From a virus, in IMG/VR virus record IMGVR_UViG_3300048587_000158, positions 1-38,677 of that record: a stretch of 38,677 nucleotides of DNA; one strand, written 5' to 3'. Positions within the stretch are counted from its first letter, which is position 1; each line of letters opens with the position of its first letter. Of this stretch, positions 1 through 38,677 are shown one piece after another. Both the position numbers and the translations under genes were made by a program. The notes under the pieces are model-generated. The model worked only from the letters and a program-made list of their open reading frames with translations, made no database searches and was not told the origin of the DNA.

Positions 1-1615
1 GCTCGCCCTCGCCGTACCGATACCAGTTTCGCGCACCTGCGACCGTCGTCGACAGTCCCGGCGCGAAGTCCGGCTCGATCTCGATCTCGCCGGCCAGCTC
101 GGTCGTCGTGATTTCCAGCTCGGGCGTGCCGACTTCCGGCGGCTGCAGGTAGCCGACCGCGATACGCCCGAGGCGGTCGACGAACATCCAGCCGAACACG
201 CTATCGAGCACGCGCTGGAGCACGTCGCCGACGCGCTCGGCGCTGTCGGCCCAATAGCTGACCGCCCACGGCCGCGCAGCGCGCAGGGCAGCGATTGAGT
301 CGGCGTCGATCTGGCTTGACCCAATGCCCGCGCGCGCGAGCAGCAGTTCGACGACGTCGGCAACGTCGCCGCCGGCCCCGACGCGGTCAAGCCTGACGTT
401 GTCGATGACCGCAGTCGCCGACTCGTCTGCGACCGCCGAAACTCGGATGAACAGTTTGCCAGCCGACGGCGCGACGAACGTCCCAGATAGCGCGTGAGTC
501 CCGGTCGACGTCGTCACCAGAAGCTGCACGTATTCTGGGGCGGCCAGCGAGTCCGGCCGGAACTGGACCTGCACCAGACCCTGACCCGCGGCGCTCACGG
601 TCACGTCGACGTCGAGCGCGTAACTGTACGACTGCCCCGCCTCCAACGCTGTTGGAAACGAAAAGTCGAGGTACGGGAACGGCATCGTCGCGCCGGTGCC
701 GTCCACCTCCAGCAGTGCGGTCCCGGCGTCCCACGTCGCCGTCGCGGTGCCGCCGCCGGTCGTCGACGTGAGCAAGGTCCAGTCGAGGATGTCGGTCGCG
801 AAGTCGCCCTCGGCCGCGCCGATGATCGACTCCGAGGCGAACGTGGTCGCGCTGACGTCCGCAACCACGCGCCCGATAGGTGTCTGCAACAACTCGATGC
901 CGGTGCGCGGCGGGTCCGCGATGCGGTACCCGTCGCCGGGTAGCGTGCCGAGGTCGAGCGGGAACCCCATATCGCGCACGGTGACGATGTCGAACGCGTC
1001 CGAGTCGTGGCAGTCGTATTCGTAATCAACCTCGTTGACCAGCACGACCGGGCAACTCAGCGGGTTGCCGATGGCGATAGGCTTCGGGCGCCCGACGATG
1101 GTCGCCGCGCCGTCGCCGGCCGCGTACAGGTCCGACTGCAACGGTATTTCCAGCCGCGCCATGATGTCGCCGGCAACCACCCGCGCGGTCTGCTCGCCTC
1201 GCGCTTCGATCCCGGTCACGACCGCGCTGGCGATCTGCGTCGCCGCGGACATCGGCTGGTCCTGATCGACGACGTACACCGCGACGCTGGCGTCTGCCTG
1301 CGAGTCGACGAGCATCGAATCAAGCGCGCCGTCGGTGTTGATCAGCTCGACGTTGCCGAGCCCGTTCGCGCCGCGCCGTTCGCCCCAGAGCACGCAGGAC
1401 ACGCTGCGGCTGTAGGCGACATCCCCGACGATGCGCGCATCGTGCCATCGCGTGTAGTTGTCACCGTACTCGATGTCAGAGTAGTGCTCGGTCGCGCCGT
1501 CAATCGTGAGCTGCGCGACGATGACCGGCAGCGCGTGGGACGTGCGCGGCAGTGGGAGCGGTCCGGGCGTTCCGAGCGTTCCGCTTCCGAGCGTTACGGC
1601 GCCGAGTGTCGTCAT
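1..1615 (-). CDS. Tail hub-like virion protein, 706 aa, N-terminal part (continues at 38677)
   Basis: ATG at 1615-1613 overlaps the stop of the preceding gene (TAATG). The frame stays open to position 1 and continues in phase from 38677 down to a TAG at 38172, giving 706 aa if the ends are joined. It lies downstream of the tape measure, where siphophages encode distal tail and hub proteins. About residues 290-430 look like a carbohydrate-binding jelly-roll insertion (beta-rich, ending in IDNVRL). I recognise no catalytic motif and no NlpC/P60 domain. Likely a tail-tip hub or fibre-base protein; the family is not certain. Confidence 0.8.
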   Translation of the reverse strand, partial: MTTLGAVTLGSGTLGTPGPLPLPRTSHALPVIVAQLTIDGATEHYSDIEYGDNYTRWHDARIVGDVAYSRSVSCVLWGERRGANGLGNVELINTDGALDSMLVDSQADASVAVYVVDQDQPMSAATQIASAVVTGIEARGEQTARVVAGDIMARLEIPLQSDLYAAGDGAATIVGRPKPIAIGNPLSCPVVLVNEVDYEYDCHDSDAFDIVTVRDMGFPLDLGTLPGDGYRIADPPRTGIELLQTPIGRVVADVSATTFASESIIGAAEGDFATDILDWTLLTSTTGGGTATATWDAGTALLEVDGTGATMPFPYLDFSFPTALEAGQSYSYALDVDVTVSAAGQGLVQVQFRPDSLAAPEYVQLLVTTSTGTHALSGTFVAPSAGKLFIRVSAVADESATAVIDNVRLDRVGAGGDVADVVELLLARAGIGSSQIDADSIAALRAARPWAVSYWADSAERVGDVLQRVLDSVFGWMFVDRLGRIAVGYLQPPEVGTPELEITTTELAGEIEIEPDFAPGLSTTVAGARNWYRYGEGE

Positions 1616-2277
1616 TACGCGAGCTTGAGTTCAATCGGGACAAACTCAGTGCAAGCAACGTAATCGGCAGCCCCTACGGAATACAATCGCAGCTTGGTTG
1701 TAAGCACGGGCATCCCGACATGCTCGACGAATTGCAACGCCCCGGAATTTGCAACAGTAGCAGTGACCGTTTGACTAATCCAAGTTTTCCAGCTTGCACC
1801 GTCCCAATACTGGAGCACAAACCGAGTCGCTGCGATCAACTGATAATTTGAAGTCATCCCAAAGCCGGCGATTGTCCCGCCGCCGAGGCGCGCACCACAG
1901 ATTAACTTCGCTCCACTCCATTCAACCGCAATCCATTCGTTTGCCCCGTTGTTGGTTCCGGTTCCAGTCGTCCCGTCCCCGTCCGTCATGTTTGCGGTGG
2001 TTCCTGCGGTGGTGCCTGCGTAGGTGCTTGATTGACTGACCGCAGTGAGCGCCACGTCCGCACGGGTCAAAGACCCGCCTCCACCTCCGCCCTCAAGTGC
2101 AGCGATGCGCGCCGCGACGGTCGCATCGCTGCCCTGCGGGTCAACCCCGAGCGTCGATTGGATCGCCATCACCGCCGCGTTGACGTCGTTGTGCAGCGCC
2201 GGATGCGTGTCGATGCTCGGCGTGTCGTTGGCGTTCGCTATGGGAAGCGTGTCGAGTGTGGTCGGGTAGGTGCTCAT
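1615..2277 (-). CDS. Probable receptor-binding tail protein with discoidin-like domain, 220 aa
   Basis: ATG overlaps the tape-measure stop (ATGA). Residues 1-70 resemble the N-terminal stretch of phage tail-fibre proteins (ALHNDVNAAVMAIQSTLG), then comes a Gly-rich linker (GGGGGG). Residues 75-220 look like an F5/8 type C (discoidin) beta-sandwich, with a vulnerable-to-solvent pattern of GANEWIAVEWS, a central RFVLQYWDGASWKTW strand pair and a C-terminal TKLRLYS strand. Such domains bind glycans. The C-terminal half is clearly poorer in GC than its neighbours: a hand count of 1621-1740 plus 1801-1860 gives 93/180 (52%). This suggests recent acquisition of a receptor-binding module. Confidence 0.6.
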   Translation of the reverse strand: MSTYPTTLDTLPIANANDTPSIDTHPALHNDVNAAVMAIQSTLGVDPQGSDATVAARIAALEGGGGGGSLTRADVALTAVSQSSTYAGTTAGTTANMTDGDGTTGTGTNNGANEWIAVEWSGAKLICGARLGGGTIAGFGMTSNYQLIAATRFVLQYWDGASWKTWISQTVTATVANSGALQFVEHVGMPVLTTKLRLYSVGAADYVACTEFVPIELKLA

Positions 2278-5200
2278 CGTCGGCCTGCTTTGATCGCGTC
2301 AGTTTGCCGCTCGGTCGCGCGCGTTTGCGCGTCGGCTGCGGTGCGGGTTGTCGTTTCGAGTTGCGCCAGACGTTGTTCAAGCCGGCGCGTGTATTCGTCC
2401 GCTTCGCGGCGTTCGCGGCGTAGCTCGCGGAGTTCGGCGACGAGCAGGTTATCGGACGTGCCGGCCGGCGCGCCCGAGCGGCGCAGCGCGGCGTTGACCT
2501 GCGCAGGTATGACCGCCTCGCCGCGGTGCAAGTAGGCGAGGCCATCGGCGGGAACGAACGGAGTGCCGACGGCGTAACCAGGCGGCTGAATGCCGATCGG
2601 GCCGGTGCCCGGCCCGCCGGTGCCGCCCAGTCCGGGGCCTGGCTGCAGGCCGCTCAGCGCACCGATGCCGGCTAGGATGTCGCCGAGGATCGTGGTCTGT
2701 GTCTGCAGCTCGGTCAGGCTGGTGCCGAGCGTCGATTCGACGGACGTGAGAACGGCCAGTTGCGTTGCCGGGTCGGCTGGCGTGATGGCCAGAAAGTACG
2801 GGGCCAGCATGTCGCGCAGGTCCGGCGACAGATCTGCGATGGCATCTTCCATCGCGCCGATGCCAGCCTCGACACCCGCTGTATCGCCCAGCGCCGCGGC
2901 CTCTTCGACATCGCGCAGCAGCGGTTCCAGAAGGTCACGCTGACCCTGCGGAAGCGCGGCAATCTCCGCCTCCAGTGCGTCGTTGAGCAGCGACTGGCGA
3001 TCGGCCAGCGACCCGAGGTCGACGCCAACCGACGCGGCCAGCGCGGACAGTTCGGTCCCGGTCGCCTGGGCGATGTCGGCGAGCTGCGAGGCTGTGGCGA
3101 CGGTAAGGTCGTCGAGATTGACGCCGAGGTCGGTGACCAGGTCGGACATTTCAACGCCGAGCGTTGCGGCGATCTCGTCGAGCGGCCGGCCGGTGGCGAT
3201 GACCAGGTCGCGGATGACGGCGGCCAGTTCGGTCGCCAGCGCCCGGCGCTCGGCGGTGGCCTGCTCTGCGGCCAGGGCATCTCGCTCGGCGATCAGTGCG
3301 GCAAGGTCAGGATTGACGCCGCCGAATCCGCCGCCATCGACGCCGACACCGGGACCGCCACCGCCGCCTACAGGCTCGGCAATCGCCAGCCCGGCAACCT
3401 GCGTCAGTGCGTCGCGGATGGTGTCGCGCAGATCGAAGTAGGGATCGCCGGATGCGTAGACCCGCTGCCCGAGGCGCAGCAGCTGATCGGCCAGCCCCGG
3501 CAGCGCGGCCATTGCCTCAGCATCTCCACCAAGGGCTGACGCCAGTGTGCGATCAAAAAGCGCCTGCGCCTCGACCAGGGCATCGCGCGGGCGCAGCCCG
3601 CCGAGGTCGCCGATCATCAGGTTGTCGAGCCAATCGCGGATTCGCTGCTGCGCGCCGATCTGCGCGGTCACGGCGTTGTCGACCGCTTGCGTCACCTCAT
3701 TCATGCCGCCCGCCCAGCTGGACGTGGCCGCGCCCGCGCTGGCCTGCATCTCGGCGATCTCGCGGTCGAGGCGCTCCAGCTGCGTGCCGTAGAGCTGCTG
3801 CACGATGTCGCGGCCGCTCTGCTCCAGTCGGGCGATGGCCTCCGCGGCGCGGATGGCGGCCAGCTGGTGCGCGGCGGCCAGATCAGCCTCGGCGGCGCCC
3901 TGCATGCCAGCAGCGCGGGCCGCGGCGTTGAGGCTGGCGATCATGCTGGCGAGGTCGCGGTCGATGTCGCGCATCGACTGCGCGAACTCGGACATGCCGC
4001 TGGCTGCGGCCAACTCGTCGTTGATGCCGCGCACCAGGTCCGCGTACTGCCCGTAGGCTGCGGCCTGGTCGGCCAGCACCGCGCCGACTCGCGCCGCGCC
4101 GAGTTCGCGGATCTGCGCCAGCTGCTGCTCGGTGGCACCCAGCGCCGTCGCCCGGGCAATCATCGCCTCGGTCTCGGTGTTGATCGCGGCCAGCTGCTGC
4201 GCGAACGTGGCCGGCGGCGCGAACTCGGCGAGCTGGTCGGTGACGCTTGTCATCAGATCGGACAGCGAGCCGCTGACCTGGTCGATGGCATCGGTAGCCT
4301 CGCCGGTCATGTCGATGACGACGCCGAGCGCCTGGGCGAACTCCAGCCACTCGACGATGGCCTCCGCAGTGAGCGTCGGCAGCGCGGCCTCGAACAGCGC
4401 ACGGAACGCCTGCGCGCCCGCAGCGCCCTCGAAGTCAGTCGCGTTCAGGCCGATATCCGCCGCCTGCGTGGCTGCGTTGGCGCGCGCCTGCTGCAGCGCA
4501 TAGGCCGCGCGCTCGTCGGCGGTGTAGAAGGTTTCGAAGTAGGCGGACCAGAGCGACGTGGCGCGCTCGAGGCCGCCGGCTGCGGCGGTGATGTCGGCGG
4601 CGAAGCGGATCATCTCCTCGCGCGTCAGGTCGATCGATGTGCCGGAGAGGTCGAGGGCTTCGTCAAGCAGGCTCACCGAGCCGAGCAAGCGCGCGTAGGT
4701 GGCGCCGATTTCCTCGGTGCCGACGCGGTAGTCGGTCAGCAGATCGGCAACTTCAGCGAAGGTGTCGCCGAGCGTTCCGAGGTCGACGATCTTCTCGATC
4801 TGCAGGGCTTCGGCCAGGCGGCCGACGCGCTCTTCGAGTTCGCCAGCCGTGCCCACGAACGCGACAACGTCGGCAGAGAACTCGCCGAGGATCGCCCCGA
4901 AGCGGGCATCGAGGGCCTCGCCGACCGTGGCCGCGCCGTCGCGGAAGGTGTCGTTGACCGCGCTGAGCCGATCGCGCACGGCGGCCAGCTGGTCGGCGTT
5001 GAGCAACCCGGCGATCAGGTTGTCGAAGTCCTTGATTCGGCCGGCGATCTCGACCGCCGCGCCGTCGCCCAGGCTTTCGCCGCGCACGAAGATGGAGCCG
5101 AGGTCGGACTGCTCGACGCCCCTCGCACGGCGGTCGCCGTTAAACTGCGACGAACGGACGCGGAGGATGGTCTCCTGATCTTCGCCGAAGATCTGCGTAA

Positions 5201-7499
5201 GCGCGGCAACGGCGCCGACGATCAAGCCGACCGGGCCCAGCAGCAGGCCCACGCCCTGCATGAAGGCACCGCCCGCAATCGAGGCGACGCCGGCGCCGAT
5301 GCTGCCGGTGATGCCGCCGATCAAGCCAGCGCCGCTGAAGATGCTCGCGGATGCCAGCATGCCGGTGCCCAGGCCGCCGCCAAGCAGGGAGCCAGCACCG
5401 CCAAGCAGGGAGCCGAGGATGCCGCCGGATCCGACAGCGCCTGCGCCGCCCGAACCGGCGCCTCCAGAAAGCGCCCCAAGCAGAGACCCGGCGCCAGTGA
5501 CGCCAGCCCCGCCGACGTTGAAGATGCTGCGGAACACGTTCATCAAGCCGGACGCGATCAGCTCGCGCTTGAGATCATCCAGCAACTTCTTGAAGTAGCT
5601 CTTGACGCCCTTCGATCCGTCGAGCACGGCGCCGGCCAGGCCGTAGGAGAAATCCTCCCACGCGCGCGCCGACTCTTCAGCCGCGCGCCGGGCATCTTCG
5701 CCAGCCCGATAGTTCACTTCCTCAATCGTCAACTGGAGCTTGCGCCACGCGTCGTCGCCGATCTTGGCAGCCAGCGCCAGTTCGTCGGCGGTCGCCGGGC
5801 CTTCCATGCGGATCAGCGCAAGCTGAGTCTTGACGTCTTCAAGCGTGCGCTCGTAATCCTGCCATGCCTGCTCGGCCGGGCCGCCGAGGTCTGCGCTGAG
5901 TGCGTTCGCCATCTCGCGCAGAGTGTCGCGCGCACCGGCGGCGCCGTCGGCCACTTGGCGATTCCAGTCGTCGAATCGCTCGGCCTCTTCGGCCGCTTCC
6001 TTGAATGCGTCGGCCGCCTCTTTGGTTGCCTTCGCCTGATCCTTCAGCGTTGGGCCAAGGCGCAGCGACTGATCGCGCAGGGCGGCCAGCTTTTTCTCCC
6101 ACTCGGCGAGACGCTTGTTTCCGTCGGCGATCTCGCCGTTTGCGGACGCGATGGTGCCTTGCAACTCTTCGATTCGATCACGCAGTGAGGCGGCAGCCGC
6201 AAGCTGCGTCGACGACACAATCGCAGCGCCGCCGATCGCCGCCTGCGCGCCAGGTTCGCCGCGCGGACCCATGCGCAGACCTTCCATGATCCGCAGGTTC
6301 AATTGCGCCTTGGCCTCAGCCGCGAGCAAGTCAGCCTTAGCGGCCTTCAGCGCAGCCTCGGCATTCTCCCGCTGGGCCTCTGCTGCAATGATCGCCGGAC
6401 GAATGCCGTTGCCCTGCGCCTCTTTGAGCAGGTCGACAGCCTTCACGAGCGACTCGTTCGCCACCGCTGCCTTGTCGGAAGCGCTTTCGTAGTCGTACAT
6501 CGCTACCGCCACGGCAGCGATGCCGGTGACGAGCAGCCCGATCGGCCCGCCCACAAGCCCAAGCGCCGCGCGGAATACGCCAGCCGCCGCAGCGGCAGCC
6601 GTAAACCCGCCAGCCGTCGAAACCAGCGCCGTTCCGAGCGAGATCAGCGCCCCGGCGACCAGTCGCGTGGCAATGAACACAGCCAGTTCGTCGACGTACT
6701 GCGCGGCCTCCTTGATGCCATCGATCCACGCCGACAGCGTGCCGTCTTCGCGTATGCCCTTGGCGAAGTCGATCGCCGCCTGCGATAAGTCGAGCAGCGT
6801 CGGCAGTAGTTCCTGCGCCACCGTGTTGCCGAGGCCCATCGCTGCGTCCTGCAACTTCGACAAGTTGTCGTTGAACTGCTCAGCAGCGTCAGTCGTCGCG
6901 CCGGAGAAAACGATTCCGAGCGCCTCGGCTTCCTTGCCCATCGCCGCCAGGCCATCGCGGCCGGAGATCAGTAGCGGCAGCAGCTCGGCGCCACTCTTTC
7001 CGAACAGTGCCTGCGCTGCCGCAGACCGCTCGGTCGCATTGCCGAGCTTGCTGATCTGCTCTGCGGAGTCTGCAAACAGCTCGGCAGCGGATCGCATGCG
7101 CCCGTTGGAATCGGTTGCGCTGATACCGAGTCGCGCCAGGCTTTCGCCGCCCATGTCGGCCTCTTTGGCCAGACGCGCGAGCGCTTTCTCAATGGTCTCA
7201 AGCGACGCGCCGGATTGCTCGGCAGCGAACTTGAGCTTGCTGATTTCCTCTGCAGACGCGCCCGTCTTCTTTGCGGCCTTGCCGACAGCATCGGCGGTGT
7301 TGATCGCCTTTTGCGTCAGCACCCCGAGCGCGGTAGCGGCCGCAGCAGCACCGGCGCCGATGGCGACGCCGAGCTGCTTTGCGCTGTCCGCCCATGCCTT
7401 CCTGACTTCCTCGGCGCGCCTCTTTGCCTCCTTCGACGCCCGATCCATATCGGTGACGAAAGTGCCAGTCAGCGCCTCAAGGACAATGGAAATCTTCAT
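2274..7499 (-). CDS. Tail tape measure protein, 1741 aa
   Basis: Longest gene, directly after the tail chaperones, with the composition typical of tape measures: Ala-rich, long helical stretches, several hydrophobic segments (around residues 275-330 and 680-780) and coiled coils. ATG 7499-7497 overlaps the stop of the T-like gene (TGATG). The N-terminus (MKISIVLEALTGTFVTDMDR) is of lambdoid/HK97 type. At the usual 1.5 A per residue it would set a tail of about 260 nm (inference). Around residues 1440-1505 are tandem 11-residue repeats with the pattern L-x-x-L/I-x(4)-G-V/T-x. No peptidoglycan hydrolase motif was recognised. Confidence 0.93.
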   Translation of the reverse strand: MKISIVLEALTGTFVTDMDRASKEAKRRAEEVRKAWADSAKQLGVAIGAGAAAAATALGVLTQKAINTADAVGKAAKKTGASAEEISKLKFAAEQSGASLETIEKALARLAKEADMGGESLARLGISATDSNGRMRSAAELFADSAEQISKLGNATERSAAAQALFGKSGAELLPLLISGRDGLAAMGKEAEALGIVFSGATTDAAEQFNDNLSKLQDAAMGLGNTVAQELLPTLLDLSQAAIDFAKGIREDGTLSAWIDGIKEAAQYVDELAVFIATRLVAGALISLGTALVSTAGGFTAAAAAAGVFRAALGLVGGPIGLLVTGIAAVAVAMYDYESASDKAAVANESLVKAVDLLKEAQGNGIRPAIIAAEAQRENAEAALKAAKADLLAAEAKAQLNLRIMEGLRMGPRGEPGAQAAIGGAAIVSSTQLAAAASLRDRIEELQGTIASANGEIADGNKRLAEWEKKLAALRDQSLRLGPTLKDQAKATKEAADAFKEAAEEAERFDDWNRQVADGAAGARDTLREMANALSADLGGPAEQAWQDYERTLEDVKTQLALIRMEGPATADELALAAKIGDDAWRKLQLTIEEVNYRAGEDARRAAEESARAWEDFSYGLAGAVLDGSKGVKSYFKKLLDDLKRELIASGLMNVFRSIFNVGGAGVTGAGSLLGALSGGAGSGGAGAVGSGGILGSLLGGAGSLLGGGLGTGMLASASIFSGAGLIGGITGSIGAGVASIAGGAFMQGVGLLLGPVGLIVGAVAALTQIFGEDQETILRVRSSQFNGDRRARGVEQSDLGSIFVRGESLGDGAAVEIAGRIKDFDNLIAGLLNADQLAAVRDRLSAVNDTFRDGAATVGEALDARFGAILGEFSADVVAFVGTAGELEERVGRLAEALQIEKIVDLGTLGDTFAEVADLLTDYRVGTEEIGATYARLLGSVSLLDEALDLSGTSIDLTREEMIRFAADITAAAGGLERATSLWSAYFETFYTADERAAYALQQARANAATQAADIGLNATDFEGAAGAQAFRALFEAALPTLTAEAIVEWLEFAQALGVVIDMTGEATDAIDQVSGSLSDLMTSVTDQLAEFAPPATFAQQLAAINTETEAMIARATALGATEQQLAQIRELGAARVGAVLADQAAAYGQYADLVRGINDELAAASGMSEFAQSMRDIDRDLASMIASLNAAARAAGMQGAAEADLAAAHQLAAIRAAEAIARLEQSGRDIVQQLYGTQLERLDREIAEMQASAGAATSSWAGGMNEVTQAVDNAVTAQIGAQQRIRDWLDNLMIGDLGGLRPRDALVEAQALFDRTLASALGGDAEAMAALPGLADQLLRLGQRVYASGDPYFDLRDTIRDALTQVAGLAIAEPVGGGGGPGVGVDGGGFGGVNPDLAALIAERDALAAEQATAERRALATELAAVIRDLVIATGRPLDEIAATLGVEMSDLVTDLGVNLDDLTVATASQLADIAQATGTELSALAASVGVDLGSLADRQSLLNDALEAEIAALPQGQRDLLEPLLRDVEEAAALGDTAGVEAGIGAMEDAIADLSPDLRDMLAPYFLAITPADPATQLAVLTSVESTLGTSLTELQTQTTILGDILAGIGALSGLQPGPGLGGTGGPGTGPIGIQPPGYAVGTPFVPADGLAYLHRGEAVIPAQVNAALRRSGAPAGTSDNLLVAELRELRRERREADEYTRRLEQRLAQLETTTRTAADAQTRATERQTDAIKAGRR

Positions 7500-7864
7500 C
7501 AGGTTATCCGGTCGATGGAGTCGAGGATTTCGAGATCGTTCTCTGAGTAGCGCCCATCCGTGCGGCGCCAGACGCGGCGGAACAACATGAAGCGCTCAAG
7601 GTCGGCGCGCGACTCGCTGTGAGCGTTGTGGTACTGGCACGACAAGTAGGCGAGCCCGTATTCCAGGCGCTCAGTCGGCGCAGGTTCGCGCGCGAGATAG
7701 GCGCCGAGCAGGTGAACATCGGATGCCGGCCAACCCAGCACGACAGACGGCGGCTGCCCCATCAAAAAGGACAGCCGCACGACATGCCGCAGCGCCGGAT
7801 TAGCCGACAGGCTCTCCCGATTCGGTCGCCCGCCTGCCGAACTCTGCGGACGCCTCGCGGGCAA
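7499..7864 (-). CDS. Tail assembly chaperone extension (lambda T-like), start uncertain
   Basis: Open frame overlapping the end of the G-like chaperone gene by 65 nt and ending at the tape-measure ATG. The segment from NPALRHVVRL onward resembles the T part of lambda-type G-GT chaperones (helical, with the LMGQPPSVVLGWPAS segment and ERLEYGLAYL). The only in-frame start in the overlap is a weak TTG at 7864, so T is probably made as a C-terminal extension of G by ribosomal frameshift. Its frame requires a +1 (or -2) shift from G, not the -1 of lambda. I could not pick a convincing slippery site. Confidence 0.6.
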   Translation of the reverse strand: MPARRPQSSAGGRPNRESLSANPALRHVVRLSFLMGQPPSVVLGWPASDVHLLGAYLAREPAPTERLEYGLAYLSCQYHNAHSESRADLERFMLFRRVWRRTDGRYSENDLEILDSIDRIT

Positions 7865-8144
7865 TGGAGACCATGCCGGCCACTTTGCTGGCGGGTTCGT
7901 CCTGGAGCTTGCCGAGTCCGCTGTAGACGGGCTTGCCGTCTTCGGTGACCAGCGTCATCTGCAGCAGGCGCTGGCCGCGCTCGCCCTCGAACGCGAGATC
8001 GAGCGTCATTTCGGACACGCCCTCGCGGACCGTGCTCTTGTAGCCGGCGCTCAACTTGACTTGCTCTCCAGCGGTGAGTTCGCGGAAGTGCAGCGTCTTG
8101 GTTTCGCCGCGGTAGGTGAATTGCTTTTCGATCAGGTCCATCAT
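7800..8144 (-). CDS. Tail assembly chaperone (lambda G-like), 114 aa
   Basis: Acidic-basic small protein (MMDLIEKQFTYRGETKTLHF) between the tail tube and tape measure, the standard place for the tail chaperone that binds the tape measure during tail assembly. ATG at 8144 has AAGGA five bases upstream and is preferred over the longer frame to 8180, which lacks a Shine-Dalgarno sequence. It ends with TAA at 7802-7800, inside the T-like frame. Function is inferred from position, size and the overlapping second frame. Confidence 0.65.
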   Translation of the reverse strand: MMDLIEKQFTYRGETKTLHFRELTAGEQVKLSAGYKSTVREGVSEMTLDLAFEGERGQRLLQMTLVTEDGKPVYSGLGKLQDEPASKVAGMVSIAREASAEFGRRATESGEPVG

Positions 8145-8170
8145 AATTCCTTGGCCGTTGACAGGTGCCA

Positions 8171-8219
8171 GCCGGCGCACAGCAGCGCACGGCGAACGCG
8201 CTGCTTTGCGTGCGCCGAC
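8171..8219 (-). other. Long hairpin between tail tube and chaperone genes
   Basis: Inverted repeat: 8171-8180 pairs with 8210-8219 (9 of 10), and AGCAGCGC at 8181-8188 pairs perfectly with 8198-8205, leaving a 4-nt bulge and a 9-nt loop. No U-tract follows on the minus strand, so it is not a canonical terminator. It may attenuate or protect the tail-tube mRNA so that tube protein is made in excess. The rest of 8145-8261 holds no gene that I can see. Confidence 0.6.
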
Positions 8220-8261
8220 TGGGCTTTTCGGTGGATTGCCGTTGGGTGTCGCTACGAGCCG

Positions 8262-8780
8262 TTACGCCAGATCGGCGACCGGGTTCTCGCGGCGAATGCG
8301 GGTGGTGAGCTGCACGGTCACCGTGGCGCGGACGTACTCGCCGACGGCGTAGTCCTCGCTAAAGTTGGACACGTAGCCCTTCCAGTAGCGGTTTGTCGGA
8401 CCCGGCGACGCGAGGTGGCCATCGCTGTCGAGCGTGGTCGGCGCCGTGGTGTTGTCGCTCAGCACCAACATGAAGGGCATGATCAGCTCGCTGCCCAAAT
8501 CCTCGGCGGCCATCAGCGCCTGATGCGCCTCGCTGCGCGGGATCAGGTTCACCGGGATCTGGATCGACGGCAGATCCTGCAGGCCGGCGGCGTACTCGCG
8601 GGCCTCTGAGTCGAGGCAGGTCACATCGACCTTGGGCGCCTCGCCGCTGCTCAGTCCGGTCACGCCGGTCGGGCAGGCCACTTTGTGGATGACGACGCCA
8701 TCCGGATCAGACGACGAAGCTCCCGGCGCGTAGCCGAAGTAGAGCTTGGTGCCCTTGGTTTGCATGATGCCAACAGTCAT
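8262..8780 (-). CDS. Major tail tube protein, 172 aa
   Basis: Located between the tail terminator and chaperone genes. It reads MTVGIMQTKGTKLYFGY, then the phage tail-tube pattern: a Gly/Ser-rich strand, SEAHQALMAAEDL helix, and a C-terminal beta strand VGEYVRATVTVQLT. ATG at 8780 has GGAG 11 nt upstream; the longer frame to 8870 runs through the palindromes at 8823-8860 and is not credible as coding. A clear paralogue lies at 10539-11030. Flanked on both sides by strong hairpins. Confidence 0.8.
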   Translation of the reverse strand: MTVGIMQTKGTKLYFGYAPGASSSDPDGVVIHKVACPTGVTGLSSGEAPKVDVTCLDSEAREYAAGLQDLPSIQIPVNLIPRSEAHQALMAAEDLGSELIMPFMLVLSDNTTAPTTLDSDGHLASPGPTNRYWKGYVSNFSEDYAVGEYVRATVTVQLTTRIRRENPVADLA

Positions 8781-8822
8781 AACGCGTGTACTCCATGGAG
8801 AGCGGCTTTGCCGCGAGGTAAA

Positions 8823-8860
8823 GGCCGAGCGCTCGGCCACGACGAAAGGCCCGGCTTTCG
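8823..8860 (-). terminator. Two adjacent hairpins upstream of tail tube gene
   Basis: 8823-8838 is a perfect 16-bp palindrome (GGCCGAGCGCTCGGCC) followed on the minus strand by TTTACC. 8843-8860 is CGAAAG-GCCCGG-CTTTCG, a 6-bp stem. Together they lie in the 108-bp gap between the tail terminator and tail tube genes. The palindrome with a short T-run could be a weak intrinsic terminator or a processing site that separates tube expression from the upstream genes. Confidence 0.45.
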
Positions 8861-8888
8861 CCAGGCCCATCGAATCTTGGTTGGTGGG

Positions 8889-9308
8889 TTAGCTACTCGA
8901 TGACGAGCTGCTCGCCTGGTCCTGCCGGTGCACGAACATCCGCACATCCAGATCGACCCGATAACTCCCGGTCTCCGGATCGCTGCCCATGTCTCGCGCC
9001 GCCTCGATGTCGTGCTCTTCTTCCAGGCATCCGCGCACGGCGCGATAGACAGCCTCGGCGTTCTGCGCGCCGTTGCCGGCATTGCTCGACCAGATCGAGA
9101 CCTGCACCAGCGTCGTGTCAGCCCGTGCACCGCCCGAGTCGAGCGAGTTGATCGGCAGTATGCTGGCCGCGATGTAGGTCACGTATGGATACGCCACGCC
9201 CTGCGGCGCCTTGCCGTGCGGGAAGCAGCGCACCGGGCTGTCGCCGATCAGGTCGGTGACGGCAGGATCGGCGGCGAGGATCGCGAACGGGTTCGGCAGG
9301 TCGATCAT
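8889..9308 (-). CDS. Tail terminator / head-tail completion protein (DUF3168-like), 139 aa
   Basis: Begins MIDLPNPFAILAADPAVTDL and has the central YPYVTYIAASILPIN, typical of the DUF3168 family that caps the tail tube. It follows the gp10-like gene with a 4-nt overlap and precedes the tail tube, the canonical order. The C-terminus is a run of seven serines (9 of the last 10 residues Ser/Ala), an odd low-complexity end. Confidence 0.8.
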   Translation of the reverse strand: MIDLPNPFAILAADPAVTDLIGDSPVRCFPHGKAPQGVAYPYVTYIAASILPINSLDSGGARADTTLVQVSIWSSNAGNGAQNAEAVYRAVRGCLEEEHDIEAARDMGSDPETGSYRVDLDVRMFVHRQDQASSSSSSS

Positions 9309-9859
9309 CGCTGCTTCGCCTTCGCCGCCGCGATCTTGTCCAGCTTCTTCTGCACGCGCTCAAGTCCCTTGGCGGCCTCAGCGACGAACGTCGCAAGCGC
9401 CTGGTCCTTTTTTGAGTCGAACGCCGGGCGCATCCACGGCATCGGCCGGCGCGTCTCGGTGCCTGCCTCCAGCATGAACAGCACGTCGTTGGTGCGCAGC
9501 GCTACCGACTTGCCAGACTTCTTGCCGCTCTTGTTCTTGCGGTTGAACTGGCGGCCGTCATAGGTCGCGGTCTTCACGGCGACAATGAACGCCTCTCCGT
9601 TCTGCCCGTTCAGCGGCTTGACGCGCTTCACGCGCAGCGACTTCTTGGCGAGCCCGGTCGACACCATGCGGCCGTCCTTGTTCACTTCGTCGACGATGCG
9701 CTGCACGTTCTCCTGCGCCTGCTTCAGCAGCACCAGCCCGCCTTTGCGCAACGCCGGGCGGATGATTCCGCCGCCCTTGCTCACGACTTCCTGCGGCAGC
9801 TGGCGCAGCGCGTCAAGCACGCCAGTCAGCCCGAGCACCCTGACACCATCAGTCGCCAT
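9305..9859 (-). CDS. HK97 gp10-like head-tail joining/tail completion protein, 184 aa
   Basis: Sequence features of the HK97-gp10 family: LRQLPQEVVSKGGGIIRPALRKGG at the N-terminus (a helix that contacts the neck), Lys/Arg-rich basic core, and MLEAGTETRRPMPWMRPAFD, the family's conserved PxxxMRPA segment. ATG 9859 is chosen over the longer start at 9874; it lies inside the end of the preceding adaptor gene. Sits between the head-tail adaptor and tail terminator as expected. Confidence 0.85.
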   Translation of the reverse strand: MATDGVRVLGLTGVLDALRQLPQEVVSKGGGIIRPALRKGGLVLLKQAQENVQRIVDEVNKDGRMVSTGLAKKSLRVKRVKPLNGQNGEAFIVAVKTATYDGRQFNRKNKSGKKSGKSVALRTNDVLFMLEAGTETRRPMPWMRPAFDSKKDQALATFVAEAAKGLERVQKKLDKIAAAKAKQR

Positions 9860-10205
9860 CGCTGACCCCTTCACGGCAGCGCATGCGGTACTCCCTGCGC
9901 GCGGTGGCGTCGGTCTCGATCGACAGGATGTCGTAGGTCTTGCTGTCCCAGATCAGTCGCCACGTCGGCAGCAGGCCGGGGAACCATCGGCACTGAATGC
10001 GCGCGGTGGTCTCGGCCTGCTTGGCGTCGGCAGCGTTGAACTCGCGCCCTGGGCCGGTCAGCACTTCGGCCGGCACGGAGTCCAGCGGCGTGTCGCTGTC
10101 GAGGTACACCGTAGCCCACTCGTGCGAGATCGCGCCCGTGTCCATGTCCTGCGTCTCGGTCTTGCGCTGGAACTCGACGCGGTGACGGTAGCGCTGGGCT
10201 TGCAT
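9849..10205 (-). CDS. Head-tail adaptor / head closure protein (SPP1 gp16-like), 118 aa
   Basis: Starts MQAQRYRHRVEFQRKTETQD and contains TGPGREFNAADAKQAETTARI and WRLIWDSKTYDILSIE, the pattern of phage head-tail joining proteins (RHRVxxQ at the N-terminus, a central loop, and a C-terminal strand with YDI). ATG 10205 lies 2 nt after the stop of the connector gene; a TTG at 10217 is possible but less likely. Functions in closing the portal channel and joining it to the tail. Confidence 0.85.
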   Translation of the reverse strand: MQAQRYRHRVEFQRKTETQDMDTGAISHEWATVYLDSDTPLDSVPAEVLTGPGREFNAADAKQAETTARIQCRWFPGLLPTWRLIWDSKTYDILSIETDATARREYRMRCREGVSDGD

Positions 10206-10206
10206 G

Positions 10207-10542
10207 TCAGACCCCAAGACCCCGCCTGTACGGCATCAGCACCACTTCTGCGTTCTGCCGCATGCGCGCAGCCTTGTCCGGGTCCGGCTGCTCGTAGGCG
10301 GCCTGCACCAGAATCAGCACGCCCTTGGCGTAGCTGCGCGCCTCCGGGTCTTCGCTGCTCGGCACATCCTCGCTGCTGCTGTCGCTCGGGTAGTCGACTG
10401 GCAGCGTGGGCGCCTGAGTGCGATTGAGGAACCGAAGCGCCTCGTCTTCCGCCCGGTCGATCAGTTCCTGAATCAGTGTGTCATCGCCGGAGTGGATCAC
10501 CCGCAGCCAGCGCTTCGCCTCGGCAACGGTCACGGTGCTCAT
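10207..10542 (-). CDS. Head-tail connector (HK97 gp6-like), 111 aa
   Basis: Starts MSTVTVAEAKRWLRVIHSGDDTLIQ, the classical gp6/gp15-like connector N-terminus (helical, binds beneath the portal), followed by AEDEALRFLNR and a C-terminal AARMRQNAEVVLMPYRRGLGV, the family's R-x(n)-YR end. ATG overlaps the stop of the preceding gene (ATGA). The apparent longer frame to 11088 is antisense/out-of-frame to two other genes and is discarded. Confidence 0.87.
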   Translation of the reverse strand: MSTVTVAEAKRWLRVIHSGDDTLIQELIDRAEDEALRFLNRTQAPTLPVDYPSDSSSEDVPSSEDPEARSYAKGVLILVQAAYEQPDPDKAARMRQNAEVVLMPYRRGLGV

Positions 10543-11030
10543 TCGACGGTTGCTCCCGGAAGGTCCCAATAAATCGCGCTGTCGCGCACCAGCACCAGCG
10601 TCCCGCGCACGTAGTCGCCAACCTGCACGTCGTGTGAGATTTTCAGCACCTTCCCGAGAAACTCGGCACTGGTCGCGCCTGCGCTCACGATGCGCCCGTT
10701 GGTGACCGTGGTCGGCGCCGGCGTATCGCGACCGAATGCGACCAGGAACGAGGCCTGCACGCGCGCATCGCGCATGGCCATCAGTGCCTGGTGCGATGCC
10801 GACCGCGCGTCGAAGTTGTACGGGATGGTGATCTGCGCCGGGATGTGCGGCCCGATCGACCAGCTTGGCACGGCGCCATCTCTCAGGACGGCCTGCGCGT
10901 CGCTGTCGTCCAGTCCGGAGATTCCGGACGGGCACCTGATCTTGATGACCTCGACGCCCTCGGAGCTGCTGTAGAGCGGCGAGAGGTCTGTGGCTACATA
11001 GAGCCTTGTTCCCGCGGTCGCGAGCGTCAC
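10539..11030 (-). CDS. Second tail-tube-like protein, 163 aa
   Basis: GTG at 11030 overlaps the glycosyltransferase stop (GTGA). The protein shares the fold signature of the tail tube gene at 8262-8780: TAGTRLYVA versus TKGTKLYFG; IKIRCPSGISGL versus HKVACPTGVTGL; SASHQALMAMRD versus SEAHQALMAAED; VGDYVRGTLVL versus VGEYVRATVTV. Roughly a third of aligned residues look identical by eye. Its position, upstream of the connectors, is abnormal for a tube protein. It could be a minor tube, a neck ring or a decoration protein. Confidence 0.75.
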   Translation of the reverse strand: MTLATAGTRLYVATDLSPLYSSSEGVEVIKIRCPSGISGLDDSDAQAVLRDGAVPSWSIGPHIPAQITIPYNFDARSASHQALMAMRDARVQASFLVAFGRDTPAPTTVTNGRIVSAGATSAEFLGKVLKISHDVQVGDYVRGTLVLVRDSAIYWDLPGATVE

Positions 11031-11707
11031 AGGTACGCCTCCGCGTCTTCGCCGATCCACTCGCGCAGGATGCGGTGATCTGGGTCATGGGTGCCGCCCA
11101 TCTCGAGACTGTGACCGATGCCGATGCCGCCGCGTCCCGGAAGTCCCTTGATTCCAGTCACCTGCGTTCCGGCGAACAGGTGCCGGCTGTGCGCCTCGCG
11201 CCAGAGCTGCAGGTCGATGAACTTGTCCGCGCGCTTCAGGATGTGGCGCATCTCGTCGATTGCCGGGCCGCTGATCGCGGTCGAGCACAACGACGCGCGC
11301 TGCCCGTTCTCAAGCTGGCGCGCGATGCGGGCCGGCAAGTTGTAGTAGCGAGCCCGCGGCGTTCCGACAACATCGGCGCGCGGCGCATGCTTCGCGACCG
11401 CATCAAGCCACGTCGGCGCGTAGTGATCATCATCCTCGATGAACACTACGACATCCTCGCGCATGCAGGCGTCCAGTCCCTTGCTCAGGTTGCGCGCCTG
11501 AGTGTTCTGCCCATGCTGCCAGAACGGCGCCGGGCGGATCAGAACCAGTTCCCAGCCTGCGCGCCTGAACGTGATCGGCTGCGGCTCCTGGCCGTCGTCG
11601 ACGATCACCCAGCGCACAGGGCCGGCGTAGGTCTGCGCCATCATCCAACGCTCGCACAGCGCCCACGCTTCAGGTCGCGCGCCGGTTGCCGTCAGTAGCG
11701 TCAGCAT
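11027..11707 (-). CDS. Glycosyltransferase family 2-like protein, 226 aa
   Basis: N-terminus MLTLLTATGARPEAWALCERW followed by RWVIVDDGQEP, a GT-A nucleotide-binding start with DDG, and VVVFIEDDDHYAPTWLDAV, the DxD metal/UDP-sugar motif. Then ARYYNLPAR and a W-rich C-terminal half with HDPDH. The family moves a sugar from an NDP-donor to an acceptor. Overlaps the next gene by 4 nt. Placed in the capsid gene cluster, so it may decorate the virion or modify a host glycan (inference). Confidence 0.75.
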   Translation of the reverse strand: MLTLLTATGARPEAWALCERWMMAQTYAGPVRWVIVDDGQEPQPITFRRAGWELVLIRPAPFWQHGQNTQARNLSKGLDACMREDVVVFIEDDDHYAPTWLDAVAKHAPRADVVGTPRARYYNLPARIARQLENGQRASLCSTAISGPAIDEMRHILKRADKFIDLQLWREAHSRHLFAGTQVTGIKGLPGRGGIGIGHSLEMGGTHDPDHRILREWIGEDAEAYL

Positions 11708-12207
11708 GTCGTGCGCCAGTTGTAGTGGGTGAGCGCCCGGCTGTCGTAGCCCATCCGCGCCGTCTTTGCGATGGCAGCTATCAGCAACCCGTCGCCGTTG
11801 TACTTGTTCGGCAGCCGATGCCCGCCGATTGCGGATCTGCGCGCGACGAATTGCGCCGCATCAACGCGATCGACGACAGCGCACGGCGGCGCAACCTTGC
11901 TGCCGCGACGCTGCGCGAAGATCACTACATCAACGGGCCGGGCGTCGTACTCGGCAACCGCCTGCAACATTGCCGGCTCCAGCTTGTTGTCGTCGTCGCC
12001 GATCCACACCCAGCCCGGATCGGACCCCGGGATGCTGTCGAGCATCCGGTTCTTGACCGCCTGCCCGCCGACATACTGGCGCCCGATGTCGAAAGCGACG
12101 TGCCAGCGTAAGTCGATGCCTGCAAGTTGCGATGCGTCGGCCATCTCGGCCGCCCACGCCGGCAGAAACTCAGGCCGCGCGCAGGCTGTCAGGACGTGCA
12201 GGATCAC
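11701..12207 (-). CDS. GT-A fold glycosyltransferase-like protein, 168 aa
   Basis: GTG at 12207 overlaps the methyltransferase stop (GTGA). Reads VILHVLTACARPEFLPAW, then a W-V-W-I-G-DDD-N motif (DxD) and LPNKYNGDGLLIAAIAK. This is a small GT-A-like protein of the type found in phage structural cassettes. It lacks the C-terminal acceptor half of a full GT2, so it may act with its neighbour. Overlaps the following GT2-like gene by 7 nt. Confidence 0.6.
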   Translation of the reverse strand: MILHVLTACARPEFLPAWAAEMADASQLAGIDLRWHVAFDIGRQYVGGQAVKNRMLDSIPGSDPGWVWIGDDDNKLEPAMLQAVAEYDARPVDVVIFAQRRGSKVAPPCAVVDRVDAAQFVARRSAIGGHRLPNKYNGDGLLIAAIAKTARMGYDSRALTHYNWRTTC

Positions 12208-12797
12208 AGGTAGACAACCCCGATGCCGCCCCACTTGCCATTGCCAGCGATGATCTCGTCTGTGCGGTAGGCCGCTTTGATCTCAGCCCACAGCCGCGCG
12301 ACTTCGATCTCTGGGTGCGCAACCGGGTTGTCGACGATGTCGTGAAACGGCACGACTGCGCCTGGTGCGGCCAGTTCGCGATACGCCTCCCAGTCGGCGC
12401 GGGCCGCCTTGTATCGGTGATCGCCGTCAATCATCAACCAGTCGAAAGGCCCGTACTTTGCCGCTCGCGCGACGGTCTCCGCGCCGTGACTGTTGCCAGC
12501 AATAGCGACTACTTGCGCGCCAATTTCTGCCGCCCAGTCGCCGTATCGGTGCCGGTTGTCAGCAAACGGCATGTTGTACAAATCGACGCTGACGACAGTC
12601 GCGCCGGGTTGAGCGCGCCGGATGAACTGCTTCAATGTGCCGCCGAAGTAGCTGCCGACCTCGAGGACGCGCGCCGGCTGCCGATGTTCGTAAAGCGCGA
12701 GCATCCACTCCATCTCGGCAGGATGTTGGAATACCGGAACCTCGGCGTCGCCGTCTGTCCAGTAGACGCACTTCTGGTCCTGCTTCGGGTGATTCAT
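12204..12797 (-). CDS. Class I SAM-dependent methyltransferase-like protein, 197 aa
   Basis: Residues 43-55 RVLEVGSYFGGTL form SAM motif I (E-x-G-x(3)-G); VVSVDLYN gives motif II with the acidic ribose-binding Asp; FDWLMIDGDHRYKAARADW is the typical motif IV/post-IV of the Methyltransf_24 group, with DGDH. Ends in PFHDIVDNP. Acceptor unknown. ATG overlaps the preceding gene (ATGA). The fold is also used for sugar and macrolide O-methylation, which fits the glycosyltransferases alongside. Confidence 0.8.
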   Translation of the reverse strand: MNHPKQDQKCVYWTDGDAEVPVFQHPAEMEWMLALYEHRQPARVLEVGSYFGGTLKQFIRRAQPGATVVSVDLYNMPFADNRHRYGDWAAEIGAQVVAIAGNSHGAETVARAAKYGPFDWLMIDGDHRYKAARADWEAYRELAAPGAVVPFHDIVDNPVAHPEIEVARLWAEIKAAYRTDEIIAGNGKWGGIGVVYL

Positions 12798-13378
12798 GCT
12801 CTCGCCAATTCCTGTTCAAGATCACCGCGCGGGAAGCATTCGAGCCTCGTCGAGCGCGTGCAGTTGATGACTTCAACGCCGAGGCGCGCGAGGTGCGCGG
12901 CGCACTTGGCGAAGCGTTCGGGCCACTCGTTGACGCTCTTGGCGTTGCCCAGCTCCGGCGGGTGATCGCCGTGGCTGTGCGTCTTGCCGCCGGTGTACTG
13001 GCAGTCATAGCCAACCATCAGAATCCGGCGCGCGCCGAAGTGCGCAGCCAGCGCCAGCGCGGCCGTTCCTGAGTTCGAGAAATGCGGCGACGGCGCTTCC
13101 TTCGCGCCGGGCCTGCGCTTGCCGCTAAATGCCTCGCCGGGAAAGCTGGCGATCACGTCGCGTGCGTAGCGCTTCCACCATGGCGCGTCCAGCGCGTAGA
13201 GCGCATCCGCCCACGGCGCCGACTGAAACATGGTGTTGGTGACGACTACTCCGCGGCGGCCCGCTTGCTGCGCTTCTTCTTCGGTTCGCCATCGTCGGAT
13301 GCGGGCGATGTCGTCTGCGGTGCAGCTGGGGCCGCTTGCGATGCAGACGGCGACTCGCCAGCGGTTTGGGCCAAAGGG
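12794..13378 (-). CDS. DUF115-like protein, copy 2, reached by -1 frameshift
   Basis: The conserved segment WRVAVCIASGPSCTADD lies upstream of the only in-frame ATG (13231), yet the open frame (from 13492) has no ATG, GTG, TTG or CTG before it. Joined to the overlapping gene 13246-13515 by a -1 shift at C CCT TTG (13378-13372), it would give a product of about 240 aa. Visible features are the GPS motif, APWADALYALD, WWKRY, FSNSGTAALALA, GARRILMVGYDCQ, GDH and a C-terminal ECFPR. These recall the DUF115/MptE-like family (sugar or pterin transfer), but the assignment is uncertain. A 133-145-aa protein starting at the internal ATG is the alternative. Confidence 0.6.
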   Translation of the reverse strand, partial: PFGPNRWRVAVCIASGPSCTADDIARIRRWRTEEEAQQAGRRGVVVTNTMFQSAPWADALYALDAPWWKRYARDVIASFPGEAFSGKRRPGAKEAPSPHFSNSGTAALALAAHFGARRILMVGYDCQYTGGKTHSHGDHPPELGNAKSVNEWPERFAKCAAHLARLGVEVINCTRSTRLECFPRGDLEQELARA

Positions 13379-13515
13379 GCGGCGGGGTTTCCGCCGAAAG
13401 CGACGAGCCCTTTCTCCCGCAGATCGCGCGCCAAGGTGCTGGTGATGTTGAGCTGCTGGCCGCCGCGTACCTTGCGGCCGTTGTGGGCGAACTCAGCGGT
13501 TACCGTAACGATCAT
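13246..13515 (-). CDS. Small capsid-adjacent protein, copy 2, 89 aa
   Basis: ATG at 13515 overlaps the stop of the preceding gene (ATGA). N-terminal half MIVTVTAEFAHNGRKVRGGQQLNI resembles the small proteins encoded just after phage capsids (FxHNGxxxxxGxxxxI). After residue 45 it becomes Ala/Ser/Pro-rich and ends in a basic tail (KKKRSKRAAAE). Same arrangement as 13961-14266. The C-terminal half overlaps the conserved start of the DUF115-like frame, so one stretch of DNA is read in two frames. Function unknown. Confidence 0.6.
   Translation of the reverse strand: MIVTVTAEFAHNGRKVRGGQQLNITSTLARDLREKGLVAFGGNPAAPLAQTAGESPSASQAAPAAPQTTSPASDDGEPKKKRSKRAAAE
13372..13378 (-). promoter_or_regulatory. 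Candidate -1 ribosomal slippery heptamer
   Basis: On the minus strand the bases read C CCT TTG, with zero-frame codons CCT TTG (residues 47-48 of the small gene) and -1 codons CCC TTT. This matches the X XXY YYZ pattern and lies directly before the start of the conserved DUF115-like frame. In copy 1 the equivalent position is C CCT ACC, which matches only at the first codon. A 3' stem is not obvious. Confidence 0.5.
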
Positions 13516-14099
13516 GAATCCTCCAATGCCTGCTCCAGCGCCATGCGCGGGAAGCAGGTAAGTGCTGTCTGGCGCGATGCGTTGATAACCGACACACCCT
13601 GTCTCCGGATGTCGGCGGCCAGCTTACGGAACTGTTCCGGCCACTTCGGCAGGCTTCCAGCGTTTCCGAGTTGCTTGATGTGGTCGCCGTGCCAGTGCGA
13701 CATGCCGCCCGTGCGCTGGCAGTCAAAGCCGACCATGACGATCCTGCGCGCGCCGCGAGCTGCTGCGAGCGAGATCGCCGCGGCCCCGCTGTTGCTGTAG
13801 TGCCTGACGGCGCCGATGCTGTTGACTGCGCGCACCGGCGCAGCCGAAACGCGCTCCCCACCGAATCCGGCCAGGACGGCGCTTGCGTAGATTGACCACC
13901 ATTTCCCATCCATCGCAAACAGCAGGTCAGCCCATGGGCACAGCTGCCATGTGTTGTTGGTTACGAAGACTCCGCGGCCTTCTTCCGCTTGTCCCGCTTC
14001 GCCTTGCCCACGCCATCGCCTGACGAGATCGCAGTCGTCCGCGGTGAGGCTTGGGCCGCTTGCGATGCAGACGACAGTCCGCCAGCGGCCTCGGTAGGG
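13512..14099 (-). CDS. DUF115-like protein, copy 1, reached by -1 frameshift
   Basis: Paralogue of 12794-13378: WRTVVCIASGPSLTADD, CPWADLLFAMDGKWW, SNSGAAAISLA, GARRIVMVGFDCQ, GDH, LTCFPR. As in the other copy the conserved N-terminal segment precedes the first usable ATG (13913), and between the upstream stop (14126) and it I find no ATG, GTG or TTG. It must be read by -1 frameshift out of the gene 13961-14266, giving about 250 aa, or it is silent apart from the 133-aa product from ATG 13913. Slip site unclear (C CCT ACC at 14099-14093 is only partial). Confidence 0.6.
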   Translation of the reverse strand, partial: PYRGRWRTVVCIASGPSLTADDCDLVRRWRGQGEAGQAEEGRGVFVTNNTWQLCPWADLLFAMDGKWWSIYASAVLAGFGGERVSAAPVRAVNSIGAVRHYSNSGAAAISLAAARGARRIVMVGFDCQRTGGMSHWHGDHIKQLGNAGSLPKWPEQFRKLAADIRRQGVSVINASRQTALTCFPRMALEQALEDS

Positions 14100-14266
14100 G
14101 TCCCTTTGTTTTCCGGAGATCCGCTAATCGCCATGACCTCGCGCACCATGCGGTTACGGCACAGCTCGTCGATGTAGGAGCCCTCGCCCTCGATCCGCTC
14201 GTTCATACGAACAATCTTGCGATTGTCGGATCGCCGGAACGTCCTGAGACAAATTGCTGACTTCAT
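13961..14266 (-). CDS. Small capsid-adjacent protein, copy 1, 101 aa
   Basis: ATG 14266 (MKSAICLRTFRR) follows the terminator at 14284-14303; the apparent longer frame to 14308 only translates the terminator, so it is rejected. Similar organisation to 13246-13515, notably the tail: LSSASQAAQASPRTT versus SPSASQAAPAAPQTT and the basic ends KAKRDKRKKAAES versus KKKRSKRAAAE. The N-terminal 45 residues differ. Function unknown; it lies in the first position after the capsid gene. Confidence 0.55.
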   Translation of the reverse strand: MKSAICLRTFRRSDNRKIVRMNERIEGEGSYIDELCRNRMVREVMAISGSPENKGTPTEAAGGLSSASQAAQASPRTTAISSGDGVGKAKRDKRKKAAESS

Positions 14267-14270
14267 GCCG

Positions 14271-14303
14271 CCCCCAAAAGAGAGGGCGGCCGAAGCCGCC
14301 CCC
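14271..14303 (-). terminator. Rho-independent terminator after major capsid gene
   Basis: On the minus strand the transcript would read GGGCGGC-TTCG-GCCGCCC followed by TCTCTTTT: a 7-bp GC stem (extended by further G-C pairs), an extra-stable UUCG tetraloop and a T-rich tract. It sits 27 bases after the capsid stop, before the modification cassette. Probably partial, keeping capsid mRNA high relative to the genes after it. Confidence 0.75.
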
Positions 14304-14329
14304 TTCATTCACTGCTGATGCTCGGTCGG

Positions 14330-15583
14330 TTAGATCGAGCTGCCGTCCAGGTCGCCATGCACGAAGGCCAGCGGGCGCTTCACCGCGAGCGCCAGGCGCT
14401 CTTCGAACAGGATCGAAACCATGTTCGTGATGAAGTCGTCTTCGTTCTCCGTGGAGATGTAGACCGCCGCGGCCATCCGGTCGTAGATGGTCGCGGCCGT
14501 GCGGAACGCGCCCACCATGAACTCGCCCGCCGGCATCGCGTCGGACTCCGACACCGGCAAGCCCCACAGGCGGGCCGGTGCGCCACTGGTGGCGGTGCTG
14601 AACAGATAGCGGTTGTCGCTGTCCTTCAGCAGCTCGATGGCCGCCCAATCTGCCGGGTTCAGCACGATGCCGGTCGCGCCGTAGAACGACTGGCGAACCT
14701 GCAGGATCGCCCGGCGCAGCACGTCGACATACTGATCGCCGACCTGGACCGCCGAAATGTCGAACGTGGTCGCTTGCGGGATCAGTCCGAGGATGTTGAT
14801 CCCGGTGCCGTCACCGGACATCAGCTGGTCTTCCTCGACCTGCTTCAGCATCTCGAAGCCTTCCACGTTGATCTCGCCGCGCAGGCGGGCAAAGTCCGCC
14901 AGCACTTCAGCCGAGGTCTTGAAGTAGTGCGCGATCTTGCGGACCGGCGTTTCCTTGCGGTCGTAGGTCAGATCGGACTGCGGCTTCGTTCCGGTCTCCG
15001 AAACCATGCTCGCGTTGTTGGTGCGGACGTTGGTCTGCACCCACTCGATCAGGTTCGAATTCACCGGGATGGTCGGGATCAGGTCGCGGATCATGCGCGG
15101 CCGATACGGGTCGGACACGATATCCGGATCACGGAAGGACCAGATGCCATCACCGGCCGATGCCGAGCCCGAGGTGATGTCCTTCAGCTCGATCAGATCC
15201 GACTGCCCTTTGCGGCGCAGCTTCACCGGACCGCTGCCGTCGATGCCCTGGAGCTTCGCGAACTGCTTGACGGCATCGGAGCCGACCACGATATCGCCGA
15301 GCGTGCGACGATCCTTGCTGCCTTTTGCGCCCTTCGCGGCTTCGGTGACCAGCTGCTCGACCTGACCAAGGCGAGCGTCCATCTCCTTCTCGCTCTTTTC
15401 GGCTTTCTTGCCCAGCTCGGCGATCTCGTTTTTCAGGTCTTCGCTGACCTTGCCATGGTCCTTGATCTGCTGGTCGGACTTGGCGATGACGTCGGTTAGT
15501 TCCTTGGACTTCGCGTTGAAGCCCTCGACGATCCGCTTGATTTCGGCGCTGATCTCGTCGATCGGCTTGGTTCCATCTGGCAT
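14330..15583 (-). CDS. Major capsid protein, HK97 fold, 417 aa
   Basis: Acidic/Lys-rich coiled-coil N-terminal 95 residues (IKRIVEGFNAKSKEL onward) act as the internal scaffold (delta domain), removed by the protease; then the HK97 fold with LIPTIPVNSNLIEWVQ, SMVSETGTKPQSDLTYD, LADFARLRGEINVEGFEML, GIVLNPADWAAIELLKDS and RLWGLPVSESDAMPAGEFMVG. ATG preceded by AGGGGA at 6-8 nt spacing. Order protease-capsid as in HK97. The delta-domain cleavage site is not certain, probably around residues 95-100. Confidence 0.95.
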   Translation of the reverse strand: MPDGTKPIDEISAEIKRIVEGFNAKSKELTDVIAKSDQQIKDHGKVSEDLKNEIAELGKKAEKSEKEMDARLGQVEQLVTEAAKGAKGSKDRRTLGDIVVGSDAVKQFAKLQGIDGSGPVKLRRKGQSDLIELKDITSGSASAGDGIWSFRDPDIVSDPYRPRMIRDLIPTIPVNSNLIEWVQTNVRTNNASMVSETGTKPQSDLTYDRKETPVRKIAHYFKTSAEVLADFARLRGEINVEGFEMLKQVEEDQLMSGDGTGINILGLIPQATTFDISAVQVGDQYVDVLRRAILQVRQSFYGATGIVLNPADWAAIELLKDSDNRYLFSTATSGAPARLWGLPVSESDAMPAGEFMVGAFRTAATIYDRMAAAVYISTENEDDFITNMVSILFEERLALAVKRPLAFVHGDLDGSSI

Positions 15584-15593
15584 GGTATTCCCC

Positions 15594-16259
15594 TTACAGA
15601 GTGATGGTTTTCAGCGCGGCAAGTGCTGCCGACACCGTTGCGTCTTCGCCATTGCCCGCAGACTCACTCCGGAGCAGGTACGACAGGCCACGGCCGGCGA
15701 TGGCTGTGGCTTGTGACTTCGTGAACCCTGACTCTCTCAGGAAGTTCTCAAAGGTTTTGAGGTCAGGAAGCTCCCCGCTCTGCAGTGCGGACTTGACCGC
15801 CTGCACCTGGGCTTCCTCGTTTGCCGGGAAGGTGACAATCGAGCCCTCCCACAGCTTGAGTTTCGTCAGCTTGCGGACTCGCTCGTTCTTGTCCCATTCC
15901 TCGCCGATGGTCTCGAACCCAATCGACATACCGCTGACCACCTTGTGAGCCATCAGCGCATGCGCTTCCTTCGCGCGCTGCAGGTCATCGACCAGCAGGC
16001 GACCCTCGACGTAAAGCCCCGTCTGGTCTTCCTGCATCTTGGTGAATGGCCCGATGGGCTCGGCGCCGCGGTGCTGCCACAGGATCGGCGGCAGGCGACC
16101 CTTCGAATTCCACTCGGCGAGGCTCTCGGAAAATGCGCCAGGCATGACGATGTCACGGTAACTGTCCATGTTCCCGAAAACCGACAGGTATCCGGAAAAC
16201 TCCCCGGTCTTCTCGACCGCCTTGAACTGCATTTCGAACGTCTTGTGTTCGATTTTCAT
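15594..16259 (-). CDS. HK97-type prohead protease, 221 aa
   Basis: Reads SGYLSVFGNMDSYRDIVMPGAF, LPPILWQHR (catalytic His) and VVSGMSIGF (catalytic Ser), the signature of peptidase family U35. It matures the capsid by removing the scaffold domain and itself. Placed between portal and capsid genes, 2 nt after the portal stop. Length is normal for the family. Ends in about 40 residues beyond the protease core that resemble a linker tail. Confidence 0.93.
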   Translation of the reverse strand: MKIEHKTFEMQFKAVEKTGEFSGYLSVFGNMDSYRDIVMPGAFSESLAEWNSKGRLPPILWQHRGAEPIGPFTKMQEDQTGLYVEGRLLVDDLQRAKEAHALMAHKVVSGMSIGFETIGEEWDKNERVRKLTKLKLWEGSIVTFPANEEAQVQAVKSALQSGELPDLKTFENFLRESGFTKSQATAIAGRGLSYLLRSESAGNGEDATVSAALAALKTITL

Positions 16260-16261
16260 CG

Positions 16262-17542
16262 TCAGGTCTCCGGCTGCTTCAGCCAGTGCATGAGCGCGGC
16301 GCGCACCGCGTTGGAGTCGGAATCGGTGCTGCCGAGCTGGTCGATCGGAATCAGCGCGGATTGAACGGTGAAGATGTCGCCGCCAGGGATTGGCTGCAGA
16401 TCCTCAAGCTCTCTAACTTCGTTTCTGCTCATCCATCCGTGGTCCAAGGCGGATGAGTAGAACGACGTGCGGCCGGCTGTGTCAGCGCGCAGCAGGCCCT
16501 CGACCGAGAACTTCGGGAAAGTGTCGATTTGCTCGACTGGCGAGAGCAGCTGAAACCTGATGGCATCTTCGAACCGCTTCAGCCAGGAATTCAGCCCGTA
16601 CTGCAGGAACCACAGGTTCATTGCCTCCGAACTGCTCGCCCAACTCGACGCCTTGGACGTGTGCCCGATCATCGGAGGCGGAACGCCGAACCATCGGCAG
16701 ATTTCCTCGATGTCGAAGCCGCGGCTTTCGAGCAGCTGCGCATCAGCAGGGTCGATGCCGATCTCGCCGACCTCGATGCCGCCCTCAAGAACCGGCGGCT
16801 TGCCGGCGTTCAGTGATCCGTGCAACTTGTCGATTGTCTGATCGCGGAAGGTGTCGCGCTGCTCTGGCGTCAGCCACTTCGGGTACTTGTAATACGTGGT
16901 CGGCATCAGCCCGTTTTTGAACGTGCCCTTTGCCGCATTGTTCGCAGCAAGCGCGCCGCCGATGACCTCGGCGCCGTACTGGATCACGGACAAGCCGAAA
17001 GGCCCGCAGGTTGTGAATCCAGGGACATGCAGAACGTCGCGTTGCGGAATCTCCCGGAATGTCCCGTCCGGCTCGGTGTAGCTGAACAGGTAGGACCTGT
17101 CCGCCTGCCGTGCCCAGCGCAACCGATCAGGGTGCAGGAAGGTCAGCCCAACGACCCTTCCGCCGATTCGATCAATCTCCGCGAACCCATCGCCGCGAAG
17201 CATCGCGCTCGCCGCCATGCACTCCCACAAGATCGACGAGGTCATGCGCAGGTTTGCGCGCATCCCGATGATCCGGTTCAGCGGGTGCCGCTCATCGTAG
17301 ATGCGCCGCCCGCCGTCCTTCTTGTAGATGCCGACCGGCAATGATCCGATGGTCTGCGCGACCAGGCGCGTGCACGCCCATACCGCGGAGAGCGTGAGCG
17401 CCTCGCCCGCATTCACGCGGACGCCGGACTTCGAATCCTGACCCATGAACTGGCGCCAGTGTTCGACGTCGGACCATCCGAACCCCAGCCAGTTCAGAAC
17501 TGCCGACTTGATCCGACCTGGCTTGCGGGCTTTGTTCGTCAT
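16262..17542 (-). CDS. Portal protein, HK97 family, 426 aa
   Basis: Contains ALTLSAVWACTRLVAQTIGSLPVGIYKK, the conserved portal N-terminus, DVLHVPGFT, the basic EICRWFGVPPPMIGHTSKASSWASSSEAMNLWFLQ clip/wing segment, and ELEDLQPIPGGDIFT at the C-terminus. These are the hallmarks of phage portals of the HK97 type. ATG overlaps the terminase stop (ATGA). It forms the dodecamer through which DNA is packaged. Confidence 0.95.
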   Translation of the reverse strand: MTNKARKPGRIKSAVLNWLGFGWSDVEHWRQFMGQDSKSGVRVNAGEALTLSAVWACTRLVAQTIGSLPVGIYKKDGGRRIYDERHPLNRIIGMRANLRMTSSILWECMAASAMLRGDGFAEIDRIGGRVVGLTFLHPDRLRWARQADRSYLFSYTEPDGTFREIPQRDVLHVPGFTTCGPFGLSVIQYGAEVIGGALAANNAAKGTFKNGLMPTTYYKYPKWLTPEQRDTFRDQTIDKLHGSLNAGKPPVLEGGIEVGEIGIDPADAQLLESRGFDIEEICRWFGVPPPMIGHTSKASSWASSSEAMNLWFLQYGLNSWLKRFEDAIRFQLLSPVEQIDTFPKFSVEGLLRADTAGRTSFYSSALDHGWMSRNEVRELEDLQPIPGGDIFTVQSALIPIDQLGSTDSDSNAVRAALMHWLKQPET

Positions 17543-20361
17543 CGTCCGGTCACCGGGTTGGAAAGGAAGCCATCGATGTCACCTTCCGGCAACACCGAAA
17601 GGGCTACGCCGACCGCCATGTAGAGAGCAGCCATGTCGTCGATCTTGTCGGGACTCCGGCGCTTGTCCGGGGCCATGTTCATGTTCGCGTCGTAACGCGG
17701 TATCAGGTTACTCGCGCACCAGCGCAGCACCGGGTCTCCGCCGTGCACAAGGTCGCCGGATCGGTACGCCCGGTCCACCTCCTGCATCGCCGGGTGATAG
17801 GACTTCGGTCCCTGAATGAACCGCACCAGCGGCAAGCCGTCTTCCAGCAACCGGTTGCTCAAGTCCTTTGCGTTCCAGTCGTCAAACGCGATCGACTGCG
17901 GCGAGAACCTTGCGACATCCTCGCGGATGGCCTGCTCGATCACCGCATAGTCGACGGTGTCGCCGCCAGTCTGGCTGACGTGGCCGCCCTCGACCCATGC
18001 TGCGTAAGTGTTCGCGCCTCGCTGCGTCCGGTGCCTCACGGCTTCTTCCGGCACCCAGCGCCGACCCCATGTGTACCACTTGCCGTCGACGCGCCAGACG
18101 AGCCGCCATGCGGTCATGTCGGTGGTGCTGGACAGGTCCAATCCAGCCCAGCACGGGTACTGAGCCAGCCAGTCGAGGTTTATCGCCCCGTCGCAGCGGT
18201 TCCACTTGCGAATGTCGATCAGCGACTTCGCGTTGCTGCTCTGCCGGTTCAAGCGCTTGATCCGGAACTCGGCGAGCTTGCCGGGCATGGCCCGCGCTTC
18301 GATCGCTTCTTTCCGGATCGCCGCCAAAAGATGCGGGTTCGCATCGGCCAGCGGGTTGGCCTTGATCCATGCCGTCTCGTCGAAGTCTTCATCCTCGTCG
18401 TCGACGGCGAAGAACAGCGCAAGGAAGTGGTCGGCCGTTACGCCGAGAACACCCTCAAGCACCTGGCGCGCGAAGTGGCGAAGCTCAGGCCACGGCCCGG
18501 GCGTTTCATATCCCTCGGTCGTCGTGAACAGCCACAGCGGCGAACTGCGCGCGCCGGCAGCGGACTGCAGCACGTTCAATAGGTCGCCCGACTTGTGGGC
18601 GTGGATCTCGTCGAGCGCCGTGTGCGACGGGTTCAGGCCGTCTTGCGTGCTGGCCTTCGCGTTGATCGGCTTAAAGCCCGCGCCGGTCTCAAGTCGCGTG
18701 ATCGCGTTCGCCCAGCACTCGAGGCCGAACGCCTCGCGCAGCGCGGACTTCTTCTCCGCCATCCGCTTGGCCACGTTCCAGATGATCCGCGCCTGGCTGC
18801 CGGTAGTCGCTGCGCTCACCAGCTGCGCGCCTGGCTCATCCTCGCAGCACATGCAGTACAGCATGATCGCTGCGGCCAGAGTGCTGTTGTGCGTCAGCAG
18901 CATGGACTTGCCAAACAGAAACAGACTGTCCGGCGCATCGACAGTGATGCACTTGACCGGCACGGGCGGAACTCGATCCGCCGCAACGATTTGCACCGTT
19001 CGCGACCGCGGCGTTCCTGCTTGATCCAGCATCCGATCCAGTTTGCGACGCAACCTGAAAACCGGAAGCTGGTCCCGGAATGCCATGAACTGCAGCTTGT
19101 GGCCGGTCCCTGAAACCTCGATGCCGTTGCAAACCAGTCGCTCCCGCCGCCACGAGTACTTCAATCCGAAGCTAGCAAGCAATTCCGCTACGCCGCGCGT
19201 TAGCTGTTCGCTGGTTGACGTGAAACTCAGGACTCTCCCGCTCTTGCTGATCGTTCCGTCGGTGTCCATCAGCCCCTGCAGAAGCGCAAGCCGCTGTTCT
19301 CGCGAGGCTCGAAGGTAGATTGCTGGAATCCCCTTGTTGCCAAGCACACCTGTCGCTCGCAGTTGAGCCGCGAGACTCTTATTGCGAGCGGACTGCGTAC
19401 GGTCGCCATCAGAAATGACGAACGTGGACGCCTTGCTGCCGTTGCAATACTTTTCCCGCACTGGCCAGCCATCAGCGCGAATGCCGTCGATGATCTCGAT
19501 GTCGTCGCGATCACATGTGATCCGCGCCGCCGCCGAGTGCCCGTCTCCAAGCCACGCACCAAGCGTGTATGGCGAGATAGGCAGCGATGCGACCGCACAC
19601 TGCAGCGGCTTAGGCATAAGAATCGAATGGTTCGTGTCGCCGCGCGCGCCACACTTCAGCGTCGCTGCGATTTCCTCCGTCGTTCGGACTCGCGTGCGAG
19701 TCGCGCCGTTGGATGTTCGCGCACCGTTCGGCTGATCGATTCGCGCCGATGTGAGCCAGCTATGACCCGCGTCCGCCACAACTTCTTCGCCGTTGCTGAA
19801 TTTCAGCCGGTAGCATTCGTGGTCAACGTAGACCGGGCTGACTGCCGTCACCGAACACGGCTTGCCATCAGCTCCGAACACCACATCACCCGGAGCCAGA
19901 TCGCCCATGGTCGACCAGCCCGAAGGCGTGGGGACCGGAGTATCCAACGCGAGCGCTTTAGCGTTCTTGCGCGCGACCGCGAACAGCGCCGACGTGAAGC
20001 GCCGCGTCTTGTCCGCCTTCCGAAAGCCGAACAGCTGCACCACGAAGAAAACGTGCGACGGATGCAGCACGATGTTCGGGGTTTCCCAAACGCCCTCGAC
20101 GTGCGGCAGCTTCTCGATGAAGTCGCAGGCGTTGTGTGCCTCCCACTCGTCGAACTTGAACGGCGCGCGCTTCCCCTTGGCGCGGCGTAGGTCATCGATG
20201 AATCGGCGCGCGGCGAGCTTAATCAGCCGGCCGAACTTCTTTCCCGAGCGGTCGGCGATGGCCTCGCGGGCGTAGCCTTCAGCGATCGCGACGTAGTCAC
20301 GCCCGCGGCTTGGCCTGCTTCCTGTTTTGCGTGAACTCGTTTTTCGCTGGCTCGTCGCCAT
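17539..20361 (-). CDS. terL: Terminase large subunit with inserted intein, 940 aa
   Basis: ATP-driven packaging motor and nuclease. Extein is 583 aa, the usual size. Walker A is split: residues 131-135 RKNAK, then the intein (136-492), then 493 STLAAAI; splicing restores RKNAKS. Walker B is ALDEIHAH. Nuclease: GLDLSSTTDM and SPDKIDDMAAL, the RuvC-like acidic motifs. ATG lies within the TerS reading frame (65-nt overlap with its end). The packaging motor should be inactive until splicing, since the P-loop Ser comes after the intein. See the intein entry. Confidence 0.96.
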   Translation of the reverse strand: MATSQRKTSSRKTGSRPSRGRDYVAIAEGYAREAIADRSGKKFGRLIKLAARRFIDDLRRAKGKRAPFKFDEWEAHNACDFIEKLPHVEGVWETPNIVLHPSHVFFVVQLFGFRKADKTRRFTSALFAVARKNAKALALDTPVPTPSGWSTMGDLAPGDVVFGADGKPCSVTAVSPVYVDHECYRLKFSNGEEVVADAGHSWLTSARIDQPNGARTSNGATRTRVRTTEEIAATLKCGARGDTNHSILMPKPLQCAVASLPISPYTLGAWLGDGHSAAARITCDRDDIEIIDGIRADGWPVREKYCNGSKASTFVISDGDRTQSARNKSLAAQLRATGVLGNKGIPAIYLRASREQRLALLQGLMDTDGTISKSGRVLSFTSTSEQLTRGVAELLASFGLKYSWRRERLVCNGIEVSGTGHKLQFMAFRDQLPVFRLRRKLDRMLDQAGTPRSRTVQIVAADRVPPVPVKCITVDAPDSLFLFGKSMLLTHNSTLAAAIMLYCMCCEDEPGAQLVSAATTGSQARIIWNVAKRMAEKKSALREAFGLECWANAITRLETGAGFKPINAKASTQDGLNPSHTALDEIHAHKSGDLLNVLQSAAGARSSPLWLFTTTEGYETPGPWPELRHFARQVLEGVLGVTADHFLALFFAVDDEDEDFDETAWIKANPLADANPHLLAAIRKEAIEARAMPGKLAEFRIKRLNRQSSNAKSLIDIRKWNRCDGAINLDWLAQYPCWAGLDLSSTTDMTAWRLVWRVDGKWYTWGRRWVPEEAVRHRTQRGANTYAAWVEGGHVSQTGGDTVDYAVIEQAIREDVARFSPQSIAFDDWNAKDLSNRLLEDGLPLVRFIQGPKSYHPAMQEVDRAYRSGDLVHGGDPVLRWCASNLIPRYDANMNMAPDKRRSPDKIDDMAALYMAVGVALSVLPEGDIDGFLSNPVTGR
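18886..19956 (-). mobile_element. Class-3-like intein with LAGLIDADG endonuclease, 357 aa, in TerL P-loop
   Basis: Starts at Ala136 (ALALDTPVPTPSGW) where most inteins have Cys/Ser, so the usual N-terminal nucleophile is absent. The three residues that define class 3 inteins are visible: Trp202 two residues after block B His200 (GHSWLT), Cys471 in block F (VKCITVDAP, position 4), and Thr490 before the terminal His491-Asn492; +1 residue Ser493. The endonuclease carries LGAWLGDGH (268-275) and LLQGLMDTDGT (360-370), the two LAGLIDADG (DOD) motifs, so homing may still work. GC of one sampled line is 60%. Confidence 0.92.
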
Positions 20362-20716
20362 GCGGTCGCACCTTTCCTTGAGCGACAGGGGTCAAGCCGA
20401 AGTCGTTTGCCAGCGCGCGGTACTGCGCGATCAGTGCAGCGTTCGGACTCTCGCCGGCCGCGTACAGCTGGACGATCTTGCCGTGCAGCGCGCACATCTG
20501 GCCGAGCGCGGACAGACCGCCTTCGGTCAGCAGTCGATTGGCAACCAGGACGCGCGTCAGGCGCTCCCATTCGCGCACCGCATGACCGTTCGGCATCCAC
20601 TCGGGCGCTGGAGGGATCTCGTCGATGGACGGCAGATCCACGACCGGAGCAGCTCGGTCAGGTCGAGCGGTGCCGGCGACAACCTTCAAGTTGTGCGGCT
20701 TACGGGCTCGGCTCAT
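20297..20716 (-). CDS. terS: Terminase small subunit, P27 family, 139 aa
   Basis: Helical protein with the P27-like pattern: SRARKPHNLKVVAGTARPDR, PPAPEWMPNGHAVREWERLTRVL, and a central ALGQMCALHGKIVQLYAAGE. Binds the packaging site and recruits TerL. Directly upstream of terL, overlapping it by 65 nt in another frame. Preceded by a weak GAG Shine-Dalgarno sequence. Confidence 0.85.
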   Translation of the reverse strand: MSRARKPHNLKVVAGTARPDRAAPVVDLPSIDEIPPAPEWMPNGHAVREWERLTRVLVANRLLTEGGLSALGQMCALHGKIVQLYAAGESPNAALIAQYRALANDFGLTPVAQGKVRPHGDEPAKNEFTQNRKQAKPRA

Positions 20717-20803
20717 CTCGAAAAATTCTCAGACTTGGGAAATGACGGCGTGAAATAAACGATTCGGGCGCGTGACGTAGGTGAAACGCTCCAGACTTTT
20801 CCC
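20717..20803 (-). other. Intergenic region upstream of terS, possible packaging site
   Basis: 87 bp without a gene between a 52-aa ORF and terS, the usual neighbourhood of cos/pac. It contains two CAGACTT direct copies (20732 and 20792) but I see no proven staggered cleavage site. Nothing further can be supported. Confidence 0.25.
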
Positions 20804-20962
20804 TTACCCCCACCCATCTTCAGGCTTCGGGATCCGATTGCCGTCGAGATCCTCGACGGTCGCGTCGGCATCACCCTCATCCTCGCCGAGCAGATGCGCG
20901 AGCATCGCCTCGACGATCTTCATGCGGCTCTCAAGCGCCGCGACCTTGGCCTGCACGTCCAT
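20804..20962 (-). CDS. Small acidic protein between HNH nuclease and terS, 52 aa
   Basis: ATG at 20962 inside the end of the HNH gene, TAA at 20806-20804. Reads MDVQAKVAALESRMKIVEAM then an acidic stretch GEDEGDADATVEDLDG and an aromatic C-terminus EDGWG. Heptad spacing of the N-terminus suggests a short coiled coil. Same transcript as HNH and terminase genes, so it may help packaging. Function unknown. Confidence 0.65.
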   Translation of the reverse strand: MDVQAKVAALESRMKIVEAMLAHLLGEDEGDADATVEDLDGNRIPKPEDGWG

Positions 20963-21254
20963 CCTGCTCTGCCCTTGTCTTGCTGCTATGGCAGACCGCG
21001 CACAGCGTCTGCAGGTTGCCTGCGTCGTTGTTGTGGCTGTCGTTGTCGATGTGGTCGACCTGGTCGCCGTAGTGCTTGCAGGCTGCGCACGTAAACCCGT
21101 CGCGCTGCAGGATCACCAGGCGCAGCATTCGCCAGCCCTTCGACCCGGTGTGCATCGCTCGCCGCTGCTGGCGATCCTTTGGCCCATGCCCACGCGGGTT
21201 GTGCAGCTTGGCAGCCGACCGCACGAGGCGATGGGTTGGCGCCTTGCGCGGCAT
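20931..21254 (-). CDS. HNH endonuclease next to terminase, 107 aa
   Basis: MPRKAPTHRLVRSAAK N-terminus, then RDGFTCAACKHYGDQVDHIDNDSHNN...LQTLCAVCHSSKT. This is the HNH core with two CxxC zinc ligands (CAAC and CAVC) and DHI-D-N-H. HNH enzymes beside terminases (HK97 gp74-like) act with TerL in cos cleavage. It follows a 50-bp gap after the 97-aa gene. Confidence 0.88.
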   Translation of the reverse strand: MPRKAPTHRLVRSAAKLHNPRGHGPKDRQQRRAMHTGSKGWRMLRLVILQRDGFTCAACKHYGDQVDHIDNDSHNNDAGNLQTLCAVCHSSKTRAEQDGRAGQGRGA

Positions 21255-21305
21255 CAGCGACGCCGGATCAGATCAGCGAGCACGCACAGCACCTGCCACA
21301 CGACG

Positions 21306-21599
21306 CTATGCACTGCGCGCACGGAACAAACTGACCGCCTTGAACAGCGCCACAGCCGCAGTCGCGAAGTCGCGCAGCATGTAGGCCGCTTCCTGATACT
21401 TCGGCCACTGAGCTACGAACCATGCGAACAGCTCGCCGAACTTCGTCTTGCCATCCGCATCGACGTCGCGCTCAAGCTCGACGATCTTCAGCAGTACCGA
21501 CAGCAGCGTTCCGAGATCAGCACTGCGCACGAACTGCGACGCGAGCGAGGCCAGTGCGAGCGCCTTCGTTCCCAGTTGCCACTTCGTCAGGATGTTCAT
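21306..21599 (-). CDS. Unknown lysis-region protein, 97 aa
   Basis: ATG at 21599 (MNILTKWQLGTKALALASL) overlaps the o-spanin stop (ATGA); the longer frame to 21761 is out-of-frame with spanin genes. Mostly helical with alternating hydrophobic and charged segments and a moderately hydrophobic stretch near ALALASLASQF and AVALFKAVSLF. Not recognised. In the lysis operon, so possibly holin-associated. Confidence 0.55.
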   Translation of the reverse strand: MNILTKWQLGTKALALASLASQFVRSADLGTLLSVLLKIVELERDVDADGKTKFGELFAWFVAQWPKYQEAAYMLRDFATAAVALFKAVSLFRARSA

Positions 21600-21889
21600 C
21601 GTTTCGCCCGTGCGTTGTGCTTGTGGATGCAGTCCCACAGCGCACGAATGCGCTCGGCTGCCTGCGTGTAGTCGCCCGTCAACCTGTGCTCTTCCGTCGC
21701 CTGCTGATCCGCGTCCGTTGCTCGCGCGGGCGCCGGTACTGGCGTATCCGGCACATTGCACCTGATCGGCTCAACCACCCGCTCGCGCTTGATTGGCGCT
21801 GGTTGCTGCGGATCGGGCTTGCTCGTATGCGTCAGCCCGCACGCGCTGCACATCAACAGGCAGGACACAAGTAGCCAGGTTGCTCGCAT
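21596..21889 (-). CDS. o-spanin (Rz1-like outer-membrane lipoprotein), 97 aa
   Basis: Signal sequence MRATWLLVSCLLMCSACG with a lipobox-like SAC (Cys17 the likely lipidated residue), then proline-rich PDPQQPAPIKRE, as in Rz1 proteins. It overlaps the i-spanin gene by 119 nt in another frame, the standard spanin design. Spanins fuse inner and outer membranes at the last step of lysis, implying a Gram-negative host. Length is longer than lambda Rz1. Confidence 0.75.
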   Translation of the reverse strand: MRATWLLVSCLLMCSACGLTHTSKPDPQQPAPIKRERVVEPIRCNVPDTPVPAPARATDADQQATEEHRLTGDYTQAAERIRALWDCIHKHNARAKR

Positions 21890-22160
21890 TCAGCGCATTC
21901 CTGAGTTGTGAGCCTATGCCGCTGGTCCGCGCCTCGATCTGCTGGATCGACTGCTGCAGGGTCGCCAGGTCGACGCGCTCTTGTTCGGCCCGTTCCTTTC
22001 CCGCTTCCAACTGCTCGACCAGGTCGGCGTTGACGCGATCGCGCTCGTCAAGTGCCTGGGCTCGCGCCTCTGCCAGCATCTCAGTGCGGCCATAGTCGCG
22101 GCCCATGTGCCCAGCGATTGCAATCGCGGCTACCGTGATGATCCAGCGCAGCCATTCCAT
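21771..22160 (-). CDS. i-spanin (Rz-like), 129 aa
   Basis: ATG 22160 overlaps the endolysin stop (TGATG). One N-terminal membrane segment (EWLRWIITVAAIAIAG), then a long charged coiled coil (AEARAQALDERDRVNADLVEQ onward), the features of an inner-membrane i-spanin. Overlaps the o-spanin gene. The longer frame to 22517 runs antisense through the endolysin and is rejected. Confidence 0.8.
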   Translation of the reverse strand: MEWLRWIITVAAIAIAGHMGRDYGRTEMLAEARAQALDERDRVNADLVEQLEAGKERAEQERVDLATLQQSIQQIEARTSGIGSQLRNALNASNLATCVLPVDVQRVRADAYEQARSAATSANQARAGG

Positions 22161-22657
22161 CAGCGGTCTGAAACCTGCGCACCGGCCTTGCTGATCTGTG
22201 GCGCCATCGGGTAGCTGCGCCAGTCGCTGACGGTCGGCCACACCAGCGCGACCAGGCGCGACGCACTGAACGGCGCCTCTGACACTCGATTTCCCTGGTT
22301 GCCGCCGAGCAGGATCAGCGTCCCGTTGCCGATGCCGGTCAGGAATCCGACATGCCCGCTGGCCGCGCCGCGGTCTGAACTCAGCACGACGATGGCGCCG
22401 AGGCGCGCATCGCACGGCTGCACTGTCGCCCCAGACGCGAATCCGCGTGCACGCGGCGTGCGGGGCGATCGAACGCCGGACATCTCCAGCGCTGCGCAGG
22501 CGAACGCCGCACACCATGGCGTCTCATCGTCGGTCACCGTCAGCGGCACCTTGCCCTGCTTCCAGTAGTCGACGACGCCGGGGTTGTGCTTCGCCCCGAC
22601 GATCTCGCGCACGCCGATCTGGCCGCGCGCCCATGTGAGCCATGGAGGGACGATCAT
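22160..22657 (-). CDS. Endolysin, CHAP-like (TIGR02594 type), 165 aa
   Basis: N-terminal PPWLTWARGQIGVREIVG, NPGVVDYWK, then ETPWCAAFACAALEMSGV with the catalytic Cys, and GAASGHVGFLTG with the catalytic His: an N-acetylmuramoyl-L-alanine amidase/endopeptidase-like fold. No signal peptide, so it needs a holin. ATG overlaps the 75-aa gene (ATGA). Confidence 0.82.
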   Translation of the reverse strand: MIVPPWLTWARGQIGVREIVGAKHNPGVVDYWKQGKVPLTVTDDETPWCAAFACAALEMSGVRSPRTPRARGFASGATVQPCDARLGAIVVLSSDRGAASGHVGFLTGIGNGTLILLGGNQGNRVSEAPFSASRLVALVWPTVSDWRSYPMAPQISKAGAQVSDR

Positions 22658-22881
22658 GACGTAGCCGCTTCAAGCAGGCGCCTCACCTTTCGCTGCGACG
22701 CAAAGACGCGCGTGGCGGCCTTGTCGGCCTGATTGCGCTCGGTCTCGTTGCCTGGCTCTGCTTGCGCTTGCGACAGTTGCAGGTGGTATCGGTCTACCGA
22801 CGTCGCGAGGTCTACCAGCGCGAAACCCAACTTACGCAGGCCATCCGGCGTGATTGGCTTGCTGCCTATGCTGATGATCAT
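22654..22881 (-). CDS. Unknown soluble lysis-operon protein, 75 aa
   Basis: ATG at 22881 (MIISIGSKPITPDGLRKLGF) overlaps the 42-aa gene; the longer frame to 23106 is a shadow. Helical, acidic-basic, ending VRRLLEAATS. Lies between a tiny membrane protein and the endolysin. Not recognised; could be a lysis regulator. Confidence 0.6.
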   Translation of the reverse strand: MIISIGSKPITPDGLRKLGFALVDLATSVDRYHLQLSQAQAEPGNETERNQADKAATRVFASQRKVRRLLEAATS

Positions 22882-23006
22882 GGTCCGCCCTGTTCGTGCT
22901 CGTCGTGCTCCCAGTACTGCGCCTGCTGGATGGCTCGATTGACCTCGAACAGAACCAGGGCGCCGATCAACAGCAGCGCCAGCGCTATGCCGAGAAACGT
23001 GTTCAC
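22878..23006 (-). CDS. Tiny membrane protein, candidate holin component, 42 aa
   Basis: GTG at 23006 overlaps the stop of the 92-aa gene (GTGA); TGA overlaps the next ATG (ATGA). Sequence: one hydrophobic span (TFLGIALALLLIGALVLF), then a charged tail EVNRAIQQAQYWEHDE. It is too short for usual gene callers. A one-TM protein directly upstream of an endolysin fits a pinholin-like or accessory lysis role (inference). Confidence 0.6.
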   Translation of the reverse strand: MNTFLGIALALLLIGALVLFEVNRAIQQAQYWEHDEHEQGGP

Positions 23007-23281
23007 GGCTGCCCCCGGATCGGGTGCAGCGTCCCTGAGCTGTGCGCCTCAAGGATGGCCATGTAATTGGTCTCGAACTTTTCAAGCTCTTTGATGCGTA
23101 GCTCAAGCGCCGCGATCCGCGCTTGCATCGCCGACATCTCAGCCGTGTGGGCTCGCTGGACGTAAGGGTTGATCACCTTCAGGTTGGCGAACCACATCAG
23201 CACCGATCCGACGAGCATCCCCAGCGCGAACGTGCCGCCGCTGGGGCCGAGTAGTTGTCCGATGACCTCCTGCTCGCCCAT
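23003..23281 (-). CDS. Membrane protein with coiled coil, candidate holin, 92 aa
   Basis: Residues 15-33 (GTFALGMLVGSVLMWFANL) form a transmembrane segment near the N-terminus. Residues 42-70 (AHTAEMSAMQARIAALELR onward) form a coiled coil. One TM plus coiled coil resembles class III holins or holin-associated proteins. Third gene of the late operon region. Confidence 0.6.
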   Translation of the reverse strand: MGEQEVIGQLLGPSGGTFALGMLVGSVLMWFANLKVINPYVQRAHTAEMSAMQARIAALELRIKELEKFETNYMAILEAHSSGTLHPIRGQP

Positions 23282-23282
23282 G

Positions 23283-23738
23283 TCAGCCTCGCGGCTTGTT
23301 GCCGACGGCAGCGCCGCCGCAGGTGTACGGCCTGGGCGACTGCACGGGCGCGATGCGTGTCCAAGTCTCGGAGCGCCCGAACCCGTTGGCGACGCTCGTC
23401 TGATCGATTCCGATCACGACACTGAGCGCGCCGGTCGCCGGGTTGAACGATCTCAGCGCCAGAAACTCGCTCCACGCTTGCGGGTTGAACGGCACCGTTA
23501 CCGAACTGTTCCAGCACTGCCCTGGCGCGTAGAGCGTAGTCAGGCTGTAGGTCACGCGGCCCGCGAACTCGATGCACATCAGGTCCAGCGTAATCCAGTG
23601 CGTCTGGTAGCGAGCCAGCTCAACGCGGCAGACGCGATCCGTGCCGGCGTAGACGCCGGACGCGGCCGATGGAATCGGCGTGGCGGCATTGGCAGACGCG
23701 CACAGCAACATCGCCAGAGCGGCAATCGGGGTACGCAT
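23283..23738 (-). CDS. Exported Cys-containing protein, 151 aa
   Basis: Signal peptide MRTPIAALAMLLCASANA with cleavage after ANA, then a beta-rich region with cysteines near RVCRVEL, MCIEF, GQCWNS and YTCGG, consistent with two disulfides in the periplasm. ATG has GGAGAG upstream. First gene of the late operon after the terminator at 23757-23781, before the holin candidates. Not recognised; lysis accessory or superinfection-related roles are possible. Confidence 0.7.
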   Translation of the reverse strand: MRTPIAALAMLLCASANAATPIPSAASGVYAGTDRVCRVELARYQTHWITLDLMCIEFAGRVTYSLTTLYAPGQCWNSSVTVPFNPQAWSEFLALRSFNPATGALSVVIGIDQTSVANGFGRSETWTRIAPVQSPRPYTCGGAAVGNKPRG

Positions 23739-23756
23739 GCGGGGCTCTCCAGAAAC

Positions 23757-23781
23757 GAAAAACCCGCCACTTGGGCGGGTT
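23757..23781 (-). terminator. Rho-independent terminator upstream of late operon
   Basis: Stem 23761-23768 / 23774-23781 (AACCCGCC / GGCGGGTT, perfect), 5-nt loop, followed on the minus strand by TTT-CG-TTTC. It sits between the probable antiterminator gene and the first late gene (ATG 23738), as lambda tR' sits between pR' and the late genes. A Q-like protein would be needed to read past it (inference). Confidence 0.75.
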
Positions 23782-23832
23782 GGGGTTTTTCGAGCGTGGT
23801 TATCTCAACACACTTTTTGTCCGGACACAACA
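23782..23832 (-). promoter_or_regulatory. Gap with palindrome, possible late promoter region
   Basis: 51 bp between the Q-like stop and the terminator. Contains the perfect 10-bp palindrome TGTCCGGACA (23818-23827) and an A/T-rich AAAAAGTGTG segment. No good -35/-10 pair was found (best is GATAAC without a matching -35). Confidence 0.3.
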
Positions 23833-24276
23833 CTATGCCGCGACAAGCCTCCCGCGCTCGCAGAATGAACGCACCGATTCGCGCGCTCGGCGGACTCGCT
23901 CGTACAGCCGCTGGCGCCCGATGCTGCGCAAGATGTCGTTCTTGACGCGCCGGCCAATCGCATGGAGCCGCCGCAGCCGATCGCGCTCGGTGCCGAGCTT
24001 CGGGTCATAGGCGACACGCAGGCAGTGCGCGTCGGCCTCGCCATCGATGCCCTGACGTTGCAGGCTGATCACCGCGGCTTCGACCTCGTCGGCTGGCGAG
24101 TCGAGCTTGATGCAGAGCTTCGCGACCTGCGTGTCTGGCCGGAAGCCGTGGAACTCCAGCAGCGTGGCAATGGTGCTGCGGCTCGGGTAGCCGATGTTCT
24201 CGTAGCGGTCGCCGCCGTAGGCATCGCCCCACGCGCGCAGGTTCGCCTCCAGCTCGCTCTCCGAGACGCCTCTCAC
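23833..24276 (-). CDS. Probable late antiterminator (Q-like), 147 aa
   Basis: GTG at 24276 overlaps the preceding stop (GTGA). Basic C-terminal half (RLRRLHAIGRRVKNDILRSIGRQ) and a helical N-terminal half with NIGYPSRSTIATLLEFHG and DEVEAAVISLQRQG. The layout resembles antiterminator Q-type proteins; position (last early gene, just before the late operon terminator) supports it. Sequence alone is not diagnostic. Confidence 0.55.
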   Translation of the reverse strand: MRGVSESELEANLRAWGDAYGGDRYENIGYPSRSTIATLLEFHGFRPDTQVAKLCIKLDSPADEVEAAVISLQRQGIDGEADAHCLRVAYDPKLGTERDRLRRLHAIGRRVKNDILRSIGRQRLYERVRRARESVRSFCERGRLVAA

Positions 24277-24572
24277 CTTCGCCCCATCGTGATCGCCATC
24301 CGCTCGATTCCGTAGCGCAGCAGCTCAGCCTTGCGCGCCATCAGATCCTGCGCAATCCCCAGCGGATCCGATGCGCGCGAGTAGTTGCCGACCCACTGCT
24401 CAGGGTGCATGGCCTGTCGCTGGCTGATCGGCTCCCAGTTCGGCGGGCCGACATGCATGTCGGCGTCTGCGTCGACGAGCACGACGACCGATCGGTGGAT
24501 TGCGATTCGATCAAGGATCGCGGCGATCAGGCAGGCGTCGGAGTAGGTGAAGAGGTTGAGGCGGGTGGTCAT
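24273..24572 (-). CDS. Unknown early protein, 99 aa
   Basis: ATG overlaps the RusA stop (ATGA). MTTRLNLFTYSDACLIAAILDR, then VVVLVDADADMH, then a C-terminal helix EQWVGNYSRASDPLGIAQD and ELLRYGIER. Not recognised. Lies between rusA and the Q-like gene in the DNA-metabolism operon. Confidence 0.6.
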   Translation of the reverse strand: MTTRLNLFTYSDACLIAAILDRIAIHRSVVVLVDADADMHVGPPNWEPISQRQAMHPEQWVGNYSRASDPLGIAQDLMARKAELLRYGIERMAITMGRR

Positions 24573-24919
24573 GTTGGCGTCACCACGACGCGCAGCGCGC
24601 CGCCGCGAAGCGGCCCAAGCCTGACGATCGTCAACTCGTCGATCTGCTCATCGTCGACCCACAGGCCGGCGTGCGTGAGCGCGTCAAGCGGCGCCTTCAA
24701 AAGATTATCCAGGTCCCTCTTACGCTTGTCTGGCGGCTGCGCCTCGATGCGGACCGACAGGCGACCATTGAGCGGGCGGGATCCGCGAACGTACATCAGG
24801 ACGCACTCGCCGACCTCTTTGCGGTATCGCCGACCGTCCGCAGAGATCAGCACTTGCGCGCCGACGTGGCGCCAGTATGTGTTGACGGATGGGGGCCATG
24901 GGAGGGAAAGGGCGATCAC
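24569..24919 (-). CDS. rusA: RusA-family Holliday junction resolvase, 116 aa
   Basis: GTG start overlapping the helicase stop (GTGA). Family pattern is clear: PWPPSVNTYWRH at the N-terminus, KRKRDLDNLLKAPLDAL with the acidic pair Asp69/Asp71, and GLWVDDEQIDEL. These metal-binding Asp residues form the active site. Resolves branched replication intermediates before packaging. Length matches the family. Confidence 0.9.
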   Translation of the reverse strand: MIALSLPWPPSVNTYWRHVGAQVLISADGRRYRKEVGECVLMYVRGSRPLNGRLSVRIEAQPPDKRKRDLDNLLKAPLDALTHAGLWVDDEQIDELTIVRLGPLRGGALRVVVTPT

Positions 24920-26190
24920 GCTGCATCCGCCATGCCACTGAACTTCACGATCGGCGCATTGAACTTGACTCTGATCATCCCGATGGCTCCGTGTCGATTC
25001 TTCTCAAGGATCAGCTCGGCCGTTCCGCGCATTGGCGACTCCGGGTTGTAGACCTCGTCTCGGTACAGCATCAGCACTTGGTCGGCCTCCTTCTCCAGTG
25101 CGCTGGAGTCGCTCAGGTCCGCCATGCCGGGCCGCTTGTTCGTGCGCTCGTCGACCGCGCGCGATACCTGCGCCAGCGTGACGACCGGAATGTTCAACTC
25201 GCGGGCCAATTCCTTGAGGCCCTCGGCAACCTCTGCGACGCGCTCATGCCGCGGCTGCTTGGCGTTGCCGTGCTTGATCCGCTGCAGGTAATCGACGTAC
25301 AGGATCTGGATGCCGCGCTCGACCTTCCAGCGGCGAGCAACGTGCACGACCTCGGCAAGCGTCGGCGCCGGCTTGTCGTAGATCACGCAGTCCTGCTGCG
25401 TGAGCGCGCTGATTGCGGCGGTGCACATCGGGAACTCATGCTCCTCGATCTGACCGGCACGCAGGGCAGAAACCGGGACGCGCGAGGTCATGCTGATAGC
25501 GCGCTGCCCGATCTGGTTGGATGACTGCTCGGCGCTGATGAATCCGCGCGACACGTCTGCGGCCTGTGCCATCGACAGCAGCAACGCCGTTTTGCCCATC
25601 GCCGGGCGCGCGCCTATCACGACCAGGTCGCCCGGGTGGAACCCACCCAGGTAGTCGTCCAGTTCAACCAGCCCCGTGGTGATACCGCGCAGCTTTCCGC
25701 CGTTCTGGTAAGCGGCCTCGATCTCTTCCCATGCCGCCTTCGTCGCCTGGCGCATGGTGTGCTCGCGAGCCTGCTCGGTGCTCGCCAGCGCCAGCAGTGC
25801 GCGCATGGCTTCCTGAGCGCCCTCCTGCGTTGGGTTGTCGCTCAGCGCGCTGGCGATCTCGCGGGTTTTGCGCTGGGTGTGCCGGTCGACCAGGATCTTG
25901 GCGTAGGCCGCAATGTTGGCCGCGCCAGGCGTTGCCTCGGCAAGGTCGGCGGCATAGTTGGCCGCATCGATCCCGCGAGATCCGTGCCGACGCTGCAGGT
26001 AGTCCATCACCGTGACCGCGTCGATCGGCGTGCGGTCGGCGTTCATCGCGACCAGGACGCCGAACAGCCAGCGATGGCGCAGGTCGGTGAAGTGCTCTGG
26101 CTGCAGGTCGGAGACCCTGGCCGCAGCCTTCTCGCCGCCGATCATCATCGCGCCGAGAACGTAGCACTCGGTGTCGAGGATGTTATCCAC
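24916..26190 (-). CDS. Replicative DnaB-like helicase, 424 aa
   Basis: N-terminal DnaB-like domain (ECYVLGAMM, DLRHRWLFGVL) and a RecA-like core with Walker A GARPAMGKTAL (Lys200), the AQAADVSRGFISAEQSSNQ segment, and Walker B-like IQILYVDYLQRIKHG. GTG start overlaps the initiator gene's stop. Together with the DUF1376 gene it forms a replication pair like lambda O/P. No intein is present. Confidence 0.95.
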   Translation of the reverse strand: MDNILDTECYVLGAMMIGGEKAAARVSDLQPEHFTDLRHRWLFGVLVAMNADRTPIDAVTVMDYLQRRHGSRGIDAANYAADLAEATPGAANIAAYAKILVDRHTQRKTREIASALSDNPTQEGAQEAMRALLALASTEQAREHTMRQATKAAWEEIEAAYQNGGKLRGITTGLVELDDYLGGFHPGDLVVIGARPAMGKTALLLSMAQAADVSRGFISAEQSSNQIGQRAISMTSRVPVSALRAGQIEEHEFPMCTAAISALTQQDCVIYDKPAPTLAEVVHVARRWKVERGIQILYVDYLQRIKHGNAKQPRHERVAEVAEGLKELARELNIPVVTLAQVSRAVDERTNKRPGMADLSDSSALEKEADQVLMLYRDEVYNPESPMRGTAELILEKNRHGAIGMIRVKFNAPIVKFSGMADAA

Positions 26191-26995
26191 GGCGGGCGTG
26201 CTCCAGCGGTCTGTGGGACGCCTTGAGCGGCTCCGGTGGCGGCTGGACGAGTTGCAGTTGGGCGACGTTGGACTTGCGGTGCTTGATCGCCGCGATCAGC
26301 CAGGCGACTGGCTCGATGACATCCTCGGCCTCGGCTCGCTGCAGCAGCTCGGCCACCGTGAGGCGGTCGGTTTCCTTGATCGCCAACCCGATGGCGCTTC
26401 TGGCCTTGCCCTCGGTGACGCCCTTGCGTTTCATCCAGTTCAGGCCATGCGACCAGATCAGGTCCGGCTCTTCGGCGGCTTTTTCGCCCGGCAAAGCCGG
26501 AAGCTCTTTCTTTGCTTCTTCGTGGCTTATGGCTAGTGGCTTATGGCTAAGGTTTCCAGATGAAAGCGGCGACCCTGTGTCGTGGGTTCTGTCTGGGTTA
26601 GCTCTGGGTTCTGTTTGGGAACCCAGAAATAACCCACTGGGTTTTACTTCGGCTCCATCTGGGTTTCCAGATCGCCGCGGACGGCCGCCGCTCTTGCCGT
26701 TGTTTCTGTTCCGATCAGCGATCTCAGCAGCATCCGCGATCTCCTTGTCGCAGCGCGCATGCCGCCAGCCTTCCGGCGTTTCCGTGAAGAACTCGCGCAG
26801 CACACTGGCGACCGCATCGCGCTCCTGTTCGGACACCGCCCGCACGAGTCTGCACGCCTGCGCCATATCCAACGGGATCGGCTGCTCCTTTCGGTAGTAC
26901 AGGCTAATCAGCCTGCGATACGCGCAATCCTCAAGCATCGACAGGTGCGCCGTGGCGCTGTCGTAATCTCCGATGTGGAACTTGTAGTAGTTCAC
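26183..26995 (-). CDS. DUF1376-containing replication initiator-like protein, 270 aa
   Basis: MNYYKFHIGDYDSATAHLSMLEDCAYRRLISLYY is the DUF1376 N-terminal domain; a basic NNGKSGGRPRRSG linker and a variable middle follow (LSHKPLAISHEEAKKE), then a DnaC-like C-terminal part with AEEPDLIWSHGLNWMKRKG and AVAELLQ-like segments. GTG overlaps the preceding stop. The odd middle (SGLFLGSQTEPRANP) is coded by repeats described as an origin candidate. Confidence 0.85.
   Translation of the reverse strand: MNYYKFHIGDYDSATAHLSMLEDCAYRRLISLYYRKEQPIPLDMAQACRLVRAVSEQERDAVASVLREFFTETPEGWRHARCDKEIADAAEIADRNRNNGKSGGRPRRSGNPDGAEVKPSGLFLGSQTEPRANPDRTHDTGSPLSSGNLSHKPLAISHEEAKKELPALPGEKAAEEPDLIWSHGLNWMKRKGVTEGKARSAIGLAIKETDRLTVAELLQRAEAEDVIEPVAWLIAAIKHRKSNVAQLQLVQPPPEPLKASHRPLEHARRG
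26522..26672 (-). repeat. Iteron-like repeat cluster inside the initiator gene (candidate origin)
   Basis: CTGGGTT occurs at 26593, 26604, 26637 and 26659, and inverted at 26620; degenerate copies lie at 26583 and 26631. GGTTTCCAGAT is repeated at 26551 and 26662. GTGGCTTATGGCTA is a perfect 14-bp tandem duplication at 26522-26549. The middle is low in GC. Lambda's origin is likewise a set of iterons inside the initiator gene. Confidence 0.6.
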
Positions 26996-27204
26996 GCGGC
27001 CCTCGGGTCAATGGGCAAGCCGAGCGCGACGCTCAACTTGTTCTGGTGGTCAATGGTTCGCCGGTTCTTCAGCGCGACGTAGACCTTCCACGCGCTTCTG
27101 GCGTGATCGCGGTCGCCGCGCTTCAGTAGCTCCTGCATGGTCGCGAACTGCTCGTCGATGCGACTGTCGAGCCGCCGCTCGGACTCGGTAAGCCTGGCGC
27201 TCAA
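26992..27204 (-). CDS. Unknown early protein, 70 aa
   Basis: TTG at 27204 (overlapping the previous TGA) has AAGGAG eight bases upstream. Helical; LTESERRLDSRIDEQFATMQ then DHARSAWKVYVALKNRRTIDHQNKLS. Not recognised; the GTG at 27225 is the alternative start. Confidence 0.6.
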   Translation of the reverse strand: MSARLTESERRLDSRIDEQFATMQELLKRGDRDHARSAWKVYVALKNRRTIDHQNKLSVALGLPIDPRAA

Positions 27205-27395
27205 AACGGAATCTCCTTCACCCACTCGCGCCCATCCCTCTCAGCCCGCAACTCAATCAGCCGCTTCATCTCCAGCTTCCTGCGCTTCAGGTCATGAGTC
27301 CGATCGACGACCTCTTCGCTGAATGCGATCTCGTCGCGTAGCTCGTCGTCGCTAAATCTGCCGAACGGCCTATCGGGCGTGCCTTCCACCGTCAT
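27201..27395 (-). CDS. Unknown early protein, 64 aa
   Basis: ATG at 27395 overlaps the stop of the RHH-like gene (ATGA). Charged helical protein: TPDRPFGRFSDDELRDEIAF, VVDRTHDLKRRKLEMKRLIE. The frame to 27743 is a mixture with shadows; this start is chosen by overlap. Not recognised. Confidence 0.6.
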   Translation of the reverse strand: MTVEGTPDRPFGRFSDDELRDEIAFSEEVVDRTHDLKRRKLEMKRLIELRAERDGREWVKEIPF

Positions 27396-27586
27396 TCCCC
27401 TTGTGCTCCCTGTCCTTTCAGCAAGCGCGCGATTAGCGTGTGCTTGCGGATCTCGCTGTCGAGGTAGGACTGAATGACGTGGCGCAACAGGCTCGACGCT
27501 TCCTCGCCGTTGGCCAGCGCAAAGGCGTGCACCAGCCGGTGCATTTCCTCGCTGACCTTCAGGCGAAGCTCCTGCGACAAGTCCAT
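27392..27586 (-). CDS. Probable ribbon-helix-helix DNA-binding protein, 64 aa
   Basis: LRLKVSEEMHRLVHAFALAN-GEEASSLLRHVIQSYLD has the beta-helix-helix spacing of CopG/Arc-like repressors (short polar-basic strand followed by two helices). No regulated target identified. In the early operon between cro and the replication genes. Confidence 0.5.
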   Translation of the reverse strand: MDLSQELRLKVSEEMHRLVHAFALANGEEASSLLRHVIQSYLDSEIRKHTLIARLLKGQGAQGE

Positions 27587-27589
27587 GCG

Positions 27590-27673
27590 TCAGGTCTCGG
27601 AATAGAACGTGCCCGCGGGCGCGGGCAGAGTGGCCGGCGAACGCGCCGAACGCCGGTCGGAGTGATCTTTCAC
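27590..27673 (-). CDS. Possible 27-aa micro-ORF
   Basis: GTG at 27673, TGA at 27592-27590, in a gap that otherwise holds only the hairpin TGCCCGCG-CC-CGCGGGCA near 27610-27628. Sequence is polar, TLPAPAGTFYSET at the end. Weak evidence; may not be expressed. The remainder of 27587-27717 holds nothing that I recognise. Confidence 0.25.
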   Translation of the reverse strand: MKDHSDRRSARSPATLPAPAGTFYSET

Positions 27674-27717
27674 AGGTGCGGGTCGTCCACGCTTCCCATG
27701 TGCTCGGCATCAAAGTG

Positions 27718-27789
27718 CTAGCACAGCGCAATCCCGCCGACAATGGCGATGAATGCGGCCAGGAGGATGGCGCCGAGGATGGTTGCCAT
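27718..27789 (-). CDS. Tiny one-TM peptide, 23 aa
   Basis: ATG at 27789, TAG at 27720-27718; MATILGAILLAAFIAIVGG then IALC. It begins 1 nt after the Cro-like stop. Entirely hydrophobic; could be a toxin-like or regulatory membrane peptide. Small, so confidence is modest. Confidence 0.45.
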   Translation of the reverse strand: MATILGAILLAAFIAIVGGIALC

Positions 27790-27790
27790 G

Positions 27791-28021
27791 TCAGGCGGCC
27801 TTTTGGTCGGGCTGGCGGTCCCAGACGTCCGGGCGCAGCTCATGGAGTGCGATGATCCCGTTCGTGTCGTCGCTGACCTGCTTGGCAACCTTGACGCTCA
27901 CGCCGCGGATGCCGTTCACGATGTGATCGACCATCCCGCGCGAGATGCCCAGACGCTTTGCCGCTTCGCCCCTGCCGCCGACGAAGACCACGTAACGCTC
28001 GAATGCAGTGTGCTTGCTCAT
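27791..28021 (-). CDS. Cro-like repressor (helix-turn-helix), 76 aa
   Basis: ATG at 28021 (MSKHTAFERYVVFVGGRG); HTH with GEAAKRLGISRGMVDHIVNGIRGVSVKVAKQV, like YdaS/Cro proteins. It is transcribed leftward from a promoter containing the operator 28031-28045, opposite to the CI-like gene. The frame to 28048 would start upstream of the operator and is not preferred. Confidence 0.8.
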   Translation of the reverse strand: MSKHTAFERYVVFVGGRGEAAKRLGISRGMVDHIVNGIRGVSVKVAKQVSDDTNGIIALHELRPDVWDRQPDQKAA

Positions 28022-28028
28022 GTCGCGC

Positions 28029-28058
28029 AACCTACACCCGGTAGGCATGGCGCGTCAA
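28029..28058 (-). promoter_or_regulatory. Early leftward promoter of cro operon
   Basis: Minus strand: TTGACG (28058-28053), 18-nt spacer, TAGGTT (28034-28029), just ahead of the cro start at 28021. The -10 overlaps an operator, and the -35 lies 11 nt after a second operator-like box. Matches the design of the plus-strand promoter at 28524-28551. Confidence 0.6.
28031..28045. promoter_or_regulatory. Operator O1 at cro promoter
   Basis: On the minus strand CCTACCGGGTGTAGG, a near-perfect dyad (CCTAC...GTAGG). It differs from the operator at 28535-28549 at 1 of 15 bases and overlaps the -10 region of the cro promoter, so the CI-like or Cro-like protein would block it. Confidence 0.75.
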
Positions 28059-28066
28059 CTACCCAC

Positions 28067-28081
28067 TGAACACCAAGTAGC
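28067..28081. promoter_or_regulatory. Operator-like box upstream of cro promoter
   Basis: Minus strand GCTACTTGGTGTTCA, similar to CCTACTTGATGTCGG at 28501-28515. Both have CTACTTGRTGT exactly 11 nt before the TTGAC of the promoter. Weaker match to O1 (9/15). Confidence 0.5.
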
Positions 28082-28106
28082 CCACGCTAAGAGTGCGCGG
28101 CGGATC

Positions 28107-28454
28107 ATGTTGAGCATGAAAACTCGCCAGTCTCATCCCCTGACACCACTAGCCATCAAGCTGCGTGCCGCGCTGAAAGCGAAAGGCATGAAGCAGGCCG
28201 ACGTGATCCGCGCATTCCCCGACGTCGGGAAAGCGATAGTCGGCCATTGGTTCACGGGAAAGAGGCAGCCGCATTTGGACAACCTCCGCAAGCTCGCAGC
28301 AATCCTTGATGTGTCCGCCGCCGCCCTGGTTGCGGATGAGCCCGATTACGCCGTCACGACGGAAGAGCGCTTGCACCTTGCCTTGATGCGCCAGCAGACT
28401 CCGGAGATGCGGCAGGCCGTGCTTGCTTTGATGCAGGCGCAGGCCACGAAGTAG
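28107..28454 (+). CDS. CI-like prophage repressor, XRE helix-turn-helix, 115 aa
   Basis: HTH: LAIKLRAALKAKGMKQADVIRAFPDVGKAIVGHWFTGKRQPHLDNLRKLAAILDVSAAALV. ATG at 28107 (a second at 28116, same frame); the ORF extension to 28008 passes through cro's operator and is not preferred. It has no S24/LexA-like self-cleavage domain, so RecA-driven cleavage is not expected; an antirepressor may be needed for induction. A terminator follows. Confidence 0.8.
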   Translation: MLSMKTRQSHPLTPLAIKLRAALKAKGMKQADVIRAFPDVGKAIVGHWFTGKRQPHLDNLRKLAAILDVSAAALVADEPDYAVTTEERLHLALMRQQTPEMRQAVLALMQAQATK

Positions 28455-28461
28455 ATCAAAC

Positions 28462-28491
28462 GCGCAGCGCGACAGGCTGCGCATTATTTTT
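28462..28491 (+). terminator. Rho-independent terminator after repressor gene
   Basis: GCGCAGC (28462-28468) pairs with GCTGCGC (28476-28482) across a 7-nt loop, followed by ATTATTTTT. Separates cI from the downstream early promoter. Confidence 0.85.
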
Positions 28492-28500
28492 CATCAAATG

Positions 28501-28515
28501 CCTACTTGATGTCGG
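28501..28515. promoter_or_regulatory. Operator O2 upstream of rightward early promoter
   Basis: CCTACTTGATGTCGG, 11 of 15 matches with O1 (CCTACAGGGTGTAGG). Sits 34 bp (centre to centre) upstream of O1. The equivalent pair at the cro promoter is 36 bp apart. Confidence 0.55.
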
Positions 28516-28523
28516 TTTGCCTA

Positions 28524-28551
28524 TTGACAGTTAACCTACAGGGTGTAGGAT
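28524..28551 (+). promoter_or_regulatory. Early rightward (pL-like) promoter
   Basis: Perfect -35 TTGACA (28524-28529), 16-nt spacer, -10 TAGGAT (28546-28551). Operator O1 overlaps the -10. The first gene has GGAGG (28584-28588) and GTG at 28595; the ATG at 28550 would lie inside the promoter. Confidence 0.75.
28535..28549. promoter_or_regulatory. Operator O1 at rightward early promoter
   Basis: CCTACAGGGTGTAGG, perfect 6-bp arms with a 3-bp centre, nearly identical to the cro operator. Binding here would cover the -10 box of the promoter. Confidence 0.8.
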
Positions 28552-28594
28552 GCATCCCATCGCCGCCCCACCCGCGGCGCATCGGAGGCACAAA

Positions 28595-28924
28595 GTGAAC
28601 ATCCTCACCCGCCTGTTCAGCTTCACCGCAAAGCCCGCCGCGCCGGTCAACAACGTCCTGCACCTCGATGCCGTTCGCGCCGCCCACTTCTTCAACTGCT
28701 CGGCCCGCGCCATCCGCGCTCAGGGCTTGCGTGGTCGCTACCTCGACCGCTGCGTCAATCACGCCAAGGTCGTGTGGCAGAAGCACCGCGACCGCGTCCA
28801 AGGCTACGAACTGGCCGCCGATGCCGAGCGCGCCATGCTCGCCTACATCGACTTGCAGGCGACCTACCAGCGCAACGACAACAAGCCTGCGCCGGATCGT
28901 CCGTGGTCGCCGAGGGCCGCGTGA
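28595..28924 (+). CDS. Unknown first gene of rightward early operon, 109 aa
   Basis: GTG at 28595 with GGAGG at 7-nt spacing. NILTRLFSFTAKPAAPVNNV and a basic helical body HLDAVRAAHFFNCSARAIRAQGLRGRYLDRC. Could be a small regulatory or anti-host protein; not recognised. Confidence 0.65.
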   Translation: MNILTRLFSFTAKPAAPVNNVLHLDAVRAAHFFNCSARAIRAQGLRGRYLDRCVNHAKVVWQKHRDRVQGYELAADAERAMLAYIDLQATYQRNDNKPAPDRPWSPRAA

Positions 28925-29169
28925 TGCACTCCATCCAACTCGACATCGGCAACATGACCGTCGGCGCCGATCCGCGCGGCCTGACCTACATCTCGCACTG
29001 CGGCGCCACGCACTACCACACCACGACCCGCCTGACCGCCGAGCAGTGCTATGCGCTGGCCAGGGCGTTCATCGCCGAGGGCGACAGGCAGCGCAACGAC
29101 GCTCGCGACAATGCGCGGCTGTCGGACATCTGCGAGGCCATGCGACTGGACGAAGGAGCGTCGGCATGA
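28924..29169 (+). CDS. Unknown early protein, 81 aa
   Basis: ATG overlaps the previous stop (TGATG). Contains CGATHYHTTTRLTAEQCYALARAF and RDNARLSDICEAMRL. Not recognised. His/Cys pattern could bind metal but is not a known motif. Confidence 0.6.
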   Translation: MHSIQLDIGNMTVGADPRGLTYISHCGATHYHTTTRLTAEQCYALARAFIAEGDRQRNDARDNARLSDICEAMRLDEGASA

Positions 29170-29393
29170 GTACCGACTTTCAGTTCGAGATCACGCACAA
29201 GTCTGGCCTGGTCGACTGCCTGACGGTCGTCGCCGACTCGCTGAAGTCCGCCTGGTGGACCGCCCAGCGGCTCACCGGCGCTGGCACCGTGACGACCGCC
29301 AAGGTACGCAACCCGCAGGCGTTCGGCGACAGCTATTGGCACTCGCTCGACGAAGCCCGGAAGCTTGAGCACATCGCGAGGGTTGCGGCATGA
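29166..29393 (+). CDS. Unknown early protein, 75 aa
   Basis: STDFQFEITHKSGLVDCLTVV then LKSAWWTAQRLTGAGTVTT and EHIARVAA. ATGA overlap upstream and downstream. Not recognised. Confidence 0.6.
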   Translation: MSTDFQFEITHKSGLVDCLTVVADSLKSAWWTAQRLTGAGTVTTAKVRNPQAFGDSYWHSLDEARKLEHIARVAA

Positions 29394-29644
29394 AGGCGCC
29401 TGAGTTTCGCATCACCTGGTCACGCAATGCCGTCGGCGGCCGGCAGTCCGGCACCGACACCGCGCACGAACTGGAGGAAGCGATCGAGATCGCGACAGCC
29501 CGTGTTCGCTACGGCGGCATTCCGGCCACTGCTCGCATCAGTGTTGCCGGTCATCCGGTGCGCGACTGGCTGCCGGTGCGCGACTACTGGAAAGACTTCG
29601 ATGCGCGGATTGGGTGTCAGGACTCAGAGAGGGCCGCGGCATGA
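29390..29644 (+). CDS. Unknown early protein, 84 aa
   Basis: KAPEFRITWSRNAVGGRQS and GIPATARISVAGHPVRDWL, a beta-rich protein of about 9 kDa. ATGA overlap. Its relation to the preceding protein (FQFEITHKSG versus PEFRITWSRN) suggests distant kinship. Confidence 0.6.
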   Translation: MKAPEFRITWSRNAVGGRQSGTDTAHELEEAIEIATARVRYGGIPATARISVAGHPVRDWLPVRDYWKDFDARIGCQDSERAAA

Positions 29645-29919
29645 AACTCGGCCAACACCTCCGCGCCGCCCGTAAGCGCGCCGGCATGACCTCCGAGCAG
29701 GTCTCCGAGTTCACGGGCCTGCACCGCACGCAAGTCTGTGACCTGGAATCCGAGAAGATCGAAGGCGTGCACCTGAAGACGCTGCTGAAGCTCGGCAAGT
29801 GCTACGGCATCAGCCTCGACGAGTTGATCGGCTACGAGCAGCCGAAAGCGCCCGCCATGAACGCCCGCGAGTTGCGCGCGGTGAACCTGATGCTGTCTGT
29901 GATGAGGGGCGACCTGTGA
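29641..29919 (+). CDS. XRE-family helix-turn-helix protein, 92 aa
   Basis: KLGQHLRAARKRAGMTSEQVSEFTGLHRTQVCDLES is a complete HTH with the turn at EFTGLHRTQV, followed by EGVHLKTLLKLGKCYGISLDELI. Possible second regulator; no S24 domain. Overlaps the next GTG (GTGA). Confidence 0.8.
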   Translation: MKLGQHLRAARKRAGMTSEQVSEFTGLHRTQVCDLESEKIEGVHLKTLLKLGKCYGISLDELIGYEQPKAPAMNARELRAVNLMLSVMRGDL

Positions 29920-30866
29920 TCGAGATACTGAACCTTCCGGCCGATGGCGTTGCCCGCCAGCCCGGCATGTACCGCATGGACGCGGCGACGTATCACCGCG
30001 ACCCATGCCCGGCCCCGTCGCTCTCGTCGTCGACCATCAAGACGATGCTTGAGCGCACGCCGCGGCACGCATGGTGCGATCACCCAAAGCTCGGCAACAT
30101 GCGCGCCGACAAGAGCAGCGACGCCTTCACCATCGGCACCGCCGCCCACAAGCTCATCCTCGGCGCCGGCGCGGAGTTCTGCGTGATCGACGCCGCAGAC
30201 TGGCGCACGAAGGATGCGCAGGCTCAGCGTGACCAGGCGCGCGCCGATGGCCTGACACCGATCCTTCGCGAGCAGCACGACAAGGCGCAGCACATCGCAG
30301 CGTGGTCGCGTGGTGAACTAAACCAGTTGCCACTGGTCGCCGACGCCTTCGCCGATGGCCTGCCTGAACTAGTCGCCATCTGGCGCGAGGGCGACATCTG
30401 GTGCCGGTCGATGATGGATCTGGCCCCGACCGCGGCCGATGCTGAAGGCTGGTGGACGGTGTACGACCTCAAGACCACCTCTGGCGCGCTCGACGCCAAC
30501 ACGCTGGCGCGCAACATGATCAACTTCGGCTACGACATTCAGGCCGCGCACTACACGCGCGGCTTGCAGGCCCTGCTCGGCGACGATGCGCGCGTCCGGT
30601 TCCGCTTCCTGTTCGTCGAGTCTGACTCGCCGTACAGCGCGACCGTCGCGCAGTGCTCAGGCCTGATGGCCTCGACCGGCGAACAGAAGGTGCTTGCCGC
30701 CTACTCGATCTGGTCGCGCGGCCTGCGCGAAAACGAATGGCCCGGCTACCCGCGCGATCTGATGCGCGTCGAGCCGCCGAACTTCCTTGAAACCCAATGG
30801 CGCGACCGGGAGGCGGGTGATCCGCTGATCGTCGGCGCGCTCAACCACTGGAGCAAAGCTGCATGA
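29916..30866 (+). CDS. PD-(D/E)XK exonuclease-like protein (DUF3799 type), 316 aa
   Basis: GTG at 29916. ALSSSTIKTML-type start (APSLSSSTIKTMLERTPRH), IGTAAHKLILG, then a nuclease core with MMDLAP (Asp168) and VYDLKTTSG (Asp184, Lys186), matching the D...DxK of RecE/Cas4-like nucleases. Paired with the RecA-fold ATPase at 31072 it probably supplies phage recombination. Confidence 0.8.
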   Translation: MIEILNLPADGVARQPGMYRMDAATYHRDPCPAPSLSSSTIKTMLERTPRHAWCDHPKLGNMRADKSSDAFTIGTAAHKLILGAGAEFCVIDAADWRTKDAQAQRDQARADGLTPILREQHDKAQHIAAWSRGELNQLPLVADAFADGLPELVAIWREGDIWCRSMMDLAPTAADAEGWWTVYDLKTTSGALDANTLARNMINFGYDIQAAHYTRGLQALLGDDARVRFRFLFVESDSPYSATVAQCSGLMASTGEQKVLAAYSIWSRGLRENEWPGYPRDLMRVEPPNFLETQWRDREAGDPLIVGALNHWSKAA

Positions 30867-31075
30867 GCAACCCTTCACGAATCTACGTCGTCGGTCACAT
30901 CGAATCCGGCAGCAAGCGCCTCGTGCGCGCCGTCACATCCGGCCAGGCCGCGCGCCACGCCATGCGGACGTCGCACGCCGTGACCGTGGCGACCCAAGAC
31001 GAACTGGTTGACCTGGTGCGCGCCGGTGTCGATGTTGAGGATGCGACGCGGGAGACGTTGGAGCAGGCGGCATGA
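30863..31075 (+). CDS. Unknown recombination-region protein, 70 aa
   Basis: SNPSRIYVVGHIESGSKRLVR, AVTVATQDELVDLVRAGVDVE. A small acidic protein, ATGA overlap at both ends, between the exonuclease and the ATPase genes. Not recognised. Confidence 0.6.
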   Translation: MSNPSRIYVVGHIESGSKRLVRAVTSGQAARHAMRTSHAVTVATQDELVDLVRAGVDVEDATRETLEQAA

Positions 31076-32004
31076 GCAACGTCAGGCAATTCGTAGCCCG
31101 CGACGCAGTGCGCGAACAGGTGCCGGTTCTCGTCGGCCTGATGGGCGCCAGCGGAAGCGGCAAGACCTACTCCGCGCTCAGGCTCGCGACCGGCATCCAG
31201 CGCATCAGCGGCGGCGACATTGCGTTCATCGACACCGAGAGCCGGCGCGCGCTGCACTACGCCGACCAGTTCCGGTTCAAGCACATCGAGTTCGGCCAGC
31301 CATTCAGCCCGATGGACTACCTCGCGGCCATCGAGTTCGCTCACCAGTCGGGCGCCAAGACCATCGTGGTCGATTCGATGAGCCACGAGCACGAAGGCCC
31401 CGGCGGCGTACTGGAGATGCACGACGTGGAACTGGCGCGGCTCGGCGGTCGCGATTCGGACTCCTTCCGCGCCTGGTCGAAACCGAAGGCGGAGCGCCGA
31501 CGCATGGTCAACAGCATCCTGCAGATCAACGCGAACTTCATCTTCTGCTTCCGCGCGAAGGAGAAGACCAAGCCGGGAAAGGATGCGACCGGCAGGAAGG
31601 CGCTGATCGAGCAAGGGTACATGCCGATCGCTGGGGAGGAGTTCGTGTTTGAGATGACGATGAACGCCCTGCTGATGCCGGGATCGGCTGGCGTGCCAGT
31701 CTGGCAGAGCGAGTTTCCTGGCGAGCGCGCGATGATGAAGCTGCCGCGCCAGTTCGCCGACCTGATGGCCAAGTCCCGGCCGCTCGACGAAGACACCGGG
31801 CAAGCACTGGCCGAGTGGGCGCGCGGGAAGTTGCCAGCGCCGGAGTTGAGCGCCGACGAGATCGACCGCCTCGACCGCATCGAGGCGCGCGGCGCCGAGG
31901 CTGCCGAGATGGGCGAGGATGCCAAGAAAGCGTGGTGGGCATCGCTCGACAAGCGCGACCAGGAGTTGATCAGGGCCCGGCGCAAGCTGGCGAAGGCGGC
32001 ATGA
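31072..32004 (+). CDS. RecA-fold ATPase, Sak4-like (AAA_24), 310 aa
   Basis: Walker A GLMGASGSGKTYSA (Lys31), IAFIDTESRRAL, Walker B-like KTIVVDSMSH, and a C-terminal helical domain with ERRRMVNSILQINANFIFCFRAKEKTK. These are features of phage Sak4-type ssDNA-annealing/RecA-like ATPases. Follows the exonuclease-like gene with one gene between. Exact biochemical role is inference. Confidence 0.75.
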   Translation: MSNVRQFVARDAVREQVPVLVGLMGASGSGKTYSALRLATGIQRISGGDIAFIDTESRRALHYADQFRFKHIEFGQPFSPMDYLAAIEFAHQSGAKTIVVDSMSHEHEGPGGVLEMHDVELARLGGRDSDSFRAWSKPKAERRRMVNSILQINANFIFCFRAKEKTKPGKDATGRKALIEQGYMPIAGEEFVFEMTMNALLMPGSAGVPVWQSEFPGERAMMKLPRQFADLMAKSRPLDEDTGQALAEWARGKLPAPELSADEIDRLDRIEARGAEAAEMGEDAKKAWWASLDKRDQELIRARRKLAKAA

Positions 32005-32005
32005 C

Positions 32006-32284
32006 ATGAACGACGCAGCGAGACAGTTCATGCAAGCCGCGGACGCCATCCAGCACAAGCCGCTGACCGAGGCGCAGTGGGCGGACTCCGTCGAGTTCTA
32101 CCAGCGCGCCAAGTCGCAGACGGACGCGCTGAACGAGTTGATCAAGGCGCACGCCGAGCAGACCGGCAAGACGTCGGCGCAGATCAGGTTTGCGATCAAG
32201 GCGCGCGCAGACAGCAAGGAAGTTGAGGCGCGCGACGATCTGCAGGGGCGGCTTGAACTGCTCGGCGGAGGCGCTGAGTCGTGA
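32006..32284 (+). CDS. Unknown protein, 92 aa
   Basis: NDAARQFMQAADAIQHKPLTEAQWADSVEFYQRAKSQ, helical and charged, C-terminus LQGRLELLGGG. ATG at 32006, one base after the ATPase stop. Not recognised. Confidence 0.55.
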   Translation: MNDAARQFMQAADAIQHKPLTEAQWADSVEFYQRAKSQTDALNELIKAHAEQTGKTSAQIRFAIKARADSKEVEARDDLQGRLELLGGGAES

Positions 32285-32466
32285 CCAATAACCAGCCATG
32301 CCCGTTCTGCGGCTCGCGCACGATTGACGTGAGGCCAGCAGGTTCAGATTGGCGCGAGGCGTATTGCATGGACTGCAGCGCAAGCGCGCCCGATGTGCGA
32401 CTCGGCACGGACCCGATGGAGACGCGAGATCGGGCCATTGCAGAGTGGAATCGGAGGGCAGGATGA
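32281..32466 (+). CDS. Lar-like restriction alleviation protein, 61 aa
   Basis: GTG start overlapping the previous TGA. CPFCG and YCMDCSASAP form a zinc ribbon (four Cys), with the family's C-terminal TRDRAIAEWNRRAG. Lar proteins blunt type I restriction. Size and motif fit well. Confidence 0.75.
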   Translation: MTNNQPCPFCGSRTIDVRPAGSDWREAYCMDCSASAPDVRLGTDPMETRDRAIAEWNRRAG

Positions 32467-33122
32467 GCCGCCGATTCTGGACCGACGCCGAGCGCGACCA
32501 GTTGCGCACGCTCTACCCGGACCACAGCGCCGCCGAGTGCGCGGAGGCGATTGGACGATCGACCAGGTCGATCATCAACCAGGTCAAGTTGCTGGGCCTG
32601 CGCAAGTCGACCGAGTGGATCGCCCGGCGAGCGCGGGAGCGGTCACAAGAGCCCGCGCACGGCGGTCGATCACACCGGTTCGAGAAAGGCTTCACGCCGT
32701 GGAACAAGGGCAAGCCGCACCCGCCATCGGGTCGCGCCGCCGAGACCCAGTTCAAGCCCGGCCGCCCCGCGCACGAGGCGAGCAACTGGCTACCCATCGG
32801 AAGCGAGCGCATCAACGCAGACGGCCACCTCGAACGCAAGACCACCGACGACCCCGGCATCGTCCCGGCCCGCCGCTGGGTCGGCGTGCACCGCCTGGTG
32901 TGGGAAGCCGCACACGGCCCGATACCGCCCGGAATGATCGTGGTGTTCAAGCCCGGCATGCGCACCACCAGCGACGCCGAGATCACCGTCGAACGCCTCG
33001 AACTCATCAGCCGCGCTTACAACATGAAGCGCAACAGCATCCACAACTACCCCAAGCCCATCAAGTCCCTGATCAGGGCAGTCGGCCGCGCCCAGCGCGC
33101 ATTGGAGAACCGCAGTGAATGA
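32463..33122 (+). CDS. HNH-type protein with degenerate active site, 219 aa
   Basis: ATG at 32463. N-terminal HTH/SANT-like domain (RRFWTDAERDQLRTLYPDHSAAEC), PWNKGKPHPPSG, and an HNH-like segment VHRLVWEAAHGPIPPGM followed by VVFKPG where the usual His-His is expected, then LELISRAYNMKRNS. It may bind DNA without cutting. Overlaps the next GTG. Confidence 0.7.
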   Translation: MSRRFWTDAERDQLRTLYPDHSAAECAEAIGRSTRSIINQVKLLGLRKSTEWIARRARERSQEPAHGGRSHRFEKGFTPWNKGKPHPPSGRAAETQFKPGRPAHEASNWLPIGSERINADGHLERKTTDDPGIVPARRWVGVHRLVWEAAHGPIPPGMIVVFKPGMRTTSDAEITVERLELISRAYNMKRNSIHNYPKPIKSLIRAVGRAQRALENRSE

Positions 33123-33360
33123 CAACACCATCGACGGGCTACGCGCCCGCCTGTTCGATTTGATCGGCAGCCTGTCCGATCCGACCGCCAAAGTAGACCT
33201 CGACCGCGCCCGCCTGATGATCGACGCCGCGCGGACCATCACCGAGACCGCCAAGGCAGAGACCGACCGCATCCGCGTTGTGGGCAGGCCGGCAGATACC
33301 GGGTTCATTCCGGTCGTGGCTGCGCCGGTGGCGGTGCCGAAGATCGGGGTGGCGCGATGA
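33115..33360 (+). CDS. Unknown protein, 81 aa
   Basis: GTG at 33115. Helical N-terminus (DGLRARLFDLIGSLSD, DLDRARLMIDAARTI), then a proline-rich C-terminus VVAAPVAVPKIG. Not recognised. Confidence 0.55.
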   Translation: MNDNTIDGLRARLFDLIGSLSDPTAKVDLDRARLMIDAARTITETAKAETDRIRVVGRPADTGFIPVVAAPVAVPKIGVAR

Positions 33361-33668
33361 GTGTCAATCGCACATACCACATGAGTATGAGCGTCCGCGG
33401 CGCGATTCGAAACACGATGGAGCTGCGCAAGAACGCCAAGACCTACATGACCAACGCCAACGGGCGCCCGTTGTCGAGAGACCAGGCCGTGTCCGCACTC
33501 ATGGATGAGCTGTCCAAGGGGCACGAAGTAATCCCGCTGTCGGATTGCTGCGGCAACCCGTGCAAGAACGCGCACCTTGGCTGCACGGGGTTTCTCTACA
33601 AGCAAAACGACGATGGTAAAAGCGGTTGCCCTGGGTATCCGACGCCGGCTGCTGAGGTGACGCCATGA
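33357..33668 (+). CDS. Cys-rich protein, 103 aa
   Basis: SMSVRGAIRNTMELRKNAKTYM, then DCCGNPCKNAHLGCTGFL with five Cys and one later (SGCPGYPT). Looks zinc-binding. Not recognised. Confidence 0.6.
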   Translation: MSVNRTYHMSMSVRGAIRNTMELRKNAKTYMTNANGRPLSRDQAVSALMDELSKGHEVIPLSDCCGNPCKNAHLGCTGFLYKQNDDGKSGCPGYPTPAAEVTP

Positions 33669-33850
33669 CCGACAAAATCACCCTGCAGGTCAACACCAAC
33701 GGTGCGTGGAAGAACGTCGCCGACTTCGACCTAACCCGTTACGCTGAGGTCGTAGCGGCGGTTGATAAGCTGGCTTTTGCGATCGGAACGCATGCGCGCT
33801 GGTGTTTGCTGTACGCCAATGGCACGCGTGAATGGTTGAGGGCGGGATGA
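33665..33850 (+). CDS. Unknown protein, 61 aa
   Basis: TDKITLQVNTNGAWKNVADFD, then AVDKLAFAIGTHARWCLLYANGTREWL. Beta/helix small protein; ATGA overlap. Not recognised. Confidence 0.55.
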   Translation: MTDKITLQVNTNGAWKNVADFDLTRYAEVVAAVDKLAFAIGTHARWCLLYANGTREWLRAG

Positions 33851-34239
33851 TGATTGCTGCCGCCCAGCAGCTCGACATGTTCGCTGCGCCACCCATCGTA
33901 CCGCCGTTGCCGATTGCTCGAGCCCACCCGTTCAACCATCGGGCGTTCGACATGAGCGACTGCCACCGGGAGCGTCACGACCTTGGCGACGGCGTCGTGG
34001 TCACGCTGATGATTGCCCGCTGCGCCGACGGCCTGCTACGCGGCACTGCCGGCTATACCAGCAAGACTGGCGGCATTGGCGGCCCGGTGTTTGACAGCGA
34101 CTTCGCGACAGACAGCTTTCACGGTGCCAGGGTTCACGCCCTGCTGCGCCTGCGTATCCGAGTGCGCAGCGCCGGCCACGAGAAGATCCTGAAAAAGATC
34201 GAGTCCATCCCGCTGGATTTCTGGAGTGCGCAGAAATGA
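33847..34239 (+). CDS. Unknown protein, 130 aa
   Basis: ATG at 33847 overlaps the stop; a longer frame to 33832 is not preferred. MIAAAQQLDMFAAPPIVPPLP has a DMF-containing start like a beta-clamp binding peptide (QLDMF). C-terminus is basic: RLRIRVRSAGHEKILKKIE. The clamp-binding idea is speculative. Confidence 0.5.
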   Translation: MMIAAAQQLDMFAAPPIVPPLPIARAHPFNHRAFDMSDCHRERHDLGDGVVVTLMIARCADGLLRGTAGYTSKTGGIGGPVFDSDFATDSFHGARVHALLRLRIRVRSAGHEKILKKIESIPLDFWSAQK

Positions 34240-34682
34240 CCTTCACCGTCTCCCTCAACGGCAAAGACGTCCTGGTGTCGCACCCATCCTCACCCGAGCC
34301 AAAGGTGCTGCCAGGCTGGACATGGCACGCCGAGCTTGTGCGGCAACTGATCGACGAGCGGGAGGAGTTGATAGCCAAACTTTCGTCTGCCTGCGATGTC
34401 ATCTGCGACCTTGGCGGCGAGTTTCGCGAGCCGGATATGGATGAGGCGCGGAGGCGAGCGGAGGATGCAGAGCGGTATCGGTGGCTTCGTCGACGTGTGC
34501 GACTTGCGAGCCAGCAGATGATGTCAGGCGCAATTAAACAGTGGTTGACAGTGCGCCTTGCATATTCTGCGGTGGATCGAACTGACGACCCGGCAGACTC
34601 GTACCTATCTCAGGATCGTTTTGACCGTGACTGCGCCGATCTCGACGCAGCAATCGACGCAGCCCGCAAGGTGACGTCATGA
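34236..34682 (+). CDS. Accessory protein with AEDAERYRWLR motif, 148 aa
   Basis: N-terminal NGKDVLVSHPSSPEPKV, WHAELVRQLIDEREELI, then RRAEDAERYRWLRRRVRL, a motif common in phage accessory genes, and a C-terminal DLDAAIDAARK. Function unknown. Confidence 0.55.
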   Translation: MTFTVSLNGKDVLVSHPSSPEPKVLPGWTWHAELVRQLIDEREELIAKLSSACDVICDLGGEFREPDMDEARRRAEDAERYRWLRRRVRLASQQMMSGAIKQWLTVRLAYSAVDRTDDPADSYLSQDRFDRDCADLDAAIDAARKVTS

Positions 34683-34930
34683 CCCCAATCGACAAAATCC
34701 GCGCGTGTATCTACGCGATCAACCCGGCAAAAGAAGATGAAGCCCTCGCCGCCCTCGCCGAACTCGAAACGGAGTTGGTTGAATTGCGTGCCTTCAAGGC
34801 TGCGATTGATGCGGCGCCGACGGTGGCTTGGCTCAGCGTTGATTGCATCGGAGAGCGGTATCTGTGCTTTTCGCTACCTGTCGATAACAGCCCAGTTACT
34901 GAACTCATCGCCAGACCGGAGGCGAAATGA
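34679..34930 (+). CDS. Accessory protein, 83 aa
   Basis: PIDKIRACIYAINPAKEDEALAAL..., VELRAFKAAIDAAPTVAWL. Same AAIDAAPTVAW style as nearby genes. Not recognised. Confidence 0.5.
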   Translation: MTPIDKIRACIYAINPAKEDEALAALAELETELVELRAFKAAIDAAPTVAWLSVDCIGERYLCFSLPVDNSPVTELIARPEAK

Positions 34931-35655
34931 ACGAGCGATGGGCAGTTGAAGGCGACACCGGCGCAGAATTGACCGTGCGTGCGCCAAACGGTTTTGCTGT
35001 CGAGCTAGACGCAAACTCGACCGATCCGCGCGAGCGATTCGCTTACTTCGCCATCCGCCAACTCCTCTCCGACCTCGCCGAGCGCGATGCTGTTATCGCC
35101 GCTTGCGCTCAGACTGTAGGCGCCAGCGTCACGGCAGATTGCTCGGCGGATTTTCGGGCGATGCTGCCGGATGAGATCAAGGCGGCAGTCGCCGAGCGCG
35201 ATGCTGTAATCGCCGACTATCGCGACGAGTTCGCCGGACTGTGTCACACGCTATCAGTCGGCAGCGAGGGGCGACCAGAAATGACGGCAAGCGATTGGCG
35301 CAAGCGGGTTGATCATGGCATCGATATGCTCATCGGGCCGCTGCAACAGATGATCGCCGAACGCGATGCGCGGATAGTCGCCATCAAGGCTGCGCTGGAC
35401 AGAGAGGCTGCTGGGTGGGAGCACAAGTACGACGGCGCACAAGAGAGAGCCGAGCGCGCCGAAGCTGAACTGGCGCGGCTGCGAGGGCAGGAGCCGGTGG
35501 CGTGGATGTGGAACGACGAACTTGGCTGCCACCGCGCCTTGGCTGGATCGAAGAAACCGATATGGCTTGAGTCTTCAGCGTCCGCTGAATACATCAGGCA
35601 GGCAAATCTACGGCCACTCTACGCAGAGCCTATGCCGGCGAAGGAGGCGAAGTGA
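34927..35655 (+). CDS. Accessory coiled-coil protein, 242 aa
   Basis: Three similar segments: LAERDAVIAACAQ, VAERDAVIADYRD and IAERDARIVAIKA, with coiled-coil character in between. C-terminal domain GQEPVAWMWNDELGCH...LRPLYAEPMP resembles a common phage accessory end. Function unknown. Confidence 0.55.
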   Translation: MNERWAVEGDTGAELTVRAPNGFAVELDANSTDPRERFAYFAIRQLLSDLAERDAVIAACAQTVGASVTADCSADFRAMLPDEIKAAVAERDAVIADYRDEFAGLCHTLSVGSEGRPEMTASDWRKRVDHGIDMLIGPLQQMIAERDARIVAIKAALDREAAGWEHKYDGAQERAERAEAELARLRGQEPVAWMWNDELGCHRALAGSKKPIWLESSASAEYIRQANLRPLYAEPMPAKEAK

Positions 35656-36074
35656 TTATCAACGGTAAGGAATGGCGACTGGTGCCAGTTGAGGCGACGA
35701 AAGAAATGCTGCGCGCCTGTGAAGACAAGCACTCTGACCGGTACGTCGCGCTCGGAACCGCCCTTGATTACTACACGGAAATGATCGCCGCCGCACCCGC
35801 GCCGCCGGTTGTCGATGTGACGGATGACGTGGCTCGGCAAATTGCGAACGAATACTACGGCGGCGCTCCAGTTAACGCGCCGGAAGTCGCCGGTCAGCAC
35901 ATGATCGCCGCCGTCCAATCCATCCTCGGCCCAACGCTCGGCATGATCTCGCGCGAGGAACATGCGGCAGCGGTGGAGGCGGCGTATCGGGAGGCGCAGG
36001 AAATCGACGGATCGTTGTCGGACGAGCACTGGCTCAACAGCAAGGCACGCAAGCGACTGGAGGGTGGGCGATGA
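35652..36074 (+). CDS. Accessory protein, 140 aa
   Basis: GTG at 35652. NGKEWRLVPVEATKEMLRAC, YYTEMIAAAPAPPVVDVTDDVA, HMIAAVQSILGP. Shares the W-x-LVPVE start with other phage accessory proteins. Not recognised. Confidence 0.5.
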   Translation: MIINGKEWRLVPVEATKEMLRACEDKHSDRYVALGTALDYYTEMIAAAPAPPVVDVTDDVARQIANEYYGGAPVNAPEVAGQHMIAAVQSILGPTLGMISREEHAAAVEAAYREAQEIDGSLSDEHWLNSKARKRLEGGR

Positions 36075-36481
36075 GCCTGACGACGCTTGAACAAATGGCG
36101 ATGCTAGACGGCGACGAGTACCTGCGATTTGCCGACGTCCGCAAAATCGCCGCCCTCGCCGACGCCGAAATCGCCGCGCTTCGATCTCAGTTGGCCCGCG
36201 AACTCGAAACCAACGCCGCACTGCGCCGCGACCTCACCAACCCGCCGCCAGACGTGCAAGAGGCTGCGCTCAAACGGTGCGGGCATTTCGAGATTGTCGA
36301 TAGGCTGCGTGCCGAGTGCAATCAGTGGCGCGAAGAACTGAGGATTTATCGCGAGACTGAGAGCGCGGATACGGAGCGGCTCGACTGGTTGTTGCGCTGG
36401 CTGGCCGATCCGGTGAACTGCCGGAACATCCGGTTTGATCGGGCGATGATTGATGCGGAAATCTGGGCGCGCCATGACTGA
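36071..36481 (+). CDS. Accessory protein, 136 aa
   Basis: LTTLEQMAMLDGDEYLRFADV, AEIAALRSQLARELETNAAL coiled coil, SADTERLDWLLRWLADP and FDRAMIDAEIW. A modular small accessory protein; function unknown. Confidence 0.5.
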   Translation: MSLTTLEQMAMLDGDEYLRFADVRKIAALADAEIAALRSQLARELETNAALRRDLTNPPPDVQEAALKRCGHFEIVDRLRAECNQWREELRIYRETESADTERLDWLLRWLADPVNCRNIRFDRAMIDAEIWARHD

Positions 36482-36680
36482 CCATATTGCCGACGCCAGC
36501 AAAATGGTTGCCGCCCGCCTGCGATGGCTGGCGTATCAGATGCGCACCGTGGCAGCGCAGATGCTGGCGCTACAGGCCGGCGAGCACATCGACGCGCACG
36601 CGGCGGAGATGCAGGGCGCGGCGCGGATTGCGGACGGGTGGGCGGATGGGATTGAAGTGGAGGATGGCGGCAATGGGTGA
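36474..36680 (+). CDS. Small helical protein, 68 aa
   Basis: ATG at 36474 overlaps the previous stop by 8 nt. TDHIADASKMVAARLRWLAYQMRTVAAQMLALQ; one long amphipathic helix. Not recognised. Confidence 0.5.
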   Translation: MTDHIADASKMVAARLRWLAYQMRTVAAQMLALQAGEHIDAHAAEMQGAARIADGWADGIEVEDGGNG

Positions 36681-36686
36681 GGTGCC

Positions 36687-36899
36687 GTGAGCATCTGGCT
36701 TACCGCCGACGAGGTCGCCGAGCTGACCGGCCGCGTGCGCCACAAGGTGCAGGCGCGCAAGCTGGCGGAACTCGGCGTGCCGTTCCGCCTAAACGCTCAG
36801 GGGCGCCCACTGGTCGAGCGCGCTACGGTGCTGACAGCCGAGCCGCGTCCGGCGCAAACTGTCGCGCCCCGATGGGATCGCCTGCGCCGCGCAGCATGA
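36687..36899 (+). CDS. DUF4224 protein (excisionase-position), 70 aa
   Basis: GTG at 36687. LTADEVAELTGRVRHKVQARKLAELGVPFRLNAQGRPLVE, the DUF4224 pattern. Directly upstream of the integrase, a usual place for an excisionase/recombination directionality factor. Confidence 0.75.
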   Translation: MSIWLTADEVAELTGRVRHKVQARKLAELGVPFRLNAQGRPLVERATVLTAEPRPAQTVAPRWDRLRRAA

Positions 36900-36900
36900 C

Positions 36901-37920
36901 ATGGGACGCCGCCGCTCCAAGCTTTGCCACTTGCCGCCGCGCATGCAGCCTCGCCACGGCGCGTACTACCATGTGGCGACGCTCGAAGGCCGGCAGAAGT
37001 GGACGCGCCTGGCGCCGATCAGCGACTACGGCGAGGCCTTGCGGCGCTGGGCAGAGATCGAGGGGACGGACAAGCGGCAGGGCGATACTGTTGCCGAGGC
37101 GGTGCACAGCTACCTCGGCGCGTTTGCCGAGCAGGTCAAGGCCGGCGAGCGGTCAGCGAAGACCCTGACCGGCTACCAGGCGTCATCCGTCATGCTGCTG
37201 GGCGTACTCGGCGATATGCCGCTGATCCGCGTCACCGATCAAGATGTGCGCCGGTACCGGAGTGGCCGCGCCAATGCTGACGGCAAGCCTGCGCCGATTG
37301 CAGCAAACCGCGAGCTGGCTCTGCTCAGCGCGTCCTACGGGCACGCCGCCGAGCTTGGCTGGATCGCCGCCGCCGTGAACCCGTGCAGGCATGTGAAGCG
37401 CAACCAGGAGCGCGCGCGAACGCGCTACGTGACCGACGCAGAGATGACTCGCGTGCTGGCGTCAGCGTCGCCTACGATGCGCGCGGCGATCACGATCAGC
37501 GCGAGCACTGGCATGCGGATGACCGACCTGCTCAAGTTACGGCTGTCGGATCTGACCGACGACGGCATCGCGATCAAGGCGAGCAAGACGGGCAAGGGGA
37601 TGGTCTACGAGTGGACCGATGTACTGCGCGCGGCCGTCGAAATTGCGAAGGCGGCGAAGCATGGTCATGCCGTGCGCAGTCTGTACCTGTTCCCTGGCCG
37701 CGAGCCCGGCAGGCACATGACGATGGACGGCTGGGAGTCGAACTGGGCGCGGCTGCGGGAGAAGGCCGGAGTGCCCGACCTGCAGTGGCGAGATTGGAGG
37801 CGAAAGGCTGGCAGCGATACAACGCTGGCGCATGCCGTCGAGCTGCTCGATCACAGCGATGGGCGCACCACGAAGCGGCACTATCGGGCGGGAATTAACC
37901 GAGTCAAACCGGTGCGATAG
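36901..37920 (+). CDS. int: Tyrosine integrase, 339 aa
   Basis: Arm-binding N-terminal region (RRSKLCHLPPRMQPRH), core-binding region, and a catalytic domain with Arg206 (STGMRMTDLL), Lys229 (SKTGKG), WRRKAGSD in the place of HxxR (Arg300 region), His318 (LLDHSD) and nucleophile Tyr328 (RHYRAG). Integrates at the tRNA-Thr-like attP just downstream. Confidence 0.92.
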   Translation: MGRRRSKLCHLPPRMQPRHGAYYHVATLEGRQKWTRLAPISDYGEALRRWAEIEGTDKRQGDTVAEAVHSYLGAFAEQVKAGERSAKTLTGYQASSVMLLGVLGDMPLIRVTDQDVRRYRSGRANADGKPAPIAANRELALLSASYGHAAELGWIAAAVNPCRHVKRNQERARTRYVTDAEMTRVLASASPTMRAAITISASTGMRMTDLLKLRLSDLTDDGIAIKASKTGKGMVYEWTDVLRAAVEIAKAAKHGHAVRSLYLFPGREPGRHMTMDGWESNWARLREKAGVPDLQWRDWRRKAGSDTTLAHAVELLDHSDGRTTKRHYRAGINRVKPVR

Positions 37921-38170
37921 TGGACAGCACCACGAATAGTGGACAAGGCGCGGACGTCCAGACTTCCGAAAAACGCGCAAAGCCATTGATTTCACTGGTG
38001 CCGGCGATAGGACTTGAACCTACAACCTACTGATTACAAATCGAGTTCCGAGATACGGCGCATGCTGCTGATTACCATGGCGTTTCCGGGCACCCCAACT
38101 GTCCACTACTCGGCAAAACCACCGCGCGCAAGCCGTTGATTTTGCTATGTGCGAAAAACCGTAGTGGACA
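37918..38170 (+). other. attP: tRNA-Thr(TGT) 3' segment with flanking arm repeats
   Basis: Core 37996-38042: on the minus strand a 47-nt 3' segment of a tRNA-Thr(TGT), TTTGTAA loop through GGTTCAAGTCC and the 3' CGCCGGCACCA. The 5' half is absent. Four 9-bp TAGTGGACA repeats flank it: 37918-37926 (overlaps the int stop), 37937-37945, inverted at 38100-38108, and 38162-38170. An imperfect direct repeat CGCGCAA(A)GCCRTTGATTT lies at 37974-37992 and 38125-38142. These look like arm-type sites. Confidence 0.75.
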
Positions 38171-38171
38171 G

Positions 38172-38677
38172 CTACATCAACTCATCCACCCGCACCCCAG
38201 CCCACTGGTACAAATCCCCGCCCAGGTGTTCGATGCGCCCTGGGTCGACCATGTGGCCGTAGATGCCCAGGCGGTGGATGACGTGGGTCGACTGCACGCC
38301 GGCAGCATCGAGCGTGCGCGGGAACAGGGCGATGGGCTCGGTGGTGCCGATGCGGTACAGCAGCTGCTGGATGTCGAGGACGGTCGCGTCGTCTTCATCG
38401 CCGAACGCCCAGACGAACGGGACGTGGATCGCGCGGCCCTCGAAGCTGCGGTAGCGCTGTCGACGCCGCGGGTAACCTTGCCCGCCGACGCTGCGACCGA
38501 GCGTGCCGGGGTCGACGACGGCCATCGACCAGGTGGCCTCGATGCCATCAGGCGGCGCCCAAACTGGCCCCGCCCACAGCGCCCCAGCCGTTACCGTCAG
38601 CGTACCGCCGCCGGACCCGAACGTGGCTGTCACAGATATCCGCACATGGGTCGCCTGCACTTCCTCGTCGAGCAGCC
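38172..38677 (-). CDS. Tail hub-like virion protein, C-terminal part (continues from position 1)
   Basis: Stop TAG at 38174-38172; the frame is open to 38677 and continues at position 1 upstream. Reads VTATFGSGGGTLTVTAG, PVWAPPDGIEATWSM, AFGDEDDATVLDI, and VIHRLGIYGHMVDPGRIEH, the beta-rich end of the 706-aa tail protein. The GTG at 38660 is not a start but an internal Val in the joined frame. Convergent with int, with attP between. Confidence 0.8.
   Translation of the reverse strand, partial: LLDEEVQATHVRISVTATFGSGGGTLTVTAGALWAGPVWAPPDGIEATWSMAVVDPGTLGRSVGGQGYPRRRQRYRSFEGRAIHVPFVWAFGDEDDATVLDIQQLLYRIGTTEPIALFPRTLDAAGVQSTHVIHRLGIYGHMVDPGRIEHLGGDLYQWAGVRVDELM

Follow-up and report, generated by a model that had tools for sequence, protein, structure and literature searches.

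How are two glycosyltransferase-like genes translated when the conserved beginning of each has no start codon? This question arises in the viral IMG/VR record IMGVR_UViG_3300048587_000158, of which we analyzed the whole 38,677 nt (positions 1 to 38,677; hereafter, the window). Between its major capsid gene and its connector, all on the minus strand, are encoded two DUF115-like proteins, a methyltransferase (MTase) and two further glycosyltransferase-like proteins (GT1 and GT2), which a sequence-only reading had described as a five-protein cassette. All five are present with family or fold support, but the DUF115 open reading frames (ORFs) had been read N-terminally short, and two small ORFs and a tail-tube-like gene had been overlooked (Table 1).

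Table 1. Features of the glycan cassette and its surroundings in the window
Feature	Position	Strand	Evidence and remarks
Major capsid gene, HK97-type	15583-14330	-	PF05065 1.8e-48
Terminator-like hairpin	14271..14304	-	GGGGGCGGC-TTCG-GCCGCCC, followed by TCTCTTTT; separates capsid gene from cassette
Small ORF a (zero frame)	13961..14266	-	Basic C-terminal tail, layout as small ORF b; overruns start of DUF115a
Degenerate slip site C_CCU_ACC	14093..14099	-	In small ORF a; relative L063a has CCCTTTG there
DUF115a domain, full length	13512..14081	-	From conserved motif RTVVCIASGPSLT; phrog_4603 6.7e-40 (truncated ORF)
Small ORF b, 89 aa	13246..13515	-	GGAGG Shine-Dalgarno; basic tail; phrog_7993 1.5e-7
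Second perfect heptamer A_AAC_CCC	13384..13390	-	Small ORF b frame; not conserved among relatives
Slippery heptamer C_CCU_UUG	13372..13378	-	Small ORF b frame; conserved in L062 and L063b as CCCTTTGG
DUF115b domain, full length	12794..13357	-	From RVAVCIASGPSCT; phrog_4603 2.9e-47
SAM-dependent MTase, O-methyltransferase-like	12204..12797	-	PF13578 1e-13; ATGA overlap with DUF115b stop
GT1, small GT-A-fold glycosyltransferase-like protein (predicted)	11701..12207	-	IGDDDN motif; GTGA overlap with MTase stop
GT2, GT-A (GT2 family) glycosyltransferase-like protein	11027..11707	-	EDDDxY motif; PF00535 1.7e-4
Tail-tube-like protein	10539..11030	-	PF16460 1.6e-14; between cassette and connector
Connector	10572-10207	-	phrog_40 1.6e-13

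The tail-tube-like protein is a paralog of a second one at 8870-8262 and is possibly not a member of the cassette. The terminator-like hairpin ahead of the cassette, with a fold of -20.4 kcal/mol, was absent from the hits of a pattern scan, and an Rfam search of the window gave no match. In 22 of 29 relatives, a similar hairpin with a T-run lies 5' of the small ORF, and the PMG1 record annotates a terminator at the equivalent place. Stop/start overlaps of 4-7 bases link DUF115a to small ORF b, and then MTase, GT1 and GT2. The cassette had been regarded as an interruption of the conserved gene order; however, a DUF115 gene is common at this capsid-adjacent place in D3-like phages and many contigs, and therefore the interruption is not exceptional. 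A search for the same cassette in related phages, which had been suggested as a check, was successful: the five genes recur together in an independent phage contig whose capsid protein is just 25% identical. As such, the five-gene cassette is fairly ordinary, comparable genes being found in D3-like phages and P1.

The sugar-modification role previously proposed was borne out in part. Building and methylation of a glycan are backed by fold and family (Maf/CstII-like, GT-A and O-methyltransferase-like), but the start-less, seemingly frameshift-dependent nature of the DUF115 genes had been missed. The MTase scored 52.5 bits against PF13578, above the curated cutoff of 26.3; RMNT_CmcI (1.8e-4) fell just below its cutoff, PDB O-methyltransferases were matched at 3.8e-4, and the homologue in the relative L063 is 69% identical. 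GT1 matched no family by sequence and is predicted to adopt a GT-A fold, its model (pLDDT 83.4) giving structural matches to TarS (Z 13.1), TarP (Z 12.9) and WrtF (Z 12.9); it has relatives at three other loci (L148, L149 and L150). GT2 scored 22.0 bits against PF00535, just below the cutoff of 23.3, while 7 of its 11 relatives match this family (best 3.1e-14) and EDDD is invariant among them (alignment A5). Searches against annotated phages returned no match for GT1 or GT2, and for the MTase two unannotated records only.

We then turn to the DUF115 domains. As called, the ORFs of DUF115a (13913-13512) and DUF115b (13231-12794) lack 56 and 42 N-terminal residues, respectively. The conserved beginning of the domain, VCIASGPS, which is the first strand of the predicted fold, lies in frame upstream of the called ORFs, with no start codon of its own. 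In DUF115a, an in-frame stop lies 14 codons upstream, and no ATG, GTG or TTG occurs from this stop to residue 56. In DUF115b, the stop lies 45 codons upstream, and none of ATG, GTG, TTG, CTG, ATT, ATC and ATA occurs between it and the motif. The truncated DUF115b ORF matches phrog_4603 at 1.4e-42; the full-length domain does so over residues 6-185, and all 56 members of alignment A2 match this family. The Pfam family MptE-like/DUF115 (PF01973) gave 18.4 bits for copy b, under the curated cutoff of 34.6, and 21 of 23 relatives matched it weakly (best 2.8e-7). In the AlphaFold2 model of DUF115b (pLDDT 94.8), the restored N-terminus supplies strands 1 and 2 and helix A. This model matched Maf (5mu5; Z 14.9, 164 aligned), CstII (Z 12.2), CstI (Z about 12) and MptE (8sd5; Z 10.9) above unrelated rows, and the domain is accordingly predicted to belong to the Maf/GT42/MptE-like structural superfamily. 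The residues conserved in the family are G, S, N, NSG, D and H, of which G9 and S11, both in the upstream stretch, are invariant.

It could be argued that DUF115 is made short from the internal starts (ATG 13913 and 13231) and that the upstream motif is untranslated, as in most database annotations. Gene callers do pick such starts, and several D3-like records annotate the gene from 50 codons inside. However, the upstream stretch is kept as protein across 35-50% identity, including the two invariant residues and three elements of the predicted fold. Its variation falls at third positions of the DUF frame, and the internal ATGs have no clear Shine-Dalgarno sequence. We therefore consider short products from internal starts quite improbable.

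The missing beginnings are instead overlapped, in another frame, by small ORFs a and b. Because a conserved DUF115 beginning without a start codon lies over the end of an other-frame small ORF, a -1 shift is needed to reach it. Small ORF a, of which a longer form would begin at 14308, ahead of the terminator, had no family match of its own in profile searches and is alignable with the family in alignment A4; the start of small ORF b overlaps the DUF115a stop (ATGA). We compared 45 such overlap loci, defining those without ATG, GTG or TTG in 30 codons as no-start loci. There were 35 of these (21 clusters at 60% identity), and the other 10 contrast with 21.9 +/- 3.1 loci with a start after shuffling, although relatedness of the loci inflates the counts. 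At all no-start loci the small ORF is in the same relative frame, and therefore a -1 shift is needed. The start-less layout goes with a DUF115 gene placed immediately after the capsid gene. Among the 30 no-start loci for which a capsid gene was matched, 26 have it at a distance of up to 489 nt, and none of the loci with a start lies within 790 nt. A scan of bacterial genomes gave two loci.

We also considered the possibility that the DUF115 frame is entered by a non-standard initiation codon or by re-initiation, and not by slippage. The D3-like phages keep a GTG or TTG 14 codons upstream, without an obvious Shine-Dalgarno sequence, and 9 of the 35 no-start loci have a near-cognate codon. Nevertheless, the zone contains neither canonical nor near-cognate codons at 26 of the 35, window copy b included, and such initiation, which we regard as improbable, would leave unexplained the frame-specific distribution of slippery heptamers.

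Heptamers of the X_XXY_YYZ type were found in the small-ORF frame at 34 of the 45 loci, as compared with 13 and 11 in the other frames and with a codon-shuffled expectation of 10.4 +/- 2.6 (maximum 18). When one locus per cluster was counted, the corresponding values were 17.3 of 21 versus 8.8 and 6.6. Heptamer density was 0.033 per codon in the zone and 0.004 elsewhere in the small ORF. The commonest heptamers were A_AAA_AAG and C_CCU_UUG, both of which are in the E. coli shifty list, and the C_CCA_AAG of D3 is among the most efficient (PMC4066793). Within the window, copy b has perfect heptamers, whereas copy a (CCCTACC) has none; L064 is likewise degenerate (CCCTGGC), and group C relatives showed no heptamer at a common place. 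Codon phase switches between the two frames both in the window's group A (21:7 versus 1:10, p 0.0003) and in the D3-like phages (17:1 versus 6:12, p 0.0003), with an invariant block surrounding the heptamer at the switch. A hairpin 3' of the slip site is strong in L062 (z -4.5) and L063 (z -3.3), unremarkable in the window (z -0.85 and 0.4) and weakly enriched across loci (p 0.05). Support for a stimulatory hairpin was thus confined to a subset of loci. The tail-chaperone region of the window, in which the second ORF is in the +1/-2 frame and there is no heptamer, was unusable as an internal positive control.

Runs of 7-9 A in group D relatives would suit a shift arising in transcription, through RNA polymerase slippage on A-runs, and not in translation. 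However, CCCTTTG in the window and CCCAAAG in the D3-like phages contain no long homopolymer, and the enrichment is specific to the X_XXY_YYZ phase, which makes a transcriptional origin very doubtful. Sequencing error or misassembly was rejected because the same frames occur in independent assemblies: contigs L003/L004 (L060/L061) do not differ, and these frames recur in L062, L063 and many others. The absence of a start codon and the degenerate slip site of copy a might also be taken as signs that the start-less DUF115 genes are decaying pseudogenes. This is scarcely credible in view of the long open frames and conserved motif residues in 21 clusters, the recurrence of the start-less layout in unrelated phages and the third-position variation in the DUF frame.

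Start codons are lacking, two frames are coded over one stretch, heptamers are concentrated in one frame, constraint switches from one frame to the other, and the models match known folds. On these grounds, we consider it probable that programmed -1 frameshifting yields a fusion of small protein and glycosyltransferase in a glycan operon, likely for virion surface glycosylation. That frameshifting occurs, and at what rate, is inferred, as are the sugar, the acceptor and what the fusion does. In the proposed mechanism, a late operon with tight overlaps, preceded by the capsid gene and an intrinsic terminator, would build and probably methylate a glycan. It would open with two tandem modules, each with a zero-frame small gene ending inside a start-less -1-frame domain of DUF115/Maf/GT42 fold. 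Near the end of the small gene, some ribosomes would slip one base back, at C_CCU_UUG in copy b and at A_AAA_AAG or C_CCA_AAG in relatives, and would make a fusion, of about 240 aa in copy b, from the small-protein N-terminal domain and the glycosyltransferase domain, while non-slipping ribosomes would complete the small protein with its basic tail. Shifted-frame ribosomes would then arrive at the 4-7-base overlaps toward small gene b, MTase, GT1 and GT2, and therefore the slip may also set the expression of the downstream genes. Most likely, this would serve to glycosylate a virion surface protein, with the small domain as a guide.

The position of the cassette among the late head genes is easier to reconcile with modification of the phage's own particle than with that of the host surface. 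Phage-borne glycosyltransferases often act on the O-antigen, and the cassette might change host surface sugars (superinfection exclusion or serotype conversion) and not the virion. That the P1 relatives pmgO, P and Q are reported to be nonessential in laboratory infection (PMC10695390) would also agree with a host-surface target. However, in many phages the cassette is located within the head operon, flanked by capsid and connector, and we noticed no membrane partner adjoining it, so that we regard this target as unlikely. For modification of the virion there is precedent, in that PMC12363180, citing Freeman et al. 2023, describes phage capsids and tail tubes glycosylated by the phages' own glycosyltransferases.

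More tentatively, and with rather less than even confidence, we suggest that this is an undescribed, widespread recoding module of tailed phages. In it, a programmed -1 slip would equip a small capsid-region protein with a Maf/sialyltransferase-like domain, so that a constant minor fraction of this protein takes the enzyme to the particle; translation of the coupled glycan operon would be under the control of that slip too. No description of this frameshift was found in the open-licence literature, a search that may miss an older or subscription paper. In many records, these enzymes are annotated without the putative nucleotide-binding start or are omitted, and therefore a family shared by D3-like phages and dozens of environmental phages appears to be misread. 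A real slip would represent a new use of recoding, in which a morphogenesis-region protein receives an enzyme in a fixed ratio. It would also give direct access to virion glycosylation, a factor in antibody recognition of phages (PMC12363180).

The locus resembles orf6.5/orf7 of Pseudomonas phage D3 (also PMG1, phi1, FBPa47 and others), where a small ORF directly behind the capsid gene overlaps the DUF115 start in the other frame. The D3-like DUF115 proteins are 46-49% identical to those of the window (phrog_4603 is labelled 'alpha-2,3-sialyltransferase'), a slippery C_CCA_AAG lies at the same place, and a MTase and a GT9-like gene are found downstream. Unlike the window, these phages have a single DUF115 copy, a different MTase and no GT1 or GT2; their upstream GTG/TTG is a possible alternative start, and no frameshift is annotated in the D3-like records examined. 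In phage P1 (pmgO-pmgP-ppp-pmgQ), the DUF115 relative pmgO (33%) lies beside pmgP and the glycosyltransferase pmgQ, and its start is overlapped by the small gene pmgN, but pmgO has an ordinary ATG start and does not follow the capsid gene. The predicted fold of the DUF115 domain is like that of the flagellin glycosyltransferase Maf (5mu5) and the GT42 sialyltransferases CstI/CstII, at 11-15% identity; neither Maf nor CstII is known to arise by frameshifting. Phages are known to use programmed -1 frameshifting for lambda G-GT, T3/T7 capsid extensions and Ig-like domains (PMC5009743), and there too a morphogenesis-region protein gains a minor form with a C-terminal extension. Here, by contrast, the added part would be a complete glycosyltransferase-like domain, an extension of which we found no description in the open-licence literature. 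Finally, in the capsid and tail-tube glycosylation of mycobacteriophages, as PMC12363180 reports it from Freeman et al. 2023, phage-encoded glycosyltransferases act on virion proteins, a system that we liken to the present one by its proposed role.

In a three-frame reading, the motifs RTVVCIASGPSLTADD and RVAVCIASGPSCTADD were found upstream of both DUF115 ORFs, in the same frame; both ORFs as listed are cut short. The DUF115 frame is open for 14 codons upstream in copy a, back to a TAG, and for 45 codons in copy b, and the open stretch of neither copy has an ATG, GTG or TTG before the motifs. CTG, ATT, ATC and ATA are likewise absent from the 45-codon stretch, and the nearest in-frame start lies 56 (copy a) or 42 codons (copy b) downstream. 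In both copies, the end of a small ORF overlaps the start-less stretch in the +1 relative frame, so that a -1 shift is needed to enter the DUF115 frame. Programmed -1 frameshifting is the simplest account of these start-less genes.

Features of the minus-strand late region of the 38.7-kb virus record
Feature	Position	Strand	Match
Capsid gene	15583-14330	-	PF05065 1.8e-48
Two DUF115-like ORFs	between capsid gene and connector	-	phrog_4603
C_CCU_UUG, copy b	13378-13372	-	
Methyltransferase	between capsid gene and connector	-	PF13578 1e-13
Two GT-A-like proteins	between capsid gene and connector	-	
Tail-tube-like protein	11030-10539, between capsid gene and connector	-	
Connector	10572-10207	-	
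Second tail-tube-like protein	8870-8262		

DUF115 relatives were found in D3-like Pseudomonas phages (46-49%), PAJU2, P1 (pmgO), jumbo phages and >100 viral contigs, and our locus counts for starts and heptamers are drawn from these related sequences. The 111 distinct matches split into two kinds, 45 with an overlapping +1 frame and 66 without an overlapping small ORF; in most of the latter, the gene starts normally and the +1 frame is closed. No start was found within 30 codons in 35 of the 45 (21 clusters at 60% identity), and near-cognate starts were also absent in 26 of these 35. Start codons were depleted in the DUF frame (15 of 1085 codons versus 48 and 39 in the other two frames), and 10 loci carried a start, compared with 21.9 +/- 3.1 after shuffling. 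The start-less layout is associated with a position directly behind the capsid gene, which lies <=489 nt away in 26 of the 30 no-start loci having a capsid match; no normal-start locus lies within 790 nt of it. In other phages (L141, at 3311-3928, L074, L076, L090 and L110), the frameshift-type gene is followed by a further DUF115 gene, which is more distant and has a start codon of its own. In the D3-like records (L152-L158), most annotations place the start of the DUF115 gene 50 codons into the domain; in phi1 (L155), no gene is annotated there.

The coding constraint also switches. Variable columns in D3-like phages fell 17/4/1 at small-ORF codon positions 3/1/2 upstream of the heptamer and 6/3/12 at DUF positions 1/2/3 inside the overlap; the same counts in the window's group were 21/12/7 and 1/1/10 (Fisher p 0.0003 for each group). 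In many loci, the small-ORF tail past the motif remains basic (RRGRPPK-like), which suggests that both frames of the overlap are in use. In D3-like phages, the bases surrounding the heptamer form an invariant block, from about -41 to +9. Given that the D3 invariant block starts 23 bases upstream of the heptamer, adjoining GTG/TTG, the DUF115 frame of these phages may instead be entered from an upstream start.

As to frameshifting, perfect X_XXY_YYZ heptamers were scored in the zone bounded by the DUF-frame stop and the motif. In the small-ORF frame, 34 of the 45 loci had one (other frames, 13 and 11), versus 10.4 +/- 2.6 and at most 18 in 300 shuffles of the zone codons, and heptamers were eight times as frequent there as in the rest of the small ORF. 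Counting one no-start locus per cluster, 17.3 of 21 had a heptamer, versus 8.8 and 6.6 in other frames. A_AAA_AAG (9), C_CCU_UUG (7) and A_AAA_AAA (6) were most frequent; a systematic E. coli study found A_AAA_AAG, C_CCU_UUG and C_CCA_AAG, the last among the most efficient, to be shifty without a stimulator (PMC4066793). C_CCA_AAG is present in D3 and eight relatives. The C_CCU_UUG of copy b is conserved as CCCTTTGG in the close relatives L062 and L063b amid variable flanking bases, and a second heptamer, A_AAC_CCC, lies 12 bases upstream. Copy a has an imperfect site, only CCCTACC, where L063a has CCCTTTG. One relative group had no common heptamer, and a stimulator was clear in close relatives only. 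The probable tail assembly chaperone (8261-7400) has its second ORF in the +1/-2 frame, and the region yielded no X_XXY_YYZ heptamer.

The sequence-only reading of two DUF115-like proteins, a methyltransferase and two GT-A-like proteins between capsid and connector was borne out. The DUF115b model from the conserved motif (pLDDT 94.8), whose strand 1 is the motif absent from the called ORF, matched the Maf glycosyltransferase 5mu5 (Z 14.9), CstII/CstI (Z 12) and MptE (Z 10.9). GT1 was modelled with a GT-A fold (TarS/TarP, Z 13), an EDDD is invariant in GT2, whose family matches reach 3.1e-14, and the methyltransferase resembles O-methyltransferases; all four are predicted glycan-building proteins by fold and family. 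Contig IMGVR 3300049811_000124 shares all five genes with the window (DUF115 58% and 67%, methyltransferase 69%, GT1 63-75%, GT2 78% identity) despite a capsid protein only 25% identical, and the genes thus behave as one module. In many loci, DUF115 has a GT2 relative alongside. In contig L148 (269-1909), methyltransferase and GT1 relatives (62-63%) flank a 138-aa protein in another gene setting. Gene overlaps in the window (ATGA, ATGA, GTGA, ATGCTGA) suggest translational coupling, and an intrinsic-terminator-like hairpin separates cassette and capsid gene; of 29 loci examined, 22 have a comparable hairpin, counting the window. Contig L147 shares its metagenome with two other near-identical contigs. 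It is identical to the window on either side of a ~1-kb stretch (11230-10250) that takes in the last part of GT2, the tail-tube-like protein and the first part of the connector and has only 61-86% identity; either an allele was swapped locally or the assembly is chimeric. The two tail-tube-like proteins share 32-34% identity. The one before the connector might be a decoration protein; relative L150 lacks a counterpart at that position.

Frameshifting would yield a small-protein/glycosyltransferase fusion, in copy b of ~240 aa (48 small-ORF residues, then 192), and the downstream enzymes would be reached through coupling. From the operon position and the virion glycosylation known in phages (PMC12363180), we infer that the fusion may direct the enzyme to the particle, where a virion protein is probably the acceptor. 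The relatives in P1 are reported to be nonessential (PMC10695390), and the function may therefore be conditional.

Follow-up and report, generated by a model that had tools for sequence, protein, structure and literature searches.

The examples of −1 ribosomal frameshifting in phages that are given in PMC5009743 and PMC10885494 include the tail assembly chaperone genes G/G-T and the major head protein gene of Lactobacillus phage A2. In Escherichia coli, C CCA AAG is the most efficient slippery heptamer, attaining 54% with a strong stimulator, and slippage also takes place at C_CC.U, which is among the few tetramers measured to be slippery (PMC4066793). The lambda protein gpFI, as described in PMC4856287, binds the prohead lattice, and non-specific DNA binding has been proposed for it. 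Here, we examine a family of loci, spread over many unrelated phages, in which a small gene following the capsid gene very probably carries a programmed −1 ribosomal frameshift, a conclusion that derives from comparative sequence analysis.

The window analyzed is the whole 38,677-nucleotide stretch of IMG/VR virus record IMGVR_UViG_3300048587_000158, and all of its features described below are on the minus strand. A gene for an HK97-type major capsid protein (14330..15583; PF05065, E 1.8e-48) lies directly upstream of the first of two overlapping gene units. The frame-0 small gene of copy 1 (13961..14266) encodes 101 amino acids with a pI of 10.1, comprising a small N-terminal domain and a basic C-terminal tail; its ATG is at 14266, a further in-frame ATG is found upstream at 14308, and by eye it resembles the small gene of locus L093. 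The enzyme ORF in the −1 frame (13512..14123, stop to stop; PHROG 4603, E 3e-52; domain from 14075) opens at 14123 just past a TAG and runs to the stop at 13512, and from 14123 on this strand there is no ATG, GTG or TTG ahead of VCIASGPSLTADD. Copy 2 has the same arrangement. Its small gene (13246..13515; 89 amino acids, pI 10.0; PHROG 7993, E 1.5e-7; AlphaFold2 pLDDT 84) encodes a domain resembling the C-terminal domain of gpFI in residues 1-42, followed by a basic tail, and its enzyme ORF (12794..13492, stop to stop; PHROG 4603, E 4.4e-47; domain from 13351), which opens at 13492 and is closed by the stop at 12794, has no start codon ahead of the GPS motif. A methyltransferase gene (Methyltransf_24, 12204..12797; PF13578, E 1e-13), the start of which overlaps the copy 2 stop, comes next, and a GT2-like glycosyltransferase match at 11027..11707 is weak, falling slightly short of the Pfam cut-off (PF00535, E 1.7e-4).

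Two other features of the window deserve mention. The 940-amino-acid terminase large subunit (17539-20361) has an in-frame insert of ~370 residues with a LAGLIDADG_3 match (PF14528, E 2.3e-10), which is probably an intein. The ORFs 7800-8180 and 7499-7864 of the window overlap (7499-8180); they are flanked by the genes for the major tail protein and the tape measure, where the G/G-T frameshift pair is usually found.

In both copies the enzyme frame is −1 relative to the small gene and the VCIASGPSxTADD motif lies inside the overlap. The first-pass annotation of this DNA had described such an overlap, without ATG, GTG or TTG before the conserved motif, and we confirm it for both copies on the minus strand. 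The perfect C CCT TTG it had reported in copy 2 is also present (13372..13378), an X XXY YYZ heptamer in the correct phase, and a shift there would give a predicted fusion of 240 amino acids and 26.2 kDa with the junction ...NPAAPL|GPNRWR... or ...NPAAP|FGPNRWR.... The positions 14099 and 13378, which had been taken as gene starts, are not starts; they coincide exactly with the candidate slip sites. It had further been argued that both copies need the same −1 shift; that need stands, but the signal in copy 1 is weaker than had been implied. Its candidate site, C CCT ACC (14093..14099), forms no heptamer, only the Z_ZZN tetramer C CCT, which is the sole in-phase experimentally active tetramer near −39, and hence the slip efficiency of copy 1 may be low. 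Sequencing error, already considered unlikely, is not the cause, since two more contigs (L002 and L003) match the region at 100% identity. The notion of a tandem duplicated unit survives only in part. Two like units do adjoin each other; nonetheless, a recent tandem duplication of one unit was rejected, as the two enzymes are 55% identical and copy 2 pairs in the tree (support 100/100) not with copy 1 but with a sister unit from a different phage, L004, to which it is 79% identical in the alignment. The window copies are therefore old paralogues or were separately acquired.

Relatives of the window enzymes include orf7 of Pseudomonas phage D3, Psp6, Tetraselmis virus S20, PmgO of phage P1 and ORF010 of PAJU2. 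A profile search over the fetched loci yielded 154 distinct enzyme copies, which clustering reduced to 132 non-redundant ones; a genome scan gave two loci only (L163 and L164). No start codon is available to 46 of these 132 copies, and 43 of the 46 are accompanied by an ATG-led small ORF in the −1 relation. Three copies deviate: L123 is laid out likewise but its frame 0 ends just before the motif, the first ATG of L131 is beyond the cut-off, and L088 is situated at a contig end. In most overlap copies the start of the small ORF is about 160-340 nt ahead of the motif, and its end lies 13-184 nt beyond it; standalone copies typically have their ATG 18-78 nt before the motif. P1 PmgO and PAJU2 ORF010 belong to the same family (PHROG 4603) as the window enzymes, but neither overlaps a small gene or involves a frameshift, and each starts at its own ATG; since many relatives do have such an ATG, the fusion is not always needed. 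P1 PmgO has been scored as non-essential (PMC10695390). About 20 switches between the standalone and the frameshift forms are needed on the tree. Two peculiarities were seen in individual loci. A second, diverged GTGPSLT-type paralogue lies directly downstream of the frameshift unit in L011 (5596), L017 (5539), L020 (3083), L048 (3328) and L012 (4252). The −1-frame enzyme of L101, L127, L136 and L143 (enzyme ORF end ~3990-4510) carries an extra C-terminal stretch, so that the predicted fusion is much longer there.

Slippery sequences recur at a constant place in these loci. An in-phase slippery heptamer is present in 32 of 43 loci, compared with a mean of 8.6 (sd 2.5, max 19) in 2000 rounds of codon-order shuffling; for the two other phases the figures are 9 and 10. 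Relative to the GPS motif, the modal position of the slip site is 39 nt upstream. Where a heptamer is missing (11 loci), one of the tetramers C CCT, C CCC and T TTT is invariably in phase at −54 to −33, and these belong to the few measured as slippery in E. coli (PMC4066793). In that interval, an active in-phase tetramer occurs in 34/43 overlap loci versus 8/69 standalone controls. Phage D3 (orf6.5/orf7) has C CCA AAG at 5837-5843 and Tetraselmis virus S20 has C CCT TTG; 22 loci of the D3 group share, without any variation, the heptamer and ~30 surrounding nt, and differ in the flanks. Possible stimulators were apparent as well. RNA folding, computed against dinucleotide shuffles, peaks in the 60 nt directly 3′ of the site (mean z −1.08, se 0.19, n=44), with values of −0.24 to −0.40 at six other offsets; this downstream structure is a statistical trend over the loci and not a single conserved pseudoknot. 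The upstream excess of Shine-Dalgarno-like sequence is slight (mean duplex −5.0 vs −4.2 kcal/mol shuffled), and some loci (L018, L116, L093 and L100) have a strong one 5-15 nt ahead of the slip site. A stimulator, either 3′ structure or an upstream Shine-Dalgarno, is found over the loci as a set rather than site by site.

Both reading frames bear the marks of selection. When the Leu codon of GPSLT is CTG, TTG or TTA, it and the following A create a TGA or TAA in the small-gene frame. In the start-less copies this Leu is encoded by CTC or CTT in 38/38 cases, whereas a stop-creating codon is used in 28/47 other copies (Fisher p 4e-10). The Leu codon thus never stops the small-gene frame in start-less copies, which argues that both frames are selected. 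Beyond the motif, frame 0 continues for >25 nt without a stop in 46/46 start-less copies versus 35/72 standalone ones; its last 20 residues are more basic in the former (+4.8 vs +2.7), and motifs of the RGR/GRP/KKR type occur in its end in 32/46 versus 3/35. An open and basic frame 0 past the motif implies that the small protein with its tail is itself under selection.

In two loci, L010 and L028, the small domain and the enzyme are encoded in one frame. The L010 fusion sits in a portal-protease-capsid-connector module. Its AlphaFold2 model begins with strand-strand-strand-strand-helix-strand, as does the small-gene model, and the small-domain profile matches it weakly. The N-terminus of L028 is homologous to the small gene of a frameshift locus, L161 (42%, E 1e-9), with which it groups in the tree (99/59). 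Scans with the whole L010 and L028 fusions retrieved only L010 and L028 themselves; small fragments and full fusions were aligned separately (alignments A4 and A5). These natural fusions lend indirect support to a predicted fusion product in the frameshift loci.

The first-pass annotation had left a choice between a programmed frameshift and an unusual initiation, and the homologues from many phages strongly favor the former because of the constant −1 relation, the recurrent slip motifs, the 3′ structure, the dual-frame selection and the natural in-frame fusions. Were the enzyme instead started at an ATC, ATT or CTG inside the small gene, by coupled translation and without any fusion, one would expect such a codon before the fold begins; at least one ATT, ATC, ATA or CTG does lie upstream of the motif in 18/43 loci, and D3 relatives carry a GTG or TTG 63 nt before it, but 25/43 loci have no near-cognate start of this kind and some windows are reduced to 6-12 codons with nothing other than the slippery run (L018, L020 and L048). 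The D3 record starts orf7 at an ATC (NC_002484, 5951), but this codon falls within the enzyme domain, past the GPS motif. As the in-phase heptamers, the folding peak and the in-frame fusions would also be left unexplained, we regard unusual initiation as very unlikely. Current annotations imply another scheme, in which ribosomes that terminate frame 0 inside the enzyme gene restart downstream and make a truncated enzyme; the annotators of D3-like phages begin the protein inside the domain. Such termination-reinitiation is highly improbable, since it would sacrifice beta-1 and the GPS motif, of which the G and S are invariant (enzyme alignment A1), and since the protein that the enzyme frame encodes around GPS is conserved even between very diverged loci. 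The comparison of homologues that had been called for revealed no conserved ATG downstream of GPS: the first start past the motif is scattered from +54 to +276 nt.

Slippage could in principle affect the polymerase rather than the ribosome and produce an in-frame mRNA at A or T runs. Long A runs in L011 and L020 and T runs in L118 fit such transcriptional slippage, but the sites, those of the window and D3 included, are mostly mixed heptamers (C CCT TTG, C CCA AAG, G GGA AAA, A AAC CCC) at which polymerase realignment is not expected, and we give this explanation hardly any credence. The frequent switching of forms on the tree could also be the trace of fusion genes broken by indels, the second frame being untranslated. 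Yet even very diverged loci have retained an open and conserved enzyme frame, the relation is −1 with the slip site in a constant position, selection keeps frame 0 open, and the sister contigs are identical; the likelihood of gene decay is close to negligible. The evidence thus supports a programmed ribosomal frameshift in the family and in copy 2 of the window; copy 1 would need the same shift, with its weaker tetramer signal.

The occurrence and the rate of slippage are what we infer from these sequences, and the following scheme is proposed. Most ribosomes would finish frame 0 and make a protein of ~90-100 amino acids, in which a ~42-residue N-terminal domain, similar to the C-terminal domain by which gpFI binds the head, is connected by a linker to a tail rich in K and R. 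Some ribosomes would shift into the −1 frame at an X XXY YYZ heptamer or a Z ZZN tetramer, aided by local 3′ structure and sometimes by an upstream Shine-Dalgarno-like sequence. The −1 product would be a fusion of ~240 amino acids in which the same small domain is joined to a glycosyltransferase-like domain of Maf/GT42/MptE fold that replaces the basic tail. If the small domain, by analogy with gpFI, binds the capsid lattice, then the enzyme may thereby be placed on the capsid to modify the capsid protein, or be carried in the virion.

PHROG 4603 is annotated as alpha-2,3-sialyltransferase, and the fold of the enzyme domain is that of the Maf flagellin glycosyltransferase (Z 16.0), of the GT42 sialyltransferases CstI and CstII (Z 12.6 for CstII) and of MptE-type HPPK (Z 11.0; VIA-align, 146-178 residues over Maf, CstII and HPPK), these groups sharing with the enzyme domain only 12-18% identity and a fold of ~175 residues. 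Foldseek alone gave no match for the domain at E <= 0.001, and nothing credible was obtained with the enzyme profile among the sequences of solved structures. Pfam MptE-like is matched by 12/21 enzyme members tested (best E 3.7e-6); the window enzymes score 16.9 and 18.3 bits, below its curated cut-off of 34.6, and so are filed as a fold relative rather than a family member. At most, the residues that are invariant in the GPS and NSG motifs hint at nucleotide-sugar transfer. For the standalone relative PAJU2 ORF010 (AP009624, 7780-8349) the depositors' label is "structural protein," a hint that the enzyme family may be present in virions.

Methyltransferase and glycosyltransferase genes surround the loci, with a sulfotransferase-like gene recognized by eye in L010, and it is on account of these neighbors that a glycan modification of the capsid or virion is proposed. 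As a tentative model, which we rate somewhat below an even chance, the frameshift would be a switch that equips a capsid-binding domain with either a basic DNA-binding tail, as a packaging chaperone, or a glycosyltransferase and sets the dose of enzyme on the procapsid, the outcome being a sugar decoration of the head; the neighboring methyl-, sulfo- and glycosyltransferases would act together with the tethered enzyme.

None of the D3-like records inspected annotates a frameshift, and in them the enzyme is cut to begin inside the domain; in the main texts of openly available papers, we found no frameshift tied to a sialyltransferase, to D3 orf7 or to a phage glycosyltransferase. The analysis hence adds to the phage head module a widespread and unannotated gene with a probable frameshift, present even in the model phage D3, and corrects where the N-terminus lies in a large part of a protein family, whose D3 member is annotated with a truncated or ATC start. 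The capsid-adjacent small gene gains a testable role, and a way is suggested by which phages could direct a sugar-transferase to the capsid that they build. For comparative work on frameshifting in bacteria, the many natural sites (C CCT TTG, G GGA AAA, A AAC CCC, and C CCT as a tetramer) provide a set, and one tree suffices to trace where the shift was gained or lost.

Among described systems, the small gene may be compared with lambda gpFI. Both come right after the capsid gene (HK97-type and directly upstream in 10/10 tested loci, as well as in the window and D3), and the small beta-alpha-beta domain bears some resemblance to that of gpFI. The structural match to the gpFI C-terminal domain (2lsm) has a Z of 4.8 and an rmsd of 1.6 over 41/48 residues, with ribosomal L9-N and GINS scoring slightly higher, and the sequence likeness is weak (HMM E 0.019); Pfam DUF7210/DUF7302 is comparable as well, DUF7210 being matched weakly by 6/32 small-domain members. 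The basic tail is compatible with the non-specific DNA binding proposed for gpFI, although the order is reversed, with the domain first and the tail last. As gpFI binds the lattice and has a proposed DNA binding, it is a reasonable inference that the frame-0 product would be a packaging chaperone; the predicted second, enzyme-carrying product has no counterpart in gpFI. In that respect the likeness is to G/G-T and the A2 head protein, where, as predicted here, slippage by −1 close to the 3′ end of a gene in the structural module, with ORFs that overlap, yields a minor, C-terminally extended form. Unlike in those systems, however, the extension of the small gene would be a complete enzyme-like domain, and the gene lies between the capsid and connector genes.

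Follow-up and report, generated by a model that had tools for sequence, protein, structure and literature searches.

Inteins have been described in the ATPase domains of mycobacteriophage large terminases (TerL), and one of them separates two invariant P-loop residues, Lys and Thr (PMC5050341). Splicing of terminase inteins has been shown experimentally, including that of Gaia TerL1-e, and cleavage has likewise been demonstrated for BAKA TerL1-b and Bethlehem TerL1-c (PMC5050341). Our own reading of the Gaia TerL1-e sequence reveals the Trp-Cys-Thr (WCT) triad of class 3, the class whose definition, including Ser or Thr at position +1, is given in PMC5222942 and also in PMC7891396. A count made in 2020 arrived at 1701 inteins of class 3, 82.5% of them with LAGLIDADG (PMC7891396).

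The window analysed here is the whole of a 38.7-kb virus record, and its minus strand encodes a TerL precursor that would measure 583 residues once freed of its intein (Table 1). Pfam searches detect LAGLIDADG_3 inside the intein, and both terminase domains, TerL_ATPase and TerL_nuclease, in the flanking extein sequence. The gene lies between those for the terminase small subunit and the portal protein, and genes for the head protease and the major head protein follow. A small HNH endonuclease gene (20931-21254, minus strand) is found just upstream of the small subunit gene. An integrase match (PHROG 1) at 36901-37920 on the plus strand suggests that the phage is probably temperate.

Table 1. 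Positions in the window of terL, its intein and the neighbouring genes
Feature	Position	Strand	Basis
terL ORF, 940-aa precursor	17539..20361	-	Pfam TerL_ATPase PF03354 and TerL_nuclease PF20441
N-extein, 135 aa, last residues LFAVARKNAK (P-loop Lys)	19957..20361	-	intein-free homologues continue through ARKNAK/STL
Class 3 intein, 357 aa, A1...N357	18886..19956	-	signature, PDB matches, 76 relatives, AlphaFold model and structure comparison
Block B His65-Ser66-Trp67 (H B:10, W B:12)	19756..19764	-	H and W invariant, 76/76
First LAGLIDADG motif LGAWLGDG, residues 132-139	19540..19563	-	D138 in 74/76
Second LAGLIDADG motif LLQGLMDTDG, residues 225-234	19255..19284	-	Pfam LAGLIDADG_3 E 7e-11; D233 in 76/76
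Block F Cys336 (Cys471 of the precursor), which presumably acts as first nucleophile	18949..18951	-	invariant 76/76; aligned with its counterpart in 6rix and 6bs8
Block G Thr355-His356-Asn357	18886..18894	-	invariant 76/76
C-extein, 448 aa, first residues Ser+1-Thr-Leu	17542..18885	-	
Terminase small subunit, neighbour upstream of terL	20297..20716	-	PHROG 83, E 1e-13
Portal protein, neighbour downstream; its start overlaps terL end	16262..17542	-	PHROG 12, E 8e-108

The intein comprises precursor residues 136-492 (1071 bp, in frame), starts with ALALDTPVPTPSGW and ends with LLTHN. The presence of Ala1, His65 and Trp67 (B:12), Cys336 (F:4), Thr355 (G:5) and His356-Asn357, followed by Ser+1, fits the published definition and assigns the intein to class 3. 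Trp67, Cys336, Thr355, His65, His356 and Asn357 (the last being Asn492 of the precursor) are each invariant in the 76 full-length relatives examined, on which all counts of WCT conservation given here rest. Position 1 carries none of Cys, Ser or Thr; it is Ala here and in 59 of the 76 relatives, and mostly Pro or Gly in the rest. Assignment to class 1 was rejected as the N-terminal nucleophile is absent, and assignment to class 2 as the full WCT triad is present. The first PDB matches in a phmmer search were the class 3 DnaB1 inteins of Mycobacterium chimaera and M. smegmatis (E-values between 2.6e-29 and 1.1e-27), and Trp67, Cys336 and Thr355 align with their counterparts in 6BS8 and 6RIX. 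An AlphaFold model of the intein, built from 40 sequences, has a mean pLDDT of 95.8 and superposes on 6BS8 (chain A) over 127 of 127 residues at 1.3 Å (Z 21.7), and on PI-SceI over its whole length (341 residues, 3.7 Å, Z 27.5); the predicted structure thus has the Hedgehog/intein fold of the solved class 3 inteins. A preliminary description of this DNA had proposed a class 3 intein at this position on the strength of Ala1 and the triad. Its coordinates, strand, frame, residues, spliced length and numbering of Cys471 and Asn492 all proved correct, and the class assignment is borne out by sequence, profile and structure comparison, including the pairing of the block F Cys with those of 6RIX and 6BS8.

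The intein is also found in three further contigs, which come from other metagenome sets and share 99.98-100% DNA identity; one of these is cut off by its contig end and holds only the C-terminal 68 residues of the intein. The agreement of these three contigs rules out an assembly artefact, and chance likeness is ruled out by the phmmer E-value of 2.6e-29 and by the 115 intein-free TerL sequences that align continuously across the junction. A decayed insert that no longer splices, or an artefact, is vanishingly improbable: nothing was found in favour of either, while the open frame, the full set of catalytic residues and the three contigs speak against both. Third codon positions have a lower GC content within the intein (0.69) than within the exteins (0.83), a difference consistent with a foreign origin of the intein.

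The insertion separates the Lys and Ser of the P-loop of the TerL ATPase (RKNAK/STL, where the slash marks the insertion point), as the preliminary description had proposed. We found TerL relatives that lack an intein match in 77 viral and 39 bacterial-genome sequences, and of these, the 76 viral and 39 bacterial ones that extend across the site mostly read ARKNAK/STL. The bacterial sources are mainly Stenotrophomonas, Pseudomonas and Burkholderiales, and the host therefore probably belongs to the Pseudomonadota. With a TerL1 ATPase (PF03354) interrupted between the P-loop Lys and Ser/Thr, the site is of the TerL1-a type as defined in PMC5050341. The intein is present in every copy of this phage; we looked for a copy without it and found none, the nearest empty terL being around 71% identical.

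We consider it very likely that the locus holds a class 3 intein that is full-length and mobile and occupies a TerL1-a type site, the P-loop Lys/Ser of a Terminase_1-type TerL. By analogy with characterised class 3 inteins, whose mechanism is set out in PMC5222942, Cys336 would attack the Lys-Ala1 bond to form a branched thioester at block F, from which the N-extein would pass to Ser+1; Asn357 would then cyclise with the help of His356, and an O-N acyl shift would restore RKNAKSTL, so that the ATPase would become functional only once splicing is complete. Since the N-terminal nucleophile is absent and position 1 is Ala, one may also picture a class 2 route in which Ser+1, in place of Cys336, serves as first nucleophile and attacks the N-terminal junction directly. 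This route is very improbable given that the complete Trp-Cys-Thr triplet is present and invariant in the relatives, and that loss of Cys F:4 brought splicing to a complete halt in all three of the tested class 3 mini-inteins that bear this signature (PMC5222942).

Mobility of the class 3 intein would depend on its central LAGLIDADG domain, which probably cleaves intein-free terL at the P-loop codons, whereupon repair of the cut gene would copy the intein in. Both motifs are kept, as previously proposed, and each retains its acidic residue (Asp); these intact motifs suggest an active endonuclease. The suggestion that the intein may home into intein-free terL is plausible, in view of the motifs, the intein-free alleles and the incongruence between intein and extein. 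Among the matches listed, the closest intein is that of L003 (IMG/VR contig 3300038441_001251), which is 61% identical and occupies the same Lys/Ser point of the P-loop, and yet its TerL, still recognisable as such, is only 22% identical to that of the window. The intein tree joins the two (SH-aLRT 95), whereas the extein tree groups the window with the contigs L004, L005 and L008 (97). The intein data reject the extein clade that holds the window sequence (AU p 4e-5, for a group picked after the tree was seen), but the extein data do not reject the pairing with L003 (AU p 0.18) because L003 forms a very long branch, and the case for transfer thus rests on the mismatch in identity and on the rejection of the extein clade by the intein data. 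These comparisons support horizontal movement of the intein between terminase lineages. In DNA, the L003 insertion site agrees with that of the window at only 27 of 48 bases, a match too low to establish a common cleavage site.

It is possible, although doubtful, that the intein splices while its endonuclease is dead or unable to cut extant targets, and that inheritance is now vertical. Every copy of this phage has an identical intein, we found no high-identity sister phage with an empty site, and the 48 bases around the insertion match empty sites at up to 39 positions, so that the nearest intein-free relatives differ at nine or more target bases. Against this reading, the Asp of each LAGLIDADG motif is intact, and the incongruence of intein and extein shows past mobility of the lineage.

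The intein has a Cys at position 48 (codon 19813-19815), as do 67 of the 76 relatives. A Cys48-Cys118 disulfide stops splicing of the M. smegmatis DnaBi1 intein, in the study of which Cys48 was called non-conserved (PMC6195587). The equivalent bond here would link Cys48 and Cys336, and splicing could then be conditional, with oxidative stress pausing TerL activation and DNA packaging. The conservation of Cys48 and the DnaBi1 precedent favour such control, but we regard it as unlikely: DnaBi1 lost splicing with each of the replacements of Cys48 that were made (PMC6195587), so that a switch is no more likely than a structural role, and nothing speaks for a benefit to the phage. That a Cys48-Cys336 disulfide keeps TerL unspliced as a redox gate on packaging, and that this switch is conserved across phage class 3 inteins, is quite improbable. 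If it were true, oxidative stress would hold TerL unspliced and pause packaging of phage DNA.

The preliminary description had also called class 3 inteins rare, and this does not hold. In addition to the 2020 count, a scan of viral contigs returned at least 599 confirmed relatives of this intein, and 723 of 50,697 phage records match it, the WCT triad having been checked in part of them; matches from Vibrio, Stenotrophomonas, Rhodobacter, Acidovorax and Gordonia phages carry the triad and follow a Lys in P-loop-like sequence. Class 3 inteins are thus known and abundant in phage terminases, even at the P-loop Lys, as in Mycobacterium phage Eureka with its equivalent Lys/Thr site. Several inteins appear to vary the class pattern. 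The terminase WCT inteins of Stenotrophomonas phage SOVA965, Rhodobacter phage RcKickapoo and Acidovorax phage ACF1 follow immediately on the P-loop Lys and apparently have Pro, Arg or Cys as their first residue, and in ACF1 Asn replaces the first LAGLIDADG Asp. A WCT intein in contig L050 (2998-4011) apparently starts with Cys (YHWK/CLSLDTP) and may be an intermediate between classes 1 and 3 or a secondary gain. A class-3-type intein in L055 (5-1042), its start lost at the contig end, apparently ends in Thr-Gly-Asn before Cys+1 (PTGN/CGKS); the loss of the penultimate His and the Cys at +1 are both unusual for class 3.

The intein is confirmed as real and well preserved, but of a kind known from many phages. 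With its good preservation, its intein-free relatives and the mismatch between intein (61%) and extein (22%) identity, this class 3 intein adds weight to the view that inteins passing between unrelated phage lineages favour the P-loop of terminases. Alone it changes little, the conservation of Cys48 being the sole point worth following up.

Among known systems, the intein of Eureka gp8 resembles the one described here in its class 3 WCT triad, its LAGLIDADG endonuclease and its position in TerL after the P-loop Lys (ARKNGK/TELLAG), and its insertion site would place it in the TerL1-a group of PMC5050341. It differs in sharing only 35% intein identity, in having Thr rather than Ser at +1, and in residing in a different TerL, probably in other hosts. 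The best match among the 50,697 phage records, the TerL intein of Vibrio phage 489E54-1 (43.9% identity), has the WCT triad at the site RKYGK/TTF, but belongs to another TerL lineage and again precedes Thr+1. The M. smegmatis (6BS8) and M. chimaera (6RIX) DnaB1 inteins are 48-49% identical in the splicing domain (1.3-1.8 Å) and share the catalytic residues and Cys48, although they are mini-inteins devoid of an endonuclease whose host protein is a replicative helicase. PI-SceI, the yeast VMA1 intein, likewise combines the splicing fold with a LAGLIDADG endonuclease and aligns end to end, but it is a class 1 intein (Cys1) of around 19% identity in a yeast host gene, VMA1.

Follow-up and report, generated by a model that had tools for sequence, protein, structure and literature searches.

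A candidate replication origin within the linker-coding part of a phage DUF1376 gene

In phage lambda the replication origin lies in the middle of gene O, where iterons stand together with an AT-rich tract (PMC7466680). A dense cluster of repeats inside a putative replication gene of another phage raises the question of whether a protein family unrelated to O may carry its origin in the same way. The DNA analysed here (IMG/VR record IMGVR_UViG_3300048587_000158, 38,677 nt; the whole stretch is hereafter the window) belongs to a temperate tailed phage, with genes for portal, terminase, capsid, tape measure, integrase, a YdaS-like regulator and exonuclease. A sequence-only reading had proposed an iteron-like origin at 26522–26672, similar in logic to the lambda origin.

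Anatomy of the gene and its repeats

The gene product is a clear member of the DUF1376/YdaU family, matching PF07120 over residues 2–87 (E = 1.4e-31; 109.1 bits against a cut-off of 30.1), and also matches PHROGs "primosomal protein" families. PF07120 was the only Pfam match at E ≤ 0.01, with none to the lambda O/Phage_rep_O family and none in the C-terminal region. No credible DUF1376 relative was found among solved structures searched by sequence; one match to an LTV1 structure (E = 0.015) spans charged helical sequence and was regarded as a chance match. The next gene shares 8 bp with the end of the DUF1376 gene and encodes a DnaB-type helicase (DnaB_C, E = 3.2e-77; DnaB N domain, E = 7.9e-20; phrog_19, E = 1e-92). 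The features are, with their evidence in brackets:

26183..26995, minus strand: DUF1376 gene, proposed replication initiator, 270 aa, GTG start (Pfam, PHROGs, translation)
26735..26992, minus strand: DUF1376 domain, residues 2–87, proposed DNA-binding domain (Pfam and alignment for the domain; DNA-binding role predicted)
26672..26701, minus strand: basic segment NGKSGGRPRR, residues 99–108, proposed iteron-specificity element (segment class against iteron word)
26662..26672, plus strand: GGTTTCCAGAT, copy adjoining the outermost iteron (repeat search)
26583..26665, minus strand: iteron tract, seven AACCCA/TGGGTT cores (sequence, repeats, positions, significance)
26551..26561, plus strand: GGTTTCCAGAT, copy adjoining the 7-nt ladder (repeat search)
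26522..26549, minus strand: 7-nt ladder, four AGCCA units on the coding strand, equal to the 14-bp tandem duplication (repeats and relatives)
26183..26488, minus strand: C-terminal region, residues ~169–270, proposed helicase/loader contact (predicted from domain layout)
24916..26190, minus strand: DnaB-type replicative helicase gene (DnaB_C, DnaB N domain, phrog_19)

Repeats were found at 26522–26672 as the sequence-only reading had claimed, in a linker preceded by the DUF1376 domain and its basic segment and followed by the C-terminal region. The five CTGGGTT units it described comprise four on the plus strand (26593, 26604, 26637, 26659) and one inverted copy at 26620, with a single further copy elsewhere in the window (7732), and its two GGTTTCCAGAT repeats are present at 26551 and 26662. 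These iterons could be refined to seven AACCCA/TGGGTT cores, five of them direct (plus strand; 26583, 26594, 26605, 26638, 26660) and fitting an exact 11-bp grid (26583 + 11k), and two inverted (minus strand; 26620 and 26631, 11 bp apart). Equally real is the perfect 14-bp tandem duplication, which proved to be four 7-nt units, forming a separate, strand-asymmetric ladder with TGGCT at 26523, 26530, 26537 and 26544 on the non-coding strand. This 28-bp ladder sits 3′ of the iterons within the gene and has a local GC content of ~48–57%, hence its A+T-richness is only moderate.

As a null for the window tract, the same peptide was recoded synonymously 20,000 times. The seven core sites observed compare with a mean of 0.33 and a maximum of 3 under window codon usage, and with a mean of 1.2 and a maximum of 5 when the codons were permuted, while the 14-bp duplication had no occurrence in the 20,000 codon-usage recodings. 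As 11 is not divisible by three, the repeats pass through every reading frame, and the 11- and 7-nt spacing found in all three rules out a peptide repeat. In single-stranded form the iteron tract shows unusually strong folding (z = −5), as the inverted iterons would lead one to expect. Cumulative GC skew, which had been suggested as a check, did not point to the repeats: its minimum falls at 30,979, ~4.4 kb from them, and gene orientation confounds it, so skew was dropped as origin evidence.

Two further observations concern the surrounding genes. A YdaS-like HTH protein is encoded upstream of the DUF1376 gene (27791–28048, minus strand), and the order ydaS-ydaT-ydaU-ydaV in the E. coli Rac prophage resembles that of the window. 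A 940-aa ORF (17539–20361, minus strand) matches the terminase large subunit over residues 492–928 (phrog_9), and other terminase profiles, as well as primase and DnaC-like loader profiles weakly, over residues ~120–500; the ORF seems to combine two ATPase modules.

Conservation of both tracts and selection on DNA across the family

Both tracts recur at the equivalent place when divergent DUF1376 genes are compared, and most members of this large family share the two-part layout. Most of 13 genes read at the equivalent position, from phages of Vibrio, Acinetobacter, Pseudomonas, Xanthomonas, Thalassomonas and Chlorobiaceae as well as from metagenomes, have both, and distant genes preserve the order of the tracts, which occur in every reading frame and with lineage-specific sequences. 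In the closest relative found (L035:3363-4184, 60% identity over the protein) the core AAACCCAGTGGGTTATTTCTGGGTTCCCA is identical to that of the window and the ladder has five AGCCA units in 7-nt steps. Near copies of the window core AAACCCAGTGGGTTATTTCTGGGTT occur in another frame in L014, a Pseudomonas phage, and in L061; in the window it encodes KPSGLFLG, and the near-identical AAACCCAGCCGGTTATTTCTGGGTT of L014 encodes KTQPVISGL. A 25-base degenerate pattern for the window core matched at least 119 viral loci, mostly close Acinetobacter relatives, and 116 of the matches listed were inside DUF1376 ORFs. In the record of Vibrio phage 1.183.O, a CRISPR spacer match is annotated at the iteron tract of the DUF1376 gene (L006:2861-2890).

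For family-wide statistics, 280 DUF1376 ORFs from the fetched loci were reduced to 111 representatives sharing <50% of 3-mers; owing to shared ancestry within a class, gene counts are not independent events. Linkers of the 57 representatives with a GGR-class basic segment hold 202 copies of AACCCA, where codon usage predicts 45 and permuted synonymous codons 69, and 49 of the 57 have two or more copies against 10.8 expected. Same-strand distances between these sites fall at 11 (n = 57), 22 (n = 35), 33 (n = 24) and 44 bp (n = 18), and also at 55, and the sites are spread over the reading frames (46/50/59). Pairs 11, 22 or 33 bp apart number 56, 37 and 23 inside DUF1376 genes, and 0, 0 and 0 in 825 kb of flanking DNA. 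The shorter word AACCA recurs at 7 (n = 130), 14 (n = 102), 21 (n = 71) and 28 nt (n = 44), and also at 35; of its sites, 221 are on the coding and 11 on the opposite strand. The window ladder is the counterpart of this AACCA ladder in relatives.

A motif-free measure of self-similarity gave the same two periods, each half of the family showing lag peaks at multiples of 7 and 11 that exceed synonymous permutation. Individually, 46 of the 111 genes reached p < 0.01 for 11n and 58 for 7n, while the control lags 8, 9, 10 and 13 did so in 0, 7, 1 and 2 genes. Both tracts reach this threshold in 24 genes, and in all of them the 11-bp one comes first, 5′ of the 7-nt one. As the same tracts occur in all three frames, selection acts on the DNA rather than on the protein. 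The N-terminal domain is conserved in the family, while C-terminal parts and next genes vary; in a set of 72 next genes that includes that of the window, Pfam identified DnaB_C (n = 12), IstB/DnaC-like ATPases (n = 11) and lambda P (n = 5).

The family includes YdaU of E. coli K-12, a member of the GKAS basic-segment class encoded in the Rac prophage beside the ATPase YdaV; no functional assignment for DUF1376/YdaU was found in the open-access literature searched. The ydaU gene has GTTCAAA words at a 33-bp spacing, the only clear spacing in the gene; 33 is also a multiple of three, so ydaU alone is no proof of DNA-level selection and was not counted as such. An active origin, oriJ, has been reported for Rac (PMC3945230). 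On plasmid pSWBY1 a DUF1376 gene with its own iterons and ladder stands together with a gene for an ATP-binding protein (L296:20629-22262), and mobilization genes are nearby. This element is possibly a second replicon; a separate RepM gene lies beside it, hence it need not be the sole replicon there.

Iteron words and the basic segment

AACCCA was rejected as a universal iteron, since other lineages have other words. Across the 111 genes, with a partial check on held-out genes, the iteron sequence appears to track the class of the basic segment behind the domain. The segment classes are also lineages, thus this is an association and not proof of recognition. An 11n-spaced AACCCA pair occurs in 39 of 57 genes with a GGR (GGRP) segment and in 0 of 54 others. 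CAATGC accompanies the RW segment in 14 of 20 genes, against 3 of 91 others; these three are unclassified, and several members of the unclassified group have an RW-like segment missed by the pattern. For the remaining classes the word sets were picked after inspection, with GTTSAA/CAACG in 6 of 11 GKAS genes (1 of 100 others) and GTGAC/GTTRC in 12 of 15 RQRR genes (0 of 96 others).

With the rules frozen, 24 held-out genes covering the GKAS and GGR classes gave the class word in 7 of 12 GKAS genes and 2 of 6 GGR genes, two of those six not being of the GGRP type, and no cross-class word match was seen among the classified genes of this set. One gene (L453) is an exception to the class rule, having 11n-spaced AACCCA and no GGR segment.

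Origin interpretation and alternatives

The best reading of these sequences is a lambda-O-like origin within an initiator gene of an unrelated protein family. The candidate shares with the lambda origin its position mid-gene in the putative initiator, the order of iterons then a probable unwinding tract, and a helicase or loader gene next. The in-gene layout for which lambda had been invoked is alike, but the protein has no sequence relation to lambda O. The details also differ: lambda has four 18-bp iterons 20–24 bp apart, a size and spacing that the window tract does not share, with its 6–7 bp cores, 11-bp grid and inverted copies; the lambda tract is AT-rich, whereas that of the window is a regular 7-nt ladder; and the next gene in lambda encodes the loader P, but in the window DnaB itself.

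The RK2 (TrfA) and F (RepE) plasmid origins offer a second likeness, as double-stranded iterons adjoin a repeat-bearing unwinding element, although no sequence relation was found between the window protein and these systems. Plasmid iterons typically lie outside the rep gene, unlike the window tract, and the RK2 unwinding element has 13-mers where the window has 7-nt units. Plasmid Rep proteins bind both the iterons and one strand of the unwinding-element repeats, and changes to these repeats abolish replication (PMC4081077).

By analogy, we infer protein binding, strand opening and helicase loading at the window repeats. With its N-terminal domain and the GGRPRR basic segment behind it, the DUF1376 protein would bind the AACCCA/TGGGTT iterons. 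The 11-bp step would place successive sites on nearly one helix face, hence protomers could stack into an array, and this array would melt the adjoining tract. The 7-nt ladder is probably the unwinding region. One of its strands, the coding strand with ANCCA every 7 nt, would be engaged by the DUF1376 protein, or by a helicase complex that it recruits, and held in a 7-nt register; DnaB from the overlapping next gene would then be loaded at the ladder and forks would start.

Several alternatives could account for some of the repeats. Replication slippage in an unstructured protein region might leave meaningless repeats in a neutral low-complexity linker, and the linker is indeed variable and rich in P, N, S and T, with a 14-bp duplication resembling a slippage product. 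Comparative sequence data already contradict this: spacings of 11 and 7 nt, neither divisible by three, are kept across divergent genes in all frames, the same DNA words are read in different frames, the excess goes beyond synonymous permutation, and 825 kb of flanking DNA has no 11n AACCCA pairs, making slippage extremely improbable. The tract could also be a conserved boundary favouring recombination of N- and C-terminal initiator modules, with no origin role, which would suit the conserved N-terminal domain and the variable C-terminal parts and next genes. However, such a boundary needs neither helical phasing nor sequence change in step with the adjacent basic segment, and we consider it very unlikely.

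The repeats might instead be operators for autoregulation or silencing of the early operon, by the DUF1376 protein or a different phage regulator, with replication starting elsewhere. Arrays of inverted and direct sites suit a repressor too, and the gene is in the early region near the YdaS-like regulator, but the sites are inside the gene, ~330 nt past its start, and no promoter-like site was found at the repeats. Operators would also leave unexplained both the conserved strand-asymmetric ladder, always 3′ of the sites, and the frequent helicase or loader neighbours, hence we regard this account as unlikely.

The repeat anatomy, its conservation throughout the family, the selection on DNA and the gene neighbourhood instead favour the candidate iteron-type origin proposed by the sequence-only reading. 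We put at roughly 85% the probability that 26522–26672 is the phage replication origin, located where the phage's own initiator gene encodes the linker and working by the mechanism above. With less confidence, we lean towards the view that the entire DUF1376/YdaU family are origin-binding initiators, each with its own linker-coded origin of 11-bp-phased iterons and a strand-specific 7-nt ladder, and that the basic segment sets which iteron is read.

If this family reading is true, it would define a new class of iteron origin, in which a one-face array is followed by a single-strand register, and a simple protein–DNA specificity code. DUF1376 proteins are common in phages and prophages, YdaU of E. 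coli K-12 included, and the reading would give them a precise, testable job, placing the probable origin to ~150 bp in hundreds of temperate phages. The natural pairs of iteron and basic segment would form a series for studying how an initiator reads its origin, and the 7-nt ladder would be a clean candidate for strand-specific recognition of single-stranded DNA as the origin opens, a step still under debate.
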